Source: Halorubrum salinarum (GTDB lineage: Archaea; Halobacteriota; Halobacteria; Halobacteriales; Haloferacaceae). From it: a stretch of DNA of 64,000 nucleotides. Of this stretch, positions 1 to 64,000 are shown piece by piece. Position numbers and translations under genes: made by a program. The notes under the pieces were generated by a model. The model did not search any database. It was not told the origin of the DNA and saw nothing but the letters and a program-made list of their open reading frames with translations. The stretch is from contig NZ_CP053941.1 of assembly GCF_013267195.1 (NCBI RefSeq), positions 1,426,001-1,490,000 of the forward strand, in the 5' to 3' direction. The stretch's first letter is position 1. Each line of letters begins with the position of its first letter.

Positions 1-747
1 GCCGACGAACTCGGCGACGAACCGCGTCGCGGGCTGACGGTAGACCGTGCGGGGCGCGGCCACCTGCTCGGGGGCGCCGTCGTTCATCACCGCCACGCGG
101 TCGGAGATCGCCAGCGCCTCCTCCTGGTCGTGGGTGACGTATATCGTGGTGATCCCCAGCTCGGACTGGATGCGCTTGACTTGGGCGCGGAGCCGCTCGC
201 GGAGGCGGGCGTCGAGCGCGCTCATCGGCTCGTCGAGCAGGAGCACGTCGGGGCCGGGCGCGAGCGCCCGCGCCATCGCGACGCGCTGCTGTTGCCCGCC
301 CGAGAGGCTCTCGGGGTCGCGGTCGGCGGCGTCGGGCAGGTCGACCAGTTCGAGGAGCTCGGCGACGCGCTCGTCGCGCGTGACCCCCTCGGGCGGGTCG
401 GCGAAGTTGAGCCCGTACGCGACGTTCTCGCCGACGGTCATGTGCGGGAACAGCGCGTAGCTCTGGAAGACGACGCCCACGTCGCGGTCCTCCGGCGGCA
501 CGCCCGCGACCGACGCGCCAGCGAAGCGGACCGTCCCGCTCGTCGGCTCCTCGAACCCCGCGATCAGGCGGAGCGTGGTCGTCTTCCCGCAGCCGGAGGG
601 CCCGACGAGCGTGAAGAACTCCCCCTCGCGCACCCGGAGCGTCACGTCGTCGACGGCGGTCGTTCCGCCGTAGCGCTTCGTCACGCCGTCGAGCTCGACC
701 GCGACCTCGCCGTCGCTCTCGAACTCCGTGCCGCGCTCAGAGCCCAC
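1..747 (-). CDS. thiQ: ABC transporter ATP-binding protein, thiamine-type (partial, C-terminus beyond window)
   Basis: ATPase that would power the import system formed with the next two genes upstream. Translating the minus strand from a GTG at 745-747 gives the Walker A motif GPSGCGKTT, Q-loop VVFQSYALFPHMTVGENV, signature LSGGQQQRVAMARAL, Walker B VLLLDEP and switch histidine in TIYVTHDQEEAL. The frame is open to base 1, so about 249 residues are visible and the C-terminal regulatory part is missing. The start lies inside the end of the permease gene (stop at 737-739), so the two genes overlap by 11 bases and are probably translationally coupled. The ATPase alone could serve iron, polyamine or thiamine uptake. 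Thiamine is inferred from the binding protein, so the symbol is tentative. Confidence 0.85.
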   Translation of the reverse strand, partial: MGSERGTEFESDGEVAVELDGVTKRYGGTTAVDDVTLRVREGEFFTLVGPSGCGKTTTLRLIAGFEEPTSGTVRFAGASVAGVPPEDRDVGVVFQSYALFPHMTVGENVAYGLNFADPPEGVTRDERVAELLELVDLPDAADRDPESLSGGQQQRVAMARALAPGPDVLLLDEPMSALDARLRERLRAQVKRIQSELGITTIYVTHDQEEALAISDRVAVMNDGAPEQVAAPRTVYRQPATRFVAEFVG

Positions 748-2545
748 GGTGGTCACCCCCGAGCCGCTCGATGACGACGAAGCTGAGGCCGGTGACGACC
801 AGCAGGACGACGCCCATGGCGGTCGCCGGTCCGAGCCGCCGCCCGATGAACCGTTCGATCGCGACGGGCATCGTGTACGCGTCGGCGCCGGTCGAGAGTA
901 CGACCGTCGAGGTGAACTCGCCGATCGAGATGGCGAACGCGAACGCCGCGCCCGCGACGACCGCCGGCCAGACTAGGGGGATCTCGACGTCGCGGATCAC
1001 CCGCGCCCGCGAGGCGCCGAGCGCCCGCGCGGACTCGACGAGCGAGCGGTCCAGCCCGGCGAGCCCGGGCGAGACGGTGCGCACGACGAACGGGTACCCC
1101 GAGACCGCGTGCGCGACCACGATGGCGACCGCGCCGCCGGCGGCGATCCGCCACCCGGCGACCTCGACGCCGAAGACGAGCCCCCGCAGGAGCCCGAGGC
1201 CGACGATAATCCCCGACACCGCGAGCGGTGCCATCGCGGCCGCGTCGACCAGCGTCCGCCCGCGGTAGCGTCGCGTCGTCAGCACCGCGACGACGACGCC
1301 CATCGGGAGCGCGAGCAGGGTCGCCGCCGTCGCGAACGCGAGCGAGTTGCGGATCGCGGGCAGCGGCCGCACCTGGAACGCCGCCCCCGTCCGCTGGCGC
1401 TCGACCAGGAACCGGTAGTGCTCCAGCGTGAGCGCGCCGTCGCCGCCCGTCAGCGACGCGAGGACCATCGACGCGATCGGCGCGACGAAGACGACCCCGG
1501 CGACGACGGCGTAGACGGCCAGCCCCGCCCGCGGCAGCAGTTCTCGGAGCGTGGGCGCGGGCGGCAACAGCGAGCGCCGGGGCAGCGGGCGCGCGCCGCG
1601 CGCGTTCGTCGCGTTCCGGGCCTCGTACCGGAGGTACGCCAGCAGGACGGCGAGCGACACCGCGAGCTCGACGATCGCGAGCACCGCGGCCTCGGCGTAG
1701 CTCAGGTCGCGCACCAGCCGGTAGACGAGGACCTCGACGGTCACGAGCTCGAACCCGCCGAGCGCCAAGACGATGGGGAAGGTGCCGAAGGTGAACACGA
1801 ACGTCAGCGCCGCGCCCGTGAGGACCGCGGGGTACACCTGCGGCGCGACCACGTCGTAGAACGCCCGGACCGGTCCCGCCCCGAGGCTGCGAGCGGTCTC
1901 GACCGCGCTTGCGTCGACCGACTCCCACGCCGCGGTCGTCACGCGCGCCACGAGCGGGGCGTTGTAGAAGGCGTGCGCGATCACCACCGCTTCGAGGGTG
2001 AACATGAGCTCGACCCGCGGGAGCCCGAGCGCGGTCAGGGCGGCGTTCAGCGTGCCGTTCTCGCCGAACGTCGCCACGAACCCGACCGCGACCATGATCG
2101 ACGGCAGGACGAACGGGACGATGGTGAGCGAGCGCAGCGTCCGCCGGCCGGGGAACTCGTAGCGCGCGAGCAGGTACGCGGCCGGGAGCCCGAGGGCGAC
2201 GCTCGCGACCGTCGAGAGGACCGCCTGGTACGCGGTGAAGCCGACGACCCCGAGCCGGCGGTCGGGCGAGAGCAGCGACCGGGCGACGGCGGCCGGCGGC
2301 TCGCCGGACAGCAGCCGGGCCAGCTCGCCGAAGTAGAACGGATCGGTGAGCACGTCAGCGAAGACGCGGAGGGTGACGGCGCCGTCGACGACGACCGCCT
2401 CGATCAGGACGGTCGCGGCCGGGTAGTAGAAGGCGACGACGAGCGCGGCGCTGGTGAGGACCGCGAGCGCGGTCAGCGCGTTCGCCTCGACGCCCTCGCG
2501 CAGGCGGGCCAGCCGCCCCGCGCGGCCGCCGTCAGCTCCCGTCAC
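737..2545 (-). CDS. thiP: ABC transporter permease, two fused permease units (ThiP type)
   Basis: Membrane channel of the importer. The 602-residue protein is an internal duplication: each half has about six membrane segments and ends in a binding-protein-dependent permease EAA loop, first around ETARSLGAGPVRAFYDVV and again around ESARALGASRARVIRDVE. This fused layout is typical of ThiP and FbpB permeases, in contrast to single-domain permeases that work as pairs. The likely start is the GTG at 2543-2545. The gene starts 27 bases after the stop of the binding-protein gene and overlaps the ATPase gene, so the three form one operon in the order binding protein, permease, ATPase. Substrate choice rests on the partner protein; iron(III) is the main alternative. 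Confidence 0.85.
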   Translation of the reverse strand: MTGADGGRAGRLARLREGVEANALTALAVLTSAALVVAFYYPAATVLIEAVVVDGAVTLRVFADVLTDPFYFGELARLLSGEPPAAVARSLLSPDRRLGVVGFTAYQAVLSTVASVALGLPAAYLLARYEFPGRRTLRSLTIVPFVLPSIMVAVGFVATFGENGTLNAALTALGLPRVELMFTLEAVVIAHAFYNAPLVARVTTAAWESVDASAVETARSLGAGPVRAFYDVVAPQVYPAVLTGAALTFVFTFGTFPIVLALGGFELVTVEVLVYRLVRDLSYAEAAVLAIVELAVSLAVLLAYLRYEARNATNARGARPLPRRSLLPPAPTLRELLPRAGLAVYAVVAGVVFVAPIASMVLASLTGGDGALTLEHYRFLVERQRTGAAFQVRPLPAIRNSLAFATAATLLALPMGVVVAVLTTRRYRGRTLVDAAAMAPLAVSGIIVGLGLLRGLVFGVEVAGWRIAAGGAVAIVVAHAVSGYPFVVRTVSPGLAGLDRSLVESARALGASRARVIRDVEIPLVWPAVVAGAAFAFAISIGEFTSTVVLSTGADAYTMPVAIERFIGRRLGPATAMGVVLLVVTGLSFVVIERLGGDHRGL

Positions 2546-2572
2546 GCGCTCGGCCCCACGTCGGCCACGCGC

Positions 2573-3811
2573 TTAGTTCCCGGCGAACTGCCGCTCCCAG
2601 GCCTCGACCCACGCGTCGACGGAGCCCTGGAGCTCGTCGTAGGTGAACGTCACCGGGTCGCTCGGCTCCTTCGCCAGCTCGGCGTAGTCGCTCGGCAGCT
2701 CGGCGCCGTCCGTCGCGGGGAACGCGACGTTGCGCTGCGCGATCTCCCCTTGGACCTCGGGCTCCAGCATGAACGACATGAACCGCCGCGCGAGGTCGGG
2801 CTCGTCGGCGTCGGCGAACAGGGCCATCCCCTCGGGGTTCGCGTACGCCTGGTCGTTCAGGAAGCGGATCTGGTGTTCCTCGAGGTCCGCGCCCTCCATG
2901 TCGGCGAACACCTGGTCGGTGGAGTAGGAGACGACGATCGGCGCCTCGCCCTCGCTCCAGGCCGAGTACGCGTCGTCCCAGCTCCCCAGCACGCGCACGT
3001 CGTTGGCCTGGAGCTCCGCCCAGTAGTCGAGGTAGTCGTAGTCGGGGTCGCCGTCGCCGCCCTCGATCGCCTCCCCGTCGCCGTCGCTCGCGACGCCGCC
3101 GTCGCCGAAGCGGTTGATCGTGTGGAGGAGGAACGCGCGGCCCGTCGAGGAGCCGCCGGGGTTCTGCGCGATGAGCGCGCCCGCGTGCTCGTCGTCGAGC
3201 AGCCCCTCGAACGTCTCGGGCGCCTCCGTCGCGGTGCCGTCGTACACGAGGCTGACGTACCCGGTGTCGAACGGGACCGCCCGGTCGAACGGGTCGAACC
3301 GGAGGCCCTCCTTGACCGCGTCGCGGCCCTCGACGTCGCCGGCCTCGGCGAAGAGGTCCTCGTCCAGTTCGCCGTCGACGCGCACGAGGTCCTCGGTGGT
3401 GAGGCCGACGTAGAGGTCGGCGCCGATCCCCGCGCCCGACGCGGCGCGCTCGATGTAGTAGTTCACCTCGTTGTCGGGTGTCGCCCACTCCAGCTCGGCG
3501 TCGTACCGGCTCTCGAACTCCTCTTTGAGCCACTCGCCCGGACTCACCGAGGGCGCGTCGATGAAGTTCGTGTACGTGGCGACCGTCAGCGTCGGCGTCT
3601 CCTCCTCGCCGCCGTCGCTGCCGTCGCTACCGTCCTCGTCCGTCCCGTTCCCGCCGCCGTCGCCGCCGGACTCGTCGCCGCCGTCGTCGACGCGCTCGGC
3701 GGTACAGCCGGCGAGCGCGGCGGCCCCCGCCGCCCCCGCCGCGGTCAGGAAGCGTCGTCGGGTGCGTGACCGGGCCGATCGCCGCCGCGTCTCGCTCTCG
3801 TCGGTAGTCAT
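2573..3811 (-). CDS. tbpA: Thiamine ABC transporter substrate-binding lipoprotein (TbpA/ThiB-like)
   Basis: Extracellular binding protein of the importer, 412 residues. The N-terminus has a twin-arginine signal (TRRRFLTAAGAAGAAALAGC) with the lipobox Cys at residue 36, followed by an acidic low-complexity spacer (about residues 40-70) typical of halophilic lipoproteins. The mature part matches the TbpA fold: TVATYTNFIDAP at its start, and ADLYVGLTTEDLVR and VPFDTGYVSLVYD, which resemble the ADVVLGLD and FDYGYFAFVYD regions of E. coli TbpA. The ATG at 3809-3811 was chosen because the Tat motif follows it directly. The frame stays open far upstream, but that extension lacks any signal peptide. 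A TTATGT-like box at about 3837-3845 suggests a leaderless transcript. I saw no thi-box riboswitch. Confidence 0.82.
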   Translation of the reverse strand: MTTDESETRRRSARSRTRRRFLTAAGAAGAAALAGCTAERVDDGGDESGGDGGGNGTDEDGSDGSDGGEEETPTLTVATYTNFIDAPSVSPGEWLKEEFESRYDAELEWATPDNEVNYYIERAASGAGIGADLYVGLTTEDLVRVDGELDEDLFAEAGDVEGRDAVKEGLRFDPFDRAVPFDTGYVSLVYDGTATEAPETFEGLLDDEHAGALIAQNPGGSSTGRAFLLHTINRFGDGGVASDGDGEAIEGGDGDPDYDYLDYWAELQANDVRVLGSWDDAYSAWSEGEAPIVVSYSTDQVFADMEGADLEEHQIRFLNDQAYANPEGMALFADADEPDLARRFMSFMLEPEVQGEIAQRNVAFPATDGAELPSDYAELAKEPSDPVTFTYDELQGSVDAWVEAWERQFAGN

Positions 3812-3895
3812 CACTCGGTTGTTGTACTCGGTGGTTACATAAGGGATCCGTGTCGGCGGCGACACGAATTTCCCCGTCGCGCCCGTCGAATTCGT

Positions 3896-4735
3896 ATGGA
3901 TGAGGCACCGAGGAACGGCTCCGGAGAGGCCCCGGCGCGGTTCGGGCCGACCACGCGCCGACGGCTGCTCGCCGGCGGGGCGGCGGTCGGCGCCGCCGGC
4001 CTCGCCGGCTGTCTCGGCGGCCGCGACGGCCCGGTCCCGGCCCCCGAGGTGACGAGCGACCGCATCGAGGACTGGCGGCGGATAGACGAGTCCGAGAGCA
4101 CGGCCTTCGAGCAGTCGTACGGCCCCGTCACGGTCCGGGCGCCCGAACGCACTCGGATCTTCGAGTACGCGCCCGTCGCGGACGCGCTCGCCGAGACGGT
4201 CGACGCCGACAGGTCGCCCGTCGTCTTCTTCGCGACGCGGATCGACCTCCGGCCCGCGATCGACGGGCTCCCGGCCGGGATCGGCCGCGACCGGGTGATG
4301 AGCGAGGTCGAGACGGCGGCCGTCGACGCCTTCCGCGCGCAGCTCCGGAGCGCCGGCATCGAGGACGTTCAGGTCGCGAACGAGGGGATCACCACCGTCC
4401 GGTCCGGCCACACCGCGACGGCGTGGCGGCTGACGGGCGAGTACGCGATCGACGGCGCGATTCCCCTCCCGAACGGCACGACGGCGGAGATAGACCGGCG
4501 ACTGGAAATCGGGGCCCGGCTCGGCGTCTGGCACGACGGGACCGACGTGCTCGTCGCCGGCGGCGCGTACCCGACCGAGTCGCTGATCGAGATCCTCGAC
4601 GCGGCGCTCCCCGACTTCGTGGACGCCGAGACCGCCATCCGGCAGATCGCGGGCGCGGAGACCGCCGAAGCGCTCGCGACCGACCCCGAGGAGTTCGACG
4701 TGGAGGTCTCGCAGCTGCTCATCTCGGTGGCGTGA
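3896..4735 (+). CDS. Tat lipoprotein, DUF6517-like
   Basis: Predicted surface lipoprotein of 279 residues, function unknown. It has a twin-arginine signal (TTRRRLLAGGAAVGAAGLAGC, lipobox Cys39). The mature domain of about 230 residues has alternating strands and a DUF6517-like pattern: EQSYGPVTVRAPERTRIFEY near the start, a middle segment with GHTATAWRLTGEY, and the late strand GVWHDGTDVLVAGGAYP. The family assignment is from memory of haloarchaeal proteins and is tentative. The gene is transcribed divergently from the thiamine operon, with 84 bases between the starts, so the two may share a control region. No operon partner follows; the next 450 bases are non-coding. Confidence 0.72.
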   Translation: MDEAPRNGSGEAPARFGPTTRRRLLAGGAAVGAAGLAGCLGGRDGPVPAPEVTSDRIEDWRRIDESESTAFEQSYGPVTVRAPERTRIFEYAPVADALAETVDADRSPVVFFATRIDLRPAIDGLPAGIGRDRVMSEVETAAVDAFRAQLRSAGIEDVQVANEGITTVRSGHTATAWRLTGEYAIDGAIPLPNGTTAEIDRRLEIGARLGVWHDGTDVLVAGGAYPTESLIEILDAALPDFVDAETAIRQIAGAETAEALATDPEEFDVEVSQLLISVA

Positions 4736-4776
4736 GCGGCAGAGGTGCGGATCTTCGGCTCCGTTGAAGCGCTATT

Positions 4777-5066
4777 GTTTATGAATAGAGACGCGGTGGC
4801 GCGTGCCTGCGAGCGGCCGGAGCGAAGTGACGGCCGCGAGACGCACGCGCGAGGGACGCCGCGAGCGACGTGGGCGACCGCAGGGAGCCCCGAGCGAGCG
4901 GCGAGGCTGGGGAGGCGTGAGGCTGCGGTCGCGGTCGGGGGCGGGACTCAAAGGGGCAGTCGCGAGGGCGAAGGCGCGCGACGGAAGGACCGCAGGAACG
5001 AGCGAAGCGAGTGACGAGGACCGCAGCGAGCGCACCGAGCCCTCGCGCCTGGGGCTTTGGCGGTGT
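4777..5066 (+). repeat. Structured multi-hairpin repeat element, copy A (upstream of hisA)
   Basis: Non-coding element of about 290 bases filling most of the gap between the lipoprotein gene and hisA. Order: TATA-like TTTATGAA (4778-4785); left end GCGGTGGCGCGTGCC (from 4793); hairpin GCGGCCG/CGGCCGC (4813-4819 with 4831-4837); invariant box GCGAGGCTGGGGAGGCGTGA (4901-4920); second box GGGACTCAAAGGGGCAG (4943-4959); long stem (4961-4969 with 5039-5047); closing box CTGGGGCTTTGG (5049-5060) and right end CGGTGT (5061-5066). CAAAG-GGG-CAG and CTG-GGG-CTTTG pair around a symmetric GGG/GGG internal loop. The same boxes occur at 5992-6298 and 57742-58006. It may be a non-coding RNA or a non-autonomous mobile repeat. 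The hisA promoter begins about 90 bases further on. Confidence 0.8.
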
Positions 5067-5158
5067 CCATCGTGGATCCACAATCAGACGCTTCTAACCA
5101 AGCAGCCGTGACCTCGGAGACGTTCACCGCGTAACCCTCCGTTTTGTCTCGAACCGAC

Positions 5159-5168
5159 CCGTTTAATC
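5159..5168 (+). promoter_or_regulatory. hisA promoter TATA-like box
   Basis: The AT-rich stretch CCGTTTAATC lies 24-33 bases before the hisA ATG in a GC-rich setting. This is the spacing expected for a leaderless haloarchaeal transcript, and it supports the ATG at 5192 over the in-frame start 48 bases upstream. Confidence 0.55.
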
Positions 5169-5191
5169 GCCGTCGCCGGCTTCCGTCCGGT

Positions 5192-5932
5192 ATGAGTGAC
5201 TTCCCGGAGTTCGAGGTGATCCCCGCCGTCGACGTCCAGGACGGCGAGGTCGTCCAGCTGGTCGGCGGCGAGCGCGGGACGGGCAAGCGCTACGGCGATC
5301 CGGTCGACGCGGCCGAACGCTGGATCGAGGCGGGCGCCGAGACGCTCCACCTCGTCGACCTCGACGGCGCCTTCGAGGGCGAGCGCGTCAACGCGACCGC
5401 GATCGAGGCGGTCGTCGAGAGCGTCCCGGACGACGTGGGCCTCCAACTCGGCGGCGGCATCCGGACCGCGGAGGGCGCGCGCGACCTCCTCGACCTGGGA
5501 CTCGACCGCGTCATCCTCGGCACCGCGGCGGTCGAGACCCCGGAGATCGTCGCCGAGATCGACGAGACCCACGCGGGGAGCGTCGTCGTCAGCCTCGACG
5601 CGAAGGACGGCGAGGTCGTGGTGTCGGGGTGGACCGAGGGGACCGGGTTAGACCCCGCGGAGGCCGCGGCGCGCTACGAGGAACTGGGCGCCGGCGCAAT
5701 CTTGTTCACCAACGTCGACGTGGAGGGCCAACTGGAGGGGATCGACCGGGAGGCGGTCGAAAGCGTCGTCGACGCCGTCGATATCCCGGTGATCGCGTCC
5801 GGCGGCGTGGCGACGGTCGAGGACGTTGTTGATTTGAAAGAGGCCGGCGCCGCTGCGGTCGTCGTCGGCACCGCGTTATACGAGGGCGAATTCACGCTGC
5901 GAGAGGCGCAGGACGCGACCGACGAGATTTAA
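5192..5932 (+). CDS. hisA: HisA, ProFAR isomerase (histidine biosynthesis)
   Basis: Fourth step of histidine synthesis: Amadori-type isomerisation of ProFAR to PRFAR, cytoplasmic. The 246 residues form a half-duplicated TIM barrel. The first half begins FEVIPAVDVQDGEVVQLVGG with the catalytic Asp and has the phosphate-binding LQLGGGIRT. The second half carries VSLDAKDGEVVVSGW with the second catalytic Asp, and IASGGVATVEDV, then VVGTALYEGEFTL as the second phosphate site. Length is normal for HisA. HisF is the nearest relative, but the AVDVQDG and LDAKDG signatures fit HisA. The gene stands alone, flanked on both sides by copies of the structured repeat in opposite orientations, with its own promoter at 5159-5168. 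Confidence 0.96.
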   Translation: MSDFPEFEVIPAVDVQDGEVVQLVGGERGTGKRYGDPVDAAERWIEAGAETLHLVDLDGAFEGERVNATAIEAVVESVPDDVGLQLGGGIRTAEGARDLLDLGLDRVILGTAAVETPEIVAEIDETHAGSVVVSLDAKDGEVVVSGWTEGTGLDPAEAAARYEELGAGAILFTNVDVEGQLEGIDREAVESVVDAVDIPVIASGGVATVEDVVDLKEAGAAAVVVGTALYEGEFTLREAQDATDEI

Positions 5933-5991
5933 GGACCGGGGCGCGGGGTTGTCGTTGATGGGTTATAAATTATTGACTGCGGATCGCCGGA

Positions 5992-6298
5992 GAACACCGC
6001 CAAAGCCCCAGCCGGGAGGCGGGCGCACGCTCGCTGCGCGCTTCAGTCGCTCACTTCGTTCGCTCCTTCCAGTGCTTACGTCGCCTGCGCCCGCCTCCCG
6101 GCTGCCCCTTTGAGTCCCACCCAACCGCACCGCAACCGCACCTCACACCTCCCCAGCCTCGTCGGCCGCCGTCGCTTCGCTCGGCGCCCGACTCCAGCGA
6201 GGGACCGAAGGTCCCTCTGGCAGCCGGCGCGTAGCGCCGGCGACCTCGCGCGTGCTCCTCGCGGCCTGGCGGCCGCTCGCAGGCACGCGCCACCGCGA
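5992..6298 (-). repeat. Structured multi-hairpin repeat element, copy B (between hisA and hisB)
   Basis: Same element as copy A on the other strand, filling nearly all of the hisA-hisB gap. On the minus strand the order runs from the left end near 6298, hairpin GCGGCC/GGCCGC (6266-6281), extra hairpins GCCGGCG/CGCCGGC and AGGGACC/GGTCCCT, the G-rich box (about 6139-6160), CAAAG-GGG-CAG (6102-6112), a perfect 16-base-pair stem (6086-6101 with 6012-6027), then CTGGGGCTTTGG (6000-6011) and the right end. The 16-base stem has a different sequence from the equivalent stem in copies A and C, yet pairs perfectly. The middle region between box and first hairpin is longer than in the other copies. It ends about 20 bases before the hisB promoter. 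Confidence 0.8.
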
Positions 6299-6320
6299 GC
6301 CGCGATTTCACCCGCAACCG

Positions 6321-6330
6321 ACTTACGAAT
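6321..6330 (+). promoter_or_regulatory. hisB promoter TATA-like box
   Basis: ACTTACGAAT sits 19-28 bases before the hisB ATG, just outside the end of repeat copy B. Position and AT content fit a leaderless transcript. Confidence 0.45.
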
Positions 6331-6348
6331 CCCCCGCGACGGGCCGGT

Positions 6349-6945
6349 ATGAGCGAGCACGACCGGACCGCGGCCGTCACCCGCGAGACTTCGGAGACGA
6401 CGATCGAACTCACCCTCGCGATCGACGGCGACGGCGACAGCGAGGTCTCGACGGGGATCGGCTTCTACGACCACATGCTGGCGTCGTTCGCCAAGCACGG
6501 CCTCTTCGACCTCACGGTCCGCTGTGACGGCGACACCGAGATCGACGACCACCACACCGTCGAGGACGTGGCGATCTGCCTCGGCGAGGCCTTCGACGAG
6601 GCGCTCGGCGATAAGCGGGGCATTCGGCGCTACGCCGACCGCCGCGTCCCGCTCGACGAGGCGGTCGCGAGCGTCGTCGTCGACGTAGCCGGGCGCCCGT
6701 ACTACGAGTTCGACGGCGAGTTCTCCCAGGAGTCGGTCGGGGAGTTCACGAGCGTCATGGCCGACCACTTCGCGCTCTCCCTCGCGCACAACGCCGGGCT
6801 CACGCTCCACGCGACCGTCGAGAAGGGTGACAACGCCCACCACGAGGTCGAGGCGCTGTTCAAGGCGCTGGCGCGCGCGCTCGACGACGCGACCCGCCTC
6901 GACGAGCGCCGCAGCGACACGCCGAGCACGAAGGGCGAACTGTAG
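6349..6945 (+). CDS. hisB: HisB, imidazoleglycerol-phosphate dehydratase
   Basis: Dehydrates imidazoleglycerol phosphate to imidazoleacetol phosphate, using manganese, in histidine synthesis. The 198 residues cover the whole family length as a stand-alone dehydratase without the phosphatase domain fused in enterobacteria. Two repeats carry the metal-binding histidines: [17 protein letters not shown], then [20 protein letters not shown] in the first half, and [12 protein letters not shown] followed by [17 protein letters not shown] in the second. The start is set by the promoter box at 6321-6330 and by MSEHDRTA matching the usual N-terminus. It is separated from hisA by 416 bases holding repeat copy B, so the two are probably transcribed separately. 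Confidence 0.96.
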
Positions 6946-7027
6946 GCCGCCGCCGTGACCGGCCCCCTCGACGCGCCTACAGCGGCCGCCGATCGCTTAT
7001 CACCGCGCGAACCGTTACCACGGACGC

Positions 7028-7924
7028 ATGGAACTCGACTGCGAGGGGTGCGCCGGCTGCTGCGTCGACTGGCGCCCGCTCGACCCGGCCGCGGCGGGCT
7101 CCGACCGCACCGGCCCGCGCCCCCCGCTCGACGACGTGTACGCCCTCGCGCCGCTCACCCGCGACGAGGTCGCGCGGTTCGTCGACGACGGCCTCGGCGA
7201 CGCCCTGGCCCCCCGACTCTTCGAGCCGGCCGAGCGGGACGAGACCGTCACCGTCGACGGGACCGACCTCGCCGCGGTCGACGGGCGTCCGGTCTTCGTC
7301 GTCGGCCTCCGAAAGCCCCCGAAGCCGGTCGCGCCGATCGGCACGGACGAGCCGCGCTGGCTCGGCGCCTGCGCCTTCCTCGACCCGACGACGCTCCAGT
7401 GCCGGATCCACGACACCGACCGCTACCCGCGCACCTGCTCGACGTACCCGGGTCACAACCTCGAACTCGGCGCCGAGACGGAGTGCGAGCGCGTCGCGGC
7501 CGCCAGCGGCGGCGAGCGCCTCCTCGACGACGAGCCGCCCGCTGACCTCCCGGCGCCCGCGTTCGGCCCGCAGGCGCTCGGCGCGACCGTGTTCGCGTAC
7601 CCCGACCCCGCGGATCTCGACGGCGTCGTCGCCCGACTCCGCGACGGGGAGGCGACCGCCGACGACCGCGCGCGCTTCGTCGGCGCCGCCGTCGGCTCTC
7701 GCCCGGGATCGCTGTCGGTGACCCGCGACCGCATGAGCGACGCGCGCGAGGCGGCTCGCGAGGCCGACTCGTGGGTCGGCGCGGCGATCCGCGCGTGGAC
7801 CGAGCGCGCCGGCGACGACGGCGAGCGCGTCGGCCTCGGCCGCGACGCCCGCGACCGGCTCGTCCGCGAGGTCGAGGACGACGCGGGCGCGCCCGGAACC
7901 CCGGGATGGGACGCCGAGCGGTAG
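7028..7924 (+). CDS. YkgJ-type cysteine-cluster protein
   Basis: Predicted metal or iron-sulfur cluster protein of 298 residues, exact reaction unknown. The N-terminus starts with a tight cluster, LDCEGCAGCCVDW (Cys at about 5, 8, 11, 12), and more cysteines follow at WLGACAFLD, LQCRIHD, RTCSTYPGH and ETECERV, the YkgJ (CxxCxxCC) family pattern. The C-terminal 120 residues are helical and acidic without recognisable motifs. The ATG at 7028 gives Cys almost at the N-terminus, as in relatives. The gene follows hisB by 82 bases in the same direction and precedes the flavoprotein gene by 75 bases. Joint transcription is possible but not shown by overlap. Confidence 0.82.
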   Translation: MELDCEGCAGCCVDWRPLDPAAAGSDRTGPRPPLDDVYALAPLTRDEVARFVDDGLGDALAPRLFEPAERDETVTVDGTDLAAVDGRPVFVVGLRKPPKPVAPIGTDEPRWLGACAFLDPTTLQCRIHDTDRYPRTCSTYPGHNLELGAETECERVAAASGGERLLDDEPPADLPAPAFGPQALGATVFAYPDPADLDGVVARLRDGEATADDRARFVGAAVGSRPGSLSVTRDRMSDAREAAREADSWVGAAIRAWTERAGDDGERVGLGRDARDRLVREVEDDAGAPGTPGWDAER

Positions 7925-7999
7925 GCGGAGCCCGGGCCCTCGCTTGCGCGTGCGCACACGCGCGTGAGGCTTACCAGTGTGCGGCCCCTCCCTTCGCAC

Positions 8000-9784
8000 A
8001 TGGCCGAACTGACATCGACTGACGAGCCGGTCGAGTACGCGCGCGAGGACGTGTCCGTCCTCGTCGTCGGCGCCGGCGCGGCCGGCGCGCGCACCGCCAT
8101 CGAGCTGGCCGAACGCGGGGTCGAGGACGTGCTCGTGCTCGGCAAGCGCGGACACGGCGACGCGCACACCACCTGGGCGCGGGGCGGGATCAACGGCGCC
8201 CTCGGCACCCACGACCCCGAGGACTCGCCGGCGATCCACGCCGCCGACACGCTCAACGAGGGCCACTTCGTCAACGACCCGGCGAAGGTGGAGACGGTAA
8301 CCGAACAGATGCCAGAGCGCCTCCGCGAGCTCGACGAGTGGGGGATGGCGTACTCCCGCACGGACGGCGGCGAGATCGACCAGCGCTTCTTCGGCGCGCA
8401 GTCGTTCCGCCGGACCGCCTTCGCGGGCGACCACACCGGCGAGTCGCTGTTGGACACGCTCGTCGAACGCGCACAGGAGCTGTCGGTGCCGTACCGCGAG
8501 AACGTGATGATAACGAAGCTCGTCTCCGACGGCGACGCGGTCCACGGCGCCGTCGGCTTCGACATGGACACGGGCGAGTTCCTCCTGTTTAACGCCGGTA
8601 TCGTCGTCCTCGCGGCCGGCGGCCACGCGGCGATATACGACCGCCACACGTCGCGCGACGACGAGAACAACGGCGACGGCGCGGCGCTGGCGTACGACGC
8701 CGGCGCGTCGCTCATGGACATGGAGTTCATGCAGTTCCATCCCACCGGGATGGCGGTCGACGAGACCGACCCGGAGTGGGCGCCGTGGAGCGGTCGGCTC
8801 GTCACCGAAGCCGTCCGCGGCGAGGGGGGCCGCCTGTTCAACGCCGAGGGCGAACGCTTCATGGAGCGCTACTCGCCGGACCAGATGGAACTCGACGCCC
8901 GCGACGTGGTCGCCAGGGCGATCGCGCGGGAGATCGCCGAGGGGCGCGGCACGGAGAACGGCGGCGTCTACCTCGACATCTCCCACCGCGACGCCGACTT
9001 CGTCCGCGAGCGCCTCCCACGGATGTACGAGCGGTTCGACGACCTCGGGGTCGACATGGCGGAGGAACCGGTCGAGGTGGCGCCGACCTCCCACTACGGG
9101 ATGGGCGGCGTCGCGGTCGACGACGACGGCGAGACCGACGTGGACGGGCTGTTCGCCATCGGCGAGACGATGGCGGGGGTCCACGGCGCCAACCGCCTCG
9201 GCGGGAACTCGCTGGCCGAGACCGTCGCGTACGGCGTGGTCGCGGGCGAGCGGATCGCCGACCGCGCCGACGGACCGGGCGAGGTCCCGACCGACCTGCG
9301 CGAGACGCTCGTCGATCCGCACCTCGCCGACCTGCGGGCGATGGCCGACAGCGACGGCGAGAACGATGTTGACGCGGTGCTCGCCGACCTCCGCGAGCTG
9401 ATGTGGGACCACGCCGGGATCCTCCGCGACGAGTCGTCGCTCCGCGAGGGACTCGACCGCCTCGCCGACGTCCGCGACCGCGCGGCCGACCTCCGCGTCG
9501 GCCCGGTGACGAGCGAGTCGTTCGAGCTCGCGGTCGACCTCGGATTCATGATCGTCGCCGCCGAGGCGGTGCTCCGCGGCGCGCTCGAACGCGAGGAGTC
9601 CCGCGGCGCTCACTACCGGACCGACTTCCCCGACCGCGACCCCGACTGGCGGCGTAACCTCTACTTCGACGCCCCCGACGTCGGCGGCATGGCGCTCAGG
9701 AGCGAGCCGGTCGACGAGCCGAGCGAGGCGGTCCAGGCCGCGCTCGACGAGGGGCACGAGCTGGACTACCACCAGTTGGAGTAG
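8000..9784 (+). CDS. FAD-dependent oxidoreductase, SdhA/FrdA/NadB flavoprotein family
   Basis: Flavoprotein of 594 residues that would transfer hydride between FAD and a dicarboxylate. It shows the FAD-binding VVGAGAAGARTAIELAERG near residue 16-35, the covalent-flavin-type region HTTWARGGINGALG, substrate-site FHPTGMAVDETDPEW, the catalytic block LVTEAVRGEGGRLFN and ELDARDVVARAIAREI, then PTSHYGMGGVAVD and GANRLGGNSLAETVAYG. HYGMGG and NRLGGNSL resemble succinate dehydrogenase/fumarate reductase more than L-aspartate oxidase, which usually has SNSLLE. The gene is isolated: no iron-sulfur or membrane-anchor subunits are adjacent, and no nadA or nadC. Substrate therefore stays open (fumarate, succinate or aspartate). 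The ATG at 8000 was preferred over an in-frame start 36 bases earlier. Confidence 0.85.
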   Translation: MAELTSTDEPVEYAREDVSVLVVGAGAAGARTAIELAERGVEDVLVLGKRGHGDAHTTWARGGINGALGTHDPEDSPAIHAADTLNEGHFVNDPAKVETVTEQMPERLRELDEWGMAYSRTDGGEIDQRFFGAQSFRRTAFAGDHTGESLLDTLVERAQELSVPYRENVMITKLVSDGDAVHGAVGFDMDTGEFLLFNAGIVVLAAGGHAAIYDRHTSRDDENNGDGAALAYDAGASLMDMEFMQFHPTGMAVDETDPEWAPWSGRLVTEAVRGEGGRLFNAEGERFMERYSPDQMELDARDVVARAIAREIAEGRGTENGGVYLDISHRDADFVRERLPRMYERFDDLGVDMAEEPVEVAPTSHYGMGGVAVDDDGETDVDGLFAIGETMAGVHGANRLGGNSLAETVAYGVVAGERIADRADGPGEVPTDLRETLVDPHLADLRAMADSDGENDVDAVLADLRELMWDHAGILRDESSLREGLDRLADVRDRAADLRVGPVTSESFELAVDLGFMIVAAEAVLRGALEREESRGAHYRTDFPDRDPDWRRNLYFDAPDVGGMALRSEPVDEPSEAVQAALDEGHELDYHQLE

Positions 9785-9803
9785 CGGTGTCGAAGGCTCC
9801 GGA

Positions 9804-10082
9804 TCACCCGCCCCGCTTCCGGTACCAGACGCGCTCGCCGACCGGCGACTCCCCCTCCGCGGTCGGTAGCCGGCTCACGAACAGGTCCCTGACGGCGAAC
9901 GTGATCACCAGCTCGACCGGCCCGTCGTCGCCGTCCGCCTCGCCCTCCGATTCGGCTTCCCCGACCGGTCGCACCGTCACGACGCAGTGGCCGTCGCGCT
10001 CCCCGACCGACTCGACGACGCCGACGGACCACCGGTCGACGTGGTGCGACGGCTCCCTCGCGTGGACGCGGTCGTGGTTCAC
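9804..10082 (-). CDS. Hypothetical protein downstream of acetyltransferase
   Basis: Unrecognised 92-residue protein, predicted soluble and acidic. It starts with GTG inside a GTGA overlap with the stop codon of the acetyltransferase gene (start 10080-10082, stop 10079-10081), a strong sign of translational coupling. It reads as a small beta-rich domain: VDRWSVGVVESV, GHCVVTVRPVGE, an acidic loop of about 12 residues, VELVITFAVRDLFVSRL and VGERVWYRKRGG at the end. It ends 19 bases from the convergent flavoprotein gene. Codon use matches its neighbours. Function unknown; the coupling suggests it acts with the acetyltransferase. Confidence 0.65.
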   Translation of the reverse strand: MNHDRVHAREPSHHVDRWSVGVVESVGERDGHCVVTVRPVGEAESEGEADGDDGPVELVITFAVRDLFVSRLPTAEGESPVGERVWYRKRGG

Positions 10083-10711
10083 GACCGGCCCGCTCCCGGG
10101 TCGACCTCGTCGCCCGCGACCCGTCGCACCGCGAGCGCTCCCTCGCAGACGCACTCGCCCTCGCACTTCGGACACTTGTCGGCCGACCGCTCGATCGGGT
10201 CGCGGTGGACCGTCTCGTAGCCGTGCGCGTCGAACAGCTTCTCCGGGGAGTCGTCGCCGCCGTGGTACCACGAGTCCGCGAGGAAGCAGTCGACGCCGCG
10301 GTCCGCGCCGACCGCGTGGAGGCGTTCGAGCAGCCGGCTCCCGATCCCGCGTCCGGTCGCGTCGTCGCGGACGTACCCCATCTCCAGGTGTCCGTACAGC
10401 CCGGCGTCGGGGAGCAGGTCGGGGTCGTCGAAGAAGTACATCTCGTCGGCGACGGCGTCGGGGGCGGCGAGCTCCCGGAGCGCCATCACCCCGAGGATCC
10501 GGCCGCTCTCGTCGCCCTCGCGGCCTCCTCCGGGACCTGCCTCTCCCGCGTCTTCCGCGCCGGCCTCGACCGCGACCAGCACGTGGTACGTCGGGTCGTC
10601 GAGCCCGAGGTCGACGCCGTAGGAACTGCCCTCGCTGAAGTGCGAGGTGATGAGCGCCTCCAGCGCCTCGGCGTCGTCCGGCCGCGGGTCCCGGATCGCG
10701 ATCTCGTCCAT
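10079..10711 (-). CDS. GNAT-family N-acetyltransferase with C-terminal cysteine motif
   Basis: Acetyl-CoA dependent acetyltransferase of 210 residues, substrate unknown. The GNAT core shows IRDPRPDDAEALEALI at the N-terminus, the strand ILGVMALREL, and the acetyl-CoA-binding VRDDATGRGIGSRLLERL, followed by CFLADSWYHGG and ALFDAHGYE-like ends. An acidic glycine-rich loop of about 25 residues is inserted after the second strand. The C-terminus adds KCPKCEGECVCEG, four cysteines that could bind zinc, which is unusual for the family. The ATG at 10709-10711 starts right at the domain. The downstream small gene overlaps by four bases. Confidence 0.85.
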   Translation of the reverse strand: MDEIAIRDPRPDDAEALEALITSHFSEGSSYGVDLGLDDPTYHVLVAVEAGAEDAGEAGPGGGREGDESGRILGVMALRELAAPDAVADEMYFFDDPDLLPDAGLYGHLEMGYVRDDATGRGIGSRLLERLHAVGADRGVDCFLADSWYHGGDDSPEKLFDAHGYETVHRDPIERSADKCPKCEGECVCEGALAVRRVAGDEVDPGAGRS

Positions 10712-10782
10712 CGACGGAGGGAACGTCGCCGCGGAGTAAGAGCGGTGCGGTGCCGGAACCCGGACGTTCCCGCGGCCCGCGG

Positions 10783-11916
10783 TCACCGGCCGGCGTCCGG
10801 CCGCCAGACGCCCTGTCGCCGGTCGAGCCACGCGACGACGGCGACGTGCGGCAGCGTCATGGCCGCGATGGCGACCAGCGACACGGCCAGCAGGTCGCCC
10901 GGCGCCGCCACGCCGGCGGGCACCGAGACCCCGACCGCGCCCACGACGAGGAAGCCGCCGAGCGTGAGCGGCGCGGCGTCGCGACCGAAGCGGGCGAGCG
11001 CGCCGACCGCGTCGCCGGCCGACGCCGCGCTCGCCGCCTCGGGGTCGACGAGGACCAGCCGCCCGACGTGCCGGAGCGCGTGCCACAGCGCGAAGTACAC
11101 CCCGATCGCGAACACCGGCGCCGCGAGCAGGAACCACGCCCACAGGACGGCGAGCTCGCCCACGTCCCGGCGCCACCCGCCCGCGTCGCGGCCGTTCTTC
11201 ACGCGACGGTAGCCGAGCCCGACCGACGCCAGCGTCGCGGCCGCCATCCCGACCCCGACGCCGGCCCGGACCGCGGGCGCGAACAGCGGGTCGACCGCGG
11301 CCGCCGCCGCGCCGGCGTCGACGAGGAACAGCCCGACGATCCACTCGGCCACCAGCCGGTACTCCTCCGGGTGCGCGAGGAGGGGGACGCCCATCGGGAG
11401 GCCCCCGCGGACGACGAGCGCCAGCCACCGCTCCGCCGACGAGGGGAGGTGGTCGACGCCGGCTATCGCGAGCGTCGCCACGTCGCCCTGCCCCCAGTGG
11501 AGCCACGTGAGCGCGATGAACCCGACGAACGCGGCGACGGGCGCCGCGAAGAACGCGGCGACGACCGCGCCGCCGAGGACCCCGTAGACGACCGAGACGA
11601 CCGCGATCGACCGCCGGAGCGACACGTCCGGATCGGCCCGGAGCGGGACGAGGTGGTCGACCGCGCCGTGCGCCATCCCGACGGCGAGGGTGCCGAGCGC
11701 GAACGCCGCGACGCCGACTTCGACCGGAAACAGGGGGGTCACGGCGCCGACCGGGAGCAGCGCGGCCAGCGCCAGCGCCGGGCGGCGCGCGAACCAGCGG
11801 TCGACCCGTTCGCTCGCGGCGTCGGCCGCCTCCGGCGCGTCCGCCGCGCCCGCTCCGGGATCGCGCGCCGCCGCGGTGCGGGACTCGGCCGCGCCCGTCG
11901 ACGCCGCCTCAGTCAT
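10783..11916 (-). CDS. blh: Brp/Blh-type beta-carotene 15,15'-dioxygenase
   Basis: Cleaves beta-carotene centrally to retinal in the membrane. The 377 residues make about eight to ten membrane segments. Family histidines that bind iron are visible in MAHGAVDHLVPLRA, WLHWGQGDVATL with AGVDHLPS, FALWHALRHVGRLV and TLPHVAVVAWLDRRQG. The N-terminal 35 residues are an Ala/Glu-rich soluble extension. The ATG start overlaps the end of the lycopene cyclase gene by eight bases, so the two steps lycopene to beta-carotene to retinal are encoded as one transcription unit. No rhodopsin gene is in the window, so the retinal consumer must lie elsewhere. Brp and Blh are close paralogues in haloarchaea, so the symbol is a choice between two. 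Confidence 0.9.
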   Translation of the reverse strand: MTEAASTGAAESRTAAARDPGAGAADAPEAADAASERVDRWFARRPALALAALLPVGAVTPLFPVEVGVAAFALGTLAVGMAHGAVDHLVPLRADPDVSLRRSIAVVSVVYGVLGGAVVAAFFAAPVAAFVGFIALTWLHWGQGDVATLAIAGVDHLPSSAERWLALVVRGGLPMGVPLLAHPEEYRLVAEWIVGLFLVDAGAAAAAVDPLFAPAVRAGVGVGMAAATLASVGLGYRRVKNGRDAGGWRRDVGELAVLWAWFLLAAPVFAIGVYFALWHALRHVGRLVLVDPEAASAASAGDAVGALARFGRDAAPLTLGGFLVVGAVGVSVPAGVAAPGDLLAVSLVAIAAMTLPHVAVVAWLDRRQGVWRPDAGR

Positions 11917-12742
11917 CGACCACGTCGGGGTCCGGGTCGGCGGGCGGTTCCGGGCCGGGAACGTCGCGCTCGCCGTCGCCCGACGGGGACGGCTCCGCGA
12001 CCGCCCGGCCCCGCCGGTCGTTCCAGTCGAGCACCCACTCGAAGAGGACGAGTCCGTTGACGGTCATCACGCCGGCCGAGGCGAAGAAGAGCATCTCCTC
12101 GATCGGGAGCCCGAGAACGGCGACGCCCGTCGTTAGCTCGGGCGAGAGGTACCACGTGCCCATTCCGATCGCGATCCGGTCGGCGATCCAGAAGTACGCG
12201 GCCGGGATCAGCGTGGCCGCCAGCCACATCCTGGGCGTCCGCACGAGGTACCCGCCGCCGACCCCCCACTGGAGCGCGAGGACGGGACCGACCCACGCGA
12301 TCAGCCCGCCGAGGTAGAGGAACGAGGGGTCGAGGAGGACGAGTCCGAGCCCGATCGGCACCATCGCGAGGCCGACCGCGACGCCGGCGATCCGCGGCTC
12401 GCGGTCGAAGTCGCCCTCGCGGAACGTCGGGTCGAACCCGATCAGGTGGAGCGCGAACGCGGTGACGACGGTCTGGATGGTGAAGAAGAGGTACTCGCCG
12501 AGCGGGATCGACAGCGCGCGGACGAGCACCGCGCCGTCGGCGTACCCCCACGCGCCCTGCCGGATCATGTAGCTGATCCACGGGGTCGTGTAGAGGTACG
12601 CGATGGCGACGAGGATCGCGATGCCGGCCGTCGCGCGACGCCGCCGGACCGCGTCGTAGCGCGGCGCGAGGTACCACAGCGCCGCGACCACGGGGAGACT
12701 GAAGACGAGGTGGAACTGGAGATACGTTAGCGTCGGCAGCAT
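11909..12742 (-). CDS. crtY: Lycopene beta-cyclase, CrtYcd fusion type
   Basis: Integral membrane enzyme forming beta-carotene from lycopene. The 277 residues contain two homologous units of about three membrane helices each. The family's repeated acidic motif occurs as SIPLGEYLFFTIQTVV in the first half and GLPIEEMLFFASAGVMTV in the second, with TPWISYMIRQGAWGYADG and GTWYLSPELTTGVAVLG upstream of each. The last 40 residues are hydrophilic and acidic. The start MLPTLTYLQFHLVFSLPV places the first helix at the N-terminus. A GAAATATACGG box at about 12772-12782 on this strand can serve as promoter. The dioxygenase gene follows with an eight-base overlap. Confidence 0.92.
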   Translation of the reverse strand: MLPTLTYLQFHLVFSLPVVAALWYLAPRYDAVRRRRATAGIAILVAIAYLYTTPWISYMIRQGAWGYADGAVLVRALSIPLGEYLFFTIQTVVTAFALHLIGFDPTFREGDFDREPRIAGVAVGLAMVPIGLGLVLLDPSFLYLGGLIAWVGPVLALQWGVGGGYLVRTPRMWLAATLIPAAYFWIADRIAIGMGTWYLSPELTTGVAVLGLPIEEMLFFASAGVMTVNGLVLFEWVLDWNDRRGRAVAEPSPSGDGERDVPGPEPPADPDPDVVDD

Positions 12743-12848
12743 CGAACCACCCCAGCAGAGACACTCATACCCGTATATTTCGCTTCGTTTCTCTTTAACC
12801 CTTCAGCCGAACGTCGTCAGGTACCGCCGGACCGAACCGGTTCGGCCG

Positions 12849-13499
12849 TCACTCGGCGTCCGCGAGGACGCCGTGCGCCTCCAGCACCTTCCCGAGCCGG
12901 TACATGGAGGCGACGACCGAGTCGCAGACGGGGCGCACCGCGGACTTCGGGACGAAGCCGACCGCGAGCCCCGCGGCCTCAAGCATCGGCAGGTCGTTCG
13001 CGCCGTCGCCGACCGCCACCGTCTCGGTCATCGGGACGCCCACCTCCGCGGCGAGGTCGGCGAGCGCGTCGTCCTTCGTCCCCTCGATCAGCGGCCCCTC
13101 GGCCTCGCCGGTGAGCGCGCCGTCCGCGTCGGTCGGCAGCCGGTTGGCGACGATCGTGTCGACGGCGACGCCCTCGCGGTCGAGCGCCGCCTCGACGCCG
13201 CGCTCGAACCCGCCCGTGAGCACGGCGACGTGGTGGCCCTCGTCGCGTAAGCGCTCGATGAGGCGCGCGGCGCCGGGACGGATCCGGACCGCGTCGAAGG
13301 CGTCCTCGGCGTCGGCCGCCGACAGGCCCTCCAGCAGCGCCGCGCGCCGGTAGAGACTCTCGGCGTAGCCGATCTTGTCGTTCATCGCCCGCTCGGTGAT
13401 CTCGGCGACCTCGTCGGTGACGCCCGCCCGCTCGGCGAGCAGGACCGTCATCTCGGAGTCGGAGAGCGTCCCGTCGAAGTCGAACGCGATGAGGCTCAT
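12849..13499 (-). CDS. serB: Phosphoserine phosphatase SerB (HAD family)
   Basis: Last step of serine synthesis, dephosphorylating phosphoserine; magnesium-dependent, cytoplasmic. The 216 residues have the four HAD motifs: motif I FDFDGTLSDSE at residues 5-15, with nucleophile Asp, motif II VAVLTGGFERGVE, the Lys motif within LIEGTKDDAL, and motif III/IV AVGDGANDLPMLEAAG. The cap region between motif I and II has MNDKIGYAESLYRR, as in SerB. The ATG at 13497-13499 directly precedes motif I; an upstream in-frame extension lacks conserved sequence. Thr and Asn at the usual substrate positions are present, but other small HAD phosphatases share these motifs, so substrate is the only doubt. Confidence 0.88.
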   Translation of the reverse strand: MSLIAFDFDGTLSDSEMTVLLAERAGVTDEVAEITERAMNDKIGYAESLYRRAALLEGLSAADAEDAFDAVRIRPGAARLIERLRDEGHHVAVLTGGFERGVEAALDREGVAVDTIVANRLPTDADGALTGEAEGPLIEGTKDDALADLAAEVGVPMTETVAVGDGANDLPMLEAAGLAVGFVPKSAVRPVCDSVVASMYRLGKVLEAHGVLADAE

Positions 13500-13581
13500 G
13501 GCGTCCGTTCGTCGCGGCGGGGCCTTGAAGCGCGCGGTCGGCCGCGAATTTAACCGACCGGCGGGTCGCCGCCCGGGCCGC

Positions 13582-13770
13582 TCACAGCCGCTCGCCGCGG
13601 TACTCGAAGTACGTGACCGCCTCGGCACACCAGGCGCAGCCGCACTCGCTGTAGTAGCCGCTCCGGCCGGTGAGTCGGTCGGGGCTGGTGACCCGAATCC
13701 CGCGCTGGAACCGCTCCGCGAGCTCGTGGTAGCGCTCGCACTCCTTCCAGAACGACGCCGCAGCGTCCAT
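13582..13770 (-). CDS. Small hypothetical protein with cysteine pair
   Basis: Unrecognised 62-residue protein. It begins MDAAASFWKECERYHEL and has GYYSECGCAWCAEAV near the C-terminus, giving Cys residues in a CxCxxC arrangement that could bind a metal. The start at 13768-13770 was chosen because an AT-rich ATTCAAATG stretch lies about 25-33 bases upstream. A start at 13797 in the same frame has no such box. It lies between serB and another small ORF on the same strand without overlap. Codon use is haloarchaeal. Confidence 0.55.
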   Translation of the reverse strand: MDAAASFWKECERYHELAERFQRGIRVTSPDRLTGRSGYYSECGCAWCAEAVTYFEYRGERL

Positions 13771-13859
13771 CGCGTCCGATCTACGCGTAACTCGCATTTG
13801 AATGTTACTCCGAGCCCACCCGCTCGGCGCCGCTACGGCCGTCCGCCGGCCGCGCTCGC

Positions 13860-14063
13860 TCACTCGCCGTCCGCGTCGGCGAGGAACTCCACGTCGCCGG
13901 CGATGACCGCGCTCGCGATGACCCCGACGCCGACGAGCGTCGCGACCCCGAGGGTGGTCAGCGTCACCGAGAGCGCGGACCCGCCGACGGCGACGCCGAC
14001 GAACGCCCCGACGGCGCCGCCGACGCCGCCGGCGATCACCGCCAGCGTCTGTGCCTCCCGCAT
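13860..14063 (-). CDS. Small membrane protein, two glycine-rich helices
   Basis: Predicted 67-residue membrane protein of unknown function. Two hydrophobic segments, about residues 7-28 (VIAGGVGGAVGAFVGVAV) and 32-54 (TLTTLGVATLVGVGVIAS), are rich in glycine and alanine, and the tail is acidic (EFLADADGE). A clear promoter box CTTATAAACG lies at 14084-14093, 21-30 bases before the ATG at 14061-14063, supporting a leaderless gene. Glycine zipper patterns suggest oligomerising helices, but this is only compositional. Confidence 0.6.
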   Translation of the reverse strand: MREAQTLAVIAGGVGGAVGAFVGVAVGGSALSVTLTTLGVATLVGVGVIASAVIAGDVEFLADADGE

Positions 14064-14171
14064 AGGTGTCGATTCAGTAACACCGTTTATAAGCGTTCCT
14101 GCCGGGTTCTCTCGGGTGATAACGACGAGCGCGTCGGCGATCGGCGGCGCGCCCGTCCCCTGCCCGGCCTC

Positions 14172-15155
14172 TCAGCGCGGGTACTGCCGTCCGAGGTCGA
14201 CGCCGGTCGTCGCCGACTCGCTTCCGTCCGCCGCGCCGCCCGTCTCATCCGTACCGCTCGCGCTGTCCCCGTCGTCCGCGCCGTCCCCGTCGCCCGCGGT
14301 CTCGCCCTCGCCGCCCGGGCTCACGCTGCCGGTCCGGTAGCCGGCCATGTCGAGGGTGACGTACTCGAAGCCGAGGTCGGTCAGGTGCTCGTGGACGGCG
14401 TCGGCGAAGGCGGGATCGAGCGCGCGCTCCAGCTCGTCGGGCGCGATCTCGACGCGGGCGAGCCCGTCGTGGTCGCGGACGCGGAACCCCTCGAAGCCCC
14501 ACTCGCGGAGCACGCGCTCGGCCTTCTCGACGCGGGTCAGCCGCTCCTCGGTCACCTCCAGCCCGGTCGGGATCCGCGAGGAGAGACACGCCATCGACGG
14601 CTTGTCGGCCACGGAGAGGTCGTAGGCGTCGGCGATCGCGCGGACCTCCTCCTTCGCGATCCCGGCGTCCAGGAGGGGGGAGAACACGTCGAGCTCCTCG
14701 ACCGCGCGGAGTCCGGGTCGGTGCCCCTCGCCCGGGTCGTCCGCGTTCGTCCCGTCACAGACCGTGTCGATCCCCCGCTCTCTCGCCGTCTCGTACATCT
14801 TCCCGAGCCGCATCGTCCGGCAGTGGTAACACCGGTCGCCGTCGTTCGCGACGAAGTTCGGGTCGTCGAGCTCGGAGAAGGTGACCGTCTCGTGGTCGAT
14901 CCCGATTTCCCCGGCGACCCGCCGCGCGTCGTCGAGCTCCGCCGCGGGGAGCGTCTCGCTGCGGGCGGTACACGCCACGGCGTCCCCGCCGAGCGCGTCC
15001 CGGGCCAGCGCCGCGACGACCGCCGAGTCGACGCCGCCCGAGAACGCGACGAGCACCCCGTCGCGCTCGCCGAGCGCGTCGCGGGCGCTCGCCGCCTTCG
15101 CCGCCGTCTCGGGGTCGAGCGACCCGTCGCCGACGGGCCGCGCGTTCTGACTCAT
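14172..15155 (-). CDS. larE: LarE, ATP-dependent sacrificial sulfur transferase
   Basis: Builds the nickel-pincer nucleotide cofactor by donating sulfur from its own cysteine after adenylating the carboxylated nicotinate intermediate. The 327 residues show the PP-loop VAFSGGVDSAVVAALARDA at about residues 34-52, FVANDGDRCYHCRTMRLGKM with a CxxC-like pair, VCDGTNADDPGEGHRPGLRA, and DKPSMACLSSRIPTG, which carries the cysteine thought to be sacrificed. The last 45 residues are a low-complexity acidic Gly/Asp/Ser tail not needed by the fold. The start at 15153-15155 gives the usual short leader before the PP-loop. larB lies 40 kb away at 55295; larC is not in the window. Confidence 0.88.
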   Translation of the reverse strand: MSQNARPVGDGSLDPETAAKAASARDALGERDGVLVAFSGGVDSAVVAALARDALGGDAVACTARSETLPAAELDDARRVAGEIGIDHETVTFSELDDPNFVANDGDRCYHCRTMRLGKMYETARERGIDTVCDGTNADDPGEGHRPGLRAVEELDVFSPLLDAGIAKEEVRAIADAYDLSVADKPSMACLSSRIPTGLEVTEERLTRVEKAERVLREWGFEGFRVRDHDGLARVEIAPDELERALDPAFADAVHEHLTDLGFEYVTLDMAGYRTGSVSPGGEGETAGDGDGADDGDSASGTDETGGAADGSESATTGVDLGRQYPR

Positions 15156-15287
15156 GGCCGGCGTTCGCGGCCCGCGTGAAAAAGCCCGTCGCACGCGGAA
15201 TCGACGCCGGCCGTCCGGGGCCCGGGAGCGGCGAGCCGCGGGAGCGACCCGCACGCTTTAGACCGTAGCCGCGATACCGGCCGGTAG

Positions 15288-17303
15288 ATGGATCTGGAGG
15301 CGATCCCCGGCGTCGGCGCCAAGACGGCCGCGGCCTTACGCGAGCTCGACGACCCGGCCGCGACCGTCGAGTCCGGCGACGTGGCCGCCATCGCCCGCGC
15401 GCCGGGCGTCAACGAGGCCCGCGCGGCCCGCATCGCGCGCGGGGCGATCCGCCGCCGCCACGGCGACGACGGGCGGGTGCTGGCCACCGACCGGGCCCGC
15501 GAGCTGTACCGGGAGGCGATCGACCTGCTGCGCGAGCGGACCGTCACCGACTACGCCGCGAAGCGACTGGAGACGTTCTACCCGAGCGCGTCCGCCTCGC
15601 GCATCGACGAGGCGCAGTCGTTCGCGGCCGCCGCGACGGAGCGCGACCCCGACCCCGCGGTCCGCGAGGCGCTCGCCGACTGCGCGCCGCTCGCCGACCC
15701 GCCGACCGTCCGCGTCCGCGACCGCTGCCTCGCGAGCGCCGACGCCGAGACGCTCGCGCGGGCCGAGGCCGAGGTGCCCGAGCTCTCCGTCGAGACCGTC
15801 GAGGACGCCCGCGACGTCTCCGAGCTCGGCCGGTCGTACGCCTCGGTGATCGTCTTAGACGAGTCGTTCGCCGGCCTCGACGTGGAGGGCGACGTGAGCG
15901 TGCGCCCGGACGCGCTGGAGACCCCCGCGGAGACGGTCCCGGAGCGCCTGCTCGCCTTCTTCGCGGAGAACCGCGAGCGGCTGGAGGCGGCCGCGGCGGT
16001 CCACGAGGCCGCCGCGGCGGCCGGCGACCCCGTCTCGGGCGGCGACCCCCCCGTCGACCTCGACCGCCTGCGCGACGCGCTCTCGCGGCTCGACGACGAC
16101 GGCACGATCGCCGGCGACGCGGAGCTGGACCGGCTGACGGCCGCCGTCGACGACCTCGACGCCGCGGTGTCGACGGCGGCCTCGGTCGCCGACGACCGCC
16201 TGCGCGAGGCGATCCGCGAGCGCGACGTCACCATCGAGGGGACCGACTTCCTCTCCCTCGTCGAGCAGGGCGCACGCGTCGACTCGCTGCTGGACCGCGA
16301 GCTGGCCGACGAGTACGACGCCGCGGTCGACGCCGCCCGCGAGCACCTCGCCGACGCGCTCCGCTTAGAGCCCGAGGAGGCGGAGCTGGCGGAGCGCGTC
16401 TTCGGCGGCGACCCCTCCTTCCCGGTCGACCACGACGAGAGCGCGGTCTCGCGGCTCCGCACGGAGCTGTCGGCGGCCCGCGACCGCCGGGCGGCGAAGC
16501 TGAAGGCCGACCTCGCGAGCGACCTCGGCGACCTCCGGGAGCCGGTCGAGGAGCTCGTGCGCGACGCCTTAGAGCTCGACGTGGAGCTGGCGGTCGCGCG
16601 GTTCGCCGACGACTTCGACTGCGTCATGCCGGCGGTCGTCGGGCCGGAGGCGGCCGACGCGGACGCCGGTTTCCGAATCGAGGGCGGCCGCTCCCCGCTG
16701 CTCGACGTGGACTTCGCAGACGTCGAGCCCGTCGACTACGCCGTCTCGGGCGCGACGCTGCTCTCCGGGGTCAACTCCGGCGGCAAGACCTCGACGCTCG
16801 ACCTGGTCGCGCTGGTCGTCGTCCTCGCGCAGATGGGCATGCCCGTGCCCGCCGAGTCGGCCACCGTCGAGCGGTTCGAGGAGATCCACTACTACGCGAA
16901 GTCGCAGGGGACCCTCGACGCGGGCGCGTTCGAGGCGACGCTCCGGGACTTCGGCGACCTCGTCGACGGCGCCGATGGGCGACTCGTCCTCGTCGACGAG
17001 CTGGAGTCGATCACGGAGCCGGGCGCCTCCGCGAAGATCATCGCGGGTATCCTGGAGGCGCTCGACGACCAGGACGCCACCGCGGTCTTCGTCTCCCACC
17101 TGGCCCGCGAGATCCGCGACGCCGCCGACTTCGCGGTCGCGGTCGACGGCATCGAGGCCGCTGGGCTCGTCGATGGCGAGCTGCGCGTGAACCGCTCGCC
17201 GAAGAAGGGCCACCTCGCGCGGTCGACGCCGGAGCTCATCGTCGAGAAGCTCGCGGACGACCGCGGCGGCGAGTTCTACGGCGACCTGTTGGAGAAGTTC
17301 TGA
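15288..17303 (+). CDS. MutS-family DNA-binding ATPase (archaeal MutS-like, with N-terminal helix-hairpin-helix)
   Basis: Homologue of MutS ATPases, 671 residues. The N-terminus has a helix-hairpin-helix motif (LEAIPGVGAKTAAALREL, then ARAPGVNEARAARIARG). The middle 400 residues are helical, alanine and acidic rich, corresponding to core and lever. The C-terminal ATPase shows LLSGVNSGGKTSTLDLVALV as Walker A, EEIHYYAKSQGTLDAGAFEATL, RLVLVDELESITEPG as Walker B, and VFVSHLAREI as the His switch. The mismatch-recognition domain I with its Phe-x-Glu is absent, so it is closer to MutS2/MutS5-type proteins than to mismatch-repair MutS. There is no C-terminal Smr nuclease. A CTTTAGACC box at 15255-15263 supports the start; it is divergent from larE. 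Confidence 0.85.
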   Translation: MDLEAIPGVGAKTAAALRELDDPAATVESGDVAAIARAPGVNEARAARIARGAIRRRHGDDGRVLATDRARELYREAIDLLRERTVTDYAAKRLETFYPSASASRIDEAQSFAAAATERDPDPAVREALADCAPLADPPTVRVRDRCLASADAETLARAEAEVPELSVETVEDARDVSELGRSYASVIVLDESFAGLDVEGDVSVRPDALETPAETVPERLLAFFAENRERLEAAAAVHEAAAAAGDPVSGGDPPVDLDRLRDALSRLDDDGTIAGDAELDRLTAAVDDLDAAVSTAASVADDRLREAIRERDVTIEGTDFLSLVEQGARVDSLLDRELADEYDAAVDAAREHLADALRLEPEEAELAERVFGGDPSFPVDHDESAVSRLRTELSAARDRRAAKLKADLASDLGDLREPVEELVRDALELDVELAVARFADDFDCVMPAVVGPEAADADAGFRIEGGRSPLLDVDFADVEPVDYAVSGATLLSGVNSGGKTSTLDLVALVVVLAQMGMPVPAESATVERFEEIHYYAKSQGTLDAGAFEATLRDFGDLVDGADGRLVLVDELESITEPGASAKIIAGILEALDDQDATAVFVSHLAREIRDAADFAVAVDGIEAAGLVDGELRVNRSPKKGHLARSTPELIVEKLADDRGGEFYGDLLEKF

Positions 17304-17322
17304 GGGGGGCCGTCGCCCCCTC
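17302..17322. terminator. Hairpin between convergent mutS-like and ridA genes
   Basis: GAGGGGG (17302-17308) pairs with CCCCCTC (17316-17322) around a 7-base loop, overlapping the mutS-like stop codon and lying 24 bases from the end of ridA. It has no T-run, so it may stop or stabilise transcripts of either strand. Confidence 0.4.
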
Positions 17323-17345
17323 GCTCCATCGCGGGTCGGTCGGCC

Positions 17346-17726
17346 TCAGTCCCCGTCGAGCTCCGCCTCGACCGTGATCTCGACGTCGAGCGGCGCGGGG
17401 AGCCGCGACACCTCGACGCAGGTCCGCGCCGGATACGGCTCCGAGAGGAACGCCCGGTACGCCTCGTTCACCGCGTCGTAGTCGTCCATGTCCGTGAGGT
17501 AGACGGTCGCCGACACGATCGCGTCCGGGCTCGTCCCGGCCGCCGCCAGGATCGCAGCGACGTTTTCGAGCGTCTGCGTCGTCTGTTCGGCGACCGACTC
17601 GGGCGCCTCGCCGGTGTCGGGGTCCACGCCGGTCTTCCCCGAGACGTGGACCGTGTCGCCGGAGACGATCCCCTGTGAGTACGGGCCGAGCGCTTCCGGC
17701 ACGTCGTCCGTCGTGATCTCTCGCAT
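17346..17726 (-). CDS. ridA: RidA-family enamine/imine deaminase
   Basis: Hydrolyses reactive enamines and imines released by PLP enzymes such as threonine dehydratase. The 126 residues are full length for this trimeric family. Visible signatures: PEALGPYSQGIVSGDTVHVSGKTG near the start, QTLENVAAILAAAGTS, VSATVYLTDMDDYDAVNEAY, and the C-terminal PARTCVEVSRLPAPLDVEI, which holds the substrate-binding Arg. The start at 17724-17726 gives the standard N-terminus. The gene is single, convergent with the MutS-like gene and 107 bases downstream of uvrA. Confidence 0.92.
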   Translation of the reverse strand: MREITTDDVPEALGPYSQGIVSGDTVHVSGKTGVDPDTGEAPESVAEQTTQTLENVAAILAAAGTSPDAIVSATVYLTDMDDYDAVNEAYRAFLSEPYPARTCVEVSRLPAPLDVEITVEAELDGD

Positions 17727-17833
17727 CGGTCGGAGGACGACGCGGCGCGGTATCAAGCTGCGGGTCGCGGAGGTCGCCCTCAGCCGCTCCGGGCTCGGAC
17801 GGGCGGTCTGGTTCCGTCTCGACTCGCTCCGCC

Positions 17834-20785
<2,952 letters not shown>

Positions 20786-20882
20786 TTCTATGCTGCCGTT
20801 GCGGGCGCGCGCGGGAATAGTCGTCGGTCGCGGGGGCCCCGCGAGGCCCTCGCCGCCGGCGACCGCGCCGAGCGCGCGGGCC

Positions 20883-23102
20883 TCACTCCCCGATGAACTC
20901 CGCGGGCGGCGACAGGTCGCGGCGCCCGCCGAAGGTCACGAGGAAGAGGACGCCGACGCCGACGCCGTACGCCAGCATCAGCGGGATCGTCGCGAGGAAC
21001 ATCGTGATCACGTCGGCGGGGGTGAACACCGCGGCGACGAGCATGATCCCGATCGTCACCTCGCGCCAGCGCTCCCGGAACACGCGGTACGGGACGCCCG
21101 CGTTGTTGAGCAGCACCATCGCGATGGGGATGTCCGCGAGGAAGCCGATCCCGATCGTGGTGTAGATGACGAGCCAGAGGAAGTCGCTCACCTGGTAGGT
21201 GATGACCATGTCGGCGAGGCGCGCGTCCGTGACGAGCCAGCCGATGATGCCGGGCGCGATGGTCGTGTACCCGAGCGCGAAGCCGCCGATCATCCCGGCG
21301 CCGAGCGCGCCCGCCCAGAGGTACACCTGGTAGATCCGCCCGGCGACGAAGCCGCGCTCGCGGAGCGCGGGCCACGCGTAGTAGAGCGCGACGGGGAACG
21401 CGGCGAAGATGCCGAGCATCACCGAGAACTTCACCATGAAGATGAGCGCCTCGACCGGGTGGAGCGTGATGATGTTGATCCCGCCCTCCACCTCCGCCGG
21501 CACGCGCCGTTCGAGGTCGCCGCGGACGGTGCCGAGGCCGCCGAGGTACAGCCACGTGAACGCGGCCGCCATCACGGCGCCGAACACCGCGACGATCCGG
21601 AACGACCGCGTGCGCAGCGAGTCGAAGATGAACTTCAGGTCCTTGTAGTAGCCGCCGATGTCGTCCTCGGCTTCCTCCTCGTTGCCGTCGGTGAGCTCGG
21701 CGAGGAACGTCGAGCCGGCGCGCGAGGTCCGGTTCTGGACGGAGCCGACCAGCCCGCTCCCGCCGCCGTCCTCGGCGTCGCCCGCGGCGTCGGCGTCGCT
21801 CGCGTCCGACTCGCCGTCGTCGTCGCTCCCCTCGTTCACCTCGTCGTAGCGGTCGAGGATCGCCTGCGCCTTCTCGGGGTCGTCGTCGTCGATCGCGGCC
21901 TGCGCCAGCGCGAGCGACTCCTCTTCGCCCATCTCGGCGAACGCGTCCGCGGGGGCCGCCCGCACGCCCGCGGCGTCGAGCTCGCCCACGTCTATCGCGG
22001 TCGGGTCGCCGTACTGGGCGCCCGCGCTCGTCGTGTCGAGGTCGGTGTACACCGCCCACAGCGTCGCGACGGCCGCGAACGCGAGCGCCCAGAGGGCGGC
22101 GTAGATCCAGAGCGCCGTCGCGGGGTCGAGGCCGAGCCCCTCGCCCGGCGCGAGGAAGCGGCGGGTGCTCCCCGCGAGCCGCAGGAGGTCGTTGACCGCG
22201 GTCCGGCCGCCGTACTCGTAGAAGCCGTACACGAGCGCGCCGCCGAGGACGGTCGCGCCCCCGACGACGTTCCAGTGGTCGCGGACCGCGCCGAGCACGT
22301 GGATGCGGTCGGAGCTCCGCTTGGCCGTGACGACGAGCTTCGCGAGGTAGAGGCTGAACCCGTACAGCGCGACCAGCGGGAACGCCCACAGGAGCTGCGT
22401 GAACGGGTCCGGCGGGGAGAAGACGGCGCCGAACACGAAGATGGCGACGACCGCGTAGCGCCACTTGTCGCGGAACGTCTCGTACGGGACGATCTCCGCG
22501 TACGACAGCCCGGTGATGAGGAGAGGCATCTGTCCGGCGAGCCCGAAGGACAGCGAGAGGAAGACGATGAACTCCGTCCACATCACGATCCCGTAGGTGG
22601 GCTGGATGTCGGCCTCCAGGCCGAACTCGGCCAGGAAGCCGAACATCAGCGGGAAGAAGGCGAAGACGCCGTAGGCGACGCCGGCGGAGAACAGCACGGC
22701 GCCGAGCAGCCCGATCCCGGCGAGCTTCCAGCGGGCGATCGGCGACTGCGGCCACATCCCCCGGGTGCGGAGCTCGTCGCGGGTGACGTAGATCAGCGGC
22801 GGGATCGCGGTGATCGCGCCCACGATCAGCCCGATCTTCGCCTGGAGGAGGATCACCTCGAACGGGGTCGTCGCGATGATGTCGGCCTCCTCGGCGACCG
22901 CGGCGCTCATGTTCGACTCCGTCACCTCGCGGAGCCGGTCCCAGATGTACGTGCGGAGCGCCCAGAACGTCGCGAGGAAGCCGATGAGGAAGACGACGAA
23001 CACCTTCTGGAGGTCCTTCTGGACCGACCGAAGGAACGCCTTCGCCGTCTCTTGGCCCTCCGCGATCGACCGTTGGGTGTCCTCGTCGAGGGCGCTCGCC
23101 AT
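20883..23102 (-). CDS. tatCt: TatCt, double-length twin-arginine translocase TatC
   Basis: Receptor core of the Tat export pathway in the form specific to haloarchaea: two TatC domains in one polypeptide. The 739 residues have a first TatC unit at about 25-280 (PPLIYVTRDELRTRG, GVAYGVFAFFPLMFGFLAEFG, VPYETFRDKWRY), linking helices plus a long acidic cytoplasmic linker at roughly 380-480, and a second unit at 490-735 (VEALIFMVKFSVMLGIFAAFP, RERGFVAGRIYQVYLW, VPYRVFRERWREVTI). Duplicated motifs FxxxWR near the end of each unit show the duplication. The start at 23100-23102 has a promoter box at the right distance, shared in sequence with the divergent tatCo gene. It recognises the RR-signals seen on lipoproteins in this window. 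Confidence 0.93.
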   Translation of the reverse strand: MASALDEDTQRSIAEGQETAKAFLRSVQKDLQKVFVVFLIGFLATFWALRTYIWDRLREVTESNMSAAVAEEADIIATTPFEVILLQAKIGLIVGAITAIPPLIYVTRDELRTRGMWPQSPIARWKLAGIGLLGAVLFSAGVAYGVFAFFPLMFGFLAEFGLEADIQPTYGIVMWTEFIVFLSLSFGLAGQMPLLITGLSYAEIVPYETFRDKWRYAVVAIFVFGAVFSPPDPFTQLLWAFPLVALYGFSLYLAKLVVTAKRSSDRIHVLGAVRDHWNVVGGATVLGGALVYGFYEYGGRTAVNDLLRLAGSTRRFLAPGEGLGLDPATALWIYAALWALAFAAVATLWAVYTDLDTTSAGAQYGDPTAIDVGELDAAGVRAAPADAFAEMGEEESLALAQAAIDDDDPEKAQAILDRYDEVNEGSDDDGESDASDADAAGDAEDGGGSGLVGSVQNRTSRAGSTFLAELTDGNEEEAEDDIGGYYKDLKFIFDSLRTRSFRIVAVFGAVMAAAFTWLYLGGLGTVRGDLERRVPAEVEGGINIITLHPVEALIFMVKFSVMLGIFAAFPVALYYAWPALRERGFVAGRIYQVYLWAGALGAGMIGGFALGYTTIAPGIIGWLVTDARLADMVITYQVSDFLWLVIYTTIGIGFLADIPIAMVLLNNAGVPYRVFRERWREVTIGIMLVAAVFTPADVITMFLATIPLMLAYGVGVGVLFLVTFGGRRDLSPPAEFIGE

Positions 23103-23124
23103 ACGGAGGGCGAGGGCCGTCGCC

Positions 23125-23234
23125 GTTATCAACCTTTTCGACCGCGGGCGCCGCCGCCGGCGCCGTTCCGGGACGGCCCGCGGCGCGACGCCGATCGGTC
23201 CCGCCCGGCGCCGCTATCCGAAAAGGTTGATAAC
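23125..23234. promoter_or_regulatory. Symmetric divergent promoter pair for tatCt and tatCo
   Basis: The 16-base element CGAAAAGGTTGATAAC occurs at 23219-23234 on the plus strand and, identically, at 23125-23140 on the minus strand. Each copy ends 24 bases (plus) or 22 bases (minus) before its ATG. The CGAAAAG part fits a haloarchaeal BRE and TTGATAA a TATA box, so both genes have the same core promoter and probably equal strength. The 78 bases between hold only GC-rich sequence. Confidence 0.75.
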
Positions 23235-23258
23235 CGCCCGGTCGCGTAGGGAAACTGA

Positions 23259-24521
23259 ATGGACGACTCGGACCGGTCGCGCGACGACGACTCGGCCGCC
23301 GCTGACGGGTCGACCGACGAGGCCGAACCCGAGAGCGACGGCGCCGTCGACGACGGGTCCGAGACCGACGCGGAGCCGTCCGCGGGCGTCGAGTCCGAGG
23401 TGACCGCCGAGGTAGAGCCCGAAGTCGGGTCGACCGACGGCGACGACGACGACTCCCCGGCGGGAGAGACGGACGACGACGACGAGTCCCCGGAGACGCT
23501 CTCGGACCCGGACGAGGTCGTCGAGGCCGAGGACGCCGGTCGGTCGGCCGCGCTCGACGACGGTGACGAGGCAGACGAGGAGCCGCTTGACGCCGAGGCG
23601 TCGACGGACGACGAGACGACTGACGACGGGACGCCGGACGGCGACGTGTCGGCGGACGACGCGACGACAGACGACGCGACGGCGGACGACGCCGCGGCCG
23701 CCGGTGACGGCGGCACCCCGGCGACGACCGCCGACGCCGCGGACCCCGCGACCGCCGGCGTGCCCACGACCGAGGACGACGAGCCGTTCGGCGGGATCGA
23801 GGGCCCCGAGACGGACGAGGAGATGCCGCTCGCCGTGCACATCGAGGAGATGATGCGCCGGCTGGCGGTCGTGTTCCTCATCGGCGGGCTCGCGACGCTC
23901 GTCGTCGTCACCGAGTCAACGGAGCTCATCAACTACTTCTGGAGCTACCACATCCCGGCGCCGATGGAGAACCGCCCGCGGCTGTACGGTCCGCTCGAAC
24001 TCCCGCTCACGCGGCTGAAGGTGGCCGGCCTCGCGGGGGTCGTGGTCGGGCTCCCGGCGTTCGTCTACGAGACGTACCGGTTCATGCGGCCGGGGCTCTA
24101 CCAGACGGAGCGCCGCTACTACCTCGCGGCGGTGCCGACGAGCCTCATCCTCGGCGGGATCGGGATCGCGTTCGCGCACTTCCTCGTGTTGCCCGCGATC
24201 TTCTCGTATTTCACCACCTACACCTCCGACGCGGCGACGATCGCCTTCGGGCTCGCGGAGACGTTCAACCTGATCGTCATCATGCTCGCGTTCATGGCGA
24301 TCGTCTTCCAGATCCCGCTTTTCATCATGCTCGCGATCATGATGAACCTCGTCACCCGGCAGTGGCTGGAGGCGAAGCGGCTGATCTTCTGGGGGACGTT
24401 CCTCGGGATCGCGTTCCTGTTCAGCCCCGACCCGACCGGGATGGCGCCGATCATCGTGACGCTGACGATGATCGCCTTATTCGAGGGGACGCTCGCGATA
24501 CTCCGCTGGACCGGGAACTAG
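23259..24521 (+). CDS. tatCo: TatCo, single-unit twin-arginine translocase TatC
   Basis: Second TatC of the haloarchaeal Tat system. The 420 residues divide into a very acidic, Asp/Thr-rich N-terminal extension of about 185 residues with repeats of DDDATTDD type, predicted disordered and cytoplasmic, and a standard six-helix TatC domain. In the domain: EMPLAVHIEEMMRRLAVVFLIGG, the receptor loop RPRLYGPLELPLTRLKVAG, VVGLPAFVYETYRFMRPGLY with the conserved signal-binding Glu, YYLAAVPTSLILGGIGIAF, and ending FLFSPDPTGMAPIIVTL. The extension is much longer than bacterial TatC N-termini. Start at 23259 is set by the promoter at 23219-23234. Confidence 0.94.
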   Translation: MDDSDRSRDDDSAAADGSTDEAEPESDGAVDDGSETDAEPSAGVESEVTAEVEPEVGSTDGDDDDSPAGETDDDDESPETLSDPDEVVEAEDAGRSAALDDGDEADEEPLDAEASTDDETTDDGTPDGDVSADDATTDDATADDAAAAGDGGTPATTADAADPATAGVPTTEDDEPFGGIEGPETDEEMPLAVHIEEMMRRLAVVFLIGGLATLVVVTESTELINYFWSYHIPAPMENRPRLYGPLELPLTRLKVAGLAGVVVGLPAFVYETYRFMRPGLYQTERRYYLAAVPTSLILGGIGIAFAHFLVLPAIFSYFTTYTSDAATIAFGLAETFNLIVIMLAFMAIVFQIPLFIMLAIMMNLVTRQWLEAKRLIFWGTFLGIAFLFSPDPTGMAPIIVTLTMIALFEGTLAILRWTGN

Positions 24522-24634
24522 GTCCGGGCGGTGTCACTCGTTTGGCTCCGTTGAACACCTCAGTAGCCGATGTGTTTCCGGAGCCGTGCCGAACGCAGCG
24601 CGCGAATCCTGTAATTCCGTGACGGATCCGTGTC

Positions 24635-25054
24635 TCAGTCGTCTCTCTTCCCGGCGGCACTGGAGACTAGCTCGGCTGGATTCCCCGCCGGAGTGCCGTC
24701 GTCGGTGTCACCGGAGAGATGCGTGTGTTTGAACCCGGTCGGATACTTGAGTCCGTACCCCACGGCGCGGTCAACGCCGATGTGAGCAGCCCAGACGAGC
24801 GCGATCAAGGTGAGCGGCGTCACGGTGAACCACACCCCAACCACTCCGAGCGCGGCCGGGGCGAGATAGGTGTGGAACACGTTGTAGACCGTACTGCCGA
24901 CCCGAGCGCCTCCAAGGTACGCCAGCATCGAGACGTCAGGCGCAAGCGCAAGAACGACGAACAGCCAAATCGGGCCACCGATCGTGAAATACGTCGCGGT
25001 CGCCACGGCGGCGAGGCCAGCCCCCTCCAGTCGAAGAATCTGTGTCGGTTGCAT
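24635..25054 (-). CDS. DUF4260 family membrane protein
   Basis: Predicted membrane protein of 139 residues, function unknown. Start at 25052-25054 (MQPTQILRLEGAGLAAVA) gives the family N-terminus; the frame runs further upstream without homology. Family landmarks: LRLEGAG, WLFVVLALAPDVSMLAYLGGARVG, YNVFHTYLAPAALG, LVWAAHIGVDRAVGYGLKYPTGFKHTHLS, the last stretch being the strongest DUF4260 signature. Four membrane helices are likely. It lies at the start of a stretch of accessory genes and is not obviously in an operon; the MFS gene upstream on the same strand ends 133 bases away. Confidence 0.85.
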   Translation of the reverse strand: MQPTQILRLEGAGLAAVATATYFTIGGPIWLFVVLALAPDVSMLAYLGGARVGSTVYNVFHTYLAPAALGVVGVWFTVTPLTLIALVWAAHIGVDRAVGYGLKYPTGFKHTHLSGDTDDGTPAGNPAELVSSAAGKRDD

Positions 25055-25187
25055 AATCAAGGGACGCTGACCAAGCGGAAATACTCGTAGTGAGACGGTG
25101 TAGCATCGCCGGACGAGACGTCTCTGCGAGTTACTCGCGGTTGCGAGTCGACGCAGGGAGACAGGCAGCCGCGATCGGAGCGAGAAA

Positions 25188-26573
25188 CTACGTCGGCCGT
25201 CGCTCGGTTGCCAACGTGTCGATGTCGCCGACCGCGGGGAGCCGTCGAAGCGCGGGGACACTGGCGAGATAGATAGCCAGTAGCAGGAACGCGACACCGG
25301 CGACCGTTATCACGGCCACCGGCCCGACAAAGGAAGCGGCGGCACCTCCCGCGAGAGCTCCGAAGGGCGTCGAGACCGCCGAGGCGCTCCCCAGTACGGC
25401 CGTTACCCGACCCAGTAGCGTCTCGGGGACCACGGCCTGGACGACCGAGACGATCAGGACGTTCGTCACGCCAACCGGGACGAACGCAATGACGAACAGA
25501 GCGACAGTGACGGGCAGCCGGCCGGCCGCGACGGCGCCGAGCCACGCGGCGCCGGACAGCAGGAACGCCGCGATCGACAACCGGCCGAAGGCCAGTCCGG
25601 CCAGCGATGAGGCGGCCAGCGACCCGACCAGGATACCCACGGCCAGCGCCGCCATCAGGTACCCGTACCCGTCGACGCCCCCGACGTGAGCCGCGTACGA
25701 CGGGAGTATCGCGACGGTCCCTCCGAGGGCGAAGTTGATCACAACGCTTCCGAGGAGCATCGGGACGAGGAACGTCCCCTGGAGGTAGGCGATGCCCTCC
25801 CCGAGGTCAGCGAGGTACCCGGACGCACCGCCGTTTCCGTCGGATGCGGCAGCGTCGGGGGACCCGTCCGCGGCTGTCTCCTCGCGTTCCGGGACAGCTT
25901 CCTCCGGCACCCGTCCGCCGTCGGGAGTCGGCTCGACGCCCCGGGTCGGCGCCTCGGTAGGTGTCTCGGACTCGGGGCCGCGATCAACGCCCGTGTCGTC
26001 GGCCCGCGGCACCGAGAGCGTCGAAAAGAGGGCAGCAGCCAGCGCGAAGGTCACCGCGTCGAGGGTGAACAGCGCCACAGCACCGACGACCACGACGAGC
26101 ACGCCGGCCAGCGCGTTGAACACGGCGTCGACACCTTGGTAAGCGAGCGCGAAGAGCGAGTTTGCGGCCACGAGCTCGTCCGTGTCGACGATACGGGGGA
26201 TTGCGGCGGTCTGTGCGGGGTAGACCAGTTGATTGAGCAGCGCAAGCGACGGCATCACCGCGAGCACCAGCCACACCGAGAGGTGACCCGTCAGATGAGC
26301 CGCAGGGACTGACAGGACGAGCAGCCCCTGTAGGAGTTGCGTAGCGACCAGCAGGCGCCGGAGCGGCCACCGGTCGACCAGCGGACCGAACAGGAACTGA
26401 AGTCCCGCGGGTGCGAGCGTCAAGAAGCCCGCCAGCCCGGTGTAGAGCTCGTTGCCGGTCAGGTCCCAGACCAGCCACATCGCAGCGACGAAGTAGAGGC
26501 TGTCACCGGCATTGGTGACTAAGCGACCGGCGAACAGGCGCCGGAAATCGGGGTTGTTGAGGAGCGTTCTCAT
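25188..26573 (-). CDS. MFS transporter, drug/siderophore exporter-like
   Basis: Major facilitator with 12 predicted membrane helices in 461 residues, substrate unknown. The start NNPDFRRLFAGRLVTNAGDSLYFVAAMWLVW is typical of the MFS_3 group (EntS and MacAB-neighbour exporters), followed by the loop FGPLVDRWPLRRLLVATQ between helices 2 and 3. A polar loop of about 60 residues rich in Pro, Glu, Asp and Gly separates the two six-helix halves. Second half: FLVPMLLGSVVINFALGG and VVQAVVPETLLGRVTAVLG. A GTGATAAGC box at 26597-26605 lies 24-32 bases before the ATG at 26571-26573. It is transcribed divergently from the ABC exporter genes. Confidence 0.85.
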   Translation of the reverse strand: MRTLLNNPDFRRLFAGRLVTNAGDSLYFVAAMWLVWDLTGNELYTGLAGFLTLAPAGLQFLFGPLVDRWPLRRLLVATQLLQGLLVLSVPAAHLTGHLSVWLVLAVMPSLALLNQLVYPAQTAAIPRIVDTDELVAANSLFALAYQGVDAVFNALAGVLVVVVGAVALFTLDAVTFALAAALFSTLSVPRADDTGVDRGPESETPTEAPTRGVEPTPDGGRVPEEAVPEREETAADGSPDAAASDGNGGASGYLADLGEGIAYLQGTFLVPMLLGSVVINFALGGTVAILPSYAAHVGGVDGYGYLMAALAVGILVGSLAASSLAGLAFGRLSIAAFLLSGAAWLGAVAAGRLPVTVALFVIAFVPVGVTNVLIVSVVQAVVPETLLGRVTAVLGSASAVSTPFGALAGGAAASFVGPVAVITVAGVAFLLLAIYLASVPALRRLPAVGDIDTLATERRPT

Positions 26574-26875
26574 GAGCGAGTGGACGCTGAAGCGCGTGAT
26601 AAGCGGGCCCAGAAGGGTCGTTCTGTAGGGCTCTTGACCGGAACTCCGCCGGCTACAGGTCCGCGCCCCGACCCAACGAGGCGATGCTTTTCAGGCAGAC
26701 ACGGTAGCGTCGCCGCCCGAGCATCGCGGGACCGCTCCGTGTGGCGTTCAGCGCTCATCCACTCCGGTTCCGCCACGTCGCCACGGACTCGGGAGGTGCC
26801 GGAAGCGCTACGCTATCGCACACAGAACGCGTCTTCTGCGAGCCGCTATATCACCTTACGGCGATCCATCGGACG
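26574..26875. other. Divergent intergenic region between MFS and ABC exporter genes
   Basis: 302 bases without a credible gene. It holds one promoter box for each flank: GTGATAAGC at 26597-26605 (minus) and GCTATATCAC at 26844-26853 (plus), each about 25-30 bases from its start codon. The middle 230 bases show no repeat or operator I can recognise. Confidence 0.5.
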
Positions 26876-27853
26876 ATGAACGCAATCGAACTGAGTAACG
26901 TAACGAAGCGGTACGGCGACGTGACCGCACTCGACGACGTGACCCTCTCCGTGGCGGAGGGCGAGATATTCGGCTTCCTCGGCCCCAACGGCGCCGGGAA
27001 GTCGACGACCATCGACATCCTGCTCGACTTCGTGCGCCCGACGGCCGGCTCGGCGTCGGTCCTCGGACGCGACGTCCAAGCCGACTCGCTGGCGGTCCGG
27101 CAGCGGGTCGGGGTGCTCCCGGACGGGTATCACCTGTACGATCGGCTGACCGCGCGCCAGCACCTCGAGTTCGCGGCCGACTCGAAGGAAGCGGACGACG
27201 ACATCGGTGCCGTTCTGGAACGCGTGGGCCTCGCCGACGCCGCCGACCGAACGGCCGGTGGGTTCTCGAAGGGTATGAAACAGCGCCTCGTCCTCGCGAT
27301 GGCGCTGGTCGGCGAGCCCGACGTCCTCATCCTCGACGAGCCGACGACGGGGCTGGACCCGAACGGCGCGCGCCGGATGCGCGAGATCATCCGCGAGGAG
27401 CGAGACCGCGGCGCGACGGTGTTCTTCTCGTCGCACATCCTCGAACAGGTCGAGGCGGTCTGTGATCGCGTCGGCATCCTCCGCGACGGTCGCATCGTCG
27501 CGGTCGACACCATCGACGCGCTGCGCGGTGCGCTGGACAGCGAGGCCCGGCTCACCCTCGCGGTCGAGCCGATGGGCGACGAAGTCATCGCTGCCATCGC
27601 GGCGGTCGAGGGCGTCTCCAGCGTCCGTGACGACGGCGACGAGCGGCTATCGGTCGCCTGCGAGGAAGCCGCGAAGACGGCGGTCCTCGCTGCCGTCGAG
27701 GCTACCGGGGCTCGCCTACTCGACTTCGACACGGAGGACGTGTCGCTGGAGGAGCTGTTCGCCGCCTACACCCAGGACGCGCCGGACGCGTCCGCGGAGA
27801 CGGCTGCGGACACGCCGGCAGTCGACGACGAGGCGACGGAGGTGCGCGCATGA
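26876..27853 (+). CDS. ABC-2 type exporter, ATP-binding subunit
   Basis: ATPase of an export or resistance ABC system, 325 residues. Motifs: KRYGDVTALDDVTLSV, Walker A GPNGAGKSTTIDILL near residues 38-52, Q-loop VGVLPDGYHLYDRLTARQHL, signature GGFSKGMKQRLVLAMAL, Walker B VLILDEPTTGLDPNGAR, and FFSSHILEQVEAVCDRVG. The C-terminal 100 residues form the regulatory domain found in DrrA/NatA-like proteins and end in an acidic tail. The ATG at 26876 is set by the GCTATATCAC box upstream. The stop overlaps the next gene's start (ATGA), so ATPase and permease are coupled. Substrate unknown. Confidence 0.9.
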   Translation: MNAIELSNVTKRYGDVTALDDVTLSVAEGEIFGFLGPNGAGKSTTIDILLDFVRPTAGSASVLGRDVQADSLAVRQRVGVLPDGYHLYDRLTARQHLEFAADSKEADDDIGAVLERVGLADAADRTAGGFSKGMKQRLVLAMALVGEPDVLILDEPTTGLDPNGARRMREIIREERDRGATVFFSSHILEQVEAVCDRVGILRDGRIVAVDTIDALRGALDSEARLTLAVEPMGDEVIAAIAAVEGVSSVRDDGDERLSVACEEAAKTAVLAAVEATGARLLDFDTEDVSLEELFAAYTQDAPDASAETAADTPAVDDEATEVRA

Positions 27854-28707
27854 GCTGGGTCGTCGTCGCGCGGAAGGACTTCCAGGACGCGCGCCTCTCC
27901 CGGGGCCTCTGGGCCGTCACGGGCCTTTTCGTCCTCATGTCGGTCGGCTTCGCGGTGCTGTACGGCACGGTTCCAGCGGTGAGTCAGGATATCGGCGAGG
28001 TGAGCACGCTGGGGTTCCTCACGCTGCTCATCGGCGCCGTGACGTTGTTCGTCTCCATCGCGGCCATCGTCGTTGGCGCCGGTGCCATCGCCGGCGAGCG
28101 CGCCAGCGGGTCGGGAAAGCTCCTCTTGGGCTTCCCCCACAGCCGCGCGGACGTGGTCCTCGGCAAGCTCGTCGGTCGGACTGCCGTCCTCGGCGCGGCC
28201 ATCGTGGTCGGCCTGATCATCACGCTCGTCGTGGCGCTGGCTCTGTTCGACTCGTTCGCCCCCGTCGACTACGCCGTCTTCACGGCGATGACGCTCGTGC
28301 TCGCGCTGGTGTACATCGGCGTCATGGTCGCCATCTCTGCCACGACGGGGAGCGGCGGCCGCGCCATGGCCTTCGGCATCGGCGCCTTCGTCGTCCTCGA
28401 GATCCTCGCAGACATCGTCCCGCTGGCGGCGCTCTTCGTCGTCAACGGCTTCTCGGTTCCCTCCGGCGGCGCCGCGGTTCCGGCCTGGGTGGCGTTCCTG
28501 AACGTCATCACGCCGAGCACGGCGTACACGAACGCTCTGGGGTGGTTCCTCGGGGACGGCTCCGCGACCGCGGCGGCGTTGGGCGCACAGCTCGCGGGGC
28601 CGGTCCCGTTCTACCTGACCGGCTGGGCCAGCATGGCGGTCCTCGCGGCGTGGCTCGTCGTCCCACTGGCACTGGGCTACCGCCGGTTCGCCCGCGCCGA
28701 CCTCTGA
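27850..28707 (+). CDS. ABC-2 type exporter, permease subunit
   Basis: Membrane partner of the preceding ATPase, 285 residues with six predicted helices. It starts VVARKDFQDARLSRGLWAVTGLFVL, the usual ABC-2 layout with an amphipathic segment then helix 1. The stretch AIAGERASGSGKLLLGFPHSRADVVLGKLVGR is the coupling loop typical of NosY/NatB-like permeases. It begins inside the ATPase stop (ATGA overlap at 27850-27853). 84 bases downstream the winged-helix regulator starts from its own promoter. No substrate can be inferred. Confidence 0.88.
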   Translation: MSWVVVARKDFQDARLSRGLWAVTGLFVLMSVGFAVLYGTVPAVSQDIGEVSTLGFLTLLIGAVTLFVSIAAIVVGAGAIAGERASGSGKLLLGFPHSRADVVLGKLVGRTAVLGAAIVVGLIITLVVALALFDSFAPVDYAVFTAMTLVLALVYIGVMVAISATTGSGGRAMAFGIGAFVVLEILADIVPLAALFVVNGFSVPSGGAAVPAWVAFLNVITPSTAYTNALGWFLGDGSATAAALGAQLAGPVPFYLTGWASMAVLAAWLVVPLALGYRRFARADL

Positions 28708-28791
28708 ACCGGGCCTCGGATCGGGCCCGGCCGCAGTGCGACTTCCTTTCACGCCGACACGAAGATATACTACGACATCGATTAGTGGCAC

Positions 28792-29691
28792 ATGAGCAAC
28801 GAGTACGACCCCGGAAGCGGCGCCATCAGCGTCGAGGGGCGGTCTCCCGGGGCGGTCTTCGGGCTGCTGGGCGACGAGAGTCGCCTCCAAATCCTCCAAG
28901 CCCTCGGTGAGACGCCCGATGAGCCCGTTCCGTTCGCCGAACTACATCGCCGGTCGGGGGTGGACGACAGCGGCCGGTTCAACTACCACCTGGGGAAGCT
29001 GCGCGGGACCTTCGTCCGCCGGACCGACGACGGGTACGAGCTGACATACGCCGGCCGGCAGGTCATCGGCGCGATATACGCCGGCCTCTACACCGCCAAC
29101 GCGACCGTCGAGGCCATCCCCGTCGAGGGGAGCTGCCCCGTCTGCGGGGGTGGCCTCGTCGCGGAGTACGCCGAGGAGACCGCGAGCGTCGACTGTACCG
29201 CATGCGAGGACTTCCACAACGACTTCTGGTTCCCGCCGGGCAGCCTCGACCAGTTCGAGCCCGAGGAGCTCCCGCTCGCCTTCGACCGGTGGATGTGCCA
29301 CGTTATCCGCGGCGTCATCGACGGGTTCTGTTACACCTGTGCCGGCCGGATGGACGGCCGGCTGGTGGTCGACGACGCGGACGAGGGGATAGGCGGATTG
29401 CCCGCCCACGCGGAGTTCGAATGCGACCGCTGCGGCAGCACCGCCACCACCTCCGGCGGTGCTCCGATGCTGTACCACCCGGCGGTCGCGGGGTTCCTCT
29501 ACGACCACGGCTTCGAAAACGGTCGGACGCCGACGTGGGAGCTCGGCGCAGTCGGACTCCCGACCGGGGAACTCCTCTCCGAATCGCCGCCTCGGATGAG
29601 GGTCCAACTGGAACACGACGGCGAACGGGTCGTTACGACGCTGGAAGACGACATGAGCATCAGCAGCGTCGAGCGGATCACGGTCGGGTGA
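28792..29691 (+). CDS. Winged-helix (ArsR-like) transcriptional regulator with zinc-ribbon sensor region
   Basis: Predicted DNA-binding regulator of 299 residues, acting in the cytoplasm. The N-terminal 90 residues are a winged helix: VFGLLGDESRLQILQALGE, FAELHRRSGVDDSGRFNYHL as recognition helix, and YELTYAGRQVIGAI. The rest has cysteine pairs suggestive of zinc binding: SCPVCGGGLVAEY, DCTACEDFHN, GFCYTCAGRM and ECDRCGST. This domain order matches a haloarchaeal family I recall as DUF7347/DUF7351. The promoter box AGATATACTAC at 28763-28773 gives a leaderless start at 28792. It follows the ABC exporter genes and probably controls them or the lipoprotein gene downstream. Confidence 0.78.
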   Translation: MSNEYDPGSGAISVEGRSPGAVFGLLGDESRLQILQALGETPDEPVPFAELHRRSGVDDSGRFNYHLGKLRGTFVRRTDDGYELTYAGRQVIGAIYAGLYTANATVEAIPVEGSCPVCGGGLVAEYAEETASVDCTACEDFHNDFWFPPGSLDQFEPEELPLAFDRWMCHVIRGVIDGFCYTCAGRMDGRLVVDDADEGIGGLPAHAEFECDRCGSTATTSGGAPMLYHPAVAGFLYDHGFENGRTPTWELGAVGLPTGELLSESPPRMRVQLEHDGERVVTTLEDDMSISSVERITVG

Positions 29692-29848
29692 GTACCGGCT
29701 CGCGGACCACGGCCGGTGAGCGGAATCAACTGAACGGCGTCGAGCGTGTCGCCATCGGGTAGGGCGTCGATCCGAGCGGGACACTCGCTATCGTACAGAA
29801 GCGGCCTTCTGGGCCCGGTTAAGTCGTCTTCCAGCTTCTACACTGCTG

Positions 29849-30709
29849 ATGAACACGACGACGAATCGAAATGGCGGGATGAGCCGACGAGCGTTTCTGG
29901 GCGCGGGCGCGGTTGTGGCCGCCACGTCTCTCGCGGGCTGTACTGCCCGAGGCCTCGGGACCGGCGAAACGACCGACCGCCGCGAGTGGACGTTCGCCCC
30001 GGGAGCCGTCACGGAATTACGCGTGGCCAGCGACGTCGGGTCCGTGACCGTCGCCGGTCGGTCAACCGACGCCGTCGAGGTGGGCGCAACGAAGCGGTCG
30101 TGGAACGGGCAGCGCGGCCTTGACGCGCTCGCGGTCGACGCCGACCTAGTGGACGGGGTCCTCACGGTCGTCTCGACGGCCGACACCGGGCGGATCAGGA
30201 CCGACCAGACGCCTCGCGTGGACCTCACGATCGGCGTACCGGCTGGCGCCGAGGGGCCGGCTGTCACCCGGGTCACCACCGACTTCGGCGACGTGACTCT
30301 GACCGACACGCGCGGTGACGCCCGCATCCAGACGGTCGCCGGGGCTATCGTCGCGAGCGGGGTGGACGGCTACCTCTCGCTTCGCTCGACTGCCGGCCAC
30401 ATCGAGGCCGCGTCCGTGACCGGACTCGACGACGTGCGAACCGAAATCGGCCGCGTGAAGGTCGAAGTGCTGGGCCTGCGCCGTGATACCGCTATCCGCT
30501 CCGAGATGGGTGACGTCGTGGTGGGTGTGGCTGCCGACCTCGACCTCGACGTACTGGCCGAGGCCGACGGGCGGGTGTCCTCGGACCTTGAGCTGTCGGA
30601 CCAGCGGTCTCGCCGCAACCGCGTGGCCGGCCGTCTCAACGACGGTGGCCACCGACTTCACGCTGCCAGCGATTTCGGCCGCGTCGACCTGCGACGCACG
30701 GATCGCTGA
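29849..30709 (+). CDS. Tat lipoprotein with DUF4097-like beta-repeat domain
   Basis: Predicted surface lipoprotein, 286 residues. The Tat signal is MSRRAFLGAGAVVAATSLAGC with lipobox Cys31. The mature region is a right-handed beta-helix-like series of short strands: TELRVASDVGSVTVAGRSTD, VTTDFGDVTLTDTRGDARI, YLSLRSTAGHIEAASVTGL, RSEMGDVVVGVAADLDLDV and LHAASDFGRVDL. This repeating D/S-x-G-D-V pattern is typical of DUF4097 putative adhesins. Two starts are possible, 29849 and 29879; a GGTTAAGTCG box at 29817-29826 favours 29849. In many genomes such proteins sit next to ABC-2 exporters and their regulators, as here. Molecular role unknown. Confidence 0.75.
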   Translation: MNTTTNRNGGMSRRAFLGAGAVVAATSLAGCTARGLGTGETTDRREWTFAPGAVTELRVASDVGSVTVAGRSTDAVEVGATKRSWNGQRGLDALAVDADLVDGVLTVVSTADTGRIRTDQTPRVDLTIGVPAGAEGPAVTRVTTDFGDVTLTDTRGDARIQTVAGAIVASGVDGYLSLRSTAGHIEAASVTGLDDVRTEIGRVKVEVLGLRRDTAIRSEMGDVVVGVAADLDLDVLAEADGRVSSDLELSDQRSRRNRVAGRLNDGGHRLHAASDFGRVDLRRTDR

Positions 30710-31017
30710 TCGAGACGCCTGACCGTGAAGCGAGACGAATTGTGCCACCCTGATCGCCCCACGCTCGACTGTTCACCGAGGGACAGGAAATTAGAGATCA
30801 ACCGGCCTCCCCGCTCTCTGAGTCCGTCAGCCAGTCACGAACAGCTGCTGGGCGGCTTGTCGCTTCCGAACAGCTGCTGGGCGGCTTGTCGCTTCCGTGC
30901 TGAACAGCGGGCGCGAACCCCTCGCCCCGTCCGTTTTGCCATCGGCAGACGCTATCGACGGAATGCTACCACGCATCACTGCTAATTAATCTCCTCAGCG
31001 TCCGTCTGAGTACCTGT
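30710..31017. other. Intergenic region with tandem duplication, upstream of NmrA gene
   Basis: 308 bases with no supported gene. It holds the 29-base tandem repeat (30838-30895) and, near its right end, the AT-rich promoter GCTAATTAATC (30981-30991) about 28-37 bases before the NmrA-family start. Confidence 0.5.
30838..30895 (+). repeat. Perfect 29-base tandem direct repeat, two units
   Basis: Unit 1 is 30838-30866, unit 2 is 30867-30895, identical base for base. Each begins CGAACAGCTGCTGGG and ends GGCTTGTCGCTTC; each contains the palindrome CAGCTG. The unit length is not a multiple of three and there is no gene here. Two adjacent copies without spacers are a tandem duplication, not a CRISPR array. 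Confidence 0.9.
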
Positions 31018-31896
31018 ATGGGCATGAAAGTTCTCGTAGCCGGCGCGACTGGCACACAGGGCGGCAGCGTTGTTGACCACCTCCTCTCGGGCGAGTTCGG
31101 TGAGTACGACGTGTACGGTCTGACCCGCACCGCCGACAGCGAGGCGGCCCGGGCGCTCGAATCGGCCGGCGTGACCGTTCTCGAAGGGGACCTCACCGAC
31201 GCCGAGCGCATGCGCGAGTGCTGTGCGGGAATGGACGCCGTCTTCTGCGTGACGACGTTCTTCGAAGCCGGGACCGACGCGGAGAAAGCGCAGGGCGTCA
31301 CCCTCGCGGAAGCCGCGGCGGACGCCGGCGTCGAGCGCTTCGTCTACTCCTCGGTCGGGAGCGCGAACGAGGCTCCGCTGGCGCACTTCACGTCCAAGGC
31401 GGACGTCGAAGGCCGGATCAAGGCGCTGAACTTCGAGTACACCATCATCCGGCCGGTCTTCTTCATGCAGAACTTCGCCCACTTCCACGGGGAGGAGCTC
31501 TCGGAGGGGACGCTCTCGATGCCGTTGTCCGGCGACAGGCCGCTCGCGATCGTCGACGCGACGGACATCGGCAAGACCGCCGTAATGGCGCTGGCCGACC
31601 CCGAGCGCTTCGTCGGGGAAACCATCGAACTCGCCGGCGACAACCGCACGCCCGTCGAACTGGCGGCGGCGCTCTCGGACATGCTCGGTCGCGAAATCAC
31701 GCACGTCCGTCCCGAGATCGACGACTACCGCGCGATGGCCGGCGAGGAGATGGCCGAAATGTACACCTGGTTCGAGGAGGTCGGCTACGGGTCGAACCCG
31801 ACGGCCGATGCGGAGGCGTACGGCATCGAACCGACCGAGTTCGCGTCGTACCTCTCGAACAGCGATGCGTTCCAACCGGTCTCGCCTGCGGCCTGA
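31018..31896 (+). CDS. NmrA/HSCARG-family NAD(P)-binding protein
   Basis: Rossmann-fold protein of 292 residues related to atypical short-chain dehydrogenases that sense NADP(H) or reduce small substrates. It shows the nucleotide-binding KVLVAGATGTQGGSVVDHLL at the N-terminus, GVTVLEGDLTDAERM, DAVFCVTTFFE, RFVYSSVGSANEAPLAHFTSK and the NmrA-typical FEYTIIRPVFFMQNF. The Tyr-x-x-x-Lys catalytic pair of classical dehydrogenases is not evident, so it may be a sensor. A TAATTAATC box at 30983-30991 supports the start; MGM could start at either Met. It has no operon partner. Confidence 0.85.
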   Translation: MGMKVLVAGATGTQGGSVVDHLLSGEFGEYDVYGLTRTADSEAARALESAGVTVLEGDLTDAERMRECCAGMDAVFCVTTFFEAGTDAEKAQGVTLAEAAADAGVERFVYSSVGSANEAPLAHFTSKADVEGRIKALNFEYTIIRPVFFMQNFAHFHGEELSEGTLSMPLSGDRPLAIVDATDIGKTAVMALADPERFVGETIELAGDNRTPVELAAALSDMLGREITHVRPEIDDYRAMAGEEMAEMYTWFEEVGYGSNPTADAEAYGIEPTEFASYLSNSDAFQPVSPAA

Positions 31897-32265
31897 CGTT
31901 CCCGCGTAGGCGTCGAGCGGTGCGTCGCTTTGGTCCACCCACTTTGAGGAATTCACCCTCCGTATCTCGCACGCCGATCCCACCAGTTGCCGAGGATTTC
32001 AACAGAGCCGTTCGTTCATAAGCAGCTAACCGGAGAGCGCCGGCGAACGCCTCGGAATTCCCAACCGCTCGGTTATGAGCCGTTGTTAGAGTCCTGCGAC
32101 GAACTCCCCCAGAGCCCCAGCCGTTTTGAAGCCCATCCAGCCCGAAGACGTTCCCGCTCGCTTCGCTCGCGGCGTCCCTCGCTCGTGCGGTTCGCGCCGC
32201 GGTGCGGCGCTAACCAGCACACGCCGTCGTTACGCATTTGTCGGCGGCGGAGCGATCAGCCCGGT
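31897..32265. other. Intergenic region with truncated repeat element
   Basis: 369 bases with no supported gene. The right half holds the deletion derivative of the structured repeat (32100-32215, minus) and a TTACGCATTT promoter-like box at 32230-32239 for the following small ORF. The left half (31897-32090) shows nothing I can name. Confidence 0.5.
32100..32215 (-). repeat. Structured repeat element, truncated copy D
   Basis: On the minus strand the right end reads CGGCTGGGGCTCTGGGGG from 32123, 20 of 24 bases matching copy C over the same stretch. Upstream of it the 19 bases CGAGGGACGCCGCGAGCGA (32163-32181, minus) are identical to 4850-4868 in copy A. The G-rich middle boxes and the long stem are missing, so the left part is joined almost directly to the right end. 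A hairpin CGCCGC/GCGGCG remains near 32195-32210. Confidence 0.6.
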
Positions 32266-32421
32266 ATGGTCCTCGGTCTCGTCGTTCCGGCCGCTATCTC
32301 GTTCGTGTTCGCCGCGGTCGCGGCGTACGTGGGCGCCCTCCGCGCGCTGGAGGTGTACTTCGACCCGAATCAGGACAGCGTCTTCCTCGTGGACGACCGC
32401 GACCCCCCACGGCGTCAGTGA
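32266..32421 (+). CDS. Small single-helix membrane protein
   Basis: 51-residue protein with one long hydrophobic segment, about residues 3-27 (LGLVVPAAISFVFAAVAAYV), then a charged tail YFDPNQDSVFLVDDRDP. The TTACGCATTT stretch at 32230-32239 is 27-36 bases before the ATG, fitting a leaderless gene. The reading frame extends upstream but that part has non-coding composition. It is convergent with argF, 28 bases apart. Function unknown. Confidence 0.6.
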   Translation: MVLGLVVPAAISFVFAAVAAYVGALRALEVYFDPNQDSVFLVDDRDPPRRQ

Positions 32422-32449
32422 GCCGAAGGCGCCCGCGGCGCGTCGCCCG

Positions 32450-33349
32450 TCACTCCCCGCCGAGCAGTTCGACGAGCAGCGCGTTCTGCGCGTGCATCCG
32501 GTTCTCCGCCTGGTCCCAGACGAGGGCGCGGTCGGATTCGAGCACGTCGTCGGTGACCTCCTCGCCGCGGTGCGCGGGCAGGCAGTGCATCACCGTCGCG
32601 TCGGTGCCGGCGAGCAGGTCGGCGTTCACCTGGAACCCGTCGAAGGCGGCGAGCTTCTCGTCGCGCACGTCCTCCTGACCCATCGAGATCCACACGTCGG
32701 TGTAGACGACGTCGGCGCCCTCGACGGCGACCTCGGGGTCGGTCGTCGGCGCCACGTCCAGCCCGAACTCGGCGGCGCGGTCGAACACGTCGGGGTTCAT
32801 CCCGTAGTCGGCCGGGGTGGCCACCTCCACGTCGATGCCCGCCATCGCGGCGCCGACGACGAACGACTGTCCGACGTTGTTGCCGTCGCCGACCCACGCC
32901 ACCGTGGCGTCCTCGCCGACCGTCTCGCGGATCGTGAGGAGGTCCGCGAGCGTCTGACAGGGGTGCGCCTCGTCGGTGAGCCCGTTGATCACGGGGCAGT
33001 CGGCGTACTCCGCGAGGGTCTCGACGTCCGCGTGGTCGAACAGGCGCGCCATCACGCCGTCGACGTACCGGCCGAGGACGCGCGCGGTGTCGCGCAGCGG
33101 CTCGCCGTGGCCCAGCTGGATGTCGTCGGGGCCGAGGAACATGGCGTGGCCGCCGAGCCGCGTCATCCCGGTCTCGAAGGAGACGCGGGTGCGCGTCGAG
33201 GGCTTCTCGAAGATCATCCCGAGCGTCGCGTCCGCCAGTCGGGGGTCGGTCTCGCCCGCCTTCATCGCGGCGGCGCGGTCGAGCAGGGCGTCCAGTTCGG
33301 CGGGCGTCACGTCGTCGATGTCGAGGAAGTCGTCGGTGGCGAGTGGCAT
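32450..33349 (-). CDS. argF: ArgF, ornithine carbamoyltransferase
   Basis: Makes citrulline from ornithine and carbamoyl phosphate. The 299 residues carry the carbamoyl-phosphate loop FEKPSTRTRVSFETG (about residues 48-62), HGEPLRDTARVLGRYVD, INGLTDEAHPCQTLADLLTI with the HPCQ motif, WVGDGNNVGQS, the ornithine-binding TDVWISMGQE, and CLPAHRGEEV. Length and motifs are normal for anabolic OTCase, and the arginine operon context excludes catabolic arcB. It is the last gene of the block, 57 bases after argE, so it may be cotranscribed. Confidence 0.96.
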   Translation of the reverse strand: MPLATDDFLDIDDVTPAELDALLDRAAAMKAGETDPRLADATLGMIFEKPSTRTRVSFETGMTRLGGHAMFLGPDDIQLGHGEPLRDTARVLGRYVDGVMARLFDHADVETLAEYADCPVINGLTDEAHPCQTLADLLTIRETVGEDATVAWVGDGNNVGQSFVVGAAMAGIDVEVATPADYGMNPDVFDRAAEFGLDVAPTTDPEVAVEGADVVYTDVWISMGQEDVRDEKLAAFDGFQVNADLLAGTDATVMHCLPAHRGEEVTDDVLESDRALVWDQAENRMHAQNALLVELLGGE

Positions 33350-33406
33350 CGTTGGGTGGTGTGGTATCGTTGGAGAACGGTCGAGTTCGAAGGTCGCGGC
33401 GGTCGG

Positions 33407-34570
33407 TCAGCGTCGCTCGCGGCAGACCTCGGTCAGCACGGAGACGGCGCGGTCGAGGTCGGGCAGCGGGAGCCGCTCGTCTGGCGCGTGGTCGAGGTCG
33501 GAGTTGCCGGGGCCGTAGGTGACCATCGGGCAGTCCCACGCGGCCGCGAAGAGGTTCATGTCGCTCGTGCCGGTCTTCCGGAGCAGGCGCACGTCGCCGC
33601 CGGCGCCCCGGATCGCGACGCGGAACGCCCGCGCGAGGTCGGTCCGGGGGCTCTCCATCACCGGCGGCATGGGCTCGCCCCAGTGGACCGAGCCGGTGGT
33701 CAGCTCCGCCTCCGCCAGCTCGTGTATCTCGTCGACCGGCCGCGAGGGCGGGATCCGGAGCTGGACGTCCATCGTCGCCTCCACGGCGAGGCCGTCGTCG
33801 CTCAGGCCGCCGTCGACCGAGATGGGCTTCGTCGTCACCTGGTCGAAGACGGCGGTCTCGGCGTCGTCGGGCGTGAACGTCTCCTCGACGCCGTGCCACC
33901 AGTCGATCGCGTGCTGGATCGCGTTCGGCTCCGGCCGCGAGGAGTGGCCCGACTCGCTGGTGTTCACGTACGTCCCCTCCAGCAGGCCGCGGTAGCCGAG
34001 GGTGATCCCCTGCCAGCCGGACGGCTCGCCGTTGATCACCGCCTCGGGCGCGTCGCGGTCGTCGATGAGGGCGCGCGCGCCGCCGGAGTCGACCTCCTCG
34101 CGGACGACGCCCGCGAACGAGACCCCCGTCTTCACCGCCGCGACCGCCATCGCGACGAGCGGGCCGGTCGCGTCGACCGCGCCGCGGCCCCACAGCACGG
34201 GGTCGCCGGGGTCGCCGACGCGCACGTCGGACGGCTCCGGGAGCTCGCCCTCGGGCGGCGCCGGGCGCACCTCGACCGGGATGTCCCCCGGCACCGTGTC
34301 GACGTGGGAGGTGAGGAGGACGGCGTCGTCCGCCGGCGCGCGGACGTTCCCGACCTCGTCGATCCACGCCTCCCGGCCGTTCGCCTCGAAGAAGTCGACG
34401 AGCCGCTCCGCGGCCCGCTCCTCCTCGCCGGACGGCGAGGGGATCGAGACCATGTCGTACAGCAGCTTCCGGGCGGGCGTGTCGCAGGCCGCCGGGTAGC
34501 CGCCGCCGGCGACCACGTCGCCGCCGTCGTCGGACGCGGCGTCGGCCTCCCGTCCCTTTCCGGCCGCCAT
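33407..34570 (-). CDS. argE: ArgE/LysK, carrier-protein-ornithine hydrolase
   Basis: Zinc-dependent M20-family peptidase that releases ornithine from the C-terminus of the carrier ArgW. 387 residues: VSIPSPSGEEERAAERLVDFF, VLLTSHVDTVP with the first zinc His, VLWGRGAVDATGPLVAM with the bridging Asp, VREEVDSGGARALI with catalytic Glu, VINGEPSGWQGITLGYRGLL, and LRKTGTSDMNLF. The GYRGLL and KTGTSDMN blocks match the LysK/ArgE-LysW clade, rather than acetylornithine deacetylase. An N-terminal extension of about 30 residues is acidic. The start (34568-34570) overlaps the argD stop by one base. Confidence 0.9.
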   Translation of the reverse strand: MAAGKGREADAASDDGGDVVAGGGYPAACDTPARKLLYDMVSIPSPSGEEERAAERLVDFFEANGREAWIDEVGNVRAPADDAVLLTSHVDTVPGDIPVEVRPAPPEGELPEPSDVRVGDPGDPVLWGRGAVDATGPLVAMAVAAVKTGVSFAGVVREEVDSGGARALIDDRDAPEAVINGEPSGWQGITLGYRGLLEGTYVNTSESGHSSRPEPNAIQHAIDWWHGVEETFTPDDAETAVFDQVTTKPISVDGGLSDDGLAVEATMDVQLRIPPSRPVDEIHELAEAELTTGSVHWGEPMPPVMESPRTDLARAFRVAIRGAGGDVRLLRKTGTSDMNLFAAAWDCPMVTYGPGNSDLDHAPDERLPLPDLDRAVSVLTEVCRERR

Positions 34571-35697
34571 CAGCCGATCACCTCCTCGATCGCGTCGACG
34601 ACCGCGTCGGCGTGCTCGCGCTCGATCGTCAGCGGCGGGAGCAGCCGGAGCACGGTCCGTCCCGCGGGGAGCGCGAGGATCTGGTGCTCGATGGCGAGGT
34701 CGCGCAGCAGCCGGTTCGAGCCGCGGCGCACCTCGATCCCCACCATCAGCCCGTCGCCGCGCACGTCGCGCACGTCGTCGCCGAGGCGGTCGCGGAGCTC
34801 GCTGCGGAGGTAGGACCCCACCTCGTCGGCGTGCGCGGGCAGGCCCTCGCGCTCGATCACGTCGAGGGTGGCGCCCGCGGCCGCGGAGACGACCGGGCCG
34901 CCGGAGAACGTCGAGCCGTGGTCGCCGGCGTCCGCGGCGATCCAGTCGCGGCACAGCGTCGCGCCGATCGGGAGCCCGCTGCCGAGCCCCTTCGCGGTCG
35001 TGAGGACGTCCGGAACCACGTCGTGATTCTCCGCGGCCCACATCGACCCGGTCCGACCGAGCCCGGTCTGGATCTCGTCGAGGATCATCGCGGCGCCGCT
35101 TGTCGCGGTCGCGACCCGGACGGCCTGGAGGTACTCGGTCGAGACGGGGTTGATCCCGCCCTCGCCCTGGAGCGGTTCCAGGATGACCGCGGCGGTGTCC
35201 TCGTCGACGGCCTCGCGCATCGCGTCGGCGTCGCCGTACTCGACGAACTCGACGCCGCCCGCGAGCGGGCCGAACCCCTGCTTGTACTTGTCCTTCCACG
35301 TCGTCGCGAGCGTCCCCATCGTCCGGCCGTGGAACCCCTGCGTGGTCGCGACGATCTTCTCGCGGCCCGTCGCGTGCCGGGCGAACTTCAGCGCGGCCTC
35401 GTTCGCCTCCGTGCCGGAGTTACAGAGCCAGACGTTGTCGACGTCGACGGGCGCGACCTCGGCCAACTGCTCGTACAGCGCCGTCCGCGCCGCGTGCGGG
35501 TACGACGCCTGGACGTACATGAGTTCCTCCAGCTGGCTCGTCGCGGCGTCGACGACCTCGGGGTGGCAGTGGCCCACCGGCGTACAGGCGTAGCTGGCGC
35601 CGAAATCGAGGTACTCGGTGCCGTTCGCGTCCGTGAGGTGGACCCCGTCTCCGGACGTGATCTCGATCGGCTTCTCCGAGAAGACGAAGCCGCTCAC
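34570..35697 (-). CDS. argD: ArgD/LysJ, carrier-bound ornithine aminotransferase
   Basis: PLP aminotransferase converting ArgW-bound glutamate semialdehyde to ArgW-bound ornithine. 375 residues of class III aminotransferase: FGASYACTPVGHCHPEVV, WLCNSGTEANEAALKFARHATG, FHGRTMGTLATTWKDKY, the PLP Asp in MILDEIQTGLGRTG, the Schiff-base lysine in TTAKGLGSGLPIGA, and STFSGGPVVSAAAGATL. The start at 35695-35697 overlaps the argB stop by four bases, and the end meets argE. In bacteria the same fold serves N-acetyl substrates; the neighbouring carrier argW indicates the carrier-bound form here. Confidence 0.94.
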   Translation of the reverse strand: MSGFVFSEKPIEITSGDGVHLTDANGTEYLDFGASYACTPVGHCHPEVVDAATSQLEELMYVQASYPHAARTALYEQLAEVAPVDVDNVWLCNSGTEANEAALKFARHATGREKIVATTQGFHGRTMGTLATTWKDKYKQGFGPLAGGVEFVEYGDADAMREAVDEDTAAVILEPLQGEGGINPVSTEYLQAVRVATATSGAAMILDEIQTGLGRTGSMWAAENHDVVPDVLTTAKGLGSGLPIGATLCRDWIAADAGDHGSTFSGGPVVSAAAGATLDVIEREGLPAHADEVGSYLRSELRDRLGDDVRDVRGDGLMVGIEVRRGSNRLLRDLAIEHQILALPAGRTVLRLLPPLTIEREHADAVVDAIEEVIG

Positions 35698-36626
35698 GCG
35701 GTCTCACCCCCTTCCTCGGCGGCCTCGCCGCCGTCGGCGTCGCCTCCCGCGCCGTCGCCGAGCGCGGACCGCTCGATGGCCGTCCCCTCGCCGCCGAGCG
35801 CGGCGACGACCGGGTCGCGGACGTTGGCGTCCGCGATCACGACGCGGCCGGCGCCGCCTTCGAGCGCCTCCCTCGCGGCCATCACCTTCTTGCCCATGAA
35901 CCCCTCGGCGGCGTCCTCGACGGCTGCTAGCTCCTCGGGCGTCGCGGCCGCGTCGATGCGGGTCTCGGGGTCGTCCGGGTCGGCGTACACGCCCGACACG
36001 TCGGTCAGGAGGACGAGGTCGGCGCCGAGCGCGCCGGCGACCGCCGCGGCCGCCCGGTCGGCGTCCGCGTTGACGGGGGTCACCTCGCCGTCGCCCTCGT
36101 CGCCCGCCATCGGCGGCGAGACGACGGGGGTGTAGCCGTCGTCGAGGAGGCCGGCGAGCAGGTCGGCGTTCACCGACTCGATCTTCCCCGAGTGGTCGCC
36201 GCGGCGGATCTTCCGCCTGCCGTCCTCGACGACGCGGACCGCCGACTTGCGGGGCCCGGAGAGGAGCCCGCCGTCGACGCCCGAGAGGCCGACCGCGTCG
36301 ACCCCGGCCGAGCGGAACTCCGCCGTCAGTTCCGTGTTGAGCTTGCCCGCCATCGCCATGGAGAACGCCTCCATCGTCTCTGCGTCGGTGAAGCGGCCGG
36401 TAACGCCCGAGGCGGACTCGACGTACTCCGGCTCGATGCCGAGCCGTCCGAGCGTCTCGTCGACGACCGTCGAGCCGCCGTGGACGACGACGACCTCGCG
36501 GCCGTTCGCCGTCAGGTGCGCCACGTCGCCGACCGCGCCGGCGGGGTCGACCGCCTTCGCGCCGCCGACCTTCACGACGACCGGGGGCTCGTCGGCGGCC
36601 GCGCCGTCGGTCCGCTCCCCGCTCAT
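35694..36626 (-). CDS. argB: ArgB/LysZ, carrier-bound glutamate kinase
   Basis: Phosphorylates the gamma-carboxylate of glutamate attached to ArgW. 310 residues of amino acid kinase fold: VVVKVGGAKAVDPAG, VVVVHGGSTVVDETLGRLG, KLNTELTAEFRSAGVDAVGLSGVDGGL, the ATP-site VNADADRAAAAVAGALGADLVLLTDVSGVY, and FMGKKVMAAREALEGG. A 25-residue acidic Gly-rich tail follows the domain. The start at 36624-36626 overlaps the argC stop by four bases (ATGA). The frame continues open upstream in the argC region but without homology. Confidence 0.93.
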   Translation of the reverse strand: MSGERTDGAAADEPPVVVKVGGAKAVDPAGAVGDVAHLTANGREVVVVHGGSTVVDETLGRLGIEPEYVESASGVTGRFTDAETMEAFSMAMAGKLNTELTAEFRSAGVDAVGLSGVDGGLLSGPRKSAVRVVEDGRRKIRRGDHSGKIESVNADLLAGLLDDGYTPVVSPPMAGDEGDGEVTPVNADADRAAAAVAGALGADLVLLTDVSGVYADPDDPETRIDAAATPEELAAVEDAAEGFMGKKVMAAREALEGGAGRVVIADANVRDPVVAALGGEGTAIERSALGDGAGGDADGGEAAEEGGETA

Positions 36627-37699
36627 GGCGCACCCACCGGGTGGAGCCCGTCGAACTCCAGGCCGGCGGTCTCGGGCAGCCCGAGCGCGACGTTCGCCGC
36701 GTGGACCGCCTGTCCCGCCGAGCCCTTGGTCATGTTGTCGATGGCCGAGAAGACGACGACGCGCCGGTTCCCGGGGTCGAGCTCGAAGCCGACCTCGCCG
36801 TGGTTCGTCCCGGCGACCGACTTCGGCTCGGGGTAGCGGTAGACGCCGCCCCCGCCCGAGACGATCCGCATGAACGGCTCGTCGGCGTAGGCGTCGCGGT
36901 ACGCGCCCCACAGGTCCCCCTTCGAGACCGGCTCGTCGGGGAAGACGTGGCAGGTCGCGCTCGCGCCGCGCACCATGTCGACCGCGTGGACGGTGAACGA
37001 GACCGAGAGGCCGAGGTACGCCTCGATCTCCGCCTCGTGGCGGTGACCGGTAGGCGCGTACGGGCGCACGACGCCCGAGCGCTCCGGGTGCGAGGAGGCC
37101 GCGCCGCCGCCGGCGCCCCCCTCCGAGGAGCCGACCTTCACGTCGACGACGACCTCGCCGGCCTCGGGACCGAGCGCGCCCGCGTCGACGAGCGGCTTCA
37201 GCCCGAGGATCGTCGCGGTCGCGTTGCAGCCGCCGCCCGCGATCAGGTCCGCGCCGCGGAGGTTCTCCCGGTTCAGCTCCGGGAGCGCGTACTCGGCGCG
37301 CTCTAAGTACTCCGGCGACTCGTGGCCGTCGTACCACTCGTCGTAGGCGTCGGCCTCGGGGAGCCGGAAGTCCGCCGAGAGGTCGACGACCGTGTCGGCC
37401 GCCTCGAAGAACTCGTCGATCCGGCCCATCGAGACGCCGTGGGGCGTCGCCGCGAACAGCACGTCGACCGACTCCAGGTCGTCCGGGTCCGAGAAGCGTA
37501 GGTCGAGCCCGCGCAGGTTCGGGTGCGAGCGCCCGACGGTCATGTTGTCGGCCGACCGCGAGGTGGCCTGGACGACCTCGAAGCCCGGGTGCCCGGCGAG
37601 GAGCCGCAGCAGCTCGCCGCCGGTGAAGCCGGTGCCGCCGACGACGCTCGCGGTGTACGTCTCCGCGGTCGCCGCGCCGGGTTCGGCGTCCGCGGTCAT
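36623..37699 (-). CDS. argC: ArgC/LysY, carrier-bound glutamyl-phosphate reductase
   Basis: NADPH-dependent reductase giving ArgW-bound glutamate semialdehyde. 358 residues: nucleotide-binding ASVVGGTGFTGGELLRLLAGHPGFEVVQATSRS, VDVLFAATPHGVSMGRIDEF, VVDLSADFRL, catalytic Cys in IAGGGCNATATILGLKPLVD, VGSSEGGAG, HRHEAEIEAYLG with the active-site His, and SAIDNMTKGSAGQAVHAANV. An N-terminal extension of about 15 residues precedes the fold. The start at 37697-37699 overlaps the argX stop by four bases. The AGGGCNATA active site is full. Confidence 0.95.
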   Translation of the reverse strand: MTADAEPGAATAETYTASVVGGTGFTGGELLRLLAGHPGFEVVQATSRSADNMTVGRSHPNLRGLDLRFSDPDDLESVDVLFAATPHGVSMGRIDEFFEAADTVVDLSADFRLPEADAYDEWYDGHESPEYLERAEYALPELNRENLRGADLIAGGGCNATATILGLKPLVDAGALGPEAGEVVVDVKVGSSEGGAGGGAASSHPERSGVVRPYAPTGHRHEAEIEAYLGLSVSFTVHAVDMVRGASATCHVFPDEPVSKGDLWGAYRDAYADEPFMRIVSGGGGVYRYPEPKSVAGTNHGEVGFELDPGNRRVVVFSAIDNMTKGSAGQAVHAANVALGLPETAGLEFDGLHPVGAP

Positions 37700-38613
37700 G
37701 CGCTCGCCTCCTCGGCGCGCTCGTCGGTCAGTTCCGCGGCCTTCGCCTCCAGCCAGTCGACGATCCGCGCCGGAACGTCCACGTCGGTGGCCGAATCGAG
37801 CGCCTTGAACTCGACGGTGTGGTTCACCTCGTGGACGGTGTAGTCCTCCGCGCCGCCGTCGGCTGGGTCGGCGTCCGCGTCGACGCCCACCTCCATCAGG
37901 TCGACGCCGAGCATGCCGCCGCCGACCGCGTCCGAGGCCCTCTCGACCAGTTCCGTCGCCCGCTCGTCGAGGTCGAACGACTCCGTCTCGCCGCCCTTTG
38001 CGGCGTTCGTGAGCCAGTGGTCGGACGACCGCGTCATCGCCGCGACCGGTTCGCCGTCGACCGCCAAGACGCGGACGTCGCGCCCGGGCTTGTCGACGAA
38101 CTCCTGGACGTAGAACACCTTGTGCTCGTAGTGGCCGAGCGTCTCCTTGTGTTCCAGTATCGCCTCGGCGGCGTTGCGCGAGTCGATCTTCGCCATCAGC
38201 CGGCCCCACGAGCCGGTGACCGGCTTGAGGACGCACGGGTAGCCGAACTCCTCGATCGCTTCCAAGGCGGCCTCCTTCGTGAACGCCACCTCCGTCGCCG
38301 GGGTCGGCACGTCCGCCTCGGCGAGCGCGAGCGAGTTCTTCGCCTTGTCGGCGCAGACGTCGCCCGTCTCGGGGGAGTTCACCACCGGGACGCCGTAGCT
38401 GTCGAGGAAGCGGGTCGCGTACAGCGACCGGCTCGTCGACAGGCAGCGGTCGACGACGATGTCGAGGTCGTCGACCGCCGCCGTCGTGGACTCTAACCCG
38501 AACCGCTCCGTCCGGACGTCGATCTTCTCGACCTCGTGGCCCCGGTCGCGGAGCTCGTTGAGGAGGAGCTTCTCGTCTCTCCGGATCCGGGAGTAGAGGA
38601 TCCCTACGTGCAT
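37696..38613 (-). CDS. argX: ArgX/LysX, ATP-grasp ligase joining glutamate to the carrier protein
   Basis: Forms the bond between the C-terminal glutamate of ArgW and the amino group of free glutamate, protecting it. 305 residues of ATP-grasp fold: VGILYSRIRRDEKLLLNELRDRG at the start, DIVVDRCLSTSRSLYATRF, VVNSPETGDVCADKAKNSLALAEADVPTP, VLKPVTGSWGRLMAKIDSRNAA with the ATP-binding Lys, YVQEFVDKPGRDVRVLAVDG, and VHEVNHTVEFKAL with the metal-binding Glu/Asn. I start at MHVG (38611-38613); a Met three codons earlier is possible. Members specific for aminoadipate (LysX) and glutamate (ArgX) are hard to separate, but the operon is for arginine. Confidence 0.92.
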   Translation of the reverse strand: MHVGILYSRIRRDEKLLLNELRDRGHEVEKIDVRTERFGLESTTAAVDDLDIVVDRCLSTSRSLYATRFLDSYGVPVVNSPETGDVCADKAKNSLALAEADVPTPATEVAFTKEAALEAIEEFGYPCVLKPVTGSWGRLMAKIDSRNAAEAILEHKETLGHYEHKVFYVQEFVDKPGRDVRVLAVDGEPVAAMTRSSDHWLTNAAKGGETESFDLDERATELVERASDAVGGGMLGVDLMEVGVDADADPADGGAEDYTVHEVNHTVEFKALDSATDVDVPARIVDWLEAKAAELTDERAEEASA

Positions 38614-38654
38614 GTCGACCACTCGCGTGTCGCGGCCGTGGCGGTCGTCGCCAT

Positions 38655-38843
38655 CTACTCGCCCCAGTCCTCCTCGAGCTCCGGCGCCTCCTCCAAGACG
38701 ACCGGGTCGAGCGAGATGACCTCCAGTTCGGTCCCGGTGACCGGACTGTCGATGATCTCGCCGACCTCGACGTCGGCCGGGATCTCGATTTCCTCGCCCG
38801 TGATCGGGTCCTCCGCGGTCAGCGTGTCGGTGTCGCTCGTCAT
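38655..38843 (-). CDS. argW: ArgW/LysW, amino-group carrier protein lacking zinc cysteines
   Basis: 62-residue carrier to whose C-terminal glutamate the intermediates of arginine synthesis are attached. The diagnostic C-terminus PELEEDWGE and the core VEVGEIIDSPVTGTELEVISLDPVVLEEAP are present. In the bacterial protein this core has two CxxC pairs binding zinc; here the equivalent positions read DPITGE and SPVTGT with no cysteine at all in the protein. The ATG at 38841-38843 follows a CATAAAGG promoter box (38871-38878, minus CCTTTATG) at leaderless spacing. A longer in-frame start at 38906 would put that box inside the gene. It precedes argX by 41 bases and probably starts the operon argWXCBDEF. 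Confidence 0.9.
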   Translation of the reverse strand: MTSDTDTLTAEDPITGEEIEIPADVEVGEIIDSPVTGTELEVISLDPVVLEEAPELEEDWGE

Positions 38844-39065
38844 CGTGCCAGCACCTCCGCCGTGAACGGGCATAAAGGCTTCGAACTTATCGGATAATTT
38901 ATACAAAATGGATCGGTCGCTAACGGGAATAGATCGGCGAAATACCGGTGTGTCGAGATCGAATGTCAGATCTCGGTAGTAAGTATGTCCCCCTACGGGG
39001 ACGGTCGTCGGCGTCGGTCGGGTCGGTCCCGACCGAGCCGACGCGGACCTCGCGGGCGTCGCGGC
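38844..39065. promoter_or_regulatory. Region between argH and argW: promoter and hairpins
   Basis: Contains the argW promoter box (38871-38878) and a second AT-rich stretch TTTATACAAAATGG (38898-38911). Two inverted repeats follow towards argH: CGAGATC/GATCTCG (38954-38960 with 38969-38975) and GTCCCC/GGGGAC (38987-38992 with 38997-39002). The hairpins could end the argGH transcript. No T-run is seen after them. Confidence 0.5.
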
Positions 39066-40580
39066 TCAGACATAGCGGTCGACCTCCGCGTCCAGCGCCT
39101 CGCTCGCGTCGGCGAGCGCGTCGCGCTCGGCCGTCAGCGCGGCCTCGTCTCCCTCGATCCCCGCCTCGGCGCCGGCGAGCGCGTCGGCGACCGCCTCCGG
39201 GGCCGGTCCCCCGGCGGAGTCGCGGCTCGCGACGCTTTCGGCCGGGTCGAGCGCCGACTCCACGTCCTCGCGGCTCACGTACGCGGAGAGGGGCTCGCCC
39301 GTCACCTTTCGAGCGGCCTCGTCAACTTTTGCGGCCGCCGCGGCCGGCGAGTCGTCGTCCGCGACCGTCTCCGCCGCGGTCGCGACGATCTCGTGGGCCG
39401 TCCGGAAGGGGAGCCCGCCGGTCGCGAGCAGGTCGGCGACGCCCGTGGCCGTCGAGAACCCCTCCCCGGCGGCCGTCGCGAGCGCGGCCTCGTCCCACTC
39501 CGCGGTCGCGACCGCGCCCGCGGCGACCTCGGTCGCCTCCCGCACGTCGCCGGCGATCTCGAAGACGCTCGCGTGAGCGCGCTGGAGGTCGCGGTTGTAG
39601 GCGCGCGGGAGCCCCTTCAGCAGGCTCAGGGTGCCGGTCGCCTCGCCGATCGCGTCGCCCGCCACGCCGCGGGTCAGCTCCAGCGTGTCGGGGTTCTTCT
39701 TCTGGGGCATGATCGAGGAGGTGGACGAGTAGGCGTCGGAGAGCTCGACGACCCCCTTGTTCGAAAATACGATCAGGTCCTCCGCGAGCCCCGACAGCGT
39801 CGTCGCGAGCGTCGCGAGCGCGCTCGCCGACTCCGCGAGGAAGTCGCGGGCGGAGGCGGCGTCCATCGAGTTGCGGACCGTCCCGTCGAAGCCGAGCAGC
39901 GCCGCGGTGCGGTCGCGGTCGACGTCGAACGGCGTCCCGGCGAACGCGGCCGCGCCGAGGGGCGACCGGTTCACGCGGTCGTACGCGTCGAGCAGGCGCT
40001 CCGTGTCGCGCGCGAGCCCGCCCTCGTACGACAGCAGATAGTGCCCGACCGTCGTCGGCTGGGCCGGCTGGAGGTGGGTGTACCCTGGCATCACCGTCTC
40101 CGCGTGCTCCTCGGCGACCTCGACGAGCGCCTCGCGGGCCGCGACCGTCGCCTCGGCGGCGTCGAGCAGGTCCTCGCGCAGCCGGTACCGGATGCACGTC
40201 GCAACCTCGTCGTTGCGCGAGCGGGCGGTGTGCATCCGGCCGCCGTCCGGGCCGATCCGGTCGATCACCGCGGTCTCGATGGCCTCGTGAACGTCCTCGC
40301 CGCCGGGGAGTTCGCCGTGCCCGGCGGCCTCGACGGCGTCGAGCGCGCCGAGGATCTCGCCCGCGACCGCGTCGTCGACGATCCCCTGCTCCGCGAGCAT
40401 GACCACGTGCGCGCGGTCGACCGCGAGGTCGGCCTCGAAGATGGTCGCGTCGGCCGCGAGGCTCGACAGGAACTCGCGGGCGGGGCCGCCGCTGAAGCGG
40501 TCGCGGCGGACGGCGGTGTCGCTCCCGCCGCCCGCTCCGCCGTCGGCGTCCGTCGCGGCGTCGGGATCGTCGTCGGTCAT
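39066..40580 (-). CDS. argH: ArgH, argininosuccinate lyase
   Basis: Splits argininosuccinate into arginine and fumarate. 504 residues of the fumarase/aspartase superfamily: DLAVDRAHVVMLAEQGI, GGRMHTARSRNDEVATCIRYRL with the TxRSRND motif, MPGYTHLQPAQPTTVGHYLL holding the catalytic His, STSSIMPQKKNPDTLEL with the mobile signature loop and catalytic Ser, and KGLPRAYNRDLQ. The N-terminal 30 residues are acidic and halophile-specific. The start at 40578-40580 lies directly after the argG stop, so the two are one transcript. It ends 222 bases before the argW gene. Confidence 0.96.
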   Translation of the reverse strand: MTDDDPDAATDADGGAGGGSDTAVRRDRFSGGPAREFLSSLAADATIFEADLAVDRAHVVMLAEQGIVDDAVAGEILGALDAVEAAGHGELPGGEDVHEAIETAVIDRIGPDGGRMHTARSRNDEVATCIRYRLREDLLDAAEATVAAREALVEVAEEHAETVMPGYTHLQPAQPTTVGHYLLSYEGGLARDTERLLDAYDRVNRSPLGAAAFAGTPFDVDRDRTAALLGFDGTVRNSMDAASARDFLAESASALATLATTLSGLAEDLIVFSNKGVVELSDAYSSTSSIMPQKKNPDTLELTRGVAGDAIGEATGTLSLLKGLPRAYNRDLQRAHASVFEIAGDVREATEVAAGAVATAEWDEAALATAAGEGFSTATGVADLLATGGLPFRTAHEIVATAAETVADDDSPAAAAAKVDEAARKVTGEPLSAYVSREDVESALDPAESVASRDSAGGPAPEAVADALAGAEAGIEGDEAALTAERDALADASEALDAEVDRYV

Positions 40581-41819
40581 CTACTTCCCGTCGTCCGTCG
40601 CGTCCGGGTCACCGGATCCGTCGGTGGCCAGTTCGGGCTTCGAGACGCTCGCTTTCACGTCGTTCGCGAGGCGCTCCTGGAGCCCGTGGTACTTCGCGAC
40701 GCCAGTCGCGTCGGACTGGGCGATGCCCGCCACGTCCTCGGTGTTGAACGAGGCCATCTCCTCGGAGTAGACGGCGTACTCGGAGTCGCGCGCGACGACG
40801 CGGCAGTCGCCGCCCGAGACCTTCACCGTCGCCGTGCCGGTGACCACGTCCTGCGTCTCGTCGACGAAGGCGTTCAGCGCGTCGACGACGGGCGCGAACA
40901 CGAGCCCCTCGTAGGCCTTCTCGGACCACTCCTGCTCGATCCCCTTCTTGAACGAGCGCTCGTTCTTCGTCAACACGAGGTCTTCGAGCGCCTGATGCGC
41001 GGTCAAGAGGACGGTCGCGGCCGGGTGCTCGTAGTTCTCGCGCACCTTCAGCCCGAGCATGCGGTCCTCCATCACGTCGGTGCGCCCGACGCCGTAGCCG
41101 CCGGCGTACTCGTTGAGGTGCTGGATGAGCGGGACCGGGTCCATCGCCTCGCCGTCGACCGCGACCGGGACGCCCTCCTCGAACGTCACCTCGATGGTGG
41201 TCTCGCCCTCGGGCTCCGCGGTCCACTCGTAGATGTCCTCCGGCGGCTCGTAGTCCGGGTTCTCCAGCTTCCCGCCCTCGACCGCGCGCGACCAGATGTT
41301 CTCGTCGATGGACCAGACGCCGCCGTCGCCGGCCTCGACGGGCAGGTCCTTCTCGGCGGCGTAGTCGATCTCCCACTCGCGGGTGAGGCCCAGCTCGCGC
41401 ACGGGGGCGATCACTTCGAGGTCGGAGCCGCGCCAGACCGCCTCGAAGCGGAGCTGGTCGTTGCCCTTCCCCGTACAGCCGTGGGCGATGGCGTCACAGC
41501 CCTGCTCCTCGGCGACGCCGAGGATCGCCTCGGCGATGACCGGGCGCGCGAGGGCGGTGCCGAGCGGGTAGCCCTGGTAGCTGGCGTTCGCCTTCACCGC
41601 GTCGAAACACAGGTCCGCGAACTCCTCCTTCGCGTCGACGACGTGGATGTCGAGTCCCAGCGCCTCCGCGGTCTCTTCGGCCTCGTCGAACTCCTCGGTC
41701 GGCTGGCCGACGTCGACGTTGACGCCGATGACCTCGTCGTAGCCGTACTCCTCTTTCAGTAGCGGTACGCAGACCGTGGTGTCGAGTCCCCCGCTGAACG
41801 CGAGTGCAACGCTCGTCAT
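40581..41819 (-). CDS. argG: ArgG, argininosuccinate synthase
   Basis: Condenses citrulline and aspartate using ATP. 412 residues: the PP-loop ALAFSGGLDTTVCVPLL at residues 5-21, VIGVNVDVGQP, NASYQGYPLGTALARPVIAEA, IAHGCTGKGNDQLRFE, ELGLTREWEIDYA, YGVGRTDVMEDRMLGLKVREN. A promoter box TTTAAGGG (41843-41850, minus strand) is 24-31 bases before the ATG at 41817-41819, giving a leaderless start. Just upstream lie a terminator-like hairpin with T-run (41871-41896) and a short Arg-rich frame (41956-42084) that may relate to its control. argH follows immediately. Confidence 0.96.
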   Translation of the reverse strand: MTSVALAFSGGLDTTVCVPLLKEEYGYDEVIGVNVDVGQPTEEFDEAEETAEALGLDIHVVDAKEEFADLCFDAVKANASYQGYPLGTALARPVIAEAILGVAEEQGCDAIAHGCTGKGNDQLRFEAVWRGSDLEVIAPVRELGLTREWEIDYAAEKDLPVEAGDGGVWSIDENIWSRAVEGGKLENPDYEPPEDIYEWTAEPEGETTIEVTFEEGVPVAVDGEAMDPVPLIQHLNEYAGGYGVGRTDVMEDRMLGLKVRENYEHPAATVLLTAHQALEDLVLTKNERSFKKGIEQEWSEKAYEGLVFAPVVDALNAFVDETQDVVTGTATVKVSGGDCRVVARDSEYAVYSEEMASFNTEDVAGIAQSDATGVAKYHGLQERLANDVKASVSKPELATDGSGDPDATDDGK

Positions 41820-41842
41820 TACCAGAGTACACCCGGCCTACA

Positions 41843-41850
41843 CCCTTAAA
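41843..41850 (-). promoter_or_regulatory. argG promoter TATA-like box
   Basis: TTTAAGGG on the minus strand, 24-31 bases before the argG ATG, preceded by AAACCGCTGAA as possible BRE. It lies downstream of the terminator-like hairpin, so argG can be transcribed without reading through it. Confidence 0.65.
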
Positions 41851-41870
41851 TTCAGCGGTTTCAATACTGT

Positions 41871-41896
41871 AAGAAAAAGGCGAAGCGGCCGCTCGC
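41871..41896 (-). terminator. Hairpin plus T-run between the Arg-rich ORF and argG
   Basis: On the minus strand GCGAGC-GGCC-GCTTCGC folds into a short stem with one bulged T, followed at once by CCTTTTTCTT. It would end transcripts that come from the upstream promoter at 42107-42116. Confidence 0.6.
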
Positions 41897-41955
41897 GGAA
41901 CGCGGAGTCGAGACTCTTCGGAACGGATCGGCGCGAACGCGACGAGAGGTGAAGG

Positions 41956-42084
41956 TTACTGGCCCGAAGGGCCTCGTCGTCGCGCCGCGCCGGAGGCCGG
42001 TCGCGGCGGTCGGACGTCTCGTCGCGGTCGCAGGGCTCGTCGGCCTCGGAGAAGGGCGGCGTCGAGACGAGCCGCTGCGGTCAT
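41956..42084 (-). CDS. Candidate 42-codon Arg-rich leader peptide upstream of argG
   Basis: Short reading frame from ATG (42082-42084) to TAA (41956-41958). It encodes 42 residues, 12 of them arginine; 11 of the 12 Arg codons are CGA, a codon seldom used in neighbouring genes, including a run of three CGA at 41974-41982. A promoter box GTTTTATACC (42107-42116) lies 23-32 bases before the ATG. A hairpin GGCCC-TTC-GGGCC (41962-41974) overlaps the end of the frame, and a terminator-like hairpin follows at 41871-41896. This is the layout of an attenuator leader for an arginine gene. Against it: argG has its own promoter, and a shifted frame over the same bases shows G/C-biased third positions, though it lacks a start. 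No family recognised. Confidence 0.45.
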   Translation of the reverse strand: MTAAARLDAALLRGRRALRPRRDVRPPRPASGAARRRGPSGQ

Positions 42085-42106
42085 CACGTGTACGTACCCG
42101 ATCTCC

Positions 42107-42116
42107 GGTATAAAAC
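42107..42116 (-). promoter_or_regulatory. Promoter of the Arg-rich short ORF
   Basis: GTTTTATACC on the minus strand is the best TATA-like box in the 360-base gap and is at leaderless distance from the ATG at 42084. No gene on the plus strand would use it. Confidence 0.6.
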
Positions 42117-42178
42117 TGTTCCGCACCGCTCGACCGTCGCAAGGCTTGCCGGACCGGTTCCAGAGGGCGTCCGCCGGA

Positions 42179-43516
42179 CTACAGCGCCTCGCGGTACGCC
42201 GCCAGCGTCTTCTCGACGTCCTCCTCGGTGTGCGCGTAGGAGGTGAACTGGCACTCGAACTGGTTCGCGGTGAGGAACACGCCGCGGTCTTTCATCTCCT
42301 GCCAGAACACGCGCTCCCAGCGGTCGGTCGCGGCGTCGGCCACGTCGGCGCCCGTCTTCGGGCAGGCGTCGTACCGGGCGCAGTCGGGGTCCTGCCGGCA
42401 GCCGCCCGCGCAGCAGGCGTCGACGTCGTCGGGCGCCTCGCGGGTGAACACCGTCTTGAACATCGAGTCGGTGCCGACGACGGTGTACTCCGGCGCGCGC
42501 TCGGCGCAGATCTCGGCGATCCCCTCGCGGAGCTTCCGGCCGAGGCGGTTGACGTGCTCGTACACGTCGTTCTCGGCGGCGTACTCCAGGCCGGCCTTCC
42601 CGGCGGCCATCGTCACCGGATGCCCGGAGAAGGTGCCGGACTGGAACACCTCGCCCGCCGGGGTGAAGCCCTCGATGATCTCCGCCTTCCCGCCGATGGC
42701 GCCGACGGGGAAGCCGCCGCCGATGATCTTGCCGAACGTCGTCACGTCGGGGGTGACGCCGAACTTCGACTGCGCGCAGCCGAGGCCGCCCACCCGGAAC
42801 CCGGTGATCACCTCGTCGAAGATCAAAAGCGAGCCGTGGTCGTCACAGAGGTCCCGCAGCGTCTCGTGGTAGCCGTCGATCGGCATGACGATGCCCATGT
42901 TAGCGAGGATCGGCTCCACGAGGACGGCGGCGATGTCGTCGCCGTGCTCCGCGAACACCTCCTTGGCCGCCGCCGGGTCGTTGAACGGGATCGGCAGGGT
43001 GTGCTCGGCGAACGACTCGGGGATCCCCGCCGTCGACGGGTGCGCGTCCCCCGGCGACCCCTCGACGAGCGTCGACTCCTGCGCGCCGTGGTAGCCGCCC
43101 TGCATCACGACGATCTTGTCGCGGTCGGTGTGGCCGCGGGCGAGCCGCACCGCCGACACCGTCGCCTCCGTGCCGGAGTTGACGAAGCGGATCGACTCCA
43201 CGCTCGGAACGTGGCGGGCGACGAACTCCGCGTGTTCGACCTCGACCTCCGTGGGCGCGCCGTACATGGGCCCCTCCGCGACGTGCGACTGGACCGCCGC
43301 CTCGACCGGGTCCGGGAGGTCGTGGCCGTACAGCAGAGGGCCGTACCCCATCACCCAGTCGACGTAGCGGTTGCCGTCGGCGTCGATCACGTGGCCGCCG
43401 TCGCCGCGCTCGACGAAGAACGGATGCGGCATCGTCGCCCGGACGGAGGAGTTGACGCCGCCCGGCATGACCGACAGCGCGCGGTCGTACAGCCCGCGCG
43501 AGCGCTCGTGGTTCAT
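42179..43516 (-). CDS. hemL: HemL, glutamate-1-semialdehyde 2,1-aminomutase
   Basis: PLP enzyme forming 5-aminolevulinate for tetrapyrroles and B12-type cofactors. 445 residues: [19 protein letters not shown] at the N-terminus, [58 protein letters not shown] with the PLP Asp, and the active-site lysine in [19 protein letters not shown]. Near the C-terminus (residues 368-385) there is an insertion with five cysteines, [18 protein letters not shown], that is not part of the usual fold and may bind metal. The start at 43514-43516 was chosen over a frame extension that lacks homology. Confidence 0.95.
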
Positions 43517-43610
43517 ACCGAACGGTTGGTGCGTCGGGCTGAAAGTAGTTGCCGAACCGGGCGAACCGGTTCGCGGATTCAAAAGGAGCCGATCGGATCG
43601 CGCGCCGCGC

Positions 43611-45287
43611 CTACACCGCCTCCGGCCCGGTCGCGCCCGTGCGGACCTGGAGCGCGTCCTCGACGGGCAGGACGAACACCTTGCCGTCGCCGGGCTCGCC
43701 GGTCTCGGCGGCGTCGGCGATCGCCTCGGCCACCTCGTCGGCCGGGATGTCGGCGACGACCACGTCGACTTTCACCTTCTGGTGGAGGTCGACGGTGAAC
43801 TCCTCGCCGCGCCACTGGCCCTTCTTCGCGGGCTGGCTGCCGCGGCCGGAGACGTTCGTCACCGTCAGCGAGGGCGCGTTGATCTCCGCGAGCGCCTGCT
43901 TGATGGCCCCGAGCTTGTCGGGGCGGACGACCGCGGTGACCATCTTGATCTCCGCGCCCTCCTCCTCGCCGCCGTCCGCGCGGGGCGAGCCCTCCGTGGC
44001 GTCGACGACCGACGAGCCGCCGTCGGTCGCGACCGAGGGCTTGCCGAACTCGGGGTACGTCTCGACGCCGTGCTCGCTGACGTCGAGGCCGTCGCGCTCG
44101 TGTTCGGGGGTGACGCGGGCCTGTCCGACGGCCTTGAACGCGCCGAAGACGAGCCCCGTCGCGACCACGGTCCACGCCGCGATGACGACCACGCCGATGA
44201 CCTGCGAGACGAGCAGGTCGACGGAGAAGCCGTTGATGCTGACGAACGGCAGCGCGAGGACGCCCAGCACCCCGGCCGAGCCGTGGACGGGGAACACCGC
44301 GCAGACGTCGTCGATCTTCATCCGGTCGGCGACGAACTCGAAGACCAGCGGGAGCTGGAGGCCGCAGAGGAGCCCGACCGCGATGGCGCCCCACCAGGTG
44401 GCGAGGTTCGCGATGCCGGTCACGCCGACCAGCCCCGCGAGCAGCCCGTTCGCGACGTACAGCGTGTCGACCTTCTTCGAGAGCGCCACCGACGCGACGG
44501 CGGCGCCGACGCCGCCCGCGGCCATGCCGAGCGTCGTGCCCAGCGAGACGCGGCCGACCGACGCGTAGCCGTCGAGGACGAGCTCGCCGCCGTCGACCGC
44601 GAACACCGTCGCGGTCGTGCCGACGTTGAACCCGTACCAGCCGAACGCAAGGATGAGCGTGCCGAGCACCGCGAACGTCATCGAGTGCCCGGGGATGACG
44701 TTCGTGGAGCCGTCCTCGGCGTAGCGGTCCATCCGCGGACCCAGCACGTACGCCGCAGTGAGGCCGGCGATACCGCCCATGCCGTGGACGATCATCCCGC
44801 CCGCGAAGTCGGTGAAGCCGAGGCCGGCCCCGCCGAGGAAGCCGCCGCCCCAGGTGATCCCCGCGACCACCGGGTAGATGACCGCCGAGATGGCAATCGT
44901 GTACGCCACGTACGCGCGGAGCTTCGCGCGGCCGGCGACCGCGCCGGAGACGATGGTCGCCGCCGTCATGGCGAAGACGGCGCCGAACAGCCAGCTGTTG
45001 ACCCAGCCGCCGTCACCGAGCGCGGCCGCCGCGGAGAAGCCGGCGCCGCCGGCGATTCCCTCGACGCCGAACCCGATCAGGAAGTAGAACAGGACGCCGA
45101 CGCTCCACGTCAGCAGGTTCTTGGTGAGCTGGTTGGCGACGTTCTTCGCGCGCACCTGCCCCGCTTCGAGCATCGCGAAGCCGGCGTGCATGAAGAAGAT
45201 GAGGAAACACACCACCGCGACCCACATCAGGTTCACGCCCTCGGCGAGGACGCTCGGATCGATCGAGGCGAGTACGCCGGTCGTCAC
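43611..45287 (-). CDS. amt: Ammonium transporter fused to a C-terminal P-II domain (Amt-GlnB)
   Basis: Membrane ammonium channel and its regulator in one chain of 558 residues. Residues 1-400 are an Amt trimer subunit with 11 helices: the [19 protein letters not shown] region, first pore His in [17 protein letters not shown], and second pore His in [15 protein letters not shown] 45-residue acidic linker leads to a P-II domain (about 435-558): [22 protein letters not shown]-loop [22 protein letters not shown], and [19 protein letters not shown]. The T-loop Tyr used for uridylylation is Trp here. The start is a GTG at 45285-45287 overlapping a mini-ORF stop. Separate amt and glnK genes are the common arrangement. 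Confidence 0.92.
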
Positions 45288-45346
45288 GATTCGACCACCC
45301 CTACTGAACGCTCGTCCGATTCAAACCGTGCTTCGCTCGTGTTCAT
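45284..45346 (-). CDS. 20-codon ORF overlapping the amt start
   Basis: ATG at 45344-45346, stop TGA at 45284-45286, overlapping the amt GTG start as GTGA. It encodes 20 residues beginning [26 protein letters not shown] box at 45379-45389 lies 33-43 bases before its ATG. If amt really starts at that GTG, ribosomes would reach it through this short frame. It is too short to be sure it is translated. Confidence 0.35.
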
Positions 45347-45784
45347 GTGCTGAATCACGTTTCGACTCCGGGGAACGGCTATACATAAACGTTAGAGTTG
45401 AGTTTCACAAGAAGTGTGGTTGATAATACGGCAGTCGTCCGATATAAGGACGTGGCTATGGAATATAAGGACGTTTTCTCGGGCATTTCGCGGCAATCGT
45501 TGCGCCGGAAGCCAACGATCGTTGTGTCAAAATGTTATCTATTCGACCGAAATCGGTCGTTACCGGGCGCTCTGGGGCCGTGCGCGGGCCGCCCCGGCGA
45601 GTATTGCCGCCCCGCCGTCTCGCGATTCGCCGTCGTACGAGCCGTTCTTCGCGAATTCGCGGTTCTGAGGCCTTCTCGATAAAATCTGACGTTCGTCAAC
45701 CCGACTCCCGGTCCGCCGGTCGATTCGATCGATCGGTCGCGATCGAGCGTGACCCCCGATCGATCCGCGCCGACCGCCGGTCGC
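45288..45784. other. Long regulatory intergenic region upstream of amt
   Basis: 497 bases between amt and the end of radA. Besides the mini-ORF and its TATA box it holds the ATATAAGGACGT direct repeats (45442-45474), the palindrome CAACGATCGTTG (45512-45523), and further AT-rich sequence. The last 150 bases towards radA show nothing specific. The AT-rich middle is clearly unlike the flanking coding DNA. Confidence 0.55.
45442..45474 (+). promoter_or_regulatory. Two 12-base direct repeats upstream of amt (possible operator or tandem promoters)
   Basis: ATATAAGGACGT occurs at 45442-45453 and 45463-45474, exactly 21 bases apart, two turns of the helix on one face. On the minus strand each reads ACGTCCTTATAT, so each includes a TATA-like core. 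They lie about 95 bases upstream of the mini-ORF start. They could bind a nitrogen regulator or serve as alternative promoters. Confidence 0.6.
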
Positions 45785-46816
45785 TTACTCGGGCTTCAGC
45801 CCCTCGTTCTGGACGCGCATCACGGCCTCGCCGTCGGCGAGGTTCGGCGCGTCGACGAGGCGGACGATCCGCTTGTCGCCCTTCGACTTCCGGAGGTAGA
45901 TCCGGAAGGTGGAGGCGTGCCCGAGGATGTTGCCGCCGATCGCCTGGGTCGGGTCGCCGAAGTAGGAGTCCGGGTTCGACGCGACCTGGTTGGTGACGAG
46001 GATGGCGGTGTTGTACAGGTCGCCGAGGCGCATCAGGTCGTGGAGGTGCTTGTTGAGCTTCTGCTGTCGCTCGGCGAGCTCGCCGCGGCCGACGTACTCC
46101 GCGCGGAAGTGCGCGGTGAGCGAGTCGACGCAGACGATCCGGATCGGCCACTCCGTCTCCTCGTGTTCGCCGGCCAGCTCCTTCGCCTTCTCGGCGAGGA
46201 GGATCTGGTGGTTGGAGTTGAACGCCTTCGCGACGTGGATCTGGTCGAGGAAAGCCTCGACGAGCTCCTCTAACGCCTCCTCGTCAGAGGGGGTGCCCTC
46301 GATCTCGCGGCGCTCCATCTCGTCGGCGAGGATCTCGTCGTCGAGCCCGCGGACCATGTCGTCGATCCGCTCCGGGCGGAACGTGTCCTCGGAGTCGACG
46401 AAGATACAGCCGCCGTCGAGACCGCCGTTCTCCGGCTCCAGCTGGACGTTGACCGCCATCTGGTGGGTGACCTGCGACTTCCCGGACCCGAACTCGCCGT
46501 ACACCTCGGTGATCGACTGGGTCTCGATGCCGCCGCCGAGGAGGTCGTCGACCTCGTCGATCTGCCAGGAGAGCTTGCCGATCTCCTGGCGGCGCTCCAG
46601 CACGCTCGCGCCCGTCTCGAACCCGCCCACGTCGGCGGCCTCGCGGGCGGCGTTGATGATGTCCGCGGCGGACGACTCGCCGATGTCGGCGGTGTTCGAC
46701 ATCTCGCCGGGGCTCGCGACCGCGATCGACTGGTAGCTCTCGAATCCGTTGTCCACGAGCTTGTCCGCGGTCGCCGGGCCGACGCCGGGGAGGTCCTCGA
46801 GTTCGTCTTCAGGCAT
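45785..46816 (-). CDS. radA: RadA recombinase
   Basis: Archaeal RecA/Rad51 homologue for strand exchange in recombination and repair. 343 residues: N-terminal helix-hairpin-helix [19 protein letters not shown] and the second element [19 protein letters not shown], then the ATPase with Walker [32 protein letters not shown], Walker [31 protein letters not shown]-binding L2 [26 protein letters not shown]. No intein is present. The promoter TCTTTATAC at 46842-46850 is about 26-34 bases before the ATG at 46814-46816, so it is leaderless and single. Confidence 0.98.
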
Positions 46817-46884
46817 GTACCCGGTCCTTGTTCGCCATCGGGTATAAAGACTGGTTTACACCCGAGTGAAAGTGAAACGGACGC

Positions 46885-46931
46885 GGCGAGTCCGCTCGCT
46901 CGCGGTCCGCTCGCTCTCGCACGGACTCGCC
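46885..46931. terminator. Inverted repeat upstream of radA, possible terminator of the ACT gene
   Basis: GGCGAGTCCG (46885-46894) and CGGACTCGCC (46922-46931) form a perfect 10-base stem with a 27-base loop in the 227-base gap between the ACT gene and radA. No T-run. Confidence 0.4.
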
Positions 46932-47043
46932 GGAGCGGACGCGCCGACCGGCCGGTGAAACTGGTCGGCGGGGCGCCGCCGCGGCGGGTGCGCGCCTCCG
47001 CCGTCGCCGCCGCGAAAAGGACGCTATGCCGGCCGACGCGGTC

Positions 47044-47544
47044 TCAGAAGCCGACGCGGCGGACGTAGTCGAGGTCGCGGATCTCCACGAGCAGGTCGCC
47101 GGACAGGTCGGCGTCGGTGATCACGTACAGCTTCGGGTCGTCGGTGAACTCGGGGTCCTCGCTCAGCACCTGTCGGATCGAGACGCCGCGGTCGGCCAGG
47201 ATTCCGGTCACCTCGGCGACGATCCCGGCCTCGTCGGCGGCCGCGACCTCGATGGTGAGCACCGTGAGGTCCAAGACGGGAGCGAGATCCATCAGGCTCG
47301 GCACCGACGAGATGTTGGTGAAGATGCGCTTCAGCTCGGGGTCGGCCAGGATCGCGTCCGTCGTCGAGTCGACGACGCGGCGGTCGACGTCGAGCTCGCG
47401 CGCGATGCCGGTGTACGGGATCTCGATCCCGCCGGAGACGACCCGGCCCTCCTCGTTGACGGAGAAGCCGCGCTCCAGGAAGAGCCGGATCACCGCCTGC
47501 TGGCTGGGTGACCCCTCGAACTTCTCGAGGATCTCGTCGAACAT
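47044..47544 (-). CDS. ACT-domain regulatory protein with N-terminal helix-turn-helix
   Basis: Predicted regulator of amino acid metabolism, 166 residues. The first 80 residues resemble a winged helix (FDEILEKFEGSPSQQAVIRLFLERG, IPYTGIARELDVDRRVVDST). The C-terminal half is an ACT domain: VLTIEVAAADEAGIVAEVTGILADRGVSIRQVL with the ligand-binding Gly, then KLYVITDADLSGDLLVEI. Such proteins are conserved in haloarchaea next to housekeeping genes; which amino acid is sensed is unknown. The start at 47542-47544 is followed by the complete domain. It is a candidate for sensing the products of the arginine, histidine or serine genes nearby, without direct proof. Confidence 0.82.
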   Translation of the reverse strand: MFDEILEKFEGSPSQQAVIRLFLERGFSVNEEGRVVSGGIEIPYTGIARELDVDRRVVDSTTDAILADPELKRIFTNISSVPSLMDLAPVLDLTVLTIEVAAADEAGIVAEVTGILADRGVSIRQVLSEDPEFTDDPKLYVITDADLSGDLLVEIRDLDYVRRVGF

Positions 47545-47600
47545 TCGTTGCTACGGATCCGCGGGACGAGGGGTTAAAAAACGGGGTTCCGTCGCGGCGG

Positions 47601-48071
47601 TCAGTTCGCCATCGCCGAGTAGACGCCGCCGAGGACCGCGCCGTAGACGACGTGGCCGACGAGGCTCTCGACGCCGATGTTCGGCAGCGGAGGCGCGCCC
47701 GCGAAGCCAACGGCGCCCAGCCAGATCGGCATCACGACAACGGCGAGCGCGACCCACACGACGAGGCCGTAGCCCGCGCCGGCGCCGACACCTGTCCCGA
47801 TCGAGTCGCCGAGAGCGGGTCTCAGACTCGTGATCGCGACGAATCCGAGACCGATGATCGCGCCGTGAGACACGTGGATCACCCAGCCGAGGGCGCCGGC
47901 GGGCCCCGCGATGCCGTACATCGCCGGGATCCCCATCTCGAGGACGCCGGGCGTCAGTATCGACATCATCGCGCCGAAGACGAGCGCTCCGACGATGCCG
48001 CCCGTTACGCCCGCTTGCCAGTGTCCGGTCTCGGTCGGTACGTCGGTCGCCGTCGCAGTTTCTGTCGCCAT
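47601..48071 (-). CDS. Four-helix membrane protein, DUF6789-like
   Basis: Predicted membrane protein of 156 residues with about four helices, function unknown. Features: GHWQAGVTGGIVGALVFGAM, GIPAMYGIAGPAGALGWVIH, VSHGAIIGLGFVAITSL, and a final VESLVGHVVYGAVLGGVYSAM. The paired W-V-I-H-V-S-H-G and VGHVVYG motifs recall a haloarchaeal family that I tentatively equate with DUF6789. The ATG at 48069-48071 has a CTATTACCGG stretch 25-34 bases upstream. It is divergent from the helicase gene. Confidence 0.65.
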   Translation of the reverse strand: MATETATATDVPTETGHWQAGVTGGIVGALVFGAMMSILTPGVLEMGIPAMYGIAGPAGALGWVIHVSHGAIIGLGFVAITSLRPALGDSIGTGVGAGAGYGLVVWVALAVVVMPIWLGAVGFAGAPPLPNIGVESLVGHVVYGAVLGGVYSAMAN

Positions 48072-48256
48072 GTCACTCCTGAGGTGGGCAGAAAACCGGT
48101 AATAGCTGCCGGAATAATGCGATTCGCTCGCACCGGCCCCAAAGATATATATACTTATTGAAGCCTCTGGTATGGACTAAATCCGGTTCGTCCCCGCCGG
48201 ACCACTTCCGCCCCGCCACCCCACCCCTTTTGCCCGATGGCGCCGAACCCCACCCC

Positions 48257-50473
48257 GTGTCAGAGTCGCCGCACCTGCGGTTCTTCCCGTACGAGGAGCC
48301 CTACCCGAACCAGCGCGAGGCGATGGACAGGGTCGCCAACGCGCTGGACCGGGGGCAGGACGTGCTGTTCGAGGGCGCGCCCGGGACGGGCAAGACGCTC
48401 TCCGCGCTCGTGCCCGCCCTGGAACACGCCCGCGAGCACGACCGCACGGTCGTCATCACGACCAACGTCCACCAGCAGATGCGGCAGTTCGTCGAGGACG
48501 CCCGCGCCATCACCCGCGAGGAACCCATCCGCGCGGTCGTCTTCAAGGGGAAGTCGTCGATGTGCCACATCGACGTCGACTACCAAGAGTGTCAGACCCT
48601 CCGGGACACCACCCGCGAGATGGTCGAGACGGAGTCGGACGTCCGCGAACTGGAGTCGCGACAGCGCGAGCTGTTAGCCGAGAGCCGCGAGGGCGACGCG
48701 GGCGCCGCGGAGGCCCGCGAGGCGATCATGGACGAGCTCGACGAGCTTGAGGCCGAGCTCGACGAGTACGAGGCCGCGAACGTCTGCGAACACTACCGGA
48801 ACAACCTCACCCGCGACACCGACGAGTTCTTCGGGTGGCTGTTCGAGGACGTCCGAACGCCCGAGGACGTGTACGCGTACGCCGACGAGCGCGAGCTGTG
48901 CGGCTACGAGCTGCTGAAGGAGGGGATGGAGGGCGTCGACCTCGTCGTCTGTAACTACCACCACCTCCTCGACCCGAACATCCGCGAGCAGTTCTTCCGG
49001 TGGATCGACCGCGACCCGAGCGAGATAATCACCGTCTTCGACGAGGCGCACAACATCGAGGACGCCGCGCGCGACCACGCCACCCGGACGCTGACCGAGA
49101 ACACCCTCGACGCCGCGCTCGACGAGCTGGCCGACAGCGACGACTCCCGCGCGGAGCCCGCGGAGAACGTCCTCCGCGCCTTCCGCGACGCCCTCGTCGA
49201 GACCTACGAGGACGGGCTCGGGTTCGGCGGGGTCGACGAGAACTGGGAGGACGTCTCGATCGCCAACGACGACCGCCGCGACGACCTCACGCTGGCGTTC
49301 CTCCGCAACTACGAGGGGCGGGGGATAGACACCGAGGCCGAGCTCGCCGTCCAGCTCGGCCAGGCGATAGACGAGGAGTACGAGCGCCGCTACCGCGACG
49401 GGGAGGCGACGACCCGCTCGGAGTCGCAGACGCTCGCGGCCGCCCGGTTCGTCGCGACGTGGATGGACGAGGGCGCGGAGTTCGGCCAGTACCCGGTGGT
49501 CTCCGTCCGGCGCGACGCGGGCACCGACGAGGTGTACGGGCGCGCGGAGCTGTACACCTGTATCCCGCGGAACGTCACCGGCGAGCTGTTCGACGAGGTG
49601 GCCGCCTCGGTCCTGATGAGCGCGACGCTGCGCCCGTTCGACGTGACCGAGGACGTGCTGGGGCTGGAGGACGCCGCGTCGATGGCCTACGAGATGGGCT
49701 ACCCCGAGGCGAACCGCCGGACGTTCGCCGCCGACGTGCCGCCGCTTTTCGCCTCGGACCGCAACGACCCGGAGACCCAGGCGGCGGTGTCGTCGCTGCT
49801 CCGCGACGCGATCCGGTTCACCCCGGGCAACACGCTCGCCTTCTTCCCCTCGTACGCGGAGGCCGAGCGCTACCACGAGCGGCTCACCGGCCCGGGCGGC
49901 GCGGCGTCCGGCGCCGCCGCCCGGGGCTCCGGCGGGGCGGGCGCGGCCGACCTCGGCCCCGTCTACCTCGACGGCCCGGGCGAGGACGAGGAGCGGCTCC
50001 GCAGCGAGTTCGTCGAGAGCGACGGCGCCGCGCTGTTCACGTCGCTGTGGGGGACGCTCGGCGAGGGGGTGAGCTTCGACGGCGACGACGCCCGCACGGT
50101 CGTCGTCGTGGGCGTCCCGTACCCGCACCTCTCGGACCGCACCCAGGCCGTTCAGGACGCCTACGACCGGGCGTTCGCGGACCGCGACCGCGCCCGCGAC
50201 CCGGGGTGGACCTACGCGGTCGAGATCCCGACGATCCGCAAGACCCGACAGGCGCTCGGGCGAGTGATCCGCGGCCCCGACGACTTCGGGGTGCGGATCC
50301 TCGCGGACCGCCGCTACACGACCGCCGACATGGGGAAGTACTCGGTCCGGTCCGCGTTCCCGCCCGAGGAGCGCGAGGAGCTGCTCGACGTCGACCCGAC
50401 GAAGCTGAAGTTCGCGATGCTGAACTTCTACCAGGACCACGACGCCTACGACGGCCAGCCGCCGTCGCCGTGA
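48257..50473 (+). CDS. XPD/Rad3-type iron-sulfur DNA helicase
   Basis: 5'-3' superfamily 2 helicase acting in repair, 738 residues. Walker A LFEGAPGTGKTLSALVPALEHA at about residues 37-58; iron-sulfur domain cysteines at SSMCHIDVDYQECQ, ANVCEHYRNN and ERELCGYELL; DEAH box ITVFDEAHNIEDAARDHA; then LMSATLRPFDVTEDVLGLE, NTLAFFPSYAEAERYHERL, FTSLWGTLGEGVSFDGDDARTVVVVGVPYP, and KTRQALGRVIRGPDDFGVRILADRRY. A Gly/Ala/Ser insertion of about 20 residues sits before the final motifs. I start at GTG 48257 because CCCTTTTGCC lies 23-32 bases upstream; an ATG 99 bases earlier would add residues without homology. Confidence 0.93.
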   Translation: MSESPHLRFFPYEEPYPNQREAMDRVANALDRGQDVLFEGAPGTGKTLSALVPALEHAREHDRTVVITTNVHQQMRQFVEDARAITREEPIRAVVFKGKSSMCHIDVDYQECQTLRDTTREMVETESDVRELESRQRELLAESREGDAGAAEAREAIMDELDELEAELDEYEAANVCEHYRNNLTRDTDEFFGWLFEDVRTPEDVYAYADERELCGYELLKEGMEGVDLVVCNYHHLLDPNIREQFFRWIDRDPSEIITVFDEAHNIEDAARDHATRTLTENTLDAALDELADSDDSRAEPAENVLRAFRDALVETYEDGLGFGGVDENWEDVSIANDDRRDDLTLAFLRNYEGRGIDTEAELAVQLGQAIDEEYERRYRDGEATTRSESQTLAAARFVATWMDEGAEFGQYPVVSVRRDAGTDEVYGRAELYTCIPRNVTGELFDEVAASVLMSATLRPFDVTEDVLGLEDAASMAYEMGYPEANRRTFAADVPPLFASDRNDPETQAAVSSLLRDAIRFTPGNTLAFFPSYAEAERYHERLTGPGGAASGAAARGSGGAGAADLGPVYLDGPGEDEERLRSEFVESDGAALFTSLWGTLGEGVSFDGDDARTVVVVGVPYPHLSDRTQAVQDAYDRAFADRDRARDPGWTYAVEIPTIRKTRQALGRVIRGPDDFGVRILADRRYTTADMGKYSVRSAFPPEEREELLDVDPTKLKFAMLNFYQDHDAYDGQPPSP

Positions 50474-50533
50474 GTCGGTCGCGGGCGGGGTCCGCCGCCG
50501 TACCGCGGTCCTTCGCGAGGACCGCCGCCGACC

Positions 50534-50893
50534 CTACCCCGGCATCGACGCAATCAGGATCGAGGCCACGAGCAGGAGCCCGCTGAGCAGCGTCGTGACC
50601 ACGCCGTGGATCAGCGTCATCGCGAGCACCGTCCGCCGCGGCTGCTCGTAGCTCCACCAGAACATCGTCCCGTCGACGAGGAGCGCCGCGAGGAGGATGA
50701 GCGCCCCGGAGAGCTCGAACGCGTTCCCGACGACGCTGATCACGGCGGGCAGCGGCCCGACGTAGAGGGCGCGCCGGGGGTCGACGTCGCCGAGGACGTT
50801 CCGGGCCGCGATGTGCGCTGTCACGGAGAGGAACAGCGCCAACAGGACGGTCGTCCCGAGCACGGAGACCGGCGTCACCGTCTGTAAGAGCAT
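50534..50893 (-). CDS. Small multi-helix membrane protein
   Basis: Unrecognised 119-residue protein with four predicted helices: residues 5-29 (VTPVSVLGTTVLLALFLSV), 42-62, 66-80 and 88-115. Conserved-looking motifs are TAHIAARNVLGDVDPRRALYVG and FWWSYEQPRRTVLAMTLIHG. It ends 60 bases from the convergent helicase gene and lies 80 bases downstream of tbp on the same strand. The start at 50891-50893 is the only reasonable Met. Confidence 0.7.
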   Translation of the reverse strand: MLLQTVTPVSVLGTTVLLALFLSVTAHIAARNVLGDVDPRRALYVGPLPAVISVVGNAFELSGALILLAALLVDGTMFWWSYEQPRRTVLAMTLIHGVVTTLLSGLLLVASILIASMPG

Positions 50894-50973
50894 GGTCGGC
50901 CTACGGGGCGACGACTAAAAGTGGTCGCGGAACGCGGCCGCGTCGGTCCCGCTCCCGTCGCGGGGTCGCGGCG

Positions 50974-51534
50974 TCACCCCAGCAGCCCGAGCCCGTTCAG
51001 CTCCTCGACGATCACGTCGACGGCGGCGGCCGCGTCGTCGGCGCTGGTGCCGCCGGTGACGACGACCTTGCCGCTGCCGAACAGCAGCGCGACGACCTCC
51101 GGCTCGTCGAGGCGGTAGACGAGCCCGGGGAACTGCTCCGGCTCGTACTCGATGTGCTCTAAGCCGAGGCCGATCGCGATCGCGTTCAGGTTCAGGCTCT
51201 CGCCGAGGTCGGCCGAGGTGACGATGTTCTGGACCGTTATCTCCGGGTCCTCGATGGGGATCTGGAGCGCGCGGAGCTCCCCGAACACGGTGTCGAGGCT
51301 CTCGTGGACCGCCTCGATCGAGTTCGCCCCCGTACAGACGATCTTCCCCGACCGGAAGATCAGCGCGGCCGATTTCGGGTCCGTGGTCCGGTAGACGAGC
51401 CCGGGGAACTGCTCGGGGTCGTAGTCGGCGCCCTCGAGGTCCATCGCGACGCTCTGGAGATCGAGCTCCTGTCCGATCCCCGTTGAGGCGACGACGTTCT
51501 CTACGGTGATCGTCTCCTTCGGGTCGGCCGTCAT
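50974..51534 (-). CDS. tbp: TATA-binding protein (TBP)
   Basis: General transcription factor that bends promoter DNA with TFB. 186 residues, two direct repeats of about 90: VENVVASTGIGQELDLQSVAMDL with PEQFPGLVYRTTDPKSAALIFRSGKIVCTGA, and VQNIVTSADLGESLNLNAIAIGL with PEQFPGLVYRLDEPEVVALLFGSGKVVVTGG. The four-residue phase and lengths are normal. ATG at 51532-51534 was chosen over an adjacent GTG because CCATTTAAGTG (51558-51568, minus) is at leaderless distance. Haloarchaea have several TBP genes; which paralogue this is cannot be said. Confidence 0.98.
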   Translation of the reverse strand: MTADPKETITVENVVASTGIGQELDLQSVAMDLEGADYDPEQFPGLVYRTTDPKSAALIFRSGKIVCTGANSIEAVHESLDTVFGELRALQIPIEDPEITVQNIVTSADLGESLNLNAIAIGLGLEHIEYEPEQFPGLVYRLDEPEVVALLFGSGKVVVTGGTSADDAAAAVDVIVEELNGLGLLG

Positions 51535-51618
51535 CACTTCGATTCTCGCCCGAGATCACTTAAATGGTGGCCGGCCGGAACCGCCACGCTATTGCCGCCG
51601 CCGCGCGGAGCCGTCGGC

Positions 51619-52668
51619 GTGTACTGGCTCGAACTCGCCGGCGAGACGGACGCCTTCGCGGCCCGCGAGGCCGCCACCGCCGCGACCGGCGTCGACCTCC
51701 TCGCGCCGGGCGTCGCGCGCACCGGCGGGATCGACCGCGATCACGCCGGTCGGCTCGCGTACACCCGCGCCGCGCACGAGGCGATCGCGCGGACGGACGC
51801 CGACGTCGACGCCGCGGCCGCCGCGCTCCGGGCCGCGTCGCTCGACCGCTCCGGGACCGTGGCGGTCCGCGCCCGCGACGTCCGGGCCACGGCCGGCGTC
51901 TCGACGGGGGCGGCCGAGCGCGCGCTCGGCAGCGTCCTCGTCGACCGCGGGTTCGAGGTCGACCTCGACGACCCTGATCACGTCCTCCGCGCGCTGTTCG
52001 CGGCCGGCCCGCGCGCCGAGCACGACGCGGTGGCCGGCGCGGACGGCGGCGACGCGGACCTGTGCGCCCTCGGCTGGGTCGCGGTCGAGGCGGCCCGCGA
52101 CTTCGCGCCGGACCCCACCGACCGCCCCTTCTTCCAGCCGGGGAGCATGGCCCCGGCCGACGCCCGCGCCTACGCCAACCTCGCGGGCGCCGCCCCGGGC
52201 CGGACCCTCCTCGACACGATGTGCGGTACCGGCGGCCTCCCGCTGGAGGCCGGCCTCGTCGGCGCCGACGCCGTCGCCTGCGACGCGCAGGCGAAGATGG
52301 TCCGCGGCGCGCGGGAGAACCTCCGCGAGTACCTGGGCGAGGCCGGCGGCGACGGGGCCCCCGACTGGCACGTCGCGCGCGGCGACGCGACCGCGCTCCC
52401 CCTCCCCGACGACGCCGTCGACGGGGTCGCGTTCGACGCCCCGTACGGCCGGCAGTCGAAGATCGCTCGCCACGAGCTCGCGGACCTCGTCGGTGGCGCG
52501 CTCGACGAGGCCGCTCGGGTCGCGCCGCGCGCGGTGCTGGTTGCGGACCGCGACTGGCGCGCCCCCGCCCGCGCCGCCGGCTGGACCGTCGACGCCGCCT
52601 TCGAGCGCCGCGTCCACCGCTCGCTGACGCGCCACGTGCTGGTGTTGCGCCGCGGCGACGCGGGGTGA
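51619..52668 (+). CDS. tRNA (guanine(10)-N2)-methyltransferase Trm-G10
   Basis: Methylates guanine 10 of tRNA using S-adenosylmethionine. 349 residues: an N-terminal THUMP-like RNA-binding half (VYWLELAGETDAFAAREA, then VAVRARDVRATAGVSTGAAERALG), and a Rossmann methyltransferase half with RPFFQPGSMAPADARAYANLAG, the SAM loop LLDTMCGTGGLPLEAGLVGADAVACD, and the catalytic VAFDAPYGRQSKI, variant of the DPPY motif. The GTG at 51619 is preferred because CGCTATTGCC (51587-51596) lies 23-32 bases upstream; an earlier TTG in frame is unlikely. It is divergent from tbp, whose promoter is 50 bases away. Confidence 0.88.
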   Translation: MYWLELAGETDAFAAREAATAATGVDLLAPGVARTGGIDRDHAGRLAYTRAAHEAIARTDADVDAAAAALRAASLDRSGTVAVRARDVRATAGVSTGAAERALGSVLVDRGFEVDLDDPDHVLRALFAAGPRAEHDAVAGADGGDADLCALGWVAVEAARDFAPDPTDRPFFQPGSMAPADARAYANLAGAAPGRTLLDTMCGTGGLPLEAGLVGADAVACDAQAKMVRGARENLREYLGEAGGDGAPDWHVARGDATALPLPDDAVDGVAFDAPYGRQSKIARHELADLVGGALDEAARVAPRAVLVADRDWRAPARAAGWTVDAAFERRVHRSLTRHVLVLRRGDAG

Positions 52669-52685
52669 TCGGCAGCGAGCGCGGC

Positions 52686-52739
52686 GGGGATTCCGCCGGA
52701 CCGAGAGTGAACGACCGATCGGCGGAATCGCTTCTTTCG
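52686..52739 (+). terminator. Inverted repeat after Trm-G10, terminator candidate
   Basis: GATTCCGCCG (52686-52695) pairs with CGGCGGAATC (52717-52726) as a perfect 10-base stem, followed by GCTTCTTTC. It lies 18 bases after the methyltransferase stop and 60 bases before the orc promoter box. Confidence 0.5.
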
Positions 52740-52815
52740 GAGGCTCGTGCGACAAGTTTCAGTTTCGCCCCGGCGCCGGGCAACGGTTAAGTGCGCGGCC
52801 TCTCGTGGTACTCGC

Positions 52816-53940
52816 ATGACCGGGGACGCCGGGGACATGCTCTCGTGGGACGAGTCCGTGTTCCGCGATGAGTCGGTGTTCGAGATCGACCACGTCCCCG
52901 AGACGTTCCGCCACCGGGAGAGCCAGCTGGAGAACCTGAAGTACGCGCTCCGCCCCGCGGTCCGCGGCTCCCGCCCCCTCAACACGATGGTCCGCGGCCC
53001 GCCCGGCACCGGGAAGACCACCGCGGTCCAGAAGCTGTTCGGCGAGCTGGGCGCCCGGACCGAGGTCCGGACGGTGCGCGTCAACTGCCAGGTCGACTCG
53101 ACACGCTACGCGGTGTTCTCCCGTCTGTTCGAGGGTATCTTCGAGTACGAGCCGCCCTCCTCCGGCATCTCCTTCAAGAAGCTGTTCGGCCAGATCACCG
53201 ACCGGCTCGTCGAGGAGGACGAGGTCCTCGTCGTCGCCTTAGACGACGTGAACTACCTCTTCTACGAGAACGAGGCCTCCGACACCCTCTACTCGCTCCT
53301 GCGGGCCCACGAGGCCCACTCCGGCGCGAAGATCGGCGTCATCGTCGTCTCCTCGGACCTCGGCCTCGACGTGATCGACGACCTCGACACCCGGGTCCAG
53401 TCCGTCTTCCGCCCCGAGGAGGTGTACTTCCCCGTCTACGACGCGACCGAGATCTACGACATCCTCGCGGAGCGCGCCAAGCGCGGCTTCCACGAGGGCG
53501 TCATCGGCGACGCCGAGCTGGACCGCGTCGCGGACCTCACCGCCGAGAGCGGCGACCTCCGCGTCGGCATCGACCTCCTGCGCCGGGCCGGGCTCAACGC
53601 CGAGATGCGCGCCTCGAAGACGGTCTCCGAGGAGGACGTCGAGGACGCCTACGACAAGTCGAAGCACGTCCACCTCTCGCGGTCGCTCCGCGGCCTCTCC
53701 GACTCCGAGCGCGACCTCGTCCGGGTCCTCGCCGAACACGACGGCGAGCGCGCCGGCGCGGTGTACGACGCCTTCAACGACGCGACCGACCTCGGCTACA
53801 CCCGCTACTCCGAGATCATCAACAAGCTCGACCAGCTCGGCGTGATCGACGCCGAGTACGCCGACGTCGATGGCCGCGGCCGCTCCCGCGAGCTCTCCCT
53901 CGCCTATGACGCGGAGGCGGTGCTGGACCGCTTGGAATAG
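52816..53940 (+). CDS. orc: Orc1/Cdc6-type replication initiator
   Basis: AAA+ protein of the archaeal origin-recognition family, 374 residues. ETFRHRESQLENLKYALRPAV before the ATPase, Walker A VRGPPGTGKTTAVQKLFG, Walker B VVALDDVNYLFYENEA, sensor motif IVVSSDLGLDVIDDLDTRVQSVF, sensor 2 SGDLRVGIDLLRRAG, and a C-terminal winged helix with YTRYSEIINKLDQLGVIDAEY. The promoter box GGTTAAGTG at 52785-52793 gives a leaderless start at 52816. No ORB-like repeats were found nearby, so this is probably one of several orc paralogues away from an active origin. Confidence 0.95.
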   Translation: MTGDAGDMLSWDESVFRDESVFEIDHVPETFRHRESQLENLKYALRPAVRGSRPLNTMVRGPPGTGKTTAVQKLFGELGARTEVRTVRVNCQVDSTRYAVFSRLFEGIFEYEPPSSGISFKKLFGQITDRLVEEDEVLVVALDDVNYLFYENEASDTLYSLLRAHEAHSGAKIGVIVVSSDLGLDVIDDLDTRVQSVFRPEEVYFPVYDATEIYDILAERAKRGFHEGVIGDAELDRVADLTAESGDLRVGIDLLRRAGLNAEMRASKTVSEEDVEDAYDKSKHVHLSRSLRGLSDSERDLVRVLAEHDGERAGAVYDAFNDATDLGYTRYSEIINKLDQLGVIDAEYADVDGRGRSRELSLAYDAEAVLDRLE

Positions 53941-54004
53941 CTCTCCCGCGCCCGCGCCTCGCCACCCCGACGCCTTTTCAACGCCGCCGCACGCAGTCGA
54001 CCAC

Positions 54005-54739
54005 ATGAAGACGAGCGGCGGGAGCGACGCGATGAAGCGGCGCGCCGGCGAGTCGGCGGCCGAGGCGGTGACTGACGGAGACGTGGTCGGCCTAGGGACC
54101 GGGTCGACCGCGGCGCACGCCATCCGGCGCCTCGGCGACCGGGTCGACGCCGGCCTCGATATTCGGGGGGTCCCCACCTCCTTCGCGAGCCGCGAACTCG
54201 CGGCCGAGGCGGGAATTCCGCTCCTCGACCTCCCGGACGCGGTCGGCCCCGACGGACCGGGGATCGACGTCGCGATCGACGGCGCCGATCAGGTGGCGAC
54301 GGGCGCGGAGGAGTCTGATTCCCCAGATTCCGGCGGCGCGCTGATCAAGGGGGGCGGCGCGGCCCACGCCCGCGAGAAGCTCGTCGACGCCGCCGCGGAC
54401 CGCTTCCTCGTCGTCGCGGACCCCTCGAAGGAGTCGCCGCGGCTGGACCGGTCCGTGCCGGTCGAGGTGCTGCCCGCGGGGCGGACCGCGGTCGCGGCGG
54501 CGATCCGGGACGCGGGCGGCGAGCCGACGCTGCGCCGCGCGGAGCGGAAGGACGGCCCCATCGTGACGGACAACGGGAACCTCGTGCTGGACTGCGCGTT
54601 CGGCGAGATCGCCGACCCGGCCGCCCTGTCGGCGACGCTGTCGGCGGTCCCGGGCGTGGTCGAGCACGGGCTCTTCGTCGGGCTCGCGGACGAGGTTCAC
54701 GTCGGGACGGAGTCCGGCGTCCGGGTCGACGAGGTCTGA
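54005..54739 (+). CDS. rpiA: RpiA, ribose-5-phosphate isomerase A
   Basis: Interconverts ribulose 5-phosphate and ribose 5-phosphate, here mainly to supply ribose for nucleotides. 244 residues: VVGLGTGSTAAHAIRRLGD with the phosphate loop, GVPTSFASRELAAEAGIPL, VDVAIDGADQV with the catalytic Asp region, LIKGGGAAHAREKLVDAAA with the KGGGxA motif, and VTDNGNLVLDCAFGEI. The ATG at 54005 follows a CCTTTTCAAC stretch at 53970-53979. A short acidic loop (ATGAEESDSPDSG) is inserted before the KGGG motif. It is alone between orc and the DUF1931 gene. Confidence 0.95.
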   Translation: MKTSGGSDAMKRRAGESAAEAVTDGDVVGLGTGSTAAHAIRRLGDRVDAGLDIRGVPTSFASRELAAEAGIPLLDLPDAVGPDGPGIDVAIDGADQVATGAEESDSPDSGGALIKGGGAAHAREKLVDAAADRFLVVADPSKESPRLDRSVPVEVLPAGRTAVAAAIRDAGGEPTLRRAERKDGPIVTDNGNLVLDCAFGEIADPAALSATLSAVPGVVEHGLFVGLADEVHVGTESGVRVDEV

Positions 54740-54823
54740 ACCGTCGTCGAGCGGCGACGCGGGCGACGGCGCGGTCGCTGGCCGGTCGGCGTTCAAATAA
54801 AATGGAACGGAAACGGGTCCGCC

Positions 54824-54991
54824 TTACAGGTCGCGCGGCTGGACCGTCTTCCGGTCGTTGGCCTCGGCGCGGCGCGCGGCGTCTTCGAGCAGCTCGTCCA
54901 CTTCGTCGTCCAGCGCGTCGTAGAAGTCCGAAGCGACGTTCTTGTCGTCCAGGGCTTCCTTGACGGCCGCTTTGACAATGAGGTCTGCCAT
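54824..54991 (-). CDS. DUF1931 histone-fold protein
   Basis: 55-residue protein, very conserved in haloarchaea, with a histone-like helix-strand-helix fold. It begins MADLIVKAAVKEALDDKN, continues VASDFYDALDDEVDELLEDA and ends ANDRKTVQPRDL; the KTVQPRDL end matches the final helix signature of NFYB/HAP3-type histone folds. The promoter box CTTATTAACC (55014-55023, minus) lies 23-32 bases before the ATG at 54989-54991. It is convergent with rpiA, 84 bases apart. DNA binding is inferred from the fold, not shown. Confidence 0.88.
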   Translation of the reverse strand: MADLIVKAAVKEALDDKNVASDFYDALDDEVDELLEDAARRAEANDRKTVQPRDL

Positions 54992-55294
54992 GCGATCGGG
55001 CCTACCCGGTGATGGTTAATAAGAGTTCCTGAATTCGCCCGCGAGGGACGCCGTGACGCCGGTTCGCGGGGGGCTGCGAGGATAGTCGCTTATAAGCCTT
55101 GTGGGATTCTCGTCCGCGCTCCGCCGCGACGGCGCTCGGAACCGCCTCGGATCCCGAGTCGGTCCGGCCTCGATCGAGTCGCACCCCCGTCGCGTGACGC
55201 CCGCGGGCTCGCTCCGCCTCCGGCCGATGTCGGCGCGCGGCGGGCCGGGCCGCGAACCGACAGGTTCGACCGGGGCCGCCGCGCACCACCGTCC
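54992..55294. other. Divergent intergenic region between DUF1931 gene and larB
   Basis: 303 bases with the DUF1931 promoter (55014-55023, minus) and a CTTATAAGC box on the plus strand at 55089-55097. The latter is about 200 bases before larB, so larB may have a long leader, or the box belongs to a small transcript starting near 55120. No credible gene lies in between. Confidence 0.5.
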
Positions 55295-56062
55295 ATGCGA
55301 GAGACGCTGGCGGCGCTCGAAGCGGGCGACATCGGGATCGAGGAGGCGGAGTCGCGGCTCGCGGGCTACGCGACCACGGACGCGGGGCGGTTCGACGCCG
55401 CCCGCGAGCGGCGGCGCGGGATCCCCGAGGCGATCCTCGCGGAGGGGAAGACGCCCGCGGAGGTCGCCGCGCTGGCGACCACGGCGCTCGACACCACCGG
55501 CCGGGCGCTCGTGACCCGCGCGGACGAGGCCGCCGCGTCCGCGGTCGCCGCGGCTGTCGGCGACGCCGACGCGGACGCGACGGTCGACCGCGACGACCGC
55601 GCCGGCACCGTCGTCGTCCACGCCGCCGACTTCGAGCCCCCGTCGCTCGACGCCGCGGTCGCGGTCGTGGCCGCCGGCACCGCGGACGCGGCGGTCGCCG
55701 GCGAGGCGGCGGTCGTCGCCCGCGAGGTCGGGGCCGCGGTCGACCGGGTCGACGACGTGGGGGTCGCCAACCTCGACCGGATCCTCGACCAGGTCGACCG
55801 GGTCCGCGAGGCCGACGCGGTCGTGGTCGCGGCCGGCCGCGAGGGGGCCCTCCCGACCGTCGTCGCCGGCCTCGTCGACGCCCCCGTGATCGCCGCCCCC
55901 GTCTCGACCGGCTACGGGGTCGGCGGCGAGGGAGTCGCGGCGCTGGAGGGGGCGCTCCAGTCGTGCTCCGTGCTCACGACCGTCAACGTCGACGCCGGGT
56001 TCGTCGCCGGCGCGCAGGCCGGCCTGATCGCCCGCGCGGTCGACGCGGCCCGGGCCGAGTGA
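55295..56062 (+). CDS. larB: LarB, pyridinium-3,5-biscarboxylic acid synthase
   Basis: First enzyme of the nickel-pincer nucleotide cofactor pathway: carboxylates and hydrolyses nicotinate adenine dinucleotide. 255 residues: an N-terminal helical segment MRETLAALEAGDIGIEEAE, RRGIPEAILAEGKTPAEVA, and the PurE-like domain with VVAAGTADAAVAGEAAVVARE, AVVVAAGREGALPTVVAGLVDAPVIAAPVSTGYG, and CSVLTTVNVDAGFVAGAQAGLIA. Family motifs AAGREGALPTVVAGL are complete. The ATG at 55295 begins at the family N-terminus. larE is at 14172; a larC was not seen, so it must be elsewhere. Confidence 0.92.
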   Translation: MRETLAALEAGDIGIEEAESRLAGYATTDAGRFDAARERRRGIPEAILAEGKTPAEVAALATTALDTTGRALVTRADEAAASAVAAAVGDADADATVDRDDRAGTVVVHAADFEPPSLDAAVAVVAAGTADAAVAGEAAVVAREVGAAVDRVDDVGVANLDRILDQVDRVREADAVVVAAGREGALPTVVAGLVDAPVIAAPVSTGYGVGGEGVAALEGALQSCSVLTTVNVDAGFVAGAQAGLIARAVDAARAE

Positions 56063-56254
56063 GGGCGCCCGTCTGCCGCGGTCGGCCCCCGAGCGGAGCC
56101 CCGGTCGACGGCGCGGATCGCCCCGTCGATGTCCCCCTCGATCGCCGCGGATCGCGGGGGGATTAAACGCGCGAATACCGGAAGTCGACGGGCCCGAGAA
56201 AGGGTATTTGTTCGTCCAGTCCCTACCGATCGTGCCGACGCACGTCGGCATCAC

Positions 56255-56407
56255 ATGCCACGCTGTGACCACTGCGGGTCGCACGTCTCGGACCGCTTCG
56301 CGCGCGTCTTCGCGGACGAGCACGGCGACCTGAACGCGTGCCCGAAGTGCTCCGCGAACGCGGGCATCGCCGAGGTGTCTCGCGAGCGGACGCGAACCGG
56401 GGACTGA
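56255..56407 (+). CDS. Small zinc-ribbon protein, DUF7563-like
   Basis: 50-residue protein with two Cys pairs, [11 protein letters not shown] and [11 protein letters not shown], that should bind one zinc. A conserved centre [15 protein letters not shown] lies between. It resembles haloarchaeal DUF7563, an assignment I make tentatively. It follows the larB gene by 192 bases and precedes a GIY-YIG protein by 109 bases. AAAGGGTATTTG (56199-56210) may be its promoter with a leader of about 25 bases. Confidence 0.68.
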
Positions 56408-56516
56408 CCGCCGAACCGCCGATGTGAGACCGAGCGCACGGAGAGCGGCGGCTCCGTCCAGTCCCCCTTCCGGGCACATCCGTACCCACTTTGCGCTCGC
56501 GCTCGCACAGTCGGCC

Positions 56517-56765
56517 GTGGCCGACCACTACGTGTACGTGATCGAGTGCGCCGACGGCACCCTCTACACCGGGTACACGACCGACGTCGAGCGCCGCGTC
56601 GCCGAGCACGACGCCGGGGAGGGCGCGAAGTACACCCGCGGGCGGACCCCCGTAACGCTGCGTCACGTCGAGTCGTTCGACTCGCGGTCGGCGGCGATGT
56701 CGCGGGAGCACGCCGTCAAGTCGCTGTCGCGCGCCGAGAAGGAGCGGCTGATCGACGACGGGTAG
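56517..56765 (+). CDS. GIY-YIG nuclease-superfamily protein (UPF0213 type)
   Basis: 82-residue single-domain protein. It starts [32 protein letters not shown], showing the VYVIE and YTGYT halves of the GIY-YIG core and the catalytic Arg, then [17 protein letters not shown] and [18 protein letters not shown] with the Glu. These stand-alone proteins resemble YhbQ/UPF0213 and their cellular role is unclear. I start at the GTG 56517, six residues before the core; longer starts lack homology. It is convergent with hisG (14 bases). Confidence 0.85.
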
Positions 56766-56779
56766 GCCCCGTCTCGGAG

Positions 56780-57670
56780 CTACTCCACGAGGCGTTCGAT
56801 CTCGGTGACGAGGATACCGGTCGCGCCCACCGAGCGCAGCTCCGAGATGGTCTCGAACACGTCGCGCTCGTCGACGACGGCGTGGACCGCGACCATCCCG
56901 TTGCCGTTCTCGTCGGCTTCCACGTCCATCACGGTCGGGCCCCCGAGCCCGGGGATCACGTCCTTCACCGCGTCGAGCCGCGCCTTGGGCGCGTTCATCA
57001 TCAGGTAGCGGCGGCCGTCCGCCGCGAGGACCGACTCGAAGGCAGTCAGTACCTGCTCGACCTTCGGGTCGTCGACCACGTCCGGCCGGGCGAACAGGCG
57101 CACCGAGGAGTCGAGCACGTCGTCGATCACGGCCAAGCGGTTCACCTTCAGCGTCGTCCCCGTCGAGGTGATGTCGACGATGGCGTCGGCCATGTCGACG
57201 TGCGGCGTGAGTTCGGTCGCGCCCGTCACGGTGACCACGTCGGCGTCGACGCCCACGCGGTCGAGGTACGCCTCCGTGACGCTCGGGAACTCGGTGGCGA
57301 CCGTCCGCCCGGCGAGGTCCTCGACGGCCGCCACGTCGCCGTCCTCCGGCGCCGCGAGGACGAGCTTACAGGAGCCGTACCCCAAGTCGAGCAGGTCGAC
57401 GAGGTCGCCGTCGGCCGCCTCGTCCGCGGAATCGACGACGCCGCCCGACTCGGCCGCCTGGTCGAGGCCGGTGACGCCGAGGTCGGCGGCGCCGTCGCGG
57501 ACGTACTCCGGGATGTCGGCCGCCCGCGCGAACAGCACCGTCACGTCCTCGTCGACGGTGTCGGCGTACAGCTGGCGGTCGGCGGTCTCCTCGACGTGGA
57601 GCCCCGCGCGCTCCAACAGCGAGAGCGTCGGCTCGTGTAGGCGGCCCTTGTTGGGGACGGCGATGCGCAT
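56780..57670 (-). CDS. hisG: HisG, ATP phosphoribosyltransferase (long form)
   Basis: First committed enzyme of histidine synthesis, joining ATP and PRPP. 296 residues, the long form with a C-terminal ACT-like regulatory domain that mediates histidine feedback. Signatures: [98 protein letters not shown] with the PRPP-binding loop, and the regulatory part [34 protein letters not shown] at about 57699-57709 can act as promoter. Repeat copy C lies 80 bases upstream. Confidence 0.97.
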
Positions 57671-57741
57671 ACGCGACGACTCGCGGGGACAGGGGGAAAC
57701 GTTTTCGTCCGGAGCGCGAGGCGGGTGTCGACGCGGGACTG

Positions 57742-58006
57742 TTTATAAACAAACGCCGTGGCGCGTGCCTCCGAGCGCCCGCAGGGCGTGAGGAGCACGC
57801 GCGAGGGAGTCGCTGGCGCCGACGGCGCCAGCGACGAGGCTGGGGAGGCGTGAGGTGCGGTGCTGTGTGGGGCGGGACTCAAAGGGGCAGCCGCGGGGGC
57901 CGCGTAGACGAAGTAAGCACCGCAACGAGGGAGCGAACGGAGTGAGCGACCGAGTGAGGAGCATAGCGAGTGTACGCGGCCCCCGCGGCTGGGGCTTTGG
58001 AGGTGT
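57742..58006 (+). repeat. Structured multi-hairpin repeat element, copy C (upstream of hisG)
   Basis: Best preserved copy. TATA-like TTTATAAA (57742-57749), left end GCCGTGGCGCGTGCC (from 57755), hairpin CGCCC-GCA-GGGCG (57776-57788), 12-base-pair hairpin GTCGCTGGCGCC/GGCGCCAGCGAC (57809-57820 with 57824-57835), G-rich box GAGGCTGGGGAGGCGTGAGG (57836-57855), GGCGGGACTCAAAGGGGCAG (57871-57890), perfect 16-base-pair stem (57891-57906 with 57973-57988), closing box CTGGGGCTTTGG (57989-58000) and AGGTGT (58001-58006). A partial second right end, CCCTTTGGGGTGTTTG, follows at about 58050-58065. The element is divergent from hisG and precedes the convergent end of the small membrane protein gene at 58074. 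Confidence 0.85.
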
Positions 58007-58073
58007 TCGCGGCCGGTCCGTGAGTGGCCGTTTGTGAGCGAGCGACCGGCCCTTTGGGGTGTTTGCCGTCGAT

Positions 58074-58487
58074 CTACAATCGATTATTCACAGGCGAACC
58101 GCCGGTCGTGTCGAACCTCCTTCTGACCATCAAGTACGCGACGGGGAGACAGCCGGCGAACGCGACCGGCCAGACGGTCAGCTGCGAGATCGGGTCGGGC
58201 GGCGAGACGAGGCTCCCGACGACCAGCCCCGCGGGACCGGCGACGGCGACGATCGCGGTGGCCTCCTCCCACCGCGACGCCGGGTACCGTCGGGAGCGCC
58301 CGCGGCGCCACCACAGCATGTAGTACAACAGTACGATCCCCGAGACCGGGGCGAGGACGCCCCAGAACCCCGGGTGGTCGCTTCCGCGGGCGTGCGAGTC
58401 GAAGTTGACCCACGCGCCGATCGCGACCCAGACGAGCAGGAAGCAGAGGACGCCGACGGCGACGGCGGGCGTGAGTTGGAGGGACAC
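58074..58487 (-). CDS. Three- to four-helix membrane protein
   Basis: 137 residues, predicted membrane protein, function unknown. It starts at GTG 58485-58487 ([21 protein letters not shown]) with helix 1 at about residues 5-27; then [30 protein letters not shown], a helix followed by basic residues resembling the PLDc_N helical pair, and two further helices around [19 protein letters not shown] and [21 protein letters not shown]. It is divergent from uvrB, with 129 bases between. The frame continues upstream but without membrane character. Confidence 0.7.
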
Positions 58488-58616
58488 GCCTCCGTGTGCG
58501 TCCGGGCGACAGGTAGGTCTTTTCGCCGAATCCGAGACGCTCCGTCGCGGTCGCGTCGTCGCCGTCGTCCCCGTGGCCGCGCCGCTCAAGTGTATCGCCG
58601 CCCAACGACGCGTATC

Positions 58617-60671
58617 GTGAGCGACGCCGACTCCCCCCTCTCGGAGGACCGCCCGACCGTCGACCGCCCGCTCCGCGTCGACGCCCCGTTCGAGCCCGCG
58701 GGCGACCAGCCCGAGGCCATCGAGGGGCTGGTCGAGGGGTTCGAGTCGGGCGCCGACAAGCAGACGCTGCTCGGCGTGACGGGGTCCGGGAAGACGAACA
58801 CCGTCTCGTGGGTCGCCGAGGAGCTCGATCAGCCGACGCTCGTCCTCGCCCACAACAAGACGCTCGCGGCCCAGCTGTACGAGGAATTCCGCGAGCTGTT
58901 CCCGGACAACGCCGTCGAGTACTTCGTCTCCTACTACGACTACTACCAGCCGGAGGCGTACGTCGAGCAGACGGACACGTTCATCGACAAGGAGATGTCG
59001 ATCAACGAGGAGATCGACCGCCTCCGCCACTCCGCGACGCGCTCGCTGCTCACCAGGGACGACGTGATCGTCGTCGCGAGCGTCTCGGCCATCTACGGGC
59101 TCGGGGACCCGCAGAACTACCGCGACATGGCGCTGCGGTTGGAGGTCGGCGAGCGGATCGGCCGCGAGGAGCTGCTCACCCGGCTCGTCGACCTGAACTA
59201 CGAGCGCAACGACGTGGACTTCACGCAGGGCACGTTCCGCGTTCGCGGCGACACCGTCGAGATCTACCCGATGTACGGCCGGTACGCGGTCCGGGTCGAG
59301 CTGTGGGGCGACGAGATCGACCGGATGATCAAGGTCGACCCGATGCACGGCGAGGTCGTGAGCGAGGAGCCGGCGGTGATGCTCCACCCGGCGGAGCACT
59401 ACTCGATCCCGGACGACAAGCTGGAGCAGGCGATCGCCGAGATCGAGGACCTGATGGAGAAGCGGGTCAGCTACTTCGAGCGGCAGGGCGACCTCGTGGC
59501 GGCCCAGCGCATCGAGGAGCGTACCACCTTCGATATCGAGATGCTGCGGGAGGCGGGCTACTGCTCCGGGATCGAGAACTACTCGGTCCACATGGACGAC
59601 CGCGAGTCGGGCGACGCCCCGTACACCCTGCTCGATTACTTCCCCGACGACTTCCTCACCGTCGTCGACGAGTCCCACCAGACGATCCCCCAGATCAAAG
59701 GGCAGTACGAGGGCGACAAGTCGCGGAAGGACTCGCTGGTCGAGAACGGGTTCCGGCTCCCGACCGCGTACGACAACCGCCCCCTGACGTTCGAGGAGTT
59801 CGAGGAGAAGACGGACCGAACCCTCTACGTCTCGGCGACGCCCGGCGACTACGAGCGCGAGACCTCGGATCAGATCGTCGAGCAGATCGTCCGCCCGACC
59901 CACCTCGTCGACCCGAAGGTGGAGGTGACCGACGCGACGGGGCAGGTCGACGACCTCCTCGACCGCGTCGACGACCGGATCGAGCGCGACGAGCGCGTCC
60001 TCGTCACCACGCTCACCAAGCGGATGGCCGAGGACCTCACGGAGTACCTCGAGGAGGCCGGCGTCGACGTGGCGTACATGCACGACGAGACGGACACCCT
60101 CGAACGCCACGAGATCATCCGCGACCTCCGCCTGGGAAACATCGACGTGCTCGTCGGCATCAACCTGCTTCGCGAGGGGCTCGACATCCCGGAGGTGAGC
60201 CTCGTCGCAATCCTCGACGCCGACCAGGAGGGGTTCCTCCGCTCCACCACGACCCTCGTCCAGACGATGGGCCGGGCCGCGCGCAACGTCAACGGCGAGG
60301 TCGTCCTCTACGCCGACGAGGTGACCGACTCGATGGAGGCGGCCATCGAGGAGACCCAGCGCCGCCGCGAGATCCAACTGGAGTACAACGAGGAACACGG
60401 CTACGAGGCGACCACCATCGACAAGCCGGTCAGCGAGACGAACCTCCCCGGGTCGAAGACGGACACCTCCAACGTCAGCGTCGGCGACGTGGAGAGCGAA
60501 GACGAGGCGAAAGCGCAGATCGAGGCGCTCGAAGACCGCATGGACGAGGCCGCGAGCAACCTGGAGTTCGAGCTGGCGGCCGACATCCGCGACCGGATCG
60601 CGGAGCTGCGCCGGGCCTTCGAGATCGACGCGGGCGACGAGGGCGTCCCGGCGCCGGCGATCGACGAGTAG
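58617..60671 (+). CDS. uvrB: UvrB, excinuclease ABC subunit B
   Basis: Helicase-like damage verification subunit loaded by UvrA. 684 residues: [32 protein letters not shown] with Walker [40 protein letters not shown] including the beta-hairpin, [33 protein letters not shown]-like [70 protein letters not shown], and a C-terminal UVR domain ([28 protein letters not shown]) that binds UvrC. I start at GTG 58617, with AAGTGTATCG (58588-58597) as promoter. Confidence 0.97.
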
Positions 60672-60769
60672 CGACCCTCCGCGCCGGGACAGACGCGGGC
60701 GACGCCCGATTCTCAGTCCGCGTCACCGTGACGGCGGGATTTTTACCTCGGAACCGCACACTCTCGGCC

Positions 60770-61300
60770 GTGTACCGTCGTGCCGTCGTCGCCGGAGCGC
60801 TCGCCGCAGCCACCGGCGGGTGCGTCGACCGCCTCCACGACGTCGCCGCCTCGGCGCCGGGCGATCTCGGCGTGCGGAGCCGCTATATCGACGGCAACCC
60901 GATGGTCGACTCGCGCAGCGTCCTCGCCCGGCCCGAGGAGCTGTTGACGCACGCGGCCTCCTTCCGCTCCGCCTCCTCGGCCCGCGGCGCGCTCAAGCCC
61001 GACGCGACCGAGTCGCGCGAGTTCGTCGAGCGCACCGACTTCGTCGACGACGGCGGCGACGCGGTGCTGGTGATCGCCCAGCGGCTCACGGCGCCCGAGG
61101 TCAAGCTCCGGCTCGGCGGGATCAGCCGGACGGGCGACCACTCGCTCCGGATCGCGGTCGACCAGAGCGGCGTCCGCGGCGAGATCGAGACCGACGACCC
61201 GGTGGTCAAGACGCTCCTGTTGCGGCTCTCCGACGAGCGCGGCCCGCCGAAGCGAGCGGTTGTCGTCATCGGGGACGGCCGCGCCGGGATCACGATCTGA
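60770..61300 (+). CDS. Hypothetical lipoprotein
   Basis: 176 residues, function unknown. GTG at 60770 starts a short signal, YRRAVVAGALAAATGGC, with lipobox Cys18 and an RR near the front, so it may use the Tat route. The mature part: GVRSRYIDGNPMVDSRSVLARPEELLT, DAVLVIAQRLTAPEVKLRLGGISRTGDHSLRIAVDQ and VKTLLLRLSDERGPPKRAVVVIGDG, mostly beta strands. GGGATTTTTACC at 60736-60747 lies 23-34 bases upstream and supports this start. It follows uvrB by 98 bases. Confidence 0.72.
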   Translation: MYRRAVVAGALAAATGGCVDRLHDVAASAPGDLGVRSRYIDGNPMVDSRSVLARPEELLTHAASFRSASSARGALKPDATESREFVERTDFVDDGGDAVLVIAQRLTAPEVKLRLGGISRTGDHSLRIAVDQSGVRGEIETDDPVVKTLLLRLSDERGPPKRAVVVIGDGRAGITI

Positions 61301-61381
61301 CGGTCGGGGTCGCCTCGCCTTCCCCACCGACCGCGCCTCCGTCCCGCGATCGTTTTGTGGCCGGAACGTCTCTCCCCGACC

Positions 61382-61966
61382 ATGTCACTCCGCAGTCGGC
61401 TCCTCGGCTCGGCCCTCCTCGCCGTCGGCGTCGCCGCGCTTGGGCTGGCCGGAACGGTCGCGCCCGGCTTCGTCCCTTCGCCGTCGTCGCCCAATGGAAT
61501 CTCGTTCGTCAACCCTTCACACGTCTCGCTCCTCGCCGCCCCCGCGCTCCTCGCAGCCGGGTCGGTCTTGCTCGTCGGCGGCGCGGCAGCCGCGGGTGGC
61601 ACCGACCGCTCCGCGCGCGCCGCGCTGGTCGCGCCCGCGTTCGGCGCCGCCGCCGCGTTCGGCGTCGGTCTCGTACTCGCGCCCGCGTCGGTCCCCGAAA
61701 CGGCGACGAACCCGGCGGCGCACGCGGTCCTCATCGGCCGTGGCAGCGGAATCGCCGCCGGCGCCGTCGTCGGTGCGGCCCTGGCGCCGGTGGTTCAGGC
61801 GTCGCTCACGGAGGACACCGCCGCGCTCCTCGCCGGCGCAGTCCTGTTACTGGCGGCGATCGCGGCGGGAGCGTCTCTCCCCCTCTCGCTTCTCGCCGGC
61901 GGCCTCGGCGGTGCGGTCGCCGTCGGCCTGCTCTGGGCGGTCGACCCCGAACGCTGGCGGCCCTGA
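61382..61966 (+). CDS. Multi-helix membrane protein, Ala/Gly-rich
   Basis: 194 residues, about five to six predicted helices, no recognised family. Segments: LLGSALLAVGVAALGLAGTV, SLLAAPALLAAGSVLLVGGA, ALVAPAFGAAAAFGVGLVL, GIAAGAVVGAALAPVVQA, ALLAGAVLLLAAIAAGASL and GGLGGAVAVGLLWAV. The ATG at 61382 is preceded by CGTTTTGTGG (61348-61357). It follows the lipoprotein gene by 81 bases. Compositionally it could be a transporter fragment or a stress membrane protein; nothing decides. Confidence 0.65.
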   Translation: MSLRSRLLGSALLAVGVAALGLAGTVAPGFVPSPSSPNGISFVNPSHVSLLAAPALLAAGSVLLVGGAAAAGGTDRSARAALVAPAFGAAAAFGVGLVLAPASVPETATNPAAHAVLIGRGSGIAAGAVVGAALAPVVQASLTEDTAALLAGAVLLLAAIAAGASLPLSLLAGGLGGAVAVGLLWAVDPERWRP

Positions 61967-62382
61967 GTCCGGGGATCAACCGCTCACGTCTCGACGCTCC
62001 CTCGTTCGCGCCCAGATTCGAGTTCGTCCCTCTCGCCGAACTGTCCGGCGGAGCCCTCGCGATTGGACCAGCGTCGACGCCGCCAGTTGGGTGCTGTCGC
62101 GACCTCCCGTGACCGGACCTCACCGCTGAGTCACCGTCACGGCACCGCTCGTTCGTCAATCGGACGAACGACTCCGATCTCGCAGTGTGAAAGTGAATTT
62201 GTAGTATTACAACTTTGTTGGTAATACTTATACCAGTGGAGTCTGTGTGGTCTGACACGGTTCACGCGGCTACGCTCACGTCACGCTGTGAGACCGTCCC
62301 CCGAGCGACACGACTGCGGTCGGACTCACCGGACCGACGCTGGAGTGGCAGAGGCAACCCAACGAAATCGGTCACGTTCGAG
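61967..62382. other. Intergenic region upstream of nrdB
   Basis: 416 bases. The first 230 show no gene or repeat that I can name. It then contains the palindrome and promoter at 62203-62232, followed by about 125 bases of untranslated leader before the nrdB ATG. An in-frame upstream extension has no conserved sequence. Confidence 0.5.
62203..62232 (+). promoter_or_regulatory. Palindromic operator and promoter of nrdBA
   Basis: AGTATTAC (62203-62210) and GTAATACT (62221-62228) are perfect inverted repeats; AAC and GTT inside them extend the symmetry around TTT, with one extra G on the right. The right arm overlaps ACTTATACC (62226-62234), the likely TATA box. A repressor bound here would block transcription. 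It resembles no operator I can name with certainty; an NrdR-type site is possible. Confidence 0.6.
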
Positions 62383-63420
62383 ATGACCAAGATGAGTGAA
62401 AGCGACAACGCGAACACGAACGCGAGCACAGGCGCAGATACGGAGAGGGACATCTTCTCGGAGAGAACGCAGCTGAAGCCCTACGAGTACGGCGACTTTC
62501 TCGACTACGTCGAGGCGATCCGGAACAGCTACTGGGTCCACACGGAGTTCAACTTCGACGGCGACGTCCAAGACTTCAAGGTCAACACGACTCCCGCCGA
62601 GCAGACCGTTATCAAGCGGACGATGTTGGCCATCGCACAGATCGAGGTACAGGTGAAGACCTTCTGGTCGGACATCTACGCGGAGATGCCCAAAGCCGAG
62701 GTCGGGAACGTGGGCATGACCTTCGCGGAAAGCGAGGTGCGCCACATGGACGCCTACAGTCACCTCCTCGACGTCTTGGGGATCACGGACGACTTCGAGC
62801 AGGTGACGGAGGAGCCGGCGATGAAAAAGCGGATCGAGTACCTCGACGAGTACCTGGACAGAAGCGAGAGCGACGACGAACGGGAGTACGTGATGAGCAT
62901 CCTGCTGTTCAGCGCGTTCGTCGAGCACGTATCGCTGTTCAGCCAGTTCCTCATCATGACGAGCTTCGACAAGCACGAAAAGAAGTTCACGGGGATAGCG
63001 AACGCCGTCGAAGCGACCAGCAAGGAGGAGCAGATTCACGGGCTGTTCGGGGTCGAACTGGTAGAGACGATCAGAGCGGAGAACCCGGACCTCTTCGACG
63101 ACGATTTCGAGGACGAGGTCCAGGCGGCCTGTCGGCAGGCCTACGAGGCGGAGACGGAGATCCTGGACTGGATATTCGAGGACGGCGAACTGGAGTTCCT
63201 CCCCCGCCCCCACGTCGACGCGTTCCTGCGAGACCGGTTCAATCGGAGCCTGGACAACGTCGGCGTGGACCCGATATTCGAGCCGGACGACGACCTGCTC
63301 GAAGAGACGCGCTGGTTCGACGAGGACATCATGATGACGAAGGATAACGACTTCTTCAGCAAGCGGTCGACCACGTACAACAAGCACACGCAGAGCGTTA
63401 CCGCGGAGGACATGTTCTAA
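62383..63420 (+). CDS. nrdB: NrdB, class I ribonucleotide reductase small subunit
   Basis: Holds the diiron (or metal) cofactor and radical of class I ribonucleotide reductase. 345 residues: SYWVHTEFNFDGDVQDFK, MLAIAQIEVQVKTFWSDIY with a metal Glu, EVRHMDAYSHLLDVLGI with Glu, His and Tyr in radical position, FSAFVEHVSLFSQFLI, and SKEEQIHGLFGVELVETI with Glu and His. The C-terminus SVTAEDMF should contact NrdA. ATG at 62383 or 62392. AGA and AGG codons are frequent, unlike neighbouring genes. The gene order nrdB then nrdA with one base between is inverted relative to many bacteria. Haloarchaea mainly rely on the B12-dependent class II enzyme, so this may be an acquired set. Confidence 0.93.
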   Translation: MTKMSESDNANTNASTGADTERDIFSERTQLKPYEYGDFLDYVEAIRNSYWVHTEFNFDGDVQDFKVNTTPAEQTVIKRTMLAIAQIEVQVKTFWSDIYAEMPKAEVGNVGMTFAESEVRHMDAYSHLLDVLGITDDFEQVTEEPAMKKRIEYLDEYLDRSESDDEREYVMSILLFSAFVEHVSLFSQFLIMTSFDKHEKKFTGIANAVEATSKEEQIHGLFGVELVETIRAENPDLFDDDFEDEVQAACRQAYEAETEILDWIFEDGELEFLPRPHVDAFLRDRFNRSLDNVGVDPIFEPDDDLLEETRWFDEDIMMTKDNDFFSKRSTTYNKHTQSVTAEDMF

Positions 63421-63421
63421 A

Positions 63422-64000
63422 ATGGCACAAACAGCACTCGACGGCGTTTCGGAACAGTACACGGAACCGTTCTACTGGTTGAACGAGGACAGCAGGGAGT
63501 TCCTCAGAGAGGGGTACCTGATCGAGGGCGTCGAAGCGGAAGAGCGGGTCAGACAGATCGCCGAGCGCGCCGAAGAGATCCTCGGTGAGGATGGGTTCGC
63601 GGACCGGTTCTACGAGTACATGAGCCGCGGCTTCTACAGCCTCGCCAGCCCGATATGGGCCAACTTCGGACTGGACAGGGGGCTTCCCATCAGCTGCTTC
63701 GGCAGCTACATGGAAGACAACATCGAGAGCATCCTCTACACCCAGGCCGAGGTGGGTGAGATGACCAAGCAGGGCGGCGGCACGAGCGGGTACTTCGGCG
63801 AGCTGCGGCCACGGGGCAGTCCGATAACGAACAACGGCAAGAGCAACGGGAGTTACAGCTTCACGGAGCTGTTCGACACGATCATCAACGTCATCAGCCA
63901 AGGGGAAACCCGGCGCGGGCAGTTCGCCGGCTACATCGACGTCGAACACGACGACCTGGAGGAATGGCTCAACATCAAAACCGAGGGGGACCCGGTACAG
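63422..64000 (+). CDS. nrdA: NrdA, class I ribonucleotide reductase large subunit (partial, runs off window)
   Basis: Catalytic subunit; 193 N-terminal residues are visible. It begins MAQTALDGVSEQYTEPFYWL, one base after the nrdB stop. The segment FYEYMSRGFYSLASPIWANFG, then PISCFGSYMEDNIESIL with the first active-site Cys, TKQGGGTSGYFGELRPRGSPI and NVISQGETRRGQFAGYIDVEH match class Ia alpha subunits. There is no N-terminal ATP-cone, so overall activity control by dATP is probably absent. AGG and AGA codons recur, as in nrdB. The remaining two thirds, including the other catalytic Cys residues, lie outside. Confidence 0.93.
   Translation, partial: MAQTALDGVSEQYTEPFYWLNEDSREFLREGYLIEGVEAEERVRQIAERAEEILGEDGFADRFYEYMSRGFYSLASPIWANFGLDRGLPISCFGSYMEDNIESILYTQAEVGEMTKQGGGTSGYFGELRPRGSPITNNGKSNGSYSFTELFDTIINVISQGETRRGQFAGYIDVEHDDLEEWLNIKTEGDPVQ

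Follow-up and report, generated by a model that had tools for sequence, protein, structure and literature searches.

Control of amino acid genes by the translating ribosome is a textbook mechanism of bacteria. The ribosome-mediated attenuators of the trp, his, leu, pheST, and ilvB/ilvGMEDA genes carry runs of cognate, often rare, codons in their leaders, and argG is, to our knowledge, not among the classical bacterial targets. A terminator hairpin followed by a T-run defines the terminator version of the bacterial mechanism, and not attenuation as such. In fungi, the arginine attenuator peptide is encoded by an upstream open reading frame (uORF) of arg-2/CPA1, and this conserved peptide arrests the ribosome at high arginine. 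A full-text search of the open literature, the coverage of which is incomplete so that absence is not proof, found no leader-peptide attenuator in archaea.

The locus described here was identified in a stretch of 64,000 nucleotides from Halorubrum salinarum, referred to below as the window, where a short leader ORF precedes the argG gene. It shares with the bacterial attenuators a short leader ORF, cognate rare codons near the stop, hairpins around the stop, and a cognate gene downstream. In contrast to them, it is served by an archaeal RNA polymerase and ribosome, the leader has no 5' untranslated region (5'UTR), the stop codon lies in or beside a hairpin, a G+C-rich terminator hairpin is not supported in the window, and one clade has a second promoter for argG. 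As judged from its sequence, the argG leader would work like a bacterial attenuator, while falling outside the terminator version. With the fungal system it has in common a short, arginine-linked uORF before an arginine pathway gene, but the haloarchaeal leader keeps its codons and a hairpin and has no conserved arrest peptide. In our view, the argG leader probably senses arginine in cis as a ribosome-mediated attenuator, with the short leaderless ORF of an archaeon as its basis.

All elements of the locus are encoded on the minus strand of the window, in the order of a first TATA box, the leader ORF, a stop hairpin, the segment CTCGTCGCGTTCG, a T-run, a second TATA box, and argG. The leader promoter (P1) has the TATA box TTTTATA (42109..42115) at leaderless distance from the leader ATG at 42083, with a purine-rich, BRE-like GCGGAAC just 5' of it, and its transcript is expected to start within a few nucleotides of this ATG. 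The leader ORF (41955..42083) encodes MTAAARLDAALLRGRRALRPRRDVRPPRPASGAARRRGPSGQ in 42 codons and ends with the stop codon TAA (41957-41955). Twelve of the codons specify Arg, and 11 of these are CGA, including two CGA pairs and one triple. The hairpin GGCCC-TTC-GGGCC is found at the leader stop (41961..41973). It is followed by the segment CTCGTCGCGTTCGCGCCG (41929..41946), which both folding and alignment indicated to be complementary to the run of Arg codons (CGACCGCGACGAG), and by the T-run TTTTTCTT (41871..41878), where a short leader RNA putatively ends. The second promoter (P2), with the TATA box TTTAAG (41845..41850), is the predicted source of a leaderless argG mRNA. The presumed target, argG (40581..41819, with its ATG at 41819), encodes argininosuccinate synthase and is directly followed by argH (39066-40580).

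An earlier note on this DNA had proposed a possible arginine attenuator from the letters of the window. Its description of a promoter at leaderless distance, its codon counts for the CGA-rich leader, and its placement of the leader upstream of an arginine biosynthesis gene were all correct, and its doubt that argG has a separate promoter was well founded. The hairpin that it placed over the stop codon does exist, except that in the window the stem ends just 5' of the stop. It had further described a second hairpin with a T-run, of which the T-run was recovered but the hairpin was unsupported in the window, as the 102 nt leading to the T-run folded worse than shuffled sequences (z +1.97). The whole window leader folded mildly better than shuffles (z -1.55), and its predicted fold included pairings of GACGAG with CTCGTC. 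No clear terminator switch appeared when the window leader was folded with a blocked ribosome footprint, and an Rfam search of positions 41700-42300 returned no match up to E = 1, including riboswitch and T-box families. Separately, a candidate second copy of the leader at C1:213291 was rejected as a chance match within a long helicase-like ORF.

The distribution of the leader was examined in 176 argG loci of 44 genera, which comprised 80 named haloarchaeal loci, 95 loci from non-Halorubrum genomes across the class, and the window. A leaderless ORF with Arg codons close to its stop preceded argG in all 176 loci of the class Halobacteria, so the comparison across haloarchaea that the earlier note had called for came out in favor of the leader. 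Its length ranged from 23 to 51 codons (median of 30), and a TATA-like box occurred at the same spacing before it in 166 of the loci. The initial choice of each leader was scored by Arg content, and a few of the loci were assigned or read manually. A mechanical rule that treated leaders and controls alike was therefore applied: a TATA box and 15-60 codons with at least four Arg, at least two CGA, and an Arg content of at least 12%. This rule was passed by 154 of the 176 regions upstream of argG and by only four of the 192 control regions, taken upstream of pheS, trpC, hisG, argS, ilvB, leuA, pheA, and carA, and the leader is thus not a product of chance. Under a stricter earlier rule, 102 of the 176 leaders passed (the window failed), compared with none of 144 controls. 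The concern that the CGA runs are a shadow frame of Asp-rich coding sequence was not sustained, as stops interrupt the +1 (GAC) frame in 151 of the 176 loci; in the window, this frame opens with a stop and offers no start codon ahead of the Arg run. In two loci (L118 and L135), the usual leader stop at the hairpin was lost and the frame continues until another stop is reached; the hairpin itself was kept.

Among 45 genera compared, the leader was missing in just one, a deep-branching lineage. In the genome of this lineage, G021, which belongs to the same order, the leaders of both argG and ilvB were missing (L210 and L329), and this absence may date the origin of the two. Outside the class, 39 argG loci taken from further families within the phylum showed no such leader.

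Leaders of the same kind were also found at two other amino acid genes. Upstream of ilvB, 22 of 24 genomes encoded a leaderless short ORF ending in I-V-G-A/V or similar. Its codon usage was biased to rare codons, where GTA accounted for 55% of the late Val codons (2.3% in argG) and ATT for 53% of the Ile codons (4.5% in argG), and its stop codon sits inside a GGGG/CCCC pairing. These leaders (L330-L352) include, for example, one that ends in MRRRSTAAAHASVPGAVAPIIVGV before its stop. The genome of the window has an ilvB leader of its own (L338), upstream of G000:C1:158669-160336 on the minus strand. Upstream of pheS, 13 of 24 genomes encoded a leaderless ORF ending in GFGFFF (L234-L253), with endings of AFEPFFD or AFRPFFA in some Halorubrum, and the pheS leader was apparently lost in the genome of the window. 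A word close to CGGAACCGYTAAC was also conserved about 60 nt before pheS (L234-L255), and it was kept even where a Phe leader was lacking (L237, L246, L248, and L255).

In the haloarchaeal genomes scanned, no cognate leader was found upstream of trpC, hisG, argS, trpS, leuA, pheA, or carA, and the regions upstream of argS and carA held no convincing Arg leader. Hence, the strongest argument for amino acid sensing is that the leaders at ilvB and pheS carry codons cognate to their own genes while these other genes have none, a pattern predicted by amino acid attenuation and not by chance. In bacteria, too, pheS and ilvB are targets of such leaders. The attenuation reading of the earlier note gained support from both, apart from its terminator, which was unsupported in the window. 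In Haloferax volcanii, a study of transcription start sites (TSS) described uORFs in 5'UTRs of 150-250 nt; none of them precedes argG (PMC4983044 Table 2), which counts against the attenuator reading. Its uORF genes included trpS as well as pheS, the latter with an ORF of 26 amino acids in a mapped long 5'UTR without an additional TSS (PMC4983044 Table 2). These uORFs are likewise short ORFs in long haloarchaeal 5'UTRs, although that study draws no cognate-codon or regulatory link. The 26-residue pheS ORF is a candidate counterpart of the GFGFFF leader.

The features retained in the argG leaders are codons and an RNA hairpin. CGA made up 60% of the Arg codons in the leaders, whereas in 80 argG genes its share was 1.1%. 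Arg occupied 36.5% of the last 12 leader codons, and across the 44 genera it was most frequent at codons -4 to -8 relative to the stop. In an alignment of 37 Halorubrum leaders, nine Arg positions were always CGA and a tenth was CGA in 35, and the frame was never broken, so that the conservation the earlier note had wanted checked in close relatives is in place. This invariance of CGA may be due in part to RNA pairing. The gaps in these leaders were all of 3, 6, or 9 nt, while those in the spacers were of 10 nt. Codons between the CGA positions swapped amino acids freely, with a pooled pN/pS of 1.2, and the leader is therefore not a conserved protein. A stable stem spanning the stop was predicted in 127 of the 176 loci, compared with 19% of shuffles. 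The stop hairpin covaries, with many different stems that include GGGCC/GGCCC, GGCCC/GGGCC, GGGGTC/GACCCC, and GACGGGC/GCCCGTC, and different genera read its arm in different frames, with all three represented. When the family alignments were analyzed with RNAalifold, little consensus structure emerged other than the helix in Halorubrum and, in one family, a weak hairpin at the stop; poor alignment of the spacers is the probable cause.

These observations bear on whether the nascent peptide itself could be the sensor, in which case an Arg-rich peptide would stall the ribosome near the stop at high arginine and block argG. The C-terminus is indeed Arg-rich and close to the stop, and endings such as RRPRPGL, RRRPAL, and RRRPGR are recurrent. 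However, the recurrence of these endings follows from reading the GGGCC hairpin in different frames, the residues drift, it is CGA as a codon and not Arg as such that is preferred, and the leaders of ilvB and pheS finish in unrelated cognate residues. Peptide arrest is thus regarded as very unlikely. Given a hairpin arm read in three frames along with drifting residues, it is the codons and the RNA that are kept, and not the peptide.

The argG loci fell into two promoter architectures, to which the named loci were assigned by taxon and inspection. The two-promoter group included 114 loci (families f1, f4, f7, and f9, with the window among them), of which 113 had a TATA box for argG itself and 97 had the T-run. 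The single-promoter group included 62 loci (f2, f3, f6, f8, and relatives), where the argG TATA box was found in none and the T-run in five; of the 34 such spacers checked, only two contained a TATA-like word anywhere. With no promoter-like box at the usual place before argG in this group, the gene is most simply expressed from the leader promoter, with the leader acting in cis, and a transcript shared by the leader and argG is implied by sequence in all 62 loci. In the clade of the window, the separate promoter of argG means that the leader cannot be the sole control. A GGTTAGC motif was additionally conserved 5' of the T-run and the argG TATA box in the two-promoter families f1 and f4 (e.g., L098-L100, L107, and L115), and it is possibly an operator or an RNA element.

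The two-promoter arrangement would also suit a stand-alone gene for a small RNA or a small protein that acts in trans and lies beside argG by descent, since in the clade of the window the T-run could mark the end of the leader RNA and argG is equipped with a promoter of its own. Such a gene appears quite unlikely when set against the presence of the leader at argG in every one of the loci, the lack of a separate argG promoter in the other clade, and the absence of protein-like conservation among the non-Arg residues.

Complementarity between the Arg run and the RNA shortly past the stop differed among the groups. In the single-promoter clade it was in excess (z -1.53, SE 0.26), and the ilvB leader demonstrated the same excess (z -1.18, SE 0.21). 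It was weak in the clade of the window (z -0.26, SE 0.19; -0.59, SE 0.14 with a longer search window) and not clear in the pheS leader (-0.18). The excess in the single-promoter clade, as well as the GACGAG/CTCGTC pairings of the window, might be taken to suggest a structured RNA element in which the CGA repeats serve as arms for pairing and the reading frame is open by accident. This explanation is highly improbable, as the ORF starts at leaderless distance, its indels are multiples of three, and its frame is kept throughout the class, while the leaders of ilvB and pheS switch to their cognate codons and no Rfam family was matched.

Under ribosome-mediated attenuation, ribosomes entering at the 5' end of the leader RNA would synthesize the Arg-rich peptide. 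A shortage of charged arginyl-tRNA, above all of the species that reads the rare codon CGA, would slow the ribosome on the Arg codons. Going by usual footprint sizes, a ribosome decoding the last Arg codons in its A site would cover the Arg run together with the hairpin at the stop; masking them would alter the pairing of the RNA downstream, and argG expression would go ahead. With ample arginine, the ribosome would get to the stop and depart, the structures would form, and argG expression would be cut. Three elements of this scheme are inferred: that the ribosome stalls, in which direction expression responds, and how the output is produced. In the clade of the window, the output would probably be a choice between termination at the T-run and readthrough into argG, added to the transcripts from P2. 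In the single-promoter clade, a single transcript would be controlled through either termination or access to the argG start.

The same sensing of Arg codons could instead act on argG translation through access to its start, and not on transcription termination. Such an output, a variant of the attenuation proposed above, is possible but less likely than not. It would fit the rarity of the T-run in the single-promoter clade and the unstructured, CA-rich stretch that precedes the argG ATG there, but in the clade of the window the T-run is conserved and a leaderless argG promoter bypasses the leader. In Haloferax, the coupling of termination to reinitiation fades beyond 30-40 nt (PMC12548453). 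The spacings between leader and argG, at 58-190 nt, exceed this range, and termination-reinitiation is therefore unlikely; an output at translation would need a route through RNA structure. Alternatively, attenuation could operate through factor-dependent termination of uncoupled transcription by FttA, which is likely the archaeal polarity factor (PMC12548453).

On a broader scale, we see about an even chance that haloarchaea possess a general and ancient form of amino acid attenuation, which would use leaderless leader peptides and a stop hairpin at argG, ilvB, and pheS, would have evolved within the class independently of bacteria, and would possibly depend on FttA and not on terminator hairpins. 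Class-wide leaders of cognate rare codons at three loci would mean that archaea either evolved attenuation or share it, and such leaders would bear directly on the coupling of transcription and translation in archaea.
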